Assembly (NCBI GenBank): GCA_947564645.1
Contig: CANOCU010000040.1
Span: 1-32,718, forward strand
Direction: 5' to 3'
Source: an uncultured Lachnospiraceae bacterium
GTDB taxonomy: Bacteria > Bacillota > Clostridia > Lachnospirales > Lachnospiraceae
DNA: 32,718 bases
Shown here: in pieces, positions 1-32,718 of the stretch
How positions within the stretch are numbered: the first letter of the stretch is position 1
Layout of the letters: every line of letters begins with the position of its first letter
Made by a program: the position numbers and the translations under genes
Notes under the pieces: generated by a model
What the model was told of the DNA's origin: nothing
What the model saw: the letters and a program-made list of their open reading frames with translations, nothing else
Databases searched by the model: none

Positions 1-53
1 TTTGTCTACCGCTTGCTAAAGGCGGTTTATGGCATACACCCTAACGGGCGCAC
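1..53. mobile_element. Probable insertion-sequence end (IS200/IS605-like hairpin)
   Basis: The SGNH hydrolase frame coming from the right loses family similarity at about position 54 and stops at 27-29. The sequence beyond it contains a stem-loop at 8-26 (ACCGC/GCGGT, 9-nt loop). Read on the minus strand the loop region contains CTTTAGC, which resembles the subterminal hairpins of IS200/IS605 elements. No transposase is visible because the window ends. The IS assignment is an inference from one hairpin and a broken gene; another kind of repeat or a chimeric contig end is possible. Confidence 0.4.
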
Positions 54-386
54 GAATGTCTCTTTGAAGAAAATTTCCGCCTCATCGTTTACGCTGAAAT
101 CTACCACCACAAAATCCGGCTGATACATCAACAGATCGGAAACGGCGCGCGCCACGCCATAATGCGACGACGTTCCGCCGATGCCGCCTTTGATATAATG
201 AAACTCCGCATCCGGAAAGTTCTCCTTCCACCAGCTGAAAACTCTGTATGCATAGGTATATCTGGGCCTGGATGCATTGCTCCCCTGCGTAATCGATCCC
301 CCCAGAAACCCGATCTTCAGCAGCTCGCCACGCATGGCGCGCCGCATACATTCCTTGAGCCTTGCCAGATTCACCCGCTCCATCAT
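27..386 (-). pseudogene. SGNH/GDSL hydrolase, N-terminal fragment
   Basis: This is the first 119 codons of an SGNH/GDSL-type hydrolase, probably a carbohydrate or lipid esterase. Block I is seen as IGFLGGSITQGS with the presumed nucleophile Ser31 (GGS instead of GDS). Block II is GIGGTSS, and VVVDFSVND supplies the block III Asn. The block V catalytic Asp/His region is missing: homology ends at FFKETF and nine unrelated residues lead to a stop. Members of this family are usually 350-400 residues, so about two thirds are lost. The start ATG overlaps the stop of the upstream CE2-type gene (ATGA, 383-386), which indicates translational coupling in the transporter operon. It is most likely inactivated by the element at the left edge. 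Confidence 0.8.
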
Positions 387-1405
387 TCATTCCACCCTTC
401 TATCTCAAGATTCCCCAAATATGCCGCCAGCTCTTCCGCCATTTCTTCCGCTTCCGGAATCCGCAGATGGCCCGGCGTTCCCTTACCGTTTCTTCGAAAA
501 AGATACTGTGTCACTTTCTCGTCCGCCAGTTCCCCGCAGACTTGCCCGATCGCACGGTCCCAGGCCGGATCATGCTCCAACAGCGTCGTACAGCAGACAA
601 TGTGTGCCTTCGGATACTGCGAGCGGAGCCTTCGCAGGAATAATCCATACCGTTGCCGCCAATGCCTCGCTCTGTCGCCGTCCGGGTTTTCTTTCATATA
701 GTCCAGCGGATGGCTGTCATTTTGTCCGATGGCCACGATCACGACCTGCGGCGTATACTGGGAAAAATCCCATTTCGTCTGTCTGCCGAGTACCGGATTA
801 TAATGTACTTTATCCCACACGCTCTCCATTCCGACCGCTTCCGGCTCCAGAAACCACCCGGTCCCGTCTAAAAGCGCTATACCGCCCTGCGCAATATCGT
901 GAATCTCCGCGTTCAGTTTCCTGGCCGTCATCCACGCATAGGAATACCAGCTGTTGGAGAACTCGCCGTTGTGCTCCGGGTCCTCCCTGCCAATGCAGTG
1001 AACCGCCTCCGATACTTCCCCGGCCGATACGGAATCCCCGTACACCTCTATTCTGCGTTTCGGCTTCTCCGGCGCCGGAAGCAGACAGCCGCCCTCCGAC
1101 AGTTCCAATTCTTCCAGGATCAATTCATGGCAGCTGTCCGCCCGCTTAAATACCATAATATCATGCTCGCCGTTTTCCCCGTCGTCAAGCAGCCTGATCA
1201 CTGTCCTGCCCTCATTCTGCAGATCAAAGCGCTTCTGTACACCGTCTACGATCGCGCCAAGCGTATTGCTCCAATAGCAGTGACGGTTTGTCACCGTAAG
1301 CTGCGCAGATTTGCCGTAGAAACGAAACCGCAGGGAGGAGGCCGGAAAGATAAAAATATTTTGCGCTGTTCCGCGTCCTGTCCTATTTCTTCCGCCAGAT
1401 GACAT
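383..1405 (-). CDS. CE2-type carbohydrate esterase (SGNH hydrolase)
   Basis: This 340-residue protein has the two-domain plan of family CE2 acetyl esterases. An N-terminal beta-rich jelly roll (about residues 15-110) is followed by an SGNH hydrolase domain. The catalytic Ser lies in EVYGDSVSAG, the Asn-containing block in IVAIGQNDSHP, and the Asp/His block near the end in PGHLRIPEAEEMAEEL. The family removes acetyl groups from plant or host glycans. No signal peptide is visible, so a cytoplasmic role on imported sugars is likely. The start at 1405 is supported by AAGGAGG nine bases upstream (1415-1421). That site lies inside the preceding ATPase gene, so the two reading frames overlap by about 115 bp. 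It is the penultimate gene of the minus-strand operon. Confidence 0.8.
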   Translation of the reverse strand: MSSGGRNRTGRGTAQNIFIFPASSLRFRFYGKSAQLTVTNRHCYWSNTLGAIVDGVQKRFDLQNEGRTVIRLLDDGENGEHDIMVFKRADSCHELILEELELSEGGCLLPAPEKPKRRIEVYGDSVSAGEVSEAVHCIGREDPEHNGEFSNSWYSYAWMTARKLNAEIHDIAQGGIALLDGTGWFLEPEAVGMESVWDKVHYNPVLGRQTKWDFSQYTPQVVIVAIGQNDSHPLDYMKENPDGDRARHWRQRYGLFLRRLRSQYPKAHIVCCTTLLEHDPAWDRAIGQVCGELADEKVTQYLFRRNGKGTPGHLRIPEAEEMAEELAAYLGNLEIEGWNE

Positions 1406-2358
1406 GCGATCTTACCTCCTTTATAATCCCGCAGCAGCGGGATTTCCTTCTCACACACTTCCTTATAGTAGGGGCAGCGGGTATGGAAACTGCACCCGGA
1501 AGGCGGATTGTTGACACTGGGCATATCCAGGGAGCGCAGCGGCAGATCCTTCATCTCGCTTTTTCCCAGACCGATATGACTGGGAACCGCCGAGATCAGC
1601 GCCTGGAAATAAGGGTGCTGGGGATCGTCGATGGGCTCCCTGATATTGTTCATCTCCACGATCCTGCCCAGATACATAACCGCCAGTCTTCCGTCCTTCG
1701 CCACATAGCGGGCCGTCGCCAGATCATGGGTAATATAGACGAAGGAGATATGATACTTTTGATTCATCCTGGTCATCAGATCGATCAGCGCAATCCGCAG
1801 CGATACGTCCACCATGGAAACCGGCTCATCCGCAACGATCACCTTGGGCTTCACCGACAATGCCCGCGCCAGAAGAATACGCTGTCTTTGTCCGCCGCTC
1901 AGCTGATGCGGATACTTATAGAGAAACTGTTCCGGCGGCGTCAGCCCCACTTCCGTAAAATAGTCGTGCAGAATCTCCTCCGCTTCTTTCTTGTTTCTGG
2001 CGATCTTATTGTGCAGGATCGGCAGCGAAAGGGACTGGAAGATTGTCCGGTTGGGATTCAGCGCCGCAAAAGAGTCCTGATGCACCATCTGTACACCCAG
2101 ACGATACTCCATAAATTCCTTTTTGTCCAGTGTGCTGATGTCCTTTCCTTTGTAGCAGATCGTTCCTGTCGTCGGCCTGTGAATGCCGACCATGGCCTTG
2201 CCCAAAGTTGTCTTGCCGCATCCGCTCTCTCCCACAAGCGCCACGATCTCCCCTTCTCCAACGGAAATGTTGATATCCTGCAGGATTTTAACCTTCTCGT
2301 TCTTTTTCGTCCTGCTGTCGAAAGAGATGCCCATATTATTTACGGTTAAGATATCCAT
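1291..2358 (-). CDS. Oligopeptide/dipeptide-type ABC transporter ATPase (OppF/DppF-like)
   Basis: This cytoplasmic ATPase subunit of a peptide/nickel/opine-class importer is about 355 residues. It shows Walker A GESGCGKTT, signature LSGGQRQRILLARAL, Walker B VIVADEPVSMVD and the switch His in YITHDLA. The C-terminal oligopeptide-transporter domain has the cysteine pattern GCSFHTRCPYYKEVC. I chose the ATG at 2358 because GGGAGGAG lies just upstream and the stop of the preceding ATPase gene is one base away. Family similarity ends at about KIACHLAEE. The remaining 25 or so codons run into the CE2-type gene and look unselected, so the native stop may have been lost. It pairs with the OppD-like protein at 2360-3391. 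Confidence 0.88.
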   Translation of the reverse strand: MDILTVNNMGISFDSRTKKNEKVKILQDINISVGEGEIVALVGESGCGKTTLGKAMVGIHRPTTGTICYKGKDISTLDKKEFMEYRLGVQMVHQDSFAALNPNRTIFQSLSLPILHNKIARNKKEAEEILHDYFTEVGLTPPEQFLYKYPHQLSGGQRQRILLARALSVKPKVIVADEPVSMVDVSLRIALIDLMTRMNQKYHISFVYITHDLATARYVAKDGRLAVMYLGRIVEMNNIREPIDDPQHPYFQALISAVPSHIGLGKSEMKDLPLRSLDMPSVNNPPSGCSFHTRCPYYKEVCEKEIPLLRDYKGGKIACHLAEEIGQDAEQRKIFLSFRPPPCGFVSTANLRSLR

Positions 2359-2359
2359 A

Positions 2360-3391
2360 TCAATCTCCTCCCTTTTCCGCATTCGCTTCGGCCCATGTGT
2401 AGCATCTGGAATACTTCCCTTCACCGGTCTTATACATCTTCCTGGTCTTCTCGTAGCTGGCCTCACACTTGCCTGCCTGATACACCGGGCACCTGTCCTT
2501 GAATTTACAGTATTCGAATAGCTGTGTCAGATCCGGCGGCGTCCCGTGAATGGCCTTTCTCTGAGTCACATCATCGTGCAGCGTCGGAATGGCATCCACC
2601 AGTCCTCTCGTATAAGGATGCATCGGGTTGCCAAGCACATCTTCCGTTCTGCCGTATTCAACGATCTCTCCTCCGTACATGACCGCGATCCTGTCCGCAA
2701 TGTTCGACACCACTGCGATATCGTGCGTCAGGAATACCATAGTGATCTTAAAGCCCTTCTGGATATTGGAAAGAAGCGGCAGAATATAATACTGCGTCAC
2801 CACATCCAGCGCCGTGGTCGGCTCATCCAGAATGATCACCTTGGGATCCAGCACAAGACTTAAGGCGATCAGCACTCTCTGCTTCATGCCGCCGCTGAGA
2901 TGATGCGGATAGTATTCCATAACCGCCGTGTCCAGACGCACATATCCCAGCACTTTCCTGATCTTCTGGTCCATCTCCTCCTGCTTCGCATCAGGATCAT
3001 GCGCAAGGATCGTCTCGTAGAAATGCTCCTTGATCCTCAACACCGGATTCAGGGCGTTCTGCGCCGCCTGGAAAACTGTGGAAATCTCCTTCCAGCGGAA
3101 CTCCGTCTCCTGCTGCGGTTTCATTTTCAGAATATCCACCTTGGCATGCTGATACTCCGAATAGTACGTGACCGACCCGGAGGAAACTTTGCCCGGCACA
3201 TTGACCATATTCAGGATCCCGGAACACAAGGTTGACTTACCACTTCCGCTCTCACCGATGATGGCAATCGTCTCATTTCTGTAGATGTCAAAAGATGTAT
3301 GGTCGCATGCCCGCAGAACACCTCTCTCCACCTGAAAGTCAATGGAGAGGTCTTTTACTTCTATGATCACATTCTCTCTTATATTTTCCAT
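2360..3391 (-). CDS. Oligopeptide/dipeptide-type ABC transporter ATPase (OppD/DppD-like)
   Basis: This is a 343-residue ATPase of the peptide-class importer. It has Walker A GESGSGKST, signature LSGGMKQRVLIALSL, Walker B VIILDEPTTALD, the His switch FLTHDIAV, and the C-terminal cysteine-rich motif CKFKDRCPVYQAGKC typical of OppD/OppF proteins. It would form the heterodimeric motor with the next gene. The ATG at 3391 is preceded by a GGGGGAG ribosome site. It begins 10 bp after the permease stop and ends 1 bp before the second ATPase, so it is part of one operon. The transported substrate cannot be read from the ATPase. The glycosidase-rich surroundings suggest that oligosaccharides are as plausible as peptides. 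Confidence 0.9.
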   Translation of the reverse strand: MENIRENVIIEVKDLSIDFQVERGVLRACDHTSFDIYRNETIAIIGESGSGKSTLCSGILNMVNVPGKVSSGSVTYYSEYQHAKVDILKMKPQQETEFRWKEISTVFQAAQNALNPVLRIKEHFYETILAHDPDAKQEEMDQKIRKVLGYVRLDTAVMEYYPHHLSGGMKQRVLIALSLVLDPKVIILDEPTTALDVVTQYYILPLLSNIQKGFKITMVFLTHDIAVVSNIADRIAVMYGGEIVEYGRTEDVLGNPMHPYTRGLVDAIPTLHDDVTQRKAIHGTPPDLTQLFEYCKFKDRCPVYQAGKCEASYEKTRKMYKTGEGKYSRCYTWAEANAEKGGD

Positions 3392-3401
3392 TTGTCTCCC
3401 C

Positions 3402-4304
3402 CTATCTGCGCAGCCTTGGATTCATGGCTTCATCCAGTCCCATTGCGAATAAGTAGCATCCCAGCTGGAACAGCAGGATTCCCATGATCGGCGTCATGAA
3501 ATTCACGATCGGCTGCAACCCGCCATACAGCAGGGAGGTCTGCGCGATCGCCATCTGCAGCATCATCCCCCAGTGTGTTCCATTGATCGGCACAAGCCCC
3601 AGCACCATCAGGTTGACCGAAGAAACGATCGCCCCTCTCATAATGGAAATAAAGTTGATCGCCACAAAGGAAACAATGTTAGGCAGTACGTCCTTCGTAA
3701 TGATATCGATATTGGAAATACCCATGATCCTGCTGGCCTCGATAAAATCCTTGTCTTTCAGCGTCAGCACCTGTGTCCGGATCGCTTTCGCAAGCGCCGC
3801 CCAGGACCAGATTCCAAGCACCAGGCCGAACAGAATATTATTGCTCACGTTGATGACCATCGACAAGACCATGATGACCGGGAACTGCGGCATGGTCAGC
3901 ACGATATCCGTGATCATCATCAACACCGTATCCACTTTGCCGCCCAGCAGTCCGGCCGTGATCCCTACCCCGCAGGCGATGACCACCGCGAAGATGCCCG
4001 CATACAGAGCCACCATCAATACCGTCCTGGTTCCCTTGATGAACATGGAAAAGATATCCCGTCCCGCATAGTCCGTTCCCAGCCAATGCTGCGCAGACGG
4101 CGCCCGCAGCCGAATGCCAAAGTTGCTCACCGGGTCTGCCACCAGCAGCGGACCAAAGATCGCGATCAGGATAAACAACGCTACGATGATCAAACCGACC
4201 CTTGACATCTTATTTCTCCATATGATCTTGAAGAAATCCTTTATGCCTTCCGTCAGGGTTCCCTGCCTGTCGGCAGAGCGCTTTATCGTCATTTCTTTTT
4301 TCAT
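3402..4304 (-). CDS. ABC transporter permease (OppC/DppC-like)
   Basis: This inner-membrane permease of the peptide/nickel class is 300 residues. The N-terminal cytoplasmic stretch (about 1-35) precedes the first membrane segment RVGLIIVALFILIAIFGPLL. The family signature near AGRDIFSMFIKGTR and the EAA-loop sequence DKDFIEASRIMGISNIDII, which contacts the ATPases, are clear. It ends in a typical NPRLRR tail. It partners with the frameshifted permease at 4322-5288. An ATG at 4304 and tight spacing to both neighbours support operon expression. Confidence 0.88.
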   Translation of the reverse strand: MKKEMTIKRSADRQGTLTEGIKDFFKIIWRNKMSRVGLIIVALFILIAIFGPLLVADPVSNFGIRLRAPSAQHWLGTDYAGRDIFSMFIKGTRTVLMVALYAGIFAVVIACGVGITAGLLGGKVDTVLMMITDIVLTMPQFPVIMVLSMVINVSNNILFGLVLGIWSWAALAKAIRTQVLTLKDKDFIEASRIMGISNIDIITKDVLPNIVSFVAINFISIMRGAIVSSVNLMVLGLVPINGTHWGMMLQMAIAQTSLLYGGLQPIVNFMTPIMGILLFQLGCYLFAMGLDEAMNPRLRR

Positions 4305-4321
4305 GGCTTTCTACCTCCTCC

Positions 4322-5288
4322 CTATTTCTCTCTCAGCCTGGGATTCAGCCGCTTGTTCAAGGCATCCGCCGCCAGTCCCGAGATCAGCACCATCATAATG
4401 ATCATCATAAACATGCCCTGCATCAGCGGATAGTCTCTTCTGCTGATCGCCGAATTCAGATAAAAGCCCACCCCGGGATAGACAAACAGATTCTCTATAA
4501 CAGGCGATCCGCCAAACAGCAGGCCGAAGGAGATCGCCAGACTGGTGATCTGGGGCAACATGGCATTCCTGCCAAGATAAGTAAACAGGATCCTGTTTCT
4601 GGACAGGCCCCTTGCCCGCGCATAATTCATGTAATCTTCTCCCAGAAGCCCGATACAGATAGCCTTCATTCCCATGATCCAGGACGCCACGGTCGTCAGG
4701 AAATAGCAAAGCACCGGCAGACAGGCGTGGTACAACACATCCAGAATGAAAGTCAGGTTCCAGCCGGGTATGGATTCCGAATCATACGCACCGCGCGCCG
4801 GGAAGATACCCAGTCCGATCGAAAAGCACGCCACCAGCAGATAGGCCACGATATAATCCGGTATGGAACCGAAGACAGCCTGATACCCCGTCCCATACCT
4901 TACTGCGTTTCCAGGCGATGAACAGTCCGACGATATTGCCCACGATGAAAGACAGCAGCAGCGAGATCGAACAGACTAAAAGTGTCCATGGCAGGGCGCC
5001 CAGCACGATATTGACCACAGAGTCCTTGTAAGACATGGACTGTCCCATATCACCGTGCAGCAGCTGTCCGATATAGTTTACGAACTGCTGCATGACCGGC
5101 ACTTCCGGATCGTAATTCAGCGCGATCTTCGCTCTTTCATAAGCCTGCTCATACGGCAATTTGTCCGTAGTCATATACTGCTGCGTCAGCGTTTCGACCG
5201 GATCGCCCGGCATGGCTTTTACGATAAAAAACACCAGCACCAACGATATGATCAAAGTCAGAAAGGTTTTTATTATTTTTTGTGCCAT
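4322..5288 (-). pseudogene. ABC transporter permease (OppB/DppB-like), frameshifted
   Basis: This is the second permease of the importer, split by one extra base. Residues from MAQKIIKTF to KVWDG are in one frame. The remainder, from YQAVFGSIPDYIVAY to the end RLNPRLREK, is in the next frame. Removing one C from the CCCC run at 4886-4889 (GGGG on the coding strand) restores a continuous 321-residue protein of normal family length with all membrane segments and the EAA loop. The start ATG at 5288 has AAGGAG six bases upstream. Because everything else is intact, this is either a very recent inactivation or a homopolymer error in the sequence. I see no slippery heptamer suggesting programmed frameshifting. 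Confidence 0.82.
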
Positions 5289-5309
5289 AGCATTCTCCTT
5301 ATCAATGAT

Positions 5310-5340
5310 CCGTGCCGCCGGCACATGTCAGGCAGCACGG
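5310..5340 (-). promoter_or_regulatory. Intercistronic stem-loop between binding protein and permease
   Basis: A 10-bp stem (5310-5319 with 5331-5340, one G-U pair, 11-nt loop) lies just after the solute-binding-protein stop and before the permease start. There is no U-tract after it on the minus strand. It therefore fits an mRNA-stabilising or partial-attenuation hairpin better than a full terminator. Such elements often raise binding-protein levels above those of the permeases; that role is inferred. Confidence 0.55.
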
Positions 5341-5349
5341 AATCCCCGT

Positions 5350-7242
5350 TTACTTTATATAATACATCTCTCCGCTGTGGATCAGCTTACCAAGCACCAC
5401 ACTGGAAGTGCCGGACCACACGAAATCCGAAACCGCATCACCTGTCTCAACCGCCGGCAGAGACAGCTTGTCGTTGTGGATCCTGTAGATAAAGCACTGA
5501 TCCGTAACCGGTATGTACCACAGATTATCGTTATGGAATTTGGCTAGTTTCAGCGCCGCCGCAGAGATCTCCTCATCCGTGTTGGCCAGTTTCAGTTCGT
5601 TGACAACATCCTCATAATGGAAATCTTCTCCCGTAACGTCATCCTTCCAGACAAGTTTCTCTCCCGACTCCGGGAAGGTCAGATTCATTCTCTTTCCATA
5701 CCACCAGATGCCGGCATATACCTCGTAAGGATGCTGCGTACTCTGCGCGCTGCCGAAACCGTCAATGATCATATGCGCCTGGCCAGATTGGGAATAATCA
5801 CTGTACGCGCTGACTTCTTTGGACACAAAGGAGGCTTTGATGCCGAATTCCTGCAGCATATTTGCGGCTGCCTCTCCCATGATCAATTCTACCTGATAAC
5901 TGCCGATACCACCGATGATGATCTCCGGAACAGCCCCGGTCTCGTCTACCCACTGACTGCCCTGTTTCGTCCATCCAACGGATTCCAGAAGCTGTGTCGC
6001 CTTTTCCAGATTCAGGTCGTATTTCGTCATGGAAGCCAAGTCTTCCTCTGACAGGTACTTGTCACGCAGGGATAGCGGCATGGCCGTCGCATACTGATCC
6101 GCCACGATCATACCCGGTTCAGAAGCCGGAGCGATCTGTTCCGTATCGATCACATAGGCGATCGCCTGTCTGACTTCCAGTTTATCCGTAGGCGCCTTGT
6201 TGACATTCATGCAGAAGCCCCACTGGGAAAAAGCCGGAATCCCCACCTGGCGGATGGTGTCCTTATTCTGCTTCGCAACCGTGAGGGCCAAATCCGTTGA
6301 GAGGCCGCCCGCTTCCAGATCCATCTCCTCATTCTGCACCGCGATCTGGAATGCCTCCGCGCTGGACTGGCGGATACCCACGATCGTATCGATGTCAAGT
6401 TCGTTCCTGTAATTCGGATTGGCTTTGAGCGTGATCTCATCGGACGTCACCGTCTCGATCCTGTAAGCGCCGGATGTCTTGATCTCGGTCATCTTCGGCA
6501 GATAGTTATTGCAATCCAGCGTCGTCTCATCAAAAAGCTTCTGGCCTTCCTCCGTCATCTCATAGTCGCCTTCGTCGTTCAGTTCCCTCATATTCTCAAA
6601 GATATCCTGGTAAACCGCAGCCCACTGTCCGTACTCGGAAGAAGGGAACATCAGGAGTGATTTCAGGAGGTAAGTCACGATCAGGCTCGAATTCTTGGTA
6701 TAGGTGACCTGCACCGTCAGATCGTCCAGTTTCTCTATGGATGCCGCATAGATCAACAGCTGTTGGTTTGACAGATCCATATACATGTTGTTCAGCAGTT
6801 CATCCGCGTTGATCTCAGACCCGTCGCTGTATTTCAGTCCTTCCTTCAGCTTCATGGTAAGCACCTGATCTTCCCAGGTATAGCTTTCCAGAAGCTGCGG
6901 TTTAAAGGTTGTTTCCGGCTGTGAAGAATAGTCGCAGAGCGTCTCATAGATCAGCGGCTGCAGTGACCAGTTCGGACCGCCCTCCACGTATGGATGTCCA
7001 TGTCCTGCCGGCTCCGGTGTAAACTCCAGGAGAGTCGTCACCGTCTTTTTACTGTCGTCCTTCTCCCCCTCCAGCTTTGTGTTCGTCAGCTTCGTCTCCA
7101 CCGAAAGGGCCGTTTCCACCTCTGTTGCGCCGCTCTCTCCTCCGCCTTCCCCTGATGCCGCATTGCCACAGCCTGTCAGCAGCGTTCCCATCATGGCAAC
7201 TGCCAACATGATTCCTGTGATAGATTTTACTCTTTTTCTCAT
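5350..7242 (-). CDS. Extracellular solute-binding lipoprotein, family 5 (OppA/DppA-like)
   Basis: This protein of about 630 residues is the substrate receptor of the importer. It begins with a lipoprotein signal peptide (positively charged MRKRVKS, then a hydrophobic run) ending in the lipobox LLTGC, so it is anchored outside the membrane by the Cys. A Ser/Gly/Glu-rich linker follows. The family 5 fold then includes the conserved segments QPLIYETLCDY, MKLKEGLKYSDGSEINADEL and VRQAIAYVIDT. I prefer the ATG at 7242 (AAGGGA about nine bases upstream) to a GTG two codons earlier. It is the first gene of the operon, preceded by an AT-rich operator-like region and followed by the adjacent LacI-type gene's terminator. 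Ligand is unknown; family members bind peptides, opines, nickel or oligosaccharides. Confidence 0.88.
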   Translation of the reverse strand: MRKRVKSITGIMLAVAMMGTLLTGCGNAASGEGGGESGATEVETALSVETKLTNTKLEGEKDDSKKTVTTLLEFTPEPAGHGHPYVEGGPNWSLQPLIYETLCDYSSQPETTFKPQLLESYTWEDQVLTMKLKEGLKYSDGSEINADELLNNMYMDLSNQQLLIYAASIEKLDDLTVQVTYTKNSSLIVTYLLKSLLMFPSSEYGQWAAVYQDIFENMRELNDEGDYEMTEEGQKLFDETTLDCNNYLPKMTEIKTSGAYRIETVTSDEITLKANPNYRNELDIDTIVGIRQSSAEAFQIAVQNEEMDLEAGGLSTDLALTVAKQNKDTIRQVGIPAFSQWGFCMNVNKAPTDKLEVRQAIAYVIDTEQIAPASEPGMIVADQYATAMPLSLRDKYLSEEDLASMTKYDLNLEKATQLLESVGWTKQGSQWVDETGAVPEIIIGGIGSYQVELIMGEAAANMLQEFGIKASFVSKEVSAYSDYSQSGQAHMIIDGFGSAQSTQHPYEVYAGIWWYGKRMNLTFPESGEKLVWKDDVTGEDFHYEDVVNELKLANTDEEISAAALKLAKFHNDNLWYIPVTDQCFIYRIHNDKLSLPAVETGDAVSDFVWSGTSSVVLGKLIHSGEMYYIK

Positions 7243-7440
7243 TAACACTTTTCCCTTTTTTGTTAATTAACTTTTTTATTTATTAATATTAATCTATCGC
7301 AATTAATTAATTTAATCAATGTCATTAACACTTTTATCGTAAATTCGCCGTTTTTGCCAAATTAATTTCCCCTTTTTTGTGTATTATCCACAAGACAGGT
7401 CATACTGTCGTATCTCCTGCACTTCAAAAAATCGAGCGCG
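7243..7440 (-). promoter_or_regulatory. AT-rich promoter/operator region of the transporter operon
   Basis: The leader contains three perfect short palindromes: GTTAATTAAC (7262-7271), ATTAATATTAAT (7282-7293) and AATTAATTAATT (7301-7312). On the minus strand a plausible promoter is TTGATT, 17 bp, TAGATT, overlapping the last palindromes. TTAATTAACT at 7264-7273 resembles the motif in the lacI-type and HPr-like promoters, so repression by the LacI-family protein at 7555-8583 is the likely control. A further small hairpin (GACAG/CTGTC, 7394-7409) has no clear role. Confidence 0.5.
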
Positions 7441-7462
7441 CCGGCGCAATTTCCTATCGAGC

Positions 7463-7495
7463 AAAAAAAAGAATGGCATAGACCACGCCATTCTT
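7463..7495 (-). terminator. Rho-independent terminator of the LacI-family gene
   Basis: A perfect 9-bp stem (7469-7477 with 7487-7495, 9-nt loop) is followed on the minus strand by a run of eight T. It lies about 60 bp after the LacI-type gene's stop and separates it from the transporter operon. The plus-strand side has only TTTCTT, so it works mainly in the minus direction. Confidence 0.85.
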
Positions 7496-7554
7496 TCTTG
7501 TTTCTGTCCCACAGGATCAGGACTATGCAGTTTTACTTTATGATCCGGTCCATA

Positions 7555-8583
7555 CTAACCGGCAGGCGCTCTGTCCGCCACGGATCTCTTACACACGATC
7601 CCGCCGGAAACAAGCTGAATCCCCTTTACGTATACCTCTCCTTTGATCTTCCTGATCAGCGACTCCACGCATTTTTCAGCCATCTGCTCCATATCCACCC
7701 TGTATGTGGTGATTCGGGTATTATCGACACCCGACGGCAGAAAATCGTCAATGCCGACCACCGATTTATCCTGCGGAACCTGATATCCCTTTGCCTCCAG
7801 ATTCTGTATCACGATATCCGCGATAAAATCGCAGTTACAGACATAAGCATCCATGCCGTCAGCGCCATCCACGATCGACGTAAACGCCCCCGTCTTCTCG
7901 TCACGATCCGGAATCTCCCAACTCTCTTCATATAAGATTCCATGATCCCGCAGCGCTTTACGGTACCCCCAGTATCTGTCCGCAATGCTGCTGGAAGCAT
8001 CTACACTTCCCACAAAGCCGATCCGCTTATGTCCCCGGCCGATCAGATAGTCCGTCATGACATAGGCCGCATAATACCCATTCGAAATGACCGTATCCGA
8101 TGTGACCGTCGGAATATAATTGTCCAGGAAGAAAACCGGGAGTTGTTCCTGCGACGTCATAAACTCAATATATCGCCTGTTCATCGGCCCCAGAAGGATC
8201 AGCCCGTCCACCTTCTGTCCCTGCATCACCCGCGGCACGGCCACACTGTTCTCATTTTCGGCCGTGAGCAGTTCCATGATCCCGAAATAATCGTGTTTGT
8301 ACAACGCTTTGACTACTTCCTCATATAATCTTCCGTAAAAAGAGATCGAGTAACCATAATATTGTTCCGGTATGATAACTCCGATATTTCCTGTTCTTTC
8401 GAAGGATTTTACCCTGCCCGTTCCGGCCGTCGTGCCGGTATACCCCATCTCCTTCGCCAGTGCCTTGATCTGATCCCGCAGCTGTGCATTTACACCGGGC
8501 TTGTCGGTCAGCGCCTTATGAACCGCCACGTTACTGACGCCGACCCGTTCCGCAATATCCGTCAATGTTACGCCTTTCGCCAT
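7555..8583 (-). CDS. LacI/GalR-family transcriptional regulator
   Basis: This 342-residue DNA-binding protein has a classic N-terminal LacI helix-turn-helix (VTLTDIAERVGVSNVAVHKAL) and hinge, within about residues 5-55. The periplasmic-binding-protein-like effector domain follows from about residue 68 (NIGVIIPEQYYG) and includes the typical DYLIGRGHKRIGFVG segment. The ATG at 8583 has GGAGAG five bases upstream. It has its own promoter with an inverted repeat over the -10 region, so autoregulation is likely. Position and shared motifs suggest that it controls the transporter/esterase operon downstream and the HPr-like gene upstream. The effector is unknown but should be a sugar or glycan fragment. 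Confidence 0.9.
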   Translation of the reverse strand: MAKGVTLTDIAERVGVSNVAVHKALTDKPGVNAQLRDQIKALAKEMGYTGTTAGTGRVKSFERTGNIGVIIPEQYYGYSISFYGRLYEEVVKALYKHDYFGIMELLTAENENSVAVPRVMQGQKVDGLILLGPMNRRYIEFMTSQEQLPVFFLDNYIPTVTSDTVISNGYYAAYVMTDYLIGRGHKRIGFVGSVDASSSIADRYWGYRKALRDHGILYEESWEIPDRDEKTGAFTSIVDGADGMDAYVCNCDFIADIVIQNLEAKGYQVPQDKSVVGIDDFLPSGVDNTRITTYRVDMEQMAEKCVESLIRKIKGEVYVKGIQLVSGGIVCKRSVADRAPAG

Positions 8584-8595
8584 TGTAACTCTCCA

Positions 8596-8656
8596 TAGTT
8601 AATTTAATATTTCCTGCCTCTCAATTAACTATAAACATTCTGGATATATCTGTCAA
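8596..8656 (-). promoter_or_regulatory. Promoter and inverted-repeat operator of the LacI-family gene
   Basis: On the minus strand TTGACA (8651-8656), a 17-bp spacer and TATAGT (8628-8633) form a near-consensus sigma-A promoter. A perfect 9-bp inverted repeat, TAGTTAATT (8596-8604) and AATTAACTA (8623-8631), overlaps the -10 box and extends downstream with an 18-bp gap. This is well placed for repression by the gene product itself. Binding is inferred. Confidence 0.65.
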
Positions 8657-8720
8657 CTGCCGCCGCAAGCATCCGGTCGACCACGCTGTGGTTTCAGGCG
8701 CACACACTGCCGCTTACCGC

Positions 8721-8957
8721 TCATTCCGGATGCATATATTCCTCCAGCGCTTCCAGCATCTCATCCACTTCATTCTCGGTATGAATAGTCAGTTCCATAG
8801 GCCTCAGCAGATTCAGACTGAAAATTCCCAACGCCGATCTTGCATCTGTCAGATATTCCCCGGAGCTCAGATTACAGTCATAATCATATTCCGAAATAAC
8901 ATCAACAAAGGACGCCACTTTGGCAATGGTATCCAGATATATTTGTACAGTCTTCAT
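8721..8957 (-). CDS. HPr-like protein lacking the phosphorylatable histidine
   Basis: This 78-residue protein matches the HPr fold along its length. The segment GEYLTDARSALGIFSLNLLRP corresponds to the HPr regulatory-serine region (Ser41 here), and a C-terminal helix EVDEMLEALEEYM follows. The N-terminal active-site loop, normally GLHARPA with the His that accepts phosphate from enzyme I, is replaced by LDTIAKVASF with no histidine. It therefore cannot act as a sugar-PTS phosphocarrier in the usual way. It could be a Crh-like regulatory partner of CcpA or a LacI-type regulator; that is inference. It sits directly upstream of the LacI-type gene with its own promoter (TTGACT, 17 bp, TAAGAT). 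Confidence 0.72.
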   Translation of the reverse strand: MKTVQIYLDTIAKVASFVDVISEYDYDCNLSSGEYLTDARSALGIFSLNLLRPMELTIHTENEVDEMLEALEEYMHPE

Positions 8958-8991
8958 CTCCCAGCCCTTCCTTTCGTTGCGATTTTCTTAT

Positions 8992-9063
8992 ATCTTAGTA
9001 ACTTAGTTAACAAAAGTCAAGGTTTTGTGTTAATTTTAATTAAGATATATAATTAATTAACTT
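8992..9063 (-). promoter_or_regulatory. Promoter and operator-like region of the HPr-like gene
   Basis: On the minus strand TTGACT (9015-9020), 17 bp and TAAGAT (8992-8997) form a good sigma-A promoter. GTTAAC (9006-9011) lies in the spacer. Upstream, AATTAATTAACTT (9051-9063) repeats the motif seen before the binding-protein and LacI-type genes. Joint control by the LacI-family protein is the natural inference. Confidence 0.55.
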
Positions 9064-9124
9064 CTTCCTGTTTTTTCCAGGCACAAGGAACAGACTCCGT
9101 CGGACGTAAAAGAACGGCTCCCGA

Positions 9125-10477
9125 CTATTTTACTATTTTCCAATATCCCCGCCGATCTGAACCAACCCGTTCAATACATCCTTTTTCTTTGAGATTCTTT
9201 ATTCGAGCAGCTACGGTCTTACGGCTTACTTCCAACTTTTCTGCTAATTGAGATATCGTATAGCCCGGATCCTCAGAAATCAAGATCAACAGTTTCTGCT
9301 CATTATCATTCACCCTATCGTTCACCCTATCGTTCACCCTATCGTTCACCCTATCATTCACCCGGATAATTCGATCCTTTGGTGCAGTAAATTTGATCAT
9401 AATATCGCCCGGATTGATCGTGTATTCTGGCTGTGGTACGCCATCATATTTACATGCTGCGCACATTTTTTCTATCCCACGTCCCCAGCTTTCAATAAAA
9501 CCGGCCAGATAGAATACGTTGGCTATATTCGGGTTATATGGGCAGGACGCGTGCTTTTGCATCAGGCTTTCTAAAGTCCAATTTTCAGGCAGCGATCCGC
9601 AATTGGCAATGTAAAGCCTGTCGTCATACACACTGATCTGAATCGGAACGCCCGACTGATATGACTTATGGCATAGCGCATTCAAAAGCGCCTCTCTCAG
9701 TCCTTCCTCTGGCACAAAATACCGTTCAACACGTTGCATTCCTTCATAAAAGATCTTAGCCTTCATATATTTCAAATAGATTAATTCAACAATCCTGTCA
9801 ACTTGTTCCAATAAGGAACCACGAATCTCATCCTGATAAAGAAGATCTGCGTCCGTCTCAAAATAACCAATTTTTACATAAGCGCCCAGCTGCCATTCTT
9901 CCGGATCTTTGCTAAATAAGAGCATGGCCGCATTTGTCAGATAATTCCCGTTCATAAGCCGAAGTTTTTTCATCAGGACATCTTTCGGTTCGTCCAGTAC
10001 ACTTTGGTCCACACGCCCTTTCTTTGCCGCCCACTTCTTGAAATGTGACACAACACTGTCATCAATGTCGTTCAATGTAAAAGCTGGCAAAGGAAGATTA
10101 TCCCATGTCACGCCTCGTTTACGCAACAGGAAAGATTCCAGAGCAGGTCCATTTAAAATATGTTTTGTACTGCCGCTTCGATAATAATAGGAACCTTTGT
10201 ATGAAATGCCAATCGGGTAAGCCGGAACATCAATTTCAAGATACTCCTTTTGATTTTCAACCAACCGATTGACTGCAACAATGATCCCCATCGAATCAAT
10301 AACCTTATTGGGAATGTCTTCCAATAATTTGCGAATATTCGGCAGTCCGATCACCGTACCATTGTCAGCGCATCCAATATATATTTTACCACCCTGCGCA
10401 TTTGCAAAACCACAGATCCACTCCAGATAATCGTCTTTCCATTTTGCTTTCCACTCAACATTCTGACACTCAGGCAT
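9125..10477 (-). CDS. Schlafen/AlbA_2-domain ATP-binding transcriptional regulator-like protein
   Basis: This 450-residue protein has an N-terminal AlbA_2/Schlafen domain (about 5-120; VEWKAKWKDDYLEWICGFAN and GGKIYIGCADNGTVIG). The middle resembles the HATPase_c_4 family (EGLREALLNALCHKSY, IYDDRLYI-type strand, GFIESWGRGIEKM). A C-terminal winged helix (YTISQLAEKLEVSRKTVAARIKNLK) ends it. The family is commonly annotated as transcriptional regulators or helicase-related proteins, with no firm function. Between the ATPase-like and winged-helix domains the tetrapeptide RVND occurs five times, encoded by 12-bp direct repeats at 9309-9368. Copy-number change there would alter the linker without breaking the frame. 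The start is a conserved-looking ATG 32 bp after no evident partner gene. Role here unknown. Confidence 0.8.
   Translation of the reverse strand: MPECQNVEWKAKWKDDYLEWICGFANAQGGKIYIGCADNGTVIGLPNIRKLLEDIPNKVIDSMGIIVAVNRLVENQKEYLEIDVPAYPIGISYKGSYYYRSGSTKHILNGPALESFLLRKRGVTWDNLPLPAFTLNDIDDSVVSHFKKWAAKKGRVDQSVLDEPKDVLMKKLRLMNGNYLTNAAMLLFSKDPEEWQLGAYVKIGYFETDADLLYQDEIRGSLLEQVDRIVELIYLKYMKAKIFYEGMQRVERYFVPEEGLREALLNALCHKSYQSGVPIQISVYDDRLYIANCGSLPENWTLESLMQKHASCPYNPNIANVFYLAGFIESWGRGIEKMCAACKYDGVPQPEYTINPGDIMIKFTAPKDRIIRVNDRVNDRVNDRVNDRVNDNEQKLLILISEDPGYTISQLAEKLEVSRKTVAARIKNLKEKGCIERVGSDRRGYWKIVK
9309..9368. repeat. 12-bp in-frame tandem repeat
   Basis: The unit TTCACCCTATCG is repeated at 9309, 9321 and 9333, with a one-base variant at 9345 and a diverged fifth unit at 9357. 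It encodes RVND five times in the Schlafen/AlbA_2 protein. The near identity of the units points to recent slippage expansion. Confidence 0.95.
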
Positions 10478-10544
10478 CCCGGCACCTCTCTACTTATTCT
10501 TTTCCTGGCTGTTATAAAATAATACAGGTTAGGCTTCCTGCTGT

Positions 10545-11906
10545 CTACACATTAAATTCCATAACAAAGGGTTCTGCCTGACTGCACGGCTTCCACTCCG
10601 GCAGGCCGTCCTCGTTGGGATTTCCATTCTTCATGAAATTGGTCCAGTAATCCAGCATCCGCTCACTCAGCTTCTCGTCCGCCTCCGTAAGCGGCCGCCA
10701 GCATCTTTTCACCGTACCGAACATGTACCACAATTCCGAAGAGTGAAACGCGCCCTCCTCATCTCCCGGCATCTGTCTGGTAAAATAATACACATAGGAA
10801 GGCTCGTTCCACAGTTCTTCCATCTTATGACTGAACGCGGCACAGCCTTCATACAAGGTTCCCTTCTCTCCGGCGGCAAGTTCTTCTTTCGTCACCATGA
10901 TATCGTTCTTCGTGCTGCCAAGCAGATAGGGAATGTGCTTCAGCTTTTTCTCCTCGATCGTGTTATTATAACCCTGTTTCAATAAATAGTGATCGATATT
11001 GGGTACCAGGAACAATCCCTTACCGGACGTAAACGCTTCCTCCATCATCTGGCCAAAGGGTTTCTCCAGGTCCTGTACAGACATGGCACGAAGTTCCTCC
11101 AGGTCTTTCGCACCGGCCAGCTTGGCGAATCTGACGCCGTACTCCTCCGCCTCCTGCAATGGCATATCACGGTGAATTCCCTTCCCGTAACTGCCGCCGC
11201 TCTGCAGGATGGCTTTCGCGATCATGTCTCCTGTCAGCTCCGAAGACAGCAGCGTCTGCACGCTCATCGCGCCGGCCGACTGTCCGAAGATCGTGATGTT
11301 ATCGGGATCCCCGCCAAAAGCCCCGATATTGTCGTAAACCCATTTCAATGCCGCGATCTGATCCAGAATGCCGTAGTTCCCGGACACACCATTATCACTC
11401 TCCGCGCTCAGCCAGGGATGGGCCAGAAAACCGTACACATTCAGGCGGTAGTTGATCGTGACAAGGATCACGCCCCGCTTCGCGTAAGCTGCGCCGTCGA
11501 ATTCCTGCTCGCTTCCATATCCATTCGTAAATGCTCCGCCGTGAATCCAGAACGCCACCGGAAGTCCGGCATCCGTACCTGTCCCCCTTTTCGGTAATTC
11601 CGTATGTTCTGCATTTCCCGGCGCCCAGATATTCAGATACAGGCAGTCTTCGCTGGTCTGCGCGGCGTAGGCGGGATCCGCATAGAATTCTTTACCGTAG
11701 AATCCGACGTTCTGTTCTCCCTGAACCGCCTTGCAGGAAAACCGTGTCGCTTCATAGATACCGTCCCAGCTCTCCGTCTCCTGCGGCGCCTTCCAACGCA
11801 GATTCCCCACCGGCGGCTTCGCATATGGTATGCCTTTGAAGACAAGGCAGCCGTTTTCCGCACATCCTCTTATTTTTCCTTTTCTTGTCGTAACTACTGT
11901 GTTCAT
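10545..11906 (-). CDS. Type B carboxylesterase (para-nitrobenzyl-esterase-like)
   Basis: This 453-residue alpha/beta hydrolase belongs to the carboxylesterase type B family. The N-terminus has the family segment GIPYAKPPVGNLRWKAPQ. The oxyanion-hole region is FWIHGGAF and the nucleophile elbow is GQSAGAMS, with Ser near residue 210. The catalytic His is probably in GAFHSSELWYMFG near the C-terminus. No signal peptide is seen, so it is cytoplasmic. Natural substrates of these enzymes are rarely known; an ester on an imported glycan or xenobiotic is possible. The ATG at 11906 has AAAGGAG ten bases upstream. It follows the 44-codon gene at 11943-12077 by 36 bp and probably shares its promoter. 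Confidence 0.88.
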   Translation of the reverse strand: MNTVVTTRKGKIRGCAENGCLVFKGIPYAKPPVGNLRWKAPQETESWDGIYEATRFSCKAVQGEQNVGFYGKEFYADPAYAAQTSEDCLYLNIWAPGNAEHTELPKRGTGTDAGLPVAFWIHGGAFTNGYGSEQEFDGAAYAKRGVILVTINYRLNVYGFLAHPWLSAESDNGVSGNYGILDQIAALKWVYDNIGAFGGDPDNITIFGQSAGAMSVQTLLSSELTGDMIAKAILQSGGSYGKGIHRDMPLQEAEEYGVRFAKLAGAKDLEELRAMSVQDLEKPFGQMMEEAFTSGKGLFLVPNIDHYLLKQGYNNTIEEKKLKHIPYLLGSTKNDIMVTKEELAAGEKGTLYEGCAAFSHKMEELWNEPSYVYYFTRQMPGDEEGAFHSSELWYMFGTVKRCWRPLTEADEKLSERMLDYWTNFMKNGNPNEDGLPEWKPCSQAEPFVMEFNV

Positions 11907-11942
11907 ATGGCCTATACTCCTTTTGAAGTGCTGTACATTTTG

Positions 11943-12077
11943 TTATTCCGGATCCTTTTCCGCTCCTTTGAGAATCGTTAAACTGTCAATCTTCCGCAAT
12001 GCGTCTTCCTTATCCTTACTTCCGTCAATGATCATTCTGACCATTTCCATGATCGTTCTGAATTCTTCTCTTGTCAT
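11943..12077 (-). CDS. Small acidic/basic 44-residue hypothetical protein
   Basis: A short reading frame of 44 codons begins at an ATG at 12077, preceded by GGAGG eleven bases upstream and a clear promoter. The product is MTREEFRTIMEMVRMIIDGS followed by a charged stretch and ends DPE. It is predicted to be mostly helical and has no cysteine, signal peptide or membrane segment. It lies directly upstream of the esterase on the same strand. I do not recognise the family. A regulator or an esterase-associated small protein is possible, but nothing in the sequence decides this. Confidence 0.6.
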   Translation of the reverse strand: MTREEFRTIMEMVRMIIDGSKDKEDALRKIDSLTILKGAEKDPE

Positions 12078-12127
12078 ATCTTGTAACACCTCCGTTTTCT
12101 TTGTTATCTGCCACACTCAATACCATT

Positions 12128-12160
12128 ATTATACCAGTACTCTTGAGGATCTTACAAGAG
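12128..12160 (-). promoter_or_regulatory. Promoter with CTCTTG/CAAGAG inverted repeat
   Basis: On the minus strand TTGTAA (12152-12157), an 18-bp spacer and consensus TATAAT (12128-12133) precede the 44-codon gene and esterase. An inverted repeat CTCTTG (12140-12145) and CAAGAG (12155-12160) with a 9-bp gap spans the spacer and -35 box. It is a candidate operator for an unidentified regulator. Confidence 0.6.
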
Positions 12161-12177
12161 TATAAGAGCGGTATCAA

Positions 12178-12248
12178 TTGATTTTCAACCGGCAAAATGG
12201 TATACCTATAGATATAGTAAACGAGATTTCTAATGTCATTTACTATAT
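12178..12248 (+). promoter_or_regulatory. Promoter and dyad in the leader of the two-component operon
   Basis: TTGATT (12178-12183), 17 bp and TATACC (12201-12206) form a plausible promoter. Just downstream a perfect 10-bp inverted repeat, ATATAGTAAA (12212-12221) and TTTACTATAT (12239-12248), flanks a 17-bp centre. The right part of this dyad is shared with the leader of the gene at 20529. Confidence 0.5.
12219..12247 (+). repeat. 29-bp leader motif, copy 1
   Basis: This stretch matches 20483-20511 at 25 of 29 positions, with the common core TTCTAATGTC followed by ACTATA. Both copies end 17-20 bases before a start codon, of the response regulator here and of the MEMO/AMMECR1 fusion there. 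It may be a mobile-element remnant or a regulatory leader element. Confidence 0.75.
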
Positions 12249-12267
12249 GTAGGAATGGAGGTCTGTC

Positions 12268-12933
12268 ATGCAGAAGATCATGATCATCGAAGACGATCCG
12301 CTGATCCGGGAGGAGATGTCTCTCCTTCTGGAAAACGAGGGGTACGAGGTCGTCTCCGTCACCCGTTTTACACAGATACCGGACCAGATCCGGGACTGCG
12401 CCCCTGATCTAATCCTTCTCGACTTAGGGCTGCCGGGACAGGACGGCCTGACGCTTTGCGCCCGGATCCGGAAAAGTTCTGCCCTTCCCATCATCATCGT
12501 CACAAGCAGAGATTCCTCCGCGGACGAATTTCGCGGCTTAAGCCTTGGCGGCGACGACTATATCACCAAGCCTTACGACGTACCCGTTCTTCTGGCCAGG
12601 ATCAAGGCGGTGCTTCGCCGCAGTTCCGGCCTGCCGGAAGCTGACATGCTGGCGGTAAACGGTCTGCAGTTAAGCCTGACGAGGGGCACCGTCTCCCGGA
12701 ACGGGCGCAGCATAGAGCTTACCCGCAACGAGTTAAAGATCCTGGCTCACCTGATGACACATGCGGGAGAGATCGTCTCCCGCGCCGATCTGATCGACGT
12801 GTTGTGGGAGAACCAGATCTATATCGACGACAACACTTTGAGCGTAAACATCACCAGGCTGCGCACGAAACTGGCAGACCTCGGAATGCCTGACTGTATC
12901 CGCACAAGGCGGGGATTGGGGTATCAATTATGA
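12268..12933 (+). CDS. OmpR-family response regulator (BceR-like)
   Basis: This 221-residue response regulator has a receiver domain with acidic pocket IIEDD, phospho-acceptor Asp52 in LLDLGLPG, Thr79 and Lys101 (ITKPYD). It also has a C-terminal winged-helix DNA-binding domain (about 125-220; LTRNELKILAHLM and NTLSVNITRLRTKL). It begins 20 bp after a dyad and has GGAGG before the ATG. Its stop overlaps the kinase start by four bases (ATGA). With the kinase and the following ABC transporter it forms the arrangement typical of BceRS-BceAB antimicrobial-peptide sensing modules. The likely target is the TTACA-N4-TGTAA palindrome in front of the transporter genes. Confidence 0.92.
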   Translation: MQKIMIIEDDPLIREEMSLLLENEGYEVVSVTRFTQIPDQIRDCAPDLILLDLGLPGQDGLTLCARIRKSSALPIIIVTSRDSSADEFRGLSLGGDDYITKPYDVPVLLARIKAVLRRSSGLPEADMLAVNGLQLSLTRGTVSRNGRSIELTRNELKILAHLMTHAGEIVSRADLIDVLWENQIYIDDNTLSVNITRLRTKLADLGMPDCIRTRRGLGYQL

Positions 12934-14021
12934 CGATAGGCGAATTTATCTCTGACCGGCTGGATAAGATCATGCTGTTTCTTTGCTGTACAGCCGCCGC
13001 GGCGCTCCTTCTGTGGGCAACCGGCACCTCCCCCGGCGTAATCATCCTTCTGCTTCTCTTCCTTTTTCTGATCTTTACCGTCACACAGACATCCGAATAC
13101 CTGAAATGCCGTCGCCATTTGTCGGAACTAAATGCGCTTATGCAGGGTCTGGATCAAAAATACCTGTTCTTCGAATGCGCGCCGTCACCCTGTAGCGTCT
13201 ATGAACAGAAGCTTTTCGAACTGATGCGTGATTCCGGCAGAGCGATGATCGGCGCCGTCTCGGATGCCCAGGCTTCCATGCAGGAATACCGGGAGTATAT
13301 CGAAAGCTGGGTGCATGAGGTCAAGACACCGATCACTGCCGCCAGACTGACCTGCCGGCATCTGGATTCCGACAGCCGCCGCAGGTTTTCCGCAGAACTG
13401 GAACAGATCGAGGCGCATGTGGAGCGCGCTCTCTATTACGCGAGGGTCCAAAGCCCCGAACACGACTGCATCGTCTGTCAGGTCAGCCTGGCCGACGTCG
13501 TATCCCAGGCTGTTGCAAATCACAGGACACTGCTCATTCAGAGTCACATGCAAATCGAGACCGGGGATCTGGACTTCACGATCTATACCGACAGAAAATG
13601 GGCCGTATTCATTCTGGGACAATTACTGCAGAATGCCTCCCGCTATCGCAGGATTCCTTCCCCGCAGACAGCGGCAGCAGAATCACCGCATGCGCCGGAC
13701 CCGGATGTATCGCCGCCGTCCATCCTCCTGACAGCCAGACCACTTGGCAGGCAGATACAGCTGACCGTCTCGGATAACGGCATCGGCATTCCGGCACATG
13801 AACTGTCCCGTGTATTTGACAGAGGCTTTACCGGCAGCAACGGACGCCTGCGGGGCGGTTCCACCGGCATGGGCCTCTATCTGTGCCGTAAACTGGCCTC
13901 TATGCTGGAAATCGATCTGCAGATTGCTTCCGAAGAACAGAAAGGCACTGCCGTAACGCTCACTTTTCCGGCAAAGCAGACGGCAGATGTGGCAAATAAC
14001 AGAAACCTTACAGAATTGTAA
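12930..14021 (+). CDS. Intramembrane-sensing histidine kinase (BceS-like)
   Basis: This 363-residue sensor kinase has two closely spaced N-terminal membrane helices (about 14-30 and 36-52) and almost no extracellular loop. That is typical of BceS-type kinases, which sense the state of their partner ABC transporter. The H box is ESWVHEVKTPITAARL with phospho-acceptor His129. The ATP-binding domain shows an N box LLQNASRYR, a G1 box SDNGIGIP and a G2 box GGSTGMGLYL. It overlaps the regulator by four bases. It should phosphorylate that regulator in response to cell-wall antibiotics or antimicrobial peptides; the specific inducer cannot be inferred. Confidence 0.9.
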   Translation: MTIGEFISDRLDKIMLFLCCTAAAALLLWATGTSPGVIILLLLFLFLIFTVTQTSEYLKCRRHLSELNALMQGLDQKYLFFECAPSPCSVYEQKLFELMRDSGRAMIGAVSDAQASMQEYREYIESWVHEVKTPITAARLTCRHLDSDSRRRFSAELEQIEAHVERALYYARVQSPEHDCIVCQVSLADVVSQAVANHRTLLIQSHMQIETGDLDFTIYTDRKWAVFILGQLLQNASRYRRIPSPQTAAAESPHAPDPDVSPPSILLTARPLGRQIQLTVSDNGIGIPAHELSRVFDRGFTGSNGRLRGGSTGMGLYLCRKLASMLEIDLQIASEEQKGTAVTLTFPAKQTADVANNRNLTEL

Positions 14022-14071
14022 GACAATGCAATATCGATTCGATACCTTCCCGCTTCCTGATTCTATATACT
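14007..14071 (+). promoter_or_regulatory. BceR-type operator and promoter before the ABC transporter
   Basis: A perfect palindrome CTTACAGAATTGTAAG (14007-14022) overlaps the end of the kinase gene. It fits TNACA-N4-TGTAA, the binding consensus known for BceR-type regulators. A -10-like TATACT lies at 14066-14071 with no good -35, as expected for an activator-dependent promoter. The match and position make it the probable site of the response regulator. Confidence 0.65.
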
Positions 14072-14114
14072 ATAGGTACTATAAGAAATGATCTGTCGGA
14101 AACAACATAACAAA

Positions 14115-14260
14115 CTTATGCTCCGGTCCGCGCTGAACATGCGCCACTGGCACATAGCGCCCCTCGCGGCATTCGCCAGATACTCAAGCCAACCAAAGAT
14201 TGGCTTTCAGCACGGTACCTGGCTCATTGCTTGCGGGAATGAAAGTCCGGGAGACAGACA
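14115..14260 (+). promoter_or_regulatory. Structured untranslated leader of the BceAB-like operon
   Basis: The leader between the promoter and the ATPase start is GC-rich and foldable. A 7-bp hairpin AAGCCAA/TTGGCTT (14195-14215 region) is enclosed by CCAGATAC and GTACCTGG, which pair with one mismatch. Upstream lie GCGC-rich short palindromes. I do not recognise a known riboswitch. It could be an attenuator-like leader or an extragenic repeat of which only one copy lies in the window. Confidence 0.35.
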
Positions 14261-14277
14261 TAAACAGGAGGTAACAC

Positions 14278-15036
14278 ATGCTGCAGGTAACAAATATCGA
14301 GAAATATTACGGTAACGGCGGAAGCGTCACCAAGGCGCTGAACCGAGTCAGTTTCCGTGTGGAAGACGGCGAATTCATCGCCATTATGGGGGCATCCGGC
14401 AGCGGCAAGACGACGCTGCTCAACTGCATCTCCACCATCGACACGGTAAGCGCCGGACAGATCTGTCTGGACGGCATCGACATTTCCACCCTTTCTTCCG
14501 CCAAGCTGGCCCGTTTCCGGCGTGAGAAACTGGGATTCGTATTCCAGGACTTCAATCTGCTCGACACGCTGACCATCGAGGAAAATATCGGTCTGGCCCT
14601 CTCCTTAACGCACACGGATCCGGGATCCGTACAGAAAAAGGTGCAGGACGTGGCGCAGAAGCTTGGTATCACCGATATTCTGCCCAAATTCCCCTACCAG
14701 GTATCCGGCGGCCAGAAACAGCGCGCCGCCTGTGCCCGCGCCATGGTTGCAGGACAGTCCCTGCTTCTGGCTGACGAACCCACCGGCGCGCTAGATTCCA
14801 GGGCATCCAAAAATCTGCTGGAGATCATGACGCAGATGAACCAGGCCATGCACGCAACCATCCTCATGGTCACACACGACGCCTACAGCGCCAGTTATGC
14901 TTCCCGTATCCTGTTCCTCAAAGACGGCCGGCTTTTCAATGAACTGATCCGCGGCGGCAGAGACCGCTCTGTCTTCTATCACGAGATCCTGGATGTGCTT
15001 GCCCTGTTAGGAGGTGATATCAGTGACGTTATCTAA
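14278..15036 (+). CDS. ABC transporter ATPase (BceA-like)
   Basis: This 252-residue MacB/LolD-type ATPase has Walker A GASGSGKTT, Q-loop region FVFQDFNLLDTLT, signature VSGGQKQRAACARAM, Walker B LLLADEPTGALD and His switch MVTHDAYSA. The ATG at 14278 has AGGAGG nine bases upstream. It powers the FtsX-type permease encoded immediately downstream, whose start overlaps its end by 14 bp. In BceAB systems the complex both confers resistance to cell-wall-active peptides and is the sensor for the kinase. Confidence 0.92.
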   Translation: MLQVTNIEKYYGNGGSVTKALNRVSFRVEDGEFIAIMGASGSGKTTLLNCISTIDTVSAGQICLDGIDISTLSSAKLARFRREKLGFVFQDFNLLDTLTIEENIGLALSLTHTDPGSVQKKVQDVAQKLGITDILPKFPYQVSGGQKQRAACARAMVAGQSLLLADEPTGALDSRASKNLLEIMTQMNQAMHATILMVTHDAYSASYASRILFLKDGRLFNELIRGGRDRSVFYHEILDVLALLGGDISDVI

Positions 15037-16978
15037 ACTTTCCCTGCGCAATGCCAGACGCCAGACCGGCGACTATCTGGTCTATTTCGTCACGGTCACC
15101 ATAACGGCGGCCCTGCTCTATGCCTGCAACGGCCTGATCTTCTCCTCAGAGGTTCAGAAACTGTCCTCCATGCTGAGAACACTTCCTCTGGTGATCGTTC
15201 TTGCCAGTATCGTGGTAGTCTGCATCATTGGCTGGCTGGTGCAGTACACCACCGGCTTCATGTTCACAAAACGCAGCCGGGAGTTCGGCACCTATATCCT
15301 GATCGGGCTGGAAAACGGGCAGGTGGCACGGCTTTTCTTCCTGGAAAATCTGATCGTGGGCACATTTGCCTTTACTCTCGGCATTCTGCTCGGCAATCTG
15401 GTCTTTCAGACGCTGCGGGCCATCCTTCTGGCTTTGTTCGGCATCCCCTACACCTTTGCTTTCACTTTTTCCTGTAAAGCCACGGCTCTGACACTGGTCT
15501 ACTTCGTCCTGATCTATCTGCTTGCGCAGCTTAGAAGCCGCAGGCGGATCCGTTCCATGAAAATATACGACCTGATCTATTATGACCGCCTCAATGAAAA
15601 TGCCGTCCTCACAAAAAGCGGCCGGCGAAAGAAGATCTTCTCCGCCTCCCTTGTGTTCGGTGCGATCGGAACGCTCCTGCTCCTGGAAAGAAGTCTGCCC
15701 GCCGGCATTCTGGGATCCGCCTGCATCATCGTGTTCCTGTACGGCTTCTTCTTAAGTTTCTCTTCCGGCGTCCCGGCCTGGTTTGACCGGCATACCGCCC
15801 GTAAATATCAGGGACAGAATCTGCTCATCTTCCGCACGCTGTCCGCCAAATTGAACACCATGGGAATCGTCATGGCTACGATCGCGCTGCTGTTCACCGC
15901 CGTGCTGATCTCCCAGGGAACCGGCCTGCTCTTCGGCGCTATCTTCGAAAGCCGTCGGTCGGCAGAGGCCTGTTACGATATTTTCATCGGTACGGACAGC
16001 CCGGATCAGGACTGCGGTGACTATATTGCCTATATCGAGTCCTCTGTCCCTGTCGCTGCCGCCCATTCATACAGTATCTACCAGGGTCCGGACGCCCATA
16101 TCACGGACTATCTGGAAGCAAATACGGACTATTATCCCTGCTATTCCTATGATACCTGGATGAAGTTCAGCGATTACGCCGCCCTGCGCTCCATGCTGGG
16201 ATACCCTGCCGTTACCATGACATCCGGCGAATATCTGATTCACTGCGTTCCTTATCAGAAGAGCGCCGTGGCAGCCTGTGCACAGCCGATCACCACTGAC
16301 GGCGCAACGCTCAGGCCGGGCAGTATCCACACGGAAAATCTGAATCAGAAGCTCTGGAATACCAACGGAACGGATTTCATTCTCGTCCTGCCGGATGAAG
16401 CCGTCGCCGCCCGTCCTGTCAGCCACAATCTGTATGCCGCCATGACGAAAGAGCCCGTCAGCGCGAAGCAGCACGAAGCGCTGTGCCGGATCCGTGACGG
16501 CCGAAATCTCCATATAGCAGGCTATACCACCGGCTATACCACGATCTATACTGCACCGCAGGTGCGGGAAGAATATGCAAGTTGGACGGCAATGACAATC
16601 CTTCCCCTTTATTATCTGGCCCTCGTTCTCACCATGACCGCTGCCACGATCCTGACCATCCAGCAGCTTTCCGAGACGGACCGGTACAGGCGGCAGTTCC
16701 TGCTGCTTAAGAAGCTTGGCATGGACCAGCGGGAAATGAACCGGGCGCTGCGTCTGCAGTTTACGATCTACTATGCGATGCCCGCCATCCCGCCTCTGTT
16801 CGTCAGTATTCCTTTTCTCCTGAATCTGTGCAACGCTACCGATCCGGGCGTCACGGAAGGCTTCTACCGGCCGCTTAACATTATCTGCATCACGCTGACG
16901 CTGTTTTGCATGATCTATGCCGTCTATATTGTGATGGCCTACCGCAGCCTGAAGCGGAATGTGCTGCCCTGGAATTAA
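15023..16978 (+). CDS. FtsX-type ABC transporter permease (BceB-like)
   Basis: This permease of about 651 residues has the size and plan of BceB. Several membrane helices lie in the N-terminal half (YLVYFVTVTITAALLYACN and LVIVLASIVVVCIIGWLV are the first two). A large hydrophilic, probably extracellular domain of about 200 residues follows (roughly 325-525), then three C-terminal helices. I place the start at the GTG at 15023 because GGAGG lies eight bases upstream. An in-frame GTG three codons earlier overlaps that ribosome site. It completes the RR-HK-ATPase-permease operon. The extracellular domain determines the antimicrobial target, which cannot be predicted here. Confidence 0.9.
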   Translation: MTLSKLSLRNARRQTGDYLVYFVTVTITAALLYACNGLIFSSEVQKLSSMLRTLPLVIVLASIVVVCIIGWLVQYTTGFMFTKRSREFGTYILIGLENGQVARLFFLENLIVGTFAFTLGILLGNLVFQTLRAILLALFGIPYTFAFTFSCKATALTLVYFVLIYLLAQLRSRRRIRSMKIYDLIYYDRLNENAVLTKSGRRKKIFSASLVFGAIGTLLLLERSLPAGILGSACIIVFLYGFFLSFSSGVPAWFDRHTARKYQGQNLLIFRTLSAKLNTMGIVMATIALLFTAVLISQGTGLLFGAIFESRRSAEACYDIFIGTDSPDQDCGDYIAYIESSVPVAAAHSYSIYQGPDAHITDYLEANTDYYPCYSYDTWMKFSDYAALRSMLGYPAVTMTSGEYLIHCVPYQKSAVAACAQPITTDGATLRPGSIHTENLNQKLWNTNGTDFILVLPDEAVAARPVSHNLYAAMTKEPVSAKQHEALCRIRDGRNLHIAGYTTGYTTIYTAPQVREEYASWTAMTILPLYYLALVLTMTAATILTIQQLSETDRYRRQFLLLKKLGMDQREMNRALRLQFTIYYAMPAIPPLFVSIPFLLNLCNATDPGVTEGFYRPLNIICITLTLFCMIYAVYIVMAYRSLKRNVLPWN

Positions 16979-16981
16979 ATT

Positions 16982-17056
16982 CTTCCTGATCTCAATTGGA
17001 TACAGCACTCCGTTCTCTTCAATGATCAGATCGATCTCTGTCTTCTGATCCTGCAT
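16982..17056 (-). pseudogene. C-terminal relic of a DUF4143-type AAA ATPase
   Basis: About 25 codons on the minus strand read MQDQKTEIDLIIEENGVLYP followed by IEIRK. This resembles the conserved end of AAA-ATPase/DUF4143 proteins, where the EIDLIIE and YPIEIKK strands belong to a nuclease-like fold. Nothing of the rest of the gene is present upstream, and downstream it runs into the permease end. It appears to be a leftover fragment. Confidence 0.55.
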
Positions 17057-17059
17057 TTA

Positions 17060-17098
17060 TTATGGCAAATTTGGAATCGGATTCCGAATTTGCCATAA
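17060..17098. terminator. Long palindrome, possible terminator or element end
   Basis: A 19-bp stem (17060-17078 with 17080-17098; one G-U pair, 1-nt centre) lies 82 bp after the permease stop. It has no immediate T-run, so a classic terminator is uncertain. Its length and near-perfect symmetry also fit a miniature-element end or a cruciform-forming site. Confidence 0.5.
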
Positions 17099-17161
17099 GT
17101 ATATCATATCCGTTTTTTTACAAGACTTCTACATATCCTATTCCGGCACGCTCCGAAATAC

Positions 17162-17190
17162 TTGCAAAAAAAACATAAAAGAGTGATAAT
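17162..17190 (+). promoter_or_regulatory. Promoter of the 440-residue protein gene
   Basis: TTGCAA (17162-17167), a 17-bp A-rich spacer and GATAAT (17185-17190) form a good sigma-A promoter about 65 bp before the start codon. Confidence 0.55.
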
Positions 17191-17254
17191 AAAGCATAAT
17201 TCAGAAAACAGGTACCGCATATTGCGATACCACCCGCCATAGGAGAAGAAAACC

Positions 17255-18577
17255 ATGGATAAGAAAACCGTAGATAAAATGCTGCAGAATGCAGACAGAA
17301 ACGCTCTGATTGCCATTATCGCGAAAATGTCTTCCCAGAGCCATGAAACCGAGAAAATAATACTGGACTGGTGCAAAAACAATAATGAAAAATATCGCAA
17401 AAAGGCAATAGAGACCGAACTGATGAATCATTGGGCTGCCGCACGATCAGTAATCAGTATATTTAATGAATATGGCGGCGGGCCGGAGTCTGATGAGGAA
17501 GATGCCTACGATCATTTATGGAAAATGGATGAGATCGTTAAGTCAAATGATATTTCATGGGAAGTCCGCTCCGAAATTCTTGATGAAATGCTAGAAGAAT
17601 TTAATATTGGGAATAGTGGATTCGATGACATTCTGATCGACGTGGCATCTTCTTTTTGCAAGAGCGCAGAAGAACGAAGATATTTCGCCGACATACTGGC
17701 GGGCGGATCCAGCGACTATTATAGAAATTATGCCGCTCGTATCTATCAAAGCCTGGGCGATAACGAGCAATTTTTAAAAACAAAGCTTGCAAATCTCAGA
17801 TATGGATCGGATTATGTGGAAATCGCGAAATATTATGCAAAGGCAGGCGACCGGACAAAAGAACTGGAATATATCTGGAAGGGAATGCAAAACAGCGACG
17901 GACGACTTGATGAACTGATCGCCTATATCGCACCAATCTACATGCGGGAAGGGAATGATAAGGAGCTTAAACGCCTGTATGAACTTGTAAAGAAAACAAA
18001 GTGGGATCATAATATTTTTGCAATAGCACAACAGCTCTATCAATATGCCGGTCAAAAAGGAGACTATGCTGCAAAGAAAAAGATGCTTCTGCTCATCCTG
18101 GATACTTGCGATGGGAGCGATTTGAAGAAATGGTGTGCCATTTGCAAAAAAGAACTGAGCGCAGAGGACTGGCAAAAAGAATATGAAACAATCCTGGAGA
18201 AAGTAAAGAAAAAAAATATAAAATATTATCTGGATATTTGTATGGAAAGCGGAAAAGAAAATATCGTGTTAGAATATCTGCAGAATTCCAACTACAGGTA
18301 TGATTACTGGAGTATAGACTATAATCAGTATTTCAGCAGTCGTTTAGCCACGAAATATCCTGACGAAATACTGGCCCTCTATTGGAAAGAGGTCCATCGA
18401 CTCCTCCAGGTTAGCAACAACAAAAATTATGACACAGCGGTATCCTTTTTAAAGAAGATCAAAGCGCTCATGAAGAAAAACAAACAGCAAACGGAATGGG
18501 AAACACAATTCAGACAATTAAAAGAAACACACAGGCGCAAAAAGAATTTTATGGCATTGCTCGCAGGGATTAAATAG
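17255..18577 (+). CDS. Uncharacterised helical-repeat protein, possibly SWIM-protein related
   Basis: This 440-residue protein has no signal peptide, membrane helix or catalytic motif that I recognise. It is rich in Lys, Glu, Tyr and Trp and appears to be built of alpha-helical pairs resembling TPR repeats (for example EIAKYYAKAGDRTKELEYIW and LKRLYELVKKTKWDHNIFAI). The opening (DKMLQNADRNALIAIIAKM) and the ending (ETHRRKKNFMALLAGIK) recall the helical region after the zinc finger in SWIM proteins. The SWIM CxC/CxH motif itself is absent. AGGAG lies nine bases before the ATG. The gene is clearly more AT-rich than its neighbours, suggesting separate acquisition. It has its own promoter and no operon partner. 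Confidence 0.75.
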   Translation: MDKKTVDKMLQNADRNALIAIIAKMSSQSHETEKIILDWCKNNNEKYRKKAIETELMNHWAAARSVISIFNEYGGGPESDEEDAYDHLWKMDEIVKSNDISWEVRSEILDEMLEEFNIGNSGFDDILIDVASSFCKSAEERRYFADILAGGSSDYYRNYAARIYQSLGDNEQFLKTKLANLRYGSDYVEIAKYYAKAGDRTKELEYIWKGMQNSDGRLDELIAYIAPIYMREGNDKELKRLYELVKKTKWDHNIFAIAQQLYQYAGQKGDYAAKKKMLLLILDTCDGSDLKKWCAICKKELSAEDWQKEYETILEKVKKKNIKYYLDICMESGKENIVLEYLQNSNYRYDYWSIDYNQYFSSRLATKYPDEILALYWKEVHRLLQVSNNKNYDTAVSFLKKIKALMKKNKQQTEWETQFRQLKETHRRKKNFMALLAGIK

Positions 18578-18640
18578 CGATTACCAAAGTAAGTCCTTAC
18601 CATTATGGATAATATTCGCTATTCCCACATTCACCGGATA

Positions 18641-18680
18641 TGAAAACCGGAGAGGATGCTCCGTACCGCTTCCTCTCCGG
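18641..18680 (-). terminator. Rho-independent terminator after the DUF1703 locus
   Basis: A perfect 10-bp stem CCGGAGAGGA/TCCTCTCCGG (18647-18656 with 18671-18680, 14-nt loop) is followed on the minus strand by TTTTC. It sits about 50 bp beyond the stop of the DUF1703 reading frame. Confidence 0.75.
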
Positions 18681-18728
18681 CATAGTCTGTTCTACTCAAA
18701 ACACCGCCATGAGGTATGCTGCATTCTT

Positions 18729-20146
18729 CTACTGCTCCTTCTTCACCCTCTCGATCACACAGCTATGTGGCTTATCCTTCTTCTCACGCTCATAATTGAT
18801 CCCCACAAGCAGAATCTCGCCTGCATACCCCGCAAGCGCCTGCGTATACTGCCGGTCTTTGATCTGCCGGATGGCGGCTTCCGCATTTTTATCATATTTC
18901 AGTTCTACTACCAGTGCCGGCTTCTCCGTGTGTGGCAGCGGCAGGAACACGATGTCCGCAAAGCCCTTCCCGGCCGGCAGCTCCCGGATCAGCTTGTAAT
19001 CCTTCCTTGCACTGTAGTAGGCAAGCCGCTCACGCTCATGGCGTTCTCGAATTCCCCGATGATTTCTTTATTCGGGATAAAGGCTTCCTTCGTCTCCGCG
19101 TCATAGCCAAGATAGCCGATATGGATCAGCAGCGTCAGCACATCATCCTTTATCCGGAAACTGCGCATATCATTCTGGAAGCTTAACGTATTTACCTTCA
19201 CCCGCTCTCCGCCCAGCATCTGCACAATATCCGCCTTCAACCCGTCATGATCCATGTCGATATAGGTTTTGAGCGCATCATAGGTCTCCGTGGATGTCCA
19301 GTAATTCGCGCATTTTCCACGGCGCACAGCCTCCACCACGGATTTCGGATTGTAGATATGCCGGAATCTGGTGAAGCGATACCCGTCGTACCAGCTTCCC
19401 ATTTCCGTAAAATCCATGCCGTACCGCTCACAGAGCGCTTCTACCTCTCCTTCCGTGAATCCGGTATATTCCTCAAAATCAAACTGATCTGTCATGGAAT
19501 ATTCTGTGAACATATTGAGCGCCGAGTGCACGCCATACTTTTTGACCGGCAGAATGCCCGTTATATAGGCCAGCGCCACATAGGGCTGGTCCTTTAACAG
19601 ATTCCGCAGGAAATCAAGATACTGCTTCTGTAAGTCTTCCGATTCCTGCCTTTCCCGCATCACACAGTCCCACTCGTCGATCAGGAAGATAAACTGCTTA
19701 TCCGTATTCACATAGATTCTCTCAAGCGCTTCTGCAAGGCCCGTGGTCCGTTCCGAAATCAGATCCCCATAACTCTCCCGCAGTTCCGCAAGGACGACCC
19801 GCTCCAAATATTCCGATACGTCCTCTTCTCTCGCCCTGATCAGAAACTGCTGCATATTCAGAAAGATCACGTCATATCTGTTCAGATACTCTCTGAAGGT
19901 CGCCTCTTTCTCTATCCGAAATCCCTTGAATAAATCCGCAGAATCACAGCCGCGGCTGTAATAAGCCGCAAGCATCTTAAGCGCCATGGATTTGCCGAAG
20001 CGCCTCGGTCTGCTGACACAGATATACTGCTGCTCCGTATTCAGATATTGGTTGGTCTTCGCGATCAGCCCCGTCTTATCCACGTAGATCTCGGAACGGA
20101 TCGACTGCCAGAAGCCCCTGTTGCCCGGATTCAGATAGATTCCCAT
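18729..20146 (-). pseudogene. DUF1703-type AAA-ATPase/PD-(D/E)XK protein, internally deleted
   Basis: The intact N-terminal part (from MGIYLNPGNRGFWQSIRSE) is an AAA-ATPase-like domain with a Walker A-like RPRRFGKSMALKML and Walker B-like FIFLIDEWDCVM. The C-terminal PD-(D/E)XK-like nuclease domain is in another frame at 18729 to about 19027 (LAYYSARKDYKLIREL and ALVVELKYDKNAEAAIRQIK). At about 19027-19035 the sequence jumps from EFENAMSVSG directly to LAYYSARK. Comparison with the paralogous fragment at 30243-30437 shows that about 50 codons are missing and the frame is shifted. Start ATG 20146 has GGAGG upstream. A promoter TTGATT-17-TGATAA (20197-20225) is visible. The truncated product would lack the nuclease domain. 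Confidence 0.85.
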
Positions 20147-20424
20147 TAAGCTTAATCCTCCCTACGATTTCCGCATCGCTCTTTTCTCTTTTCAGTTTAT
20201 CACATTTTCCTACTTTCTTAATCAACTTTATCATATTTTACATATTTTTCGGTCAGCCTCTATATTTTGGCACGGTCAGCGCAGTAAATGCGCAGCCCTG
20301 GACTGATCTGTCTTTGTAAAAAACCATTTCGCGCAGAATATAACTGTAGTATACTTGAGATAATGATAAAATTCAGATGTTCATCATTTCTGCAAAGGAT
20401 ATCGTGAGTATAAGCTTCCTCATA
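20147..20424. other. Intergenic region between divergent genes
   Basis: This gap holds the minus-strand promoter of the DUF1703 locus (-35 20220-20225, -10 20197-20202). It also holds an AT-rich stretch with possible plus-strand promoter elements (TATACT and GATAAT around 20350-20365) for the gene at 20529. I see no coding potential or RNA gene in it. Confidence 0.5.
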
Positions 20425-20490
20425 ACAAATTTCTGTTTCCGACTCTTGCAGGAGCCATATACGGAAGCACCTGCAAGGCCGAAAACGAAA
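20425..20490 (+). repeat. 66-bp palindromic repeat, copy 1
   Basis: The sequence is a long imperfect palindrome: TTTCTGTTTCCG and CTTGCAGG on the left pair with CCTGCAAG and CGAAAACGAAA on the right. An inverted copy lies at 27955-28020, identical at 61 of 66 positions. It resembles REP/MITE-type extragenic repeats. Here it is in the leader of the MEMO/AMMECR1 gene, and the 29-bp leader motif begins in its last eight bases. Confidence 0.9.
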
Positions 20491-20511
20491 CTTCTAATGT
20501 CGTTAACTATA
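20483..20511 (+). repeat. 29-bp leader motif, copy 2
   Basis: Matches 12219-12247 at 25 of 29 positions (core TTCTAATGTC, then ACTATA). It ends 17 bases before the ATG of the MEMO/AMMECR1 gene and overlaps the end of the 66-bp palindromic repeat. A following AAAGGA serves as ribosome site. Confidence 0.75.
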
Positions 20512-20528
20512 GAAAGGACAGTTCATAT

Positions 20529-22001
20529 ATGAGTATTCTCGCAGGCTTTATGCTGCCCCATCCGCCGCTGATCGTTCCGGAGATCGGTAAAGGCCAGGAG
20601 CAGGCAATTCAGGCTACCACCGACGCATATCATAAGGCAGCACAGGAGATCGCCGGGCTGAAACCGGAAACGATCGTACTGCTTTCGCCACACCAAATCC
20701 TGTACACGGACTATTTCCATATCTCTCCCGGCAAAAGCGCCGTCGGCGATTTCGCGCAATTTCGCGCAAAACAGGTATCCTTAAAGGTTTTCTACGACAC
20801 GGAATTTGTAAAGGTCCTGGAAGGGCTCGCCGAATCGAGGGATCTGCATGCCGGAACGCTGGGCGAACGTGAGAAAAAGCTGGATCACGGAACCATGGTG
20901 CCTCTCTATTTTGTCAATCAGTATGATACGGACTATCAACTGGTGCGGATCGGCCTGTCAGGCTTCTCCCTCGCCGACCATTACCGCCTGGGCCAGTGCA
21001 TCCGGGAGACTGCCGGAATGCTGGACCGAAAGGTGGTGATCATCGCCAGCGGGGACCTGTCCCATCGTTTGAAAGAGGACGGGCCTTACGGATACCGGAA
21101 AGAAGGGCCGGAATACGACGCCCGGATCATGGATGTCATGACCCGGGGCGCCTTTGGGGAGTTACTTCAATTCGAGGAAAGCTTCTGCGATAAAGCGGCG
21201 GAATGCGGCCACCGCTCCTTCACTATTATGGCAGGCGCCTTTGACCGGACCGCCATAGATGTAAAGCGGCTTTCCTACGAAGGCCCTTTCGGCGTGGGCT
21301 ACGGCATCTGCACATACCATGCGCGGGGAACAGATGAAACCCGGAACTTCCTGGAGCAATTCGAAGCGTCCGAGAAACAACGGCTTCTGGCACGGCAGGC
21401 AAAAGAAGACCCCTATGTGAAGCTTGCCCGGCACACCATCGAGACATATATCCGCACCGGAAAACGCCCCCAGGTTCCGGAAGATCTGCCGGAAGAACTA
21501 TACAACCGCCGGGCGGGCGCCTTTGTCTCCCTGAAAGAGGACGGCAGACTGCGGGGCTGTATCGGCACGATCGCAGCGGTACACAATTCCCTTGCCGAGG
21601 AAATCATCCACAACGCCGTCAGCGCATGTTCCAGCGATCCCCGATTCTCTCCCGTGGAACCGTGGGAGGTGGAACGTCTCACGATCAGCGTGGACGTGCT
21701 GGGAGATACCGAGCGGATCTCCTCTCCCAATGAACTGGATCCGGAGCGGTACGGCGTCATCGTGACAAAAGGCGGCAGACGGGGACTTTTGCTGCCAAAC
21801 CCCGGTCTGCCCGGGGGACAGCGTACAGTGGTGCATGCATACCTGACAAGTGATTGTCTGCACCAATTATGGTCAGATCACCTCCCTGGCCCTGGATCCG
21901 ATCGAGAAAAAACCGCTGAAAAATTTCCGTCCGGGAAGCCGGATTCTGTCCGTGGGAAGCTACGGCTGCAATCTGCGCTGCCCTTTCTGCCAGAACCATG
22001 A
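20529..22001 (+). CDS. MEMO-AMMECR1 fusion (AmmeMemoRadiSam proteins B and A), damaged 3' end
   Basis: Residues 1 to about 265 form a MEMO-like domain of the class III extradiol dioxygenase (LigB) fold. It has FMLPHPPLIVPEIG, SPHQ, LDHGTMVPLYF and ASGDLSHRL carrying the likely metal-site His residues. Residues about 290-424 are an AMMECR1 domain (GAFVSLKEDGRLRGCIGT and YGVIVTKGGRRGLLLPN). The combination with a radical SAM gene defines the AmmeMemoRadiSam set, whose function is not established. After LLLPN (about 21800) the normal AMMECR1 ending is absent. The frame reads through an inverted piece of the next gene and then out-of-frame radical-SAM sequence to 22001. The last 65 or so residues are therefore artefactual, and A-domain function is doubtful. 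Confidence 0.85.
   Translation: MSILAGFMLPHPPLIVPEIGKGQEQAIQATTDAYHKAAQEIAGLKPETIVLLSPHQILYTDYFHISPGKSAVGDFAQFRAKQVSLKVFYDTEFVKVLEGLAESRDLHAGTLGEREKKLDHGTMVPLYFVNQYDTDYQLVRIGLSGFSLADHYRLGQCIRETAGMLDRKVVIIASGDLSHRLKEDGPYGYRKEGPEYDARIMDVMTRGAFGELLQFEESFCDKAAECGHRSFTIMAGAFDRTAIDVKRLSYEGPFGVGYGICTYHARGTDETRNFLEQFEASEKQRLLARQAKEDPYVKLARHTIETYIRTGKRPQVPEDLPEELYNRRAGAFVSLKEDGRLRGCIGTIAAVHNSLAEEIIHNAVSACSSDPRFSPVEPWEVERLTISVDVLGDTERISSPNELDPERYGVIVTKGGRRGLLLPNPGLPGGQRTVVHAYLTSDCLHQLWSDHLPGPGSDREKTAEKFPSGKPDSVRGKLRLQSALPFLPEP
21801..21848 (-). other. Inverted 48-bp segment of the radical SAM gene
   Basis: On the minus strand these 16 codons read CQVCMHHCTLSPGQTG. This is the conserved cysteine/histidine N-terminus expected at the start of AmrS-type radical SAM proteins. 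The rest of that protein continues on the plus strand just downstream (IVCTNYGQITS from 21853). The segment therefore lies inverted between the two genes, with sequence missing on both sides. Confidence 0.75.
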
Positions 22002-22593
22002 AATCTCCATGGCCAGAGAAGCCGATGCCGGCAGCCTGTATAGGGAACCCGAGCACCTGGCGGATATGGCGCTGGAATTGCAAGAGCGCAACGCCGGGAA
22101 TATCGGCATTGCCTACACCTACAACGAACCCCTCGTGGGATGGGAATATGTCCACGATACGGCCCAGATTGTGAAGGAATACGGCATGGTCAATGTGCTG
22201 GTGACCAACGGGACGGCCTCCACGGAAGTACTGGAAGCGCTGCTGCCCTATATCAATGCCATGAATATCGATCTGAAGGGCTTTCGGCCGGACTATTACC
22301 GGATGCTGGGCGGCAGTCTCAATACGGTGAAAGCCTTCATCGCGCGGGCAGTCAAAGACTGTCACGTGGAACTCACCACGTTGATCGTGCCCGGCGAAAA
22401 TGACGCCCTGGAAGAGATGGCCAGAGAAGCGTGCTGGATCGCGTCTTTGAGTCCTGAAATACCGCTTCACATCACACGTTTCTTCCCGCGCTATCATATG
22501 ACCGGTCATCATCCCACGGACATTCGGCGGCTCTATCAGCTGGCGGAGACTGCAGAACGATATCTGAAGAACGTTTATGTGGGAAATGTGTAA
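21850..22593 (+). pseudogene. amrS: AmmeMemoRadiSam radical SAM protein (AmrS-like), N-terminus lost
   Basis: This radical SAM enzyme retains the CxxxCxxC cluster motif (GCNLRCPFCQNHEIS) near residue 40, the GIAYTYNEPLVGWEY strand, VTNGTAS, NIDLKGFRPDYYRML and the C-terminal HITRFFPRYHM. Family members begin about 30 residues earlier with a second cysteine-rich motif. That motif is found inverted at 21801-21848, and the connecting residues are gone. The open frame can start only at a GTG at 21850 without a ribosome site, inside the damaged upstream gene. The SAM-binding core is intact, so the loss seems recent. It is convergent with the M56 gene, separated by 78 bp. That gap holds only a weak GCAC/GTGC hairpin with TTTTT at 22647-22665. 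Confidence 0.75.
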
Positions 22594-22671
22594 CTGTTTC
22601 TAAATCCGGCAGGCTTTCAAGCAAACCCCTGGCGTAGTAATTCACTGCACCTTCACGTGCTTTTTCACTTT

Positions 22672-25608
22672 CTATAATTCGGTTCCGTACCATTTGATTC
22701 GGAATCCTTCCTCCGTCTTCGTCATCTGCATGGTCAGGTATGCCAGCGCCTCGCCTGTTTCCGCGTGTCCTTCGAATTTGTAGAACACATGGCAGGTGAC
22801 GCCGACGTCTACATTTTCATTCGGTATGCCGCGGCCTCCGATGAATGCCTCACGGATCTGTCCCGCCTGCTCCGGATAAGGATACATTTCTGCCGTTCCT
22901 TCGAAATCTTCCGTCAAAAGCCCGCGAAGCGCTTCCGCGTCATTCTCAAAATAAGCATCCGCAAAGGCTCTGGCAGTCCTGGTGATCTCCATGGCATCCT
23001 CGCAGGGCTCTCCGCTGTTCACCGCCTGCATATGATTTTCTTCCGGATCCAGGCTGCATGCTTCCCGGTTGTCGAAATACATCCGCCCGGCATACACACC
23101 GCAGTGTCTGTACCATCCCTTTTCCCCATACATGCTCACCTGCTCTCTGAAACGGTATACCTTCTGCGCTTCGCCGCCTGCCCTGGGAACGCGGACAATG
23201 TATGTCTCCGTCACCTGATTGCCTTCCCTGTCCTCGCCGATGTTTTTATTCTGCAGCAGATAGACATAATCCGCGTCATAGGTGAGCAGGGAAAGCTCTA
23301 CCGGCTCGTTGTCCTTTCCCCTGTAAAAACCGGCCGTCTGTTTTGTCTCGAAATCCGCATACCGGATTTCCCCTGAGATATCCGGATAGTACAGTCCTGT
23401 TTCTGTCACGATCATCGGAAATCCCATGGTATCGCATACATACTCATAGCTTCCGTCCTCATTTTCCAGATAAATACTGATCAGTGATTCGTCTTTGTAC
23501 CTGCTCACCACCTGCCTGCCGCCAAGCAGCTTCCGGCAGGACGCCACATCGATCACCGCCTGGTATCTTTGATTCTGCGCTTCGGTCAGCTCCCAGTATT
23601 CCTCCGAGTCATATTCCGTATTCAGCCTTTCCATTTCGGCCGTCATATACTCGTTATATTCCCTGTAGAGAAAGTCCGGATCCTGCCGGTCCAATTGGCT
23701 GACAGCCTGGCCGTTTTCATCCAGCGCAAAGCCGGTCCGCACCGACGCCGTACCTGACGCCACATACAGATTTCCTTCATATACCGATACATTGGTGATC
23801 AGATGATCCGGGTATTCCAGATGAAATCCAGCCAGCGCATCCATTACTTCGCGGGTATCCAGATCCATCCGGTAAACCGTAGCCGTATCCCCTTTTTCCG
23901 CCGGCGCATAACCGCAGAAATAAAGATACCTGCCGTCGATTTCCATTCCCCTGCTTCTGTAGTCCTCATAAGCATTGGCATAGAGCAGCTTTTCTTCTCC
24001 CTGTCCGTCCTGCAGACAGTAGATGCCGTCCGCCTTCGCCAGATACAGACTGCCCTGATCATACCTGATCACATCATTATAGACGTGGTTATAGTTAAAG
24101 TCGTTTTGGCCTGCCGCATCTTCCATTGTACCGTCTGCTGCGTTTTCTGCTGCGCCATCTATGGTTTCATCTGACGCACTGCCATCCGTATTGTCGCTTT
24201 TCGCAGTATCCTTTTGTGAGGCATCGTTTTCCACAATATCATTTTCCGTAACGCCGTTTTCTGCATTCCTGTCCCCTGTTCCCGTTTTATAGCCGCAGGA
24301 GACAATCACTCCCATAGCCAGGATCAGTATCGCCGCCGTCGCCATGCTCAGAATTCCTTTTCTCTTTGCGCCTGTATCCATCATATGATCGATCCGCATC
24401 TTCATCCGCTTCCGGCTCCCGCCAAATCCCGTAGAAAACACCGAAACGCCGCGTCTGCCGCCTGCAAAAGCAAGCATAACTCTGGCGTAATTTTCCCGCT
24501 CTTCCTCACTCCGGCCCTTGAGAACGGCGCCGTCGCAGGCAAGTTCCATATCGTAGGCAAACTGCCGTTTCATCACATGTACCAGGGGATTGAACCAATG
24601 GATACAGCAGACTGCCGCCATCAGCATTTTCAGCCAGAGATCCTTCTTCCGGCAGTGGCATAGTTCGTGTGCCATGATCAGTTCCAGATCTTCCGTATTC
24701 CAACGTACCGCGTCAGCCGGCAAGATCACCCTGGGACGGATCAGTCCCGTGATCATGGGACCGGAAATCGCTGGACTCCTATACGCCATAATCTTAACGC
24801 GCCCGCTGTATTTCCTCTGCAACCTGCATATTTCCTTAAGCAGCCGGGCATTTTCGACCGGACGCAGACTCTTCTTGCATCCAATGTAAAAAACCAGATA
24901 TCCGGACAGAAAATATGCCAGACTGACAGCCACTCCTGCGGCCCAGATCCTGATCAGAAGCGCCGTGTAGAAAAACGGAATATTGCCCGGGCCTGCACTG
25001 CCTTCTGCCGCGCTCCCCTCAGGTCTTGCACCGGCAACCGCTGTCAGACTGCTATCCTGCCCCGCATCTTTCTCCAATTCACTGCTAGCGATCTCTTTCT
25101 GACTCCCGTTTTGCTCCGCACTGCCCTCTGCCGCCAGGCCTTCTTTCCGCTGGCCACCGTCTATCGCCATCTGACTGCTGTTTGGTTCCGCACTGCCTTC
25201 TGCCGTCAGGCCTTCTTTCCGCTGACTGTCGCCGAACGCCGTCTGACTCCCGTTTGGTTCCGCACTGCCCTCTGCCGCCAGGCCTTCTTTCCGCTGGCCG
25301 CCGTCTATCGCCGTCTGGCTGTCTTTTTGCCCTGTCATTCCGCTTTCCGGCGAGGCGTATCTCTCTTGCTCAAATCCGGCATAGTTCAACAGTCGGATCC
25401 CCGTGAAGGGCGCGGAAAAATTATACGGGATCAAAAGCCGCACCGCCAACAGGATCCAGGCGAGTTTCATCCATCCCGCGCCGTACCGTCTGCGCAGTTT
25501 CTCCGCAAACAGGCACAGAAGGACAATCCCGCCAGAAACCGCAATATTTGTTTCCAGTATATCAAATATCATTCCGCCCATTCTATTGCTCATCCTGTTT
25601 TCCAACAT
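22672..25608 (-). CDS. BlaR1/MecR1-like M56 metallopeptidase with large sensor-type C-terminus
   Basis: This 978-residue membrane protein has two N-terminal helices, a low-complexity loop, two more helices, and an M56 zinc-peptidase domain. The zinc motif is HELCH at about residue 315 with the downstream Glu ligand in YDMELACD. Another helix follows around residue 430 (GILSMATAAILILAMGVIV). The rest, about 500 residues, is probably extracellular: a beta-propeller-like DUF5050-type region (GSLYLAKADGIYCL, RYLYFCGYA), then a NTF2-like end (AFADAYFENDAEALRGLLTEDF). BlaR1 proteins cleave a BlaI-type repressor on sensing a wall-active ligand. No penicillin-binding domain is seen, so the ligand differs. 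The N-terminal start is uncertain; MIFDILETN at 25572 is an alternative. It follows the lipoprotein gene by 48 bp. Confidence 0.8.
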   Translation of the reverse strand: MLENRMSNRMGGMIFDILETNIAVSGGIVLLCLFAEKLRRRYGAGWMKLAWILLAVRLLIPYNFSAPFTGIRLLNYAGFEQERYASPESGMTGQKDSQTAIDGGQRKEGLAAEGSAEPNGSQTAFGDSQRKEGLTAEGSAEPNSSQMAIDGGQRKEGLAAEGSAEQNGSQKEIASSELEKDAGQDSSLTAVAGARPEGSAAEGSAGPGNIPFFYTALLIRIWAAGVAVSLAYFLSGYLVFYIGCKKSLRPVENARLLKEICRLQRKYSGRVKIMAYRSPAISGPMITGLIRPRVILPADAVRWNTEDLELIMAHELCHCRKKDLWLKMLMAAVCCIHWFNPLVHVMKRQFAYDMELACDGAVLKGRSEEERENYARVMLAFAGGRRGVSVFSTGFGGSRKRMKMRIDHMMDTGAKRKGILSMATAAILILAMGVIVSCGYKTGTGDRNAENGVTENDIVENDASQKDTAKSDNTDGSASDETIDGAAENAADGTMEDAAGQNDFNYNHVYNDVIRYDQGSLYLAKADGIYCLQDGQGEEKLLYANAYEDYRSRGMEIDGRYLYFCGYAPAEKGDTATVYRMDLDTREVMDALAGFHLEYPDHLITNVSVYEGNLYVASGTASVRTGFALDENGQAVSQLDRQDPDFLYREYNEYMTAEMERLNTEYDSEEYWELTEAQNQRYQAVIDVASCRKLLGGRQVVSRYKDESLISIYLENEDGSYEYVCDTMGFPMIVTETGLYYPDISGEIRYADFETKQTAGFYRGKDNEPVELSLLTYDADYVYLLQNKNIGEDREGNQVTETYIVRVPRAGGEAQKVYRFREQVSMYGEKGWYRHCGVYAGRMYFDNREACSLDPEENHMQAVNSGEPCEDAMEITRTARAFADAYFENDAEALRGLLTEDFEGTAEMYPYPEQAGQIREAFIGGRGIPNENVDVGVTCHVFYKFEGHAETGEALAYLTMQMTKTEEGFRIKWYGTEL
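25098..25331. repeat. Three 72-bp tandem repeats in the M56 gene
   Basis: Units begin at about 25116, 25188 and 25260, an exact 72-bp period. Each encodes a 24-residue, Ser/Gly/Glu-rich unit containing QRKEGL and AEGSAEPN. A diverged fourth unit borders them. They form the loop between the second and third membrane helices and probably expanded by slippage. Confidence 0.92.
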
Positions 25609-25656
25609 GTGACCTATTCTGTCTCACTTTATCCCCATGACAAACTGATCTTTCAC

Positions 25657-26856
25657 TTACTCTCTGACTGTCATCTCATAATTTCCCGAAATCCCGTATC
25701 CGATTACATTTTCTTCTGCCATCTGATAATTCAGGACATCCACATTAATCTGATTGGGCAGAAACGTAATATGAAGCGTTCCCGTTCCTCCCCATCCGTC
25801 ATCCTCAAATTCGTAAAACAGTTCACCTTTCTCAATCGTGCCGGCAATATCGTCCACCGAGGCAAACCGCTCCGTCATACCCTGTTCCGTAAAGAGACTA
25901 CCGGAAAATTCATTGCCGTTCCGGATACTGCAGGTCAGTTCGTTCCTGCTCACAGGAGACGGGTCTTCATAAGCCGCAATAAATCCTGTACTCACACGCC
26001 ATTTCCCGGAATAGCTTTCATAATCCGTGAGCGGTTCCTTTCCTCCTGTCAATTGAATCAGCCTCTTTACATCTCTTGCCAGCACGTTGCTTTCCCACGG
26101 AAGATATTCATTGACTGTATCGCTAAATCCTTCATTGTAGGTAAAATAATCTCCCTGGTCTTCATAAATCCGTACTACCACATGCGGGATCGCGCCCTGC
26201 GATCCTGCCCCCGTCATATATTCCACCCCTATGACTACATCTTCTTTCCCATCAGCGTTCGTATCCGTAAACAGGACAAACTTCACGTCATAGTACATGC
26301 CATATCCGCTTTCGCCGTTCGTACCGATCTGTGGAAACTGATATAGAACCTCCTCTCCTTTTACCAGATAGAACGTCACATCATCCAACGGATCCCCGGC
26401 TGCAGGATCCGGTTCATAAGATACGAACCGCACTGTTCCCCAATCATTTAACTCCGTCTGAAAAGACTGCTCTTCCAGGATTCTGTCCGCATCCAGTCTC
26501 CCCTGCGCCCTATCACCGGTCTCTGTGCCGGGTAACGGTCCGGACTGGTCAGGCTGGCCCTGCTGTTCTGACTGTGCCTGCCGCGTCGACATTTCCGGCT
26601 GTACCAACTGCTCCGGCTGTTCTGACTGCTCCGGCTGCACAAACTGTCCTTGCTGTTCTGACTGTGCCGACTCGCTCTGCGACAGTTCTTCCGCCAGATT
26701 CTCTCCGTCCGGATCCTGCGGAAGCTGCGAAATGTTTTCCGGTTCTTCCGGCGCCGCCGTATTCTGTATATCACATCCTCCGCATCCTGCAAGCACTATA
26801 ACCGCTGTCATCATTCCTGCCATACCAATGATCCGCCTTTTGTTCTTAAAACGCAT
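25657..26856 (-). CDS. Lipoprotein with Gln/Pro-rich linker, function unknown
   Basis: This protein of about 399 residues has a lipoprotein signal (MRFKNKRRIIGMAGMMTAV, lipobox VLAGC). A Gln/Ser/Glu/Pro-rich repetitive linker runs from about residue 30 to 130 (units such as SEQQGQ and QPEQSEQPEQ). The C-terminal domain is globular and beta-rich, with an FG-GAP-like FTDTNADGKEDVVIG calcium-type loop. I chose the ATG at 26856 because AGGAG lies eight bases upstream. An earlier GTG-type start would displace the signal peptide. Its start overlaps the 44-codon reading frame by 11 bp and the M56 gene follows, so the three are one operon. It may be the extracellular partner of the M56 sensor; this is inferred from position only. 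Confidence 0.75.
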   Translation of the reverse strand: MRFKNKRRIIGMAGMMTAVIVLAGCGGCDIQNTAAPEEPENISQLPQDPDGENLAEELSQSESAQSEQQGQFVQPEQSEQPEQLVQPEMSTRQAQSEQQGQPDQSGPLPGTETGDRAQGRLDADRILEEQSFQTELNDWGTVRFVSYEPDPAAGDPLDDVTFYLVKGEEVLYQFPQIGTNGESGYGMYYDVKFVLFTDTNADGKEDVVIGVEYMTGAGSQGAIPHVVVRIYEDQGDYFTYNEGFSDTVNEYLPWESNVLARDVKRLIQLTGGKEPLTDYESYSGKWRVSTGFIAAYEDPSPVSRNELTCSIRNGNEFSGSLFTEQGMTERFASVDDIAGTIEKGELFYEFEDDGWGGTGTLHITFLPNQINVDVLNYQMAEENVIGYGISGNYEMTVRE

Positions 26857-26980
26857 TTCTATTTCTCCTGTTCCTTTTCTTCTCATTAAAATAATCTTCC
26901 AGTTCTCTCAGTTCTTCGTCGGAAGGGCTGTTGCCGTCATAGAGCGCTTCGCTTTTCTTCTGTTCTTTTTTATTCTGCAT
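26846..26980 (-). CDS. 44-residue protein resembling the C-terminal tail of a BlaI/MecI repressor
   Basis: A short frame from the ATG at 26980 encodes MQNKKEQKKSEALYDGNSPS and then DEELRELEDYFNEKKRNRRN. The part ALYDGNSPSDEELRELEDYF resembles the end of BlaI/MecI-type repressors, which normally precede BlaR1-like genes. The winged-helix DNA-binding domain is absent. There is no clear ribosome site before the ATG. A strong promoter lies immediately upstream, and the frame overlaps the lipoprotein start, suggesting coupling. It is either a deletion remnant of the operon's repressor or an independent small protein. Confidence 0.5.
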   Translation of the reverse strand: MQNKKEQKKSEALYDGNSPSDEELRELEDYFNEKKRNRRNRNAF

Positions 26981-27029
26981 TTGCCGAATATTTATTTTAT
27001 ATTCTACGCTTGCCGAATATAGATGTCAA
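26981..27029 (-). promoter_or_regulatory. Promoter and operator-like repeats of the lipoprotein-M56 operon
   Basis: On the minus strand TTGACA (27024-27029), exactly 17 bp and TAGAAT (27001-27006) form a strong sigma-A promoter. TTGCCGAATAT occurs twice in direct orientation, at 26981-26991 and 27010-27020, one copy between -35 and -10 and one just downstream. ATATTC and GAATAT alternate across the region to form two overlapping dyads. This is well suited to repressor binding. Confidence 0.7.
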
Positions 27030-27201
27030 GGTAAATTATTTCATAATCAAACGAAAGGGTTACTGTTCATAGTCGAAATGCGGGATTCAAGCATCATTAT
27101 CTCCAAATACGCGTTACGAACTCTTCCTTGCTTTTAACAGAATTTTCTATTAGAATAAGGGAAACGCCAGAATGTAATACTCGAAAAGAGGTGCTGCCTT
27201 T

Positions 27202-27531
27202 ATGCTTCTTTATCATGCAAGTAAAGAAATTGTCAAATTTCCGGAAATACGAAAAACAAGGAAAATGACAGATGAATGGCTGGACTTTATTGCGAGATGC
27301 AGAAATGGCGCAACCCATCGTTATGACATTGTCGAAGGCCCTATGGCCAACGATACCATATGGAATTACGTGAACGATTTTCTTGCAGGAAGAATCAACC
27401 GTAAGCAGTTTTGGGTGTTGGCGGAATTCAGATATCCAACACATCAGATAAGTTTTCATACATTATCGGCATTAAATTGCCTGACATTTGACAGGAGTGA
27501 GATTATCTATGACCGAAAAGGAAAAAAATGA
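27202..27531 (+). pseudogene. DUF3990 protein with internal deletion
   Basis: The 109-residue frame begins like DUF3990 proteins (MLLYHASKEIVKFPEIRKTR) and continues with their second half (MTDEWLDFIARCRNG, YDIVEGPMANDTIWNYVNDF, QFWVLAEFRYPTHQISFHTL). The central segment, normally about 50 residues with the DFSWGFYCT-type motif, is missing at about residue 20, and the deletion happens to keep the frame. DUF3990 is thought to be related to ADP-ribosyltransferase folds, so the active region is probably lost. The stop overlaps the next gene by 23 bp. This pair arrangement is typical of putative toxin-antitoxin modules. Confidence 0.7.
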
Positions 27532-27952
27532 TTATTTTTATGTATGTTCGTTAATCGAATATATCGCCCGCCAGACAAAAAACAAACGCCGTGTCATAGT
27601 CGAAGCATTAGGAAAAGAAGGGATTGAAAAATAACTCTATGACGCGGAAGTAAATCACTGCCTTTCTTTCGAGCAGGTAAGCGACGAACTAATCTCGCAG
27701 TATCAGATCACCGACGGCGATTTCGATACGATCACGGACTGCAAATATGCTGTTCCAGGTTTCACGGATATCGGAAAGCTATATAGCATCATGATCGAAG
27801 ATTGCGCCGAGAGCGGCGAAGAAACGGAGGAATTGATCAATATTTTTTCTTCCTTCATCAGCGACGAGATATCCGACTTCCAAACAGACGTATATTATCA
27901 AAACCCCAGTTATCTGGAATGTTCCTATAAAGCAGGATATCTGTTGGATTAG
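27509..27952 (+). pseudogene. DUF3791-like protein with internal nonsense codon
   Basis: Reading from the ATG at 27509 (AGGAG upstream) gives a 147-codon frame with one in-frame TAA at 27632-27634. Before it lies MTEKEKNDYFYVCSLIEYIA and after it LYDAEVNHCLSFEQVSDELI, both matching the DUF3791 family. The stop replaces one codon only, and the rest, ending in SYKAGYLLD, is open. DUF3791 genes usually accompany DUF3990 genes, so both partners of the pair are damaged. A 41-residue truncated product is possible. The 66-bp palindromic repeat begins three bases after the final stop. Confidence 0.75.
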
Positions 27953-27954
27953 AA

Positions 27955-28020
27955 TTTCGTTTTCGGTCTTGCAAGTGCTTTTGTATATGGCTCCTGCAAG
28001 AGCCGGAAACAGAAATTTGT
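27955..28020 (-). repeat. 66-bp palindromic repeat, copy 2 (inverted)
   Basis: Reverse-complement copy of 20425-20490 with five differences. It lies directly after the DUF3791 pseudogene stop and could act as its transcript end. Its symmetry allows a hairpin of more than 20 bp in RNA. Confidence 0.9.
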
Positions 28021-28023
28021 AAG

Positions 28024-28110
28024 AAACCGGAGCTGTCCGATACTGTGCAATCGGCTCTGCATCAGATAGAAGAAAAGGACCAGCAGGCGTCTCTCATAGA
28101 TTCATTTTAA
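28024..28110 (+). pseudogene. Possible C-terminal relic of a PD-(D/E)XK/AAA-ATPase protein
   Basis: An open stretch ending at TAA 28108 reads KPELSDTVQSALHQIEEKDQ then QASLIDSF. The ALxQIEEKxxxASL pattern resembles the C-terminal helix of DUF1703-type nuclease domains. There is no start or upstream domain. The resemblance is short and may be chance. Confidence 0.25.
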
Positions 28111-28131
28111 TACGCACCTTTAGCACGGCCG

Positions 28132-30237
28132 TTACTTCAAATATACCGCCACTGCCCGCATCTCTTCCGTATTCCTGCAAAGCAGCCTGCCGCCCTCTAA
28201 GCGCACCTCCACCGCACAGTCCGAATAGACCGTGTCAATCTGATACGCCCCGCCTTCCGGCAGATCAGGCAATACTACTTCCATCCACTCCTCCCGGTTC
28301 TCATAGAAGCTGTGGAACACCGCGAACGCTTCTCCGTTTTCACCCGCCCGCAGCACGCCCTGCCAGCCTTTCGGATTGCGGTAGCTTGTCACGTCCGGAC
28401 CGAATCTGTAAGATCGTCCTTTCTTAATGATCGGCGCAATCTTCTGATAGAATGCAATACCGTCCTCGATCACCTTCCACTGGCTGTCGGAAAGTTCCAG
28501 CACATCACCGGACAGACACATTCTGCCGAGGAACGTATTGGCGATCGAATAGGCGATCCGTTTCAGGGAGTCCGTTTTCCGGATGACCGCCCAGATCTGG
28601 CTCTGCCGCGGCGGGATTGCCCGGTACAGATTCGCCGCGATAATCGGAATCTCCTCACACTCATGCGCGTCCGAAAAAGACGCCATGCTGCATTTACTCA
28701 TCATCAGCGGCTCCAGCCTGTGTCCGCCGGAAGCGCAGTTCTCCAGGATGATGCCCGGCACCTGCTCCTTCACCTGGTCCACAAACGCGGCGGAAGCAGC
28801 CATATTCTGGCGCAAACCCTCGCCCAGGGATTCCGCGCCGTCGCAGCCCAGGCCGATGGTATCATTGTAATCGATCTTCATATATTCGAAACCGTACTTA
28901 TTCAGGGTTCCGATCACCCGCTCCGTAAGATATTCCTGCACCCACGGATCGCGCATATCCCAAAATCTTCGCATAGAAGTAGTCAGCACATGGCCGTCCC
29001 GCTTCAACAGATGTTCCGTATTCTGATAGGCCCGGGCCTTCTCACCCACATTTTCAATCTCAAACCATATTCCCGGCTTCATGCCGTGTTCCCTGATCGC
29101 CTGCACGGTCTTTTCCAATCCCAGCGGGAACAGTTCTTTGGAGACATCATAGTCGCCCATGGAAACATCCCACGGAACGCCCTCCTCCTTATACCACCCG
29201 CAGTCAATGACAAAGTAAGAAAACCCTTTTCCCTTGATCGCGTCCAGAATCGCGCTGATATTCTCATGGGAAGGACAGCCCCAGGTGGTGCAGTATTCAT
29301 TGAAAAGAACCGGCAGATCCTGTTCGCTCTCAGGCTCCTGATCCGCGGCCTCCTCCATGGCACCCGTCATCCGCTGGGAGATCAGATCCACACCACCGCC
29401 TTTACATACCGAAAGAATGGCTTCCGGAGAAGCAAACCATCCGCCCGCCTCGATATTTTTCACCCAGTGGCCCAGTTCTCTGTCCGCCAGTCCGCCCGAT
29501 ACGCTGATGTTATCGCCCCGGCGGTACACTTCCATCTGCCAGGAAGCGTTGTGCGCCAGCATAGCACCCCAGTAAAGGTCGCTCTTCCGGTCTTCCATCA
29601 CGAGCCATGGGAAAAATCCGTTCACCGGCATGGAACCCGCCTGCCCGAACCGTTCACACCGCACCGCATGTCCGCCCCAGGACGGCTCAAGCTGCAAATC
29701 CTCCACTGCCCGCGACTCCAACCTGCCCTCCATGCTCCACACGCTTCTCAGCCTGTGCAGATAGAGGCAGCCCACATCCTTACTCCCCACAAACGGAGAG
29801 ATTTTTCCCAGAGAAAAGCTGGACAAAAGTTCCAACCCAACCGTCTCTTTGCTGCCGTTTTGAAATACCGTGTGACACCTCACGAAAGTCTCACCCTGCC
29901 GCCACCGCAGATGATGCTCCAGAACCAATCCTCTCTCGTCTTCCAAAGTCGTACAGATCTCTGTCTGATCCCCTTCTTCCGTCACCTTCTGGTCCTTCCA
30001 GGCAAAGCCATAGATACTGCCGCCCTGCCGCATGGTCCTGCCGCCGGCATACGCGCCCGGATAGACGTCCCCCGCAATATGAATCTGCACAAGACTGTCC
30101 GTATAAGGCTTCTCTTTCGCTGCCTCCTCATACTCCACATCCGCCGGCAGAAGCGCCAGATCTGTCTGCCCATTCTCCTCATCCACAAAATACAGACACT
30201 GCATGTCGCCTAAAATGTATTTTCTTTGTTCCGCCAT
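28132..30237 (-). CDS. GH36-family alpha-galactosidase
   Basis: This 701-residue cytoplasmic glycosidase has an N-terminal beta-sandwich (about 1-310) and a central TIM barrel (about 320-640), with a short C-terminal beta domain. Barrel landmarks are FSYFVIDCGWYKEEG, MKPGIWFEIENVG, the nucleophile Asp in YMKIDYNDT, ENCASGGHRLEP, and the acid/base Asp in ASFSDAHE. The family releases alpha-galactose from raffinose-type oligosaccharides, galactomannan or host glycans. I place the start at the ATG at 30237 (MAEQRKYILG). Seven extra codons upstream (from 30258) derive from a DUF1703 relic. The only ribosome site, AAGGAG, lies in that relic, eleven bases before the start. It is co-directional with the hydrolase, GH29 and GH2 genes upstream. 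Confidence 0.88.
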   Translation of the reverse strand: MAEQRKYILGDMQCLYFVDEENGQTDLALLPADVEYEEAAKEKPYTDSLVQIHIAGDVYPGAYAGGRTMRQGGSIYGFAWKDQKVTEEGDQTEICTTLEDERGLVLEHHLRWRQGETFVRCHTVFQNGSKETVGLELLSSFSLGKISPFVGSKDVGCLYLHRLRSVWSMEGRLESRAVEDLQLEPSWGGHAVRCERFGQAGSMPVNGFFPWLVMEDRKSDLYWGAMLAHNASWQMEVYRRGDNISVSGGLADRELGHWVKNIEAGGWFASPEAILSVCKGGGVDLISQRMTGAMEEAADQEPESEQDLPVLFNEYCTTWGCPSHENISAILDAIKGKGFSYFVIDCGWYKEEGVPWDVSMGDYDVSKELFPLGLEKTVQAIREHGMKPGIWFEIENVGEKARAYQNTEHLLKRDGHVLTTSMRRFWDMRDPWVQEYLTERVIGTLNKYGFEYMKIDYNDTIGLGCDGAESLGEGLRQNMAASAAFVDQVKEQVPGIILENCASGGHRLEPLMMSKCSMASFSDAHECEEIPIIAANLYRAIPPRQSQIWAVIRKTDSLKRIAYSIANTFLGRMCLSGDVLELSDSQWKVIEDGIAFYQKIAPIIKKGRSYRFGPDVTSYRNPKGWQGVLRAGENGEAFAVFHSFYENREEWMEVVLPDLPEGGAYQIDTVYSDCAVEVRLEGGRLLCRNTEEMRAVAVYLK

Positions 30238-30242
30238 TTCCA

Positions 30243-30437
30243 ATATCACTCCTTCCATATGCGCCTGGTCGAGGCCCCTGGCGACACTCTGTGCATCCCC
30301 GCTTAAGGCAGCTTCCAGAAGCTTCTATGACGCTTTCAGCACACGTATGACTTCCGGCCAGCCGCTCACACTCATGGCATTCTCGAATTCCCCGATGATC
30401 TCTTTATTCGGGATAAAGGATTCGGATAGATTCCCAT
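30243..30437 (-). pseudogene. DUF1703 gene relic (start fused to an internal segment)
   Basis: From an ATG at 30437 with GGGAGG upstream, the sequence begins MGIYPN, like the start of the DUF1703 gene at 20146. It then jumps to the segment FIPNKEIIGEFENAMSVSG, which in that gene is near residue 360. A different frame continues with WPEVIRVLKAS, a TAG stop, and KLLEAALSGDAQSVARGLDQ AHME. About 350 codons are missing internally and the 3' part ends at the galactosidase start. It is a heavily deleted paralogue that supplies the segment absent from the 18.7-20.1 kb locus. Confidence 0.8.
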
Positions 30438-30508
30438 GAAATTCGCGCCTCCCTGTGCCTGTAATGGTAACATATAATCACACACTGCGCAAATTAAAAA
30501 CCACAAAG

Positions 30509-31342
30509 TTACCTATTGTCGGTCGTCACTTCCATACCGTCGTAGGCAATCATAAATCCCATACCTTCCACCGCAGCCTCCAGCTCTTCCTGTATGCCGC
30601 CATGATTGTGAGAAAAATGTGCCAGTATACACTTACTATGCTCATCGATACAGTTCATATCCGCCAGTCTGTCTTTGACTTTGTTACAGCAGGGAATGCT
30701 CATATGGTTATGGAAAACAGGCATTTCGACATGATTGCAGTCCAGACTTACCAGATCGAACCGAAATCCTCTTAAGAAATCCCACACTTCTTCGGCAAAA
30801 TATCCGGTATCATTGGCATACAATAAAGTTTTCCCGTCTCTGCTTATGATATAAATAAAGCATTTCTCCTTCGGATTATGATCGGCCGGCAGGGGAATGA
30901 CCTGGTATGCACCGACAGATGCCGCCTGATATTCCCTTAATTCCACCACATGCAGGATCTTGTCCGTATTACCGCGAATGCCATTTGCATCAACATATTG
31001 ATCATATAACGCGATGAGCGTATCATTTCCATATACATTCATTCTGTCTGTCATATCTCCAAACGGCGCTGCCCTGGTAAGCAGATCCTCCAGATAGAAA
31101 TGATCCTGATGGCAATGCGTGATCAGCACATCCTTGATCGTTGTCAGATTCATATGATACCGCAATGCGTGCATATAAGTATCCGGCCCGAAGTCTATCA
31201 GCAGAGCATCATCAAGCAGCGCCTGACTTCTGGTACGGATATTTTTCCCACCTGACTGTCTTGCTTTCGTACAATATCTGCAATTGCAGAAAAGCGCCGG
31301 CAATCCTTCTGCCGCAGCCGTTCCTAAATATTTGATCTTCAT
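30509..31342 (-). CDS. PhnP-like metallo-beta-lactamase-fold hydrolase
   Basis: This 277-residue MBL-fold protein has the metal motif THCHQDH (HxHxDH), further ligands in LPADHN and ANDTGY, and a C-terminal His in LAHFSHNHGG. An N-terminal CNCRYC motif matches the structural zinc site of PhnP-type phosphodiesterases. PhnP cleaves cyclic ribose phosphates. Relatives outside phosphonate operons are of unclear function and no phosphonate gene lies nearby. A role in clearing a cyclic phosphate or phosphodiester from glycan degradation is speculative. GGAGG lies twelve bases before the ATG. It follows the GH29 gene by 29 bp, so it is probably co-transcribed. Confidence 0.82.
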   Translation of the reverse strand: MKIKYLGTAAAEGLPALFCNCRYCTKARQSGGKNIRTRSQALLDDALLIDFGPDTYMHALRYHMNLTTIKDVLITHCHQDHFYLEDLLTRAAPFGDMTDRMNVYGNDTLIALYDQYVDANGIRGNTDKILHVVELREYQAASVGAYQVIPLPADHNPKEKCFIYIISRDGKTLLYANDTGYFAEEVWDFLRGFRFDLVSLDCNHVEMPVFHNHMSIPCCNKVKDRLADMNCIDEHSKCILAHFSHNHGGIQEELEAAVEGMGFMIAYDGMEVTTDNR

Positions 31343-31371
31343 TTTACTTTTTTGCCTCCAATCCGCCTTTT

Positions 31372-32322
31372 TTAACCGTCAATCAGCCGACGAAGTTTTG
31401 ACAGGACTTCGATGTCCTCATCCCGCACCCGTCCTGTATGATCCGGAGCCGTAGACACCACTACGTTACTGGCTCCCCGTCGGTACGCCTGCTCGATATA
31501 CGGGTATAAATCATTTATCGGCGCCGGATGGCTTTTGTCATAGGTAAACCAGCGTGTGCCCTTCGTGTAACCCTTGCCAACGTCTTCATCCACCTTCTGC
31601 AAACAGATCTCATATTCAAAGGGCAGGTAATAGGTCTGCCCCTCCAACTTTCGCAATTTCACATGACCGGTCCCGGGCGGGATTCTTTCCTCCCCGTTTA
31701 CAATGTCAGTAGGAAAATAATGAATGGTCGTCCCGTCCTGAATATGTTGGTTGAAGTGAACCAGCGTGTCAGGCTGCCGCTTTTTGATAAAATTATATAG
31801 CCCCTGAACGGTCACACCTTCCGGACGCCAGTTCGCCATATCCATCCACATCAGACAGATCTTCCCGTACCCGGTCAAAAGTTCATCAAGCTGAGCCATC
31901 ATCATTTCCCTGGCATTTTCCTTCTGATTATAACTTCCGCCCCAAATGCAGTAATAGAAACAGGGTTTTATATCGTATTTGCGCGCATATGTCACAAATT
32001 CAGCCGCTATGTCCACCGGAACCGGGCTGTTCATGACATTCGCCTCCGTCGTCCGGGTATTCCAGAGACAAAAATCAGAAGTGTGCTTTACCGTCAGAAT
32101 CGCATATTTAACGCCTGCCTTGCTCCATTGTGCAAACCACTGTTCCACATCCAGATTAGTCGGATTCCAGAGCGCCGGATCCTTTTCCTGTGTAAACTCA
32201 TCTTCCGTATATACGAACTGCTGCATATTAAAATGTACAAAAACCCCAAACTTTAAAGCTTCATATTCCGCAAGCGCCGCCGTCTGCTCCTTTGCCGGAT
32301 AAAAATGTCTTTCTTTTTCCAC
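31372..32322 (-). CDS. GH29-type alpha-L-fucosidase
   Basis: This 316-residue protein is a GH29-like TIM barrel without accessory domains. Landmarks are the substrate-binding KFGVFVHFN near the start, WFAQWSKAGVKYAILTVKHT with the conserved Lys-His, CFYYCIWGG, and the candidate nucleophile Asp in ICLMWMDMA. The family removes alpha-L-fucose from host mucin or plant glycans. The start is a GTG at 32322 with GGAGGAG seven bases upstream. Longer readings begin inside the upstream GH2 gene. It lacks a signal peptide. The acid/base residue is not obvious by eye. It lies 16 bp after the GH2 stop, in one operon. Confidence 0.78.
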   Translation of the reverse strand: MEKERHFYPAKEQTAALAEYEALKFGVFVHFNMQQFVYTEDEFTQEKDPALWNPTNLDVEQWFAQWSKAGVKYAILTVKHTSDFCLWNTRTTEANVMNSPVPVDIAAEFVTYARKYDIKPCFYYCIWGGSYNQKENAREMMMAQLDELLTGYGKICLMWMDMANWRPEGVTVQGLYNFIKKRQPDTLVHFNQHIQDGTTIHYFPTDIVNGEERIPPGTGHVKLRKLEGQTYYLPFEYEICLQKVDEDVGKGYTKGTRWFTYDKSHPAPINDLYPYIEQAYRRGASNVVVSTAPDHTGRVRDEDIEVLSKLRRLIDG

Positions 32323-32338
32323 AACTTTGCTCCTCCTC

Positions 32339-32668
32339 TCATCTGATATCATACATGCTGCGCACCGTGATCTTCCCTGGCACACCGCGTATGATCCTCA
32401 CCGTTTTGCTGCCTGCATCCATATCGAAGTAATTATCGGACAAAAGGACATCGCTATCCGGAAATTCTATTTCCACCCCTTTCGCATACGCCCTGGCAGT
32501 AACCACGATCTCCTCTCCCTTCTGCTCTACGCAAAGCGCCGGATCCAGGAATGCAAAATGCTTTGGCGGGCAGAATAAAACCGAAGAGGCCGAGATCTCC
32601 TCCTCTGCATCATTCCACAAGCGGTAGCTGATATAATTCTCATAGGTACCGGCATCCTCAAAGTCTAG
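32339..32668 (-). pseudogene. GH2 (beta-mannosidase-like) C-terminal fragment
   Basis: The last 109 codons of a GH2 enzyme run in frame from LDFEDAGTYENYISYRLWND through VLFCPPKHFAF to the stop at 32339. This matches the C-terminal beta-sandwich domain of beta-mannosidases (SYRLW...VLFxxPKHF pattern). Upstream of the CTAG at 32665-32668 similarity ends, and a TAA follows a few codons further. The catalytic barrel is absent from the window. A TTG internal codon at 32620 could serve as a false start. The gene was probably cut by the insertion element at the right edge. Confidence 0.75.
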
Positions 32669-32718
32669 GGAACCGCTGATTAATTAGTTTTATTTTCAGC
32701 ATTATCCCGTTTTGTCAG
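32669..32718. mobile_element. Probable IS5-like insertion-sequence end
   Basis: The GH2 frame breaks exactly after CTAG (32665-32668). The adjoining sequence begins GGAACCGCTGATTAATTAG and continues AT-rich to the window edge. CTAG fits the YTAR-type target used by IS5-family elements, and a GG-starting terminus also fits. No transposase is visible in the remaining 50 bp, so the family assignment is tentative. Confidence 0.45.

Follow-up and report, generated by a model that had tools for sequence, protein, structure and literature searches.

What could have put the beginning of one gene on the wrong strand, at the very point where the gene in front of it loses its end? The question is raised by a contig of an uncultured Lachnospiraceae bacterium (CANOCU010000040.1, assembly GCA_947564645.1), of which a stretch of 32,718 nt, hereafter the window, was analysed. 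Like other loci of the AmmeMemoRadiSam module (TIGR04335, TIGR04336 and TIGR04337), the window carries a MEMO-A fusion followed by the gene for the radical-SAM protein AmrS; unlike them, it lacks the end of A and the N-terminus of AmrS. A first-pass annotation, made from the letters alone, had described two deletions and a short inversion meeting at one junction and had proposed replication template switching as their cause. We favour a similar reading, with a probability of about 0.6: a complex micro-rearrangement in a single genome, most likely produced by a template switch during replication or repair, damaged MEMO-A at its 3′ end and amrS at its 5′ end.

The MEMO-A gene has lost its end and amrS its beginning

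Block alignment and residue numbering refer to L032, the closest relative that the searches gave. It is a Lachnospiraceae MAG contig of 5.5 kb, on which a 460-aa MEMO-A and a 278-aa AmrS are encoded on one strand, with 144 nt separating the A stop codon from the start of amrS. In the window the MEMO (LigB-like) domain and a truncated AMMECR1 (A) domain occupy positions 20529..21800 on the plus strand, collinear with the relatives and equivalent to residues 1-424 of 460 (Pfam, tblastn), with 84% identity to L032 over this frame. The whole MEMO-A reading frame is 490 aa long and its homology to L032 stops at residue 424 (ORF list, tblastn); past the junction it continues on the plus strand as an out-of-frame tail of 66 aa (21801..22001) that bears no relation to A.

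The LigB/MEMO domain is full length in the Pfam profile search (PF02900, positions 3-268 of 269), as had been claimed for it, and scores 24.2 against TIGR04336, slightly below the cut-off of 26. The A domain is incomplete: the AMMECR1 profile covers only positions 1-126 of 168 and the last 36 residues of the relatives (425-460) are missing by tblastn, in agreement with the earlier statement that AMMECR1 loses its ending after LLLPN. What is left of A still exceeds the cut-off of TIGR04335 (121.7 bits versus 99) and has relatives among solved structures (1zq7, 1vaj and 1wsc). Measured against the AmmeMemoRadiSam module, the MEMO (B) domain is present, and neither a complete A nor a complete AmrS was found.

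Forward amrS sequence picks up at 21853 with IVCTNYG, residue 34 of 278 (tblastn against L032), as the first-pass annotation had described. The remainder covers residues 34-278 (21853..22593, plus strand; profile, tblastn, ORF list), and its frame is open from the GTG at 21850, the first possible start, through to the stop; no Shine-Dalgarno-like sequence was seen by eye upstream of this GTG. Against TIGR04337 (AmrS), a radical-SAM family that NCBIfam still labels hypoth_equivalog, it scores 207.8 bits, below the cut-off of 220, and the match begins at profile position 41. A pattern search places the retained radical-SAM motif CNLRCPFC (CxxxCxxC) at 21967..21990 on the plus strand. The predicted AmrS would thus lack its start and an accessory four-Cys N-terminus and keep its radical-SAM core motif. 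Among solved structures none was found to cover the lost N-terminus, AmrS matching only pyruvate formate-lyase activase, from residue 60 on.

The start of AmrS lies reversed between two deletions

Three blastn blocks relate the window to L032. Positions 20511-21801 align forward with 2983-4273 (78%), positions 21801-21858 align in reverse with 4593-4536 (58 nt, 84%, E 6e-13), and positions 21863-22592 align forward with 4637-5363 (80%). Compared with L032, about 262 nt have been lost to the left of the inverted piece, taking with them the last 36 A codons, the spacer and the opening bases of amrS. The inversion itself spans about 58 nt, a further loss of about 33 nt lies to its right, and on both sides the ends of the deletions coincide with the ends of the inversion. 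The size of the left loss is only approximate because the gap between the genes varies among relatives, ranging between a few and about 145 nt from the MEMO-A match to the amrS match in 25 aligned relatives, with the two genes touching in G077 and about 1.4 kb apart in G082. The ancestral bases, too, can be given only approximately, the nearest relative, L032, being 78-80% identical.

After 21800/21801 come 48-62 bases of the amrS start in reverse orientation, before amrS runs forward again from 21853. The minus strand of 21798-21851 encodes residues 6-23 of L032 AmrS (18 aa, 89% identical, E 6e-07; tblastn), reading QTITCQVCMHHCTLSPGQTGVWQ, which bears out the observation that the AmrS N-terminal motif lies on the opposite strand at 21801-21848. 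This stretch of the minus strand is the anchored core of the segment (blastn and tblastn against L032), holding the first three of the four Cys codons and ending at the codon of the fourth; the 48 bp attributed earlier to the inversion describe the core, and the outer limits set by the relatives are wider, at 21796 on the left and 21855-21858 on the right. The reversed short match is also present against all five other relatives tested, although in L033 it spans only 26 nt (E 0.001; blastn), and an independent whole-genome DNA search returned it in four relatives of the genus (G033, G034, G036 and G018).

Bases that fit both flanking sequences were found at either junction. On the left, 6 nt at 21796..21801 agree with both the A gene and the inverted amrS, as attested among the 25 relatives; on the right, the junction zone covers 21849..21858, and within it 4 nt (21852-21855) fit both sides according to the L032 alignment and the relatives' bases. 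A base was counted towards these overlaps if at least one of the 25 relatives has it, and the lengths were set against 200,000 random junctions per side in the same tracts: 4.0% of the simulated junctions reached 6 nt on the left and 21% reached 4 nt on the right. Counted against L032 only, the left overlap shrinks to 1 nt. Flanking microhomology, which the first-pass annotation had proposed to look for, is therefore weak (chance about 0.04 and 0.21); strong microhomology was not upheld, and the overlaps are suggestive of template switching without proving it.

The left junction sits within a new imperfect hairpin (21774-21811; 11-nt arms, 91%, 16-nt loop) that pairs A sequence with inverted amrS sequence and is probably incidental. 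The junction 30-mer was absent from viral_contigs, a collection whose negative says little.

The arrangement is absent from the relatives examined

We searched 77 genomes of the genus, the window's own included. MEMO-A was present at E 1e-20 or better in 31 of them and amrS, by strong matches, in 29: the window's own genome, 25 in which the frame stays open over 280-319 codons, G002, where the gene is broken, and G070 and G090, with partial matches. The relatives aligned were 25 with both genes on one stretch, made up of 23 genus genomes plus L032 and L033, which may overlap with the 23. In every one of them A is complete to residue 460, amrS lies on the same strand from residue 1-3, and the four-Cys N-terminal motif (CxxCx[HN]HC-x9-C) is present. 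The same complete A end, same-strand amrS start and four Cys occur in G077 and G082, outside the aligned set.

Altogether, none of the 28 relatives in which both genes are readable shares the window's arrangement, and 27 are intact at both gene ends. The remaining one, G002 (L063 and L075, G002:C5), has a complete A and an intact MEMO-A; its amrS is broken differently, lacking residues 1-73 and 163-202, with a changed frame, no four Cys and no inversion. Aligning relatives to define the breakpoints, as had been suggested, thus shows the two deletions and the inversion to be real relative to 27 of the 28. In more distant loci a loosened four-Cys pattern matched in 4 of 10 (L016, L029, L017 and L061), where L016 and L029 are overlapping stretches of one genome from another family and L017 is a related radical-SAM protein. 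It was unmatched in L013, L015, L028, L034 and L063; L054 also fails the pattern, yet four Cys are seen on reading.

Within the window's own assembly no intact second copy of the module genes was found. TIGR04337 has a single match, the window's amrS, below the cut-off, and two weaker radical-SAM paralogs lie on other contigs. The lost A tail was not found in this genome, by a query that detects it in G087 and G084, and of the AmrS N-terminus only the reversed piece was recovered, besides two chance-level matches (E 0.2 and 0.9). These absences are not final, because the genome is about 91% complete.

Such a distribution bears on whether the segment might be a programmed invertible element (phase variation), or the rearranged gene a functional one. 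Both downstream frames are open, which speaks for such a reading, but no inverted repeats bound the segment: of the seven inverted pairs listed for 21500-22200, none has arms at both ends, and the phase-variable candidate was rejected on this ground. Moreover, flipping would not restore the whole gene, since the flanks are missing, no relative among the 28 has the arrangement, and inspection by eye showed no ribosome-binding sequence before the GTG. We regard this explanation as extremely improbable.

A single template switch best fits the breakpoints

Template switches are described by a four-point model. The blastn blocks contain what a switch would leave, namely a stretch copied in reverse complement from close by, with breakpoints that coincide. 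Template switching fits best on account of this match between the limits of the deletions and those of the inversion, which is a stronger argument for one event than the microhomology is. During replication or repair synthesis, the nascent strand would have stopped near the end of A, and the stalled strand would have primed on the complementary strand within the start of amrS. Some 50-60 nt would then have been copied backwards from the amrS start before the strand returned to its original template further on, so that one event would yield both deletions and the inverted insert. The mechanism proposed at first reading is accordingly the best fit, though the microhomology expected with it is only suggestive.

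The coincidence of ends also speaks to the idea of several independent events, an inversion followed by one or two deletions. Deletions do occur here, as nearby lesions such as a 163-nt gap in the AAA-ATPase gene attest, but it would be an unlikely coincidence if, left and right alike, they stopped exactly where the inversion stops, and we consider such a series very unlikely.

An alternative that also needs just one episode starts from a double-strand break: about 350 nt would have been deleted, and the ends joined with a templated inverted filler taken from the lost stretch. End-joining is known to leave such fillers, and the inverted piece lies entirely within the interval missing from the forward order. 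Against this, Ku was not found in the window's own genome (about 91% complete) by a search that matched in the Bacillus subtilis control, and it occurs in just 2 of the 77 genus genomes. Classical Ku end-joining is less likely for that reason; Ku-independent joining may have acted instead and would give the same product. Overall, filler end-joining appears unlikely to us, and the template switch remains our preferred reading.

Age and effect of the rearrangement

The codons that remain show no extra decay. Between the window and L032, dN is 0.110 for MEMO, 0.080 for the A part and 0.124 for the amrS remainder. At near-invariant columns the window and L032 differ, respectively, at 7 and 7 of 142 in AmrS, 9 and 5 of 148 in MEMO, and 1 and 1 of 71 in A. 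Judged by these codons, amrS does not appear clearly accelerated beyond MEMO, and an old pseudogene under relaxed selection was not upheld by either comparison. Undecayed amrS codons imply that the event is recent or else an artefact, so the rearrangement, if real, would be recent. One comparison counts against a recent date: measured to 24 outgroups, dN is greater for the window than for L032 in 24 of 24 cases for MEMO, 21 of 24 for AmrS and 15 of 24 for the A part. In mean dN, however, AmrS (0.239 vs 0.226) shows no larger an excess than MEMO (0.222 vs 0.203).

The artefact would be a chimera from amplification or library preparation, or a mis-assembly, in cells whose genes are intact. Undecayed codons are equally expected from it, and the genome is split over 140 contigs. 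However, joins in de Bruijn assembly would require overlaps far longer than the 6 nt seen here, the assembly has no intact copy elsewhere, and the neighbouring AAA-ATPase gene has another lesion. Chimeras of multiple-displacement amplification form inversions with deletions at short complementarity (Lasken and Stockwell 2007, PMC1855051); they arise in vitro, whereas in the window two junctions within about 60 nt would need to have dominated the consensus of a contig. An artefact is, in our judgement, improbable.

The rearrangement would probably be inactivating, with A short of its last 36 residues and AmrS deprived of its start signals and four-Cys N-terminus. The first-pass annotation had considered both the A domain and the radical-SAM N-terminus disabled: the losses are there, but CxxxCxxC is kept at 21967, and neither A nor AmrS is likely to function.

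The module and its surroundings

G009 and G031, the genomes that match the window's downstream flank most strongly, are both without the AmmeMemoRadiSam module. In them about 130 nt separate the AAA-ATPase gene from the BlaR1-type gene, as against about 2.5 kb, including the module, in the window (empty site: window 20147-22671; L074 2362-2492; L073 19109-19238). On these comparisons the module comes and goes within the genus and, given G002, the window is not alone in losing amrS.

Other irregularities were observed along the window. The AAA-ATPase-like gene (PF09820; 18989-20146) encodes 385 aa, compared with 525 aa in G009 and G031, and has a 163-nt gap relative to both near 19020-19027, with AGCC common to the ends. 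A fragment of about 172 nt at 30252-30423 resembles part of the AAA-ATPase gene, and a 96% copy of it is present elsewhere in the genome, on contig G000:C23. On the minus strand at 4322-5324, a transport permease gene, whose downstream half matches PF00528, is divided between two frames (175 and 180 aa); the apparent cause is a frameshift, which may be real or a sequence error.

Relation to known systems and meaning

Judging by titles and the beginnings of abstracts, the literature retrieved on AmmeMemoRadiSam held no paper on the module itself. Short-range replication template switches (Walker et al. 2021, PMC7954356) likewise replace local sequence with a short reverse-complement copy of nearby sequence through two switches per event; those are from great apes, whereas the window offers a single bacterial case, in which one side has lost about 260 nt and all relatives for comparison are diverged. 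Bacterial template switching during replication is treated in work on quasipalindrome mutagenesis in E. coli (PMC6357072; PMC7202029), in contrast to which the window has no long quasipalindrome shown, only the overlap zones of 6 and 4 nt; a further report treats template switching in yeast (PMC8604942).

The locus is a new instance of a known mutation type, an ordinary gene decay with a tidy rearrangement signature. It provides a clean, well-bounded bacterial inversion with flanking deletions at one spot, in which intact relatives polarise the event, and it cautions that a wrong-strand motif can be the sign of a broken gene rather than an antisense gene. Together with the independently broken amrS of G002, the window makes a small natural test of whether MEMO-A is retained once its radical-SAM partner is gone. 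It is conceivable, although quite unlikely, that the genus sheds AmrS independently in different species but keeps the frame of the MEMO domain constrained; if true, MEMO would have a role that does not need AmrS.
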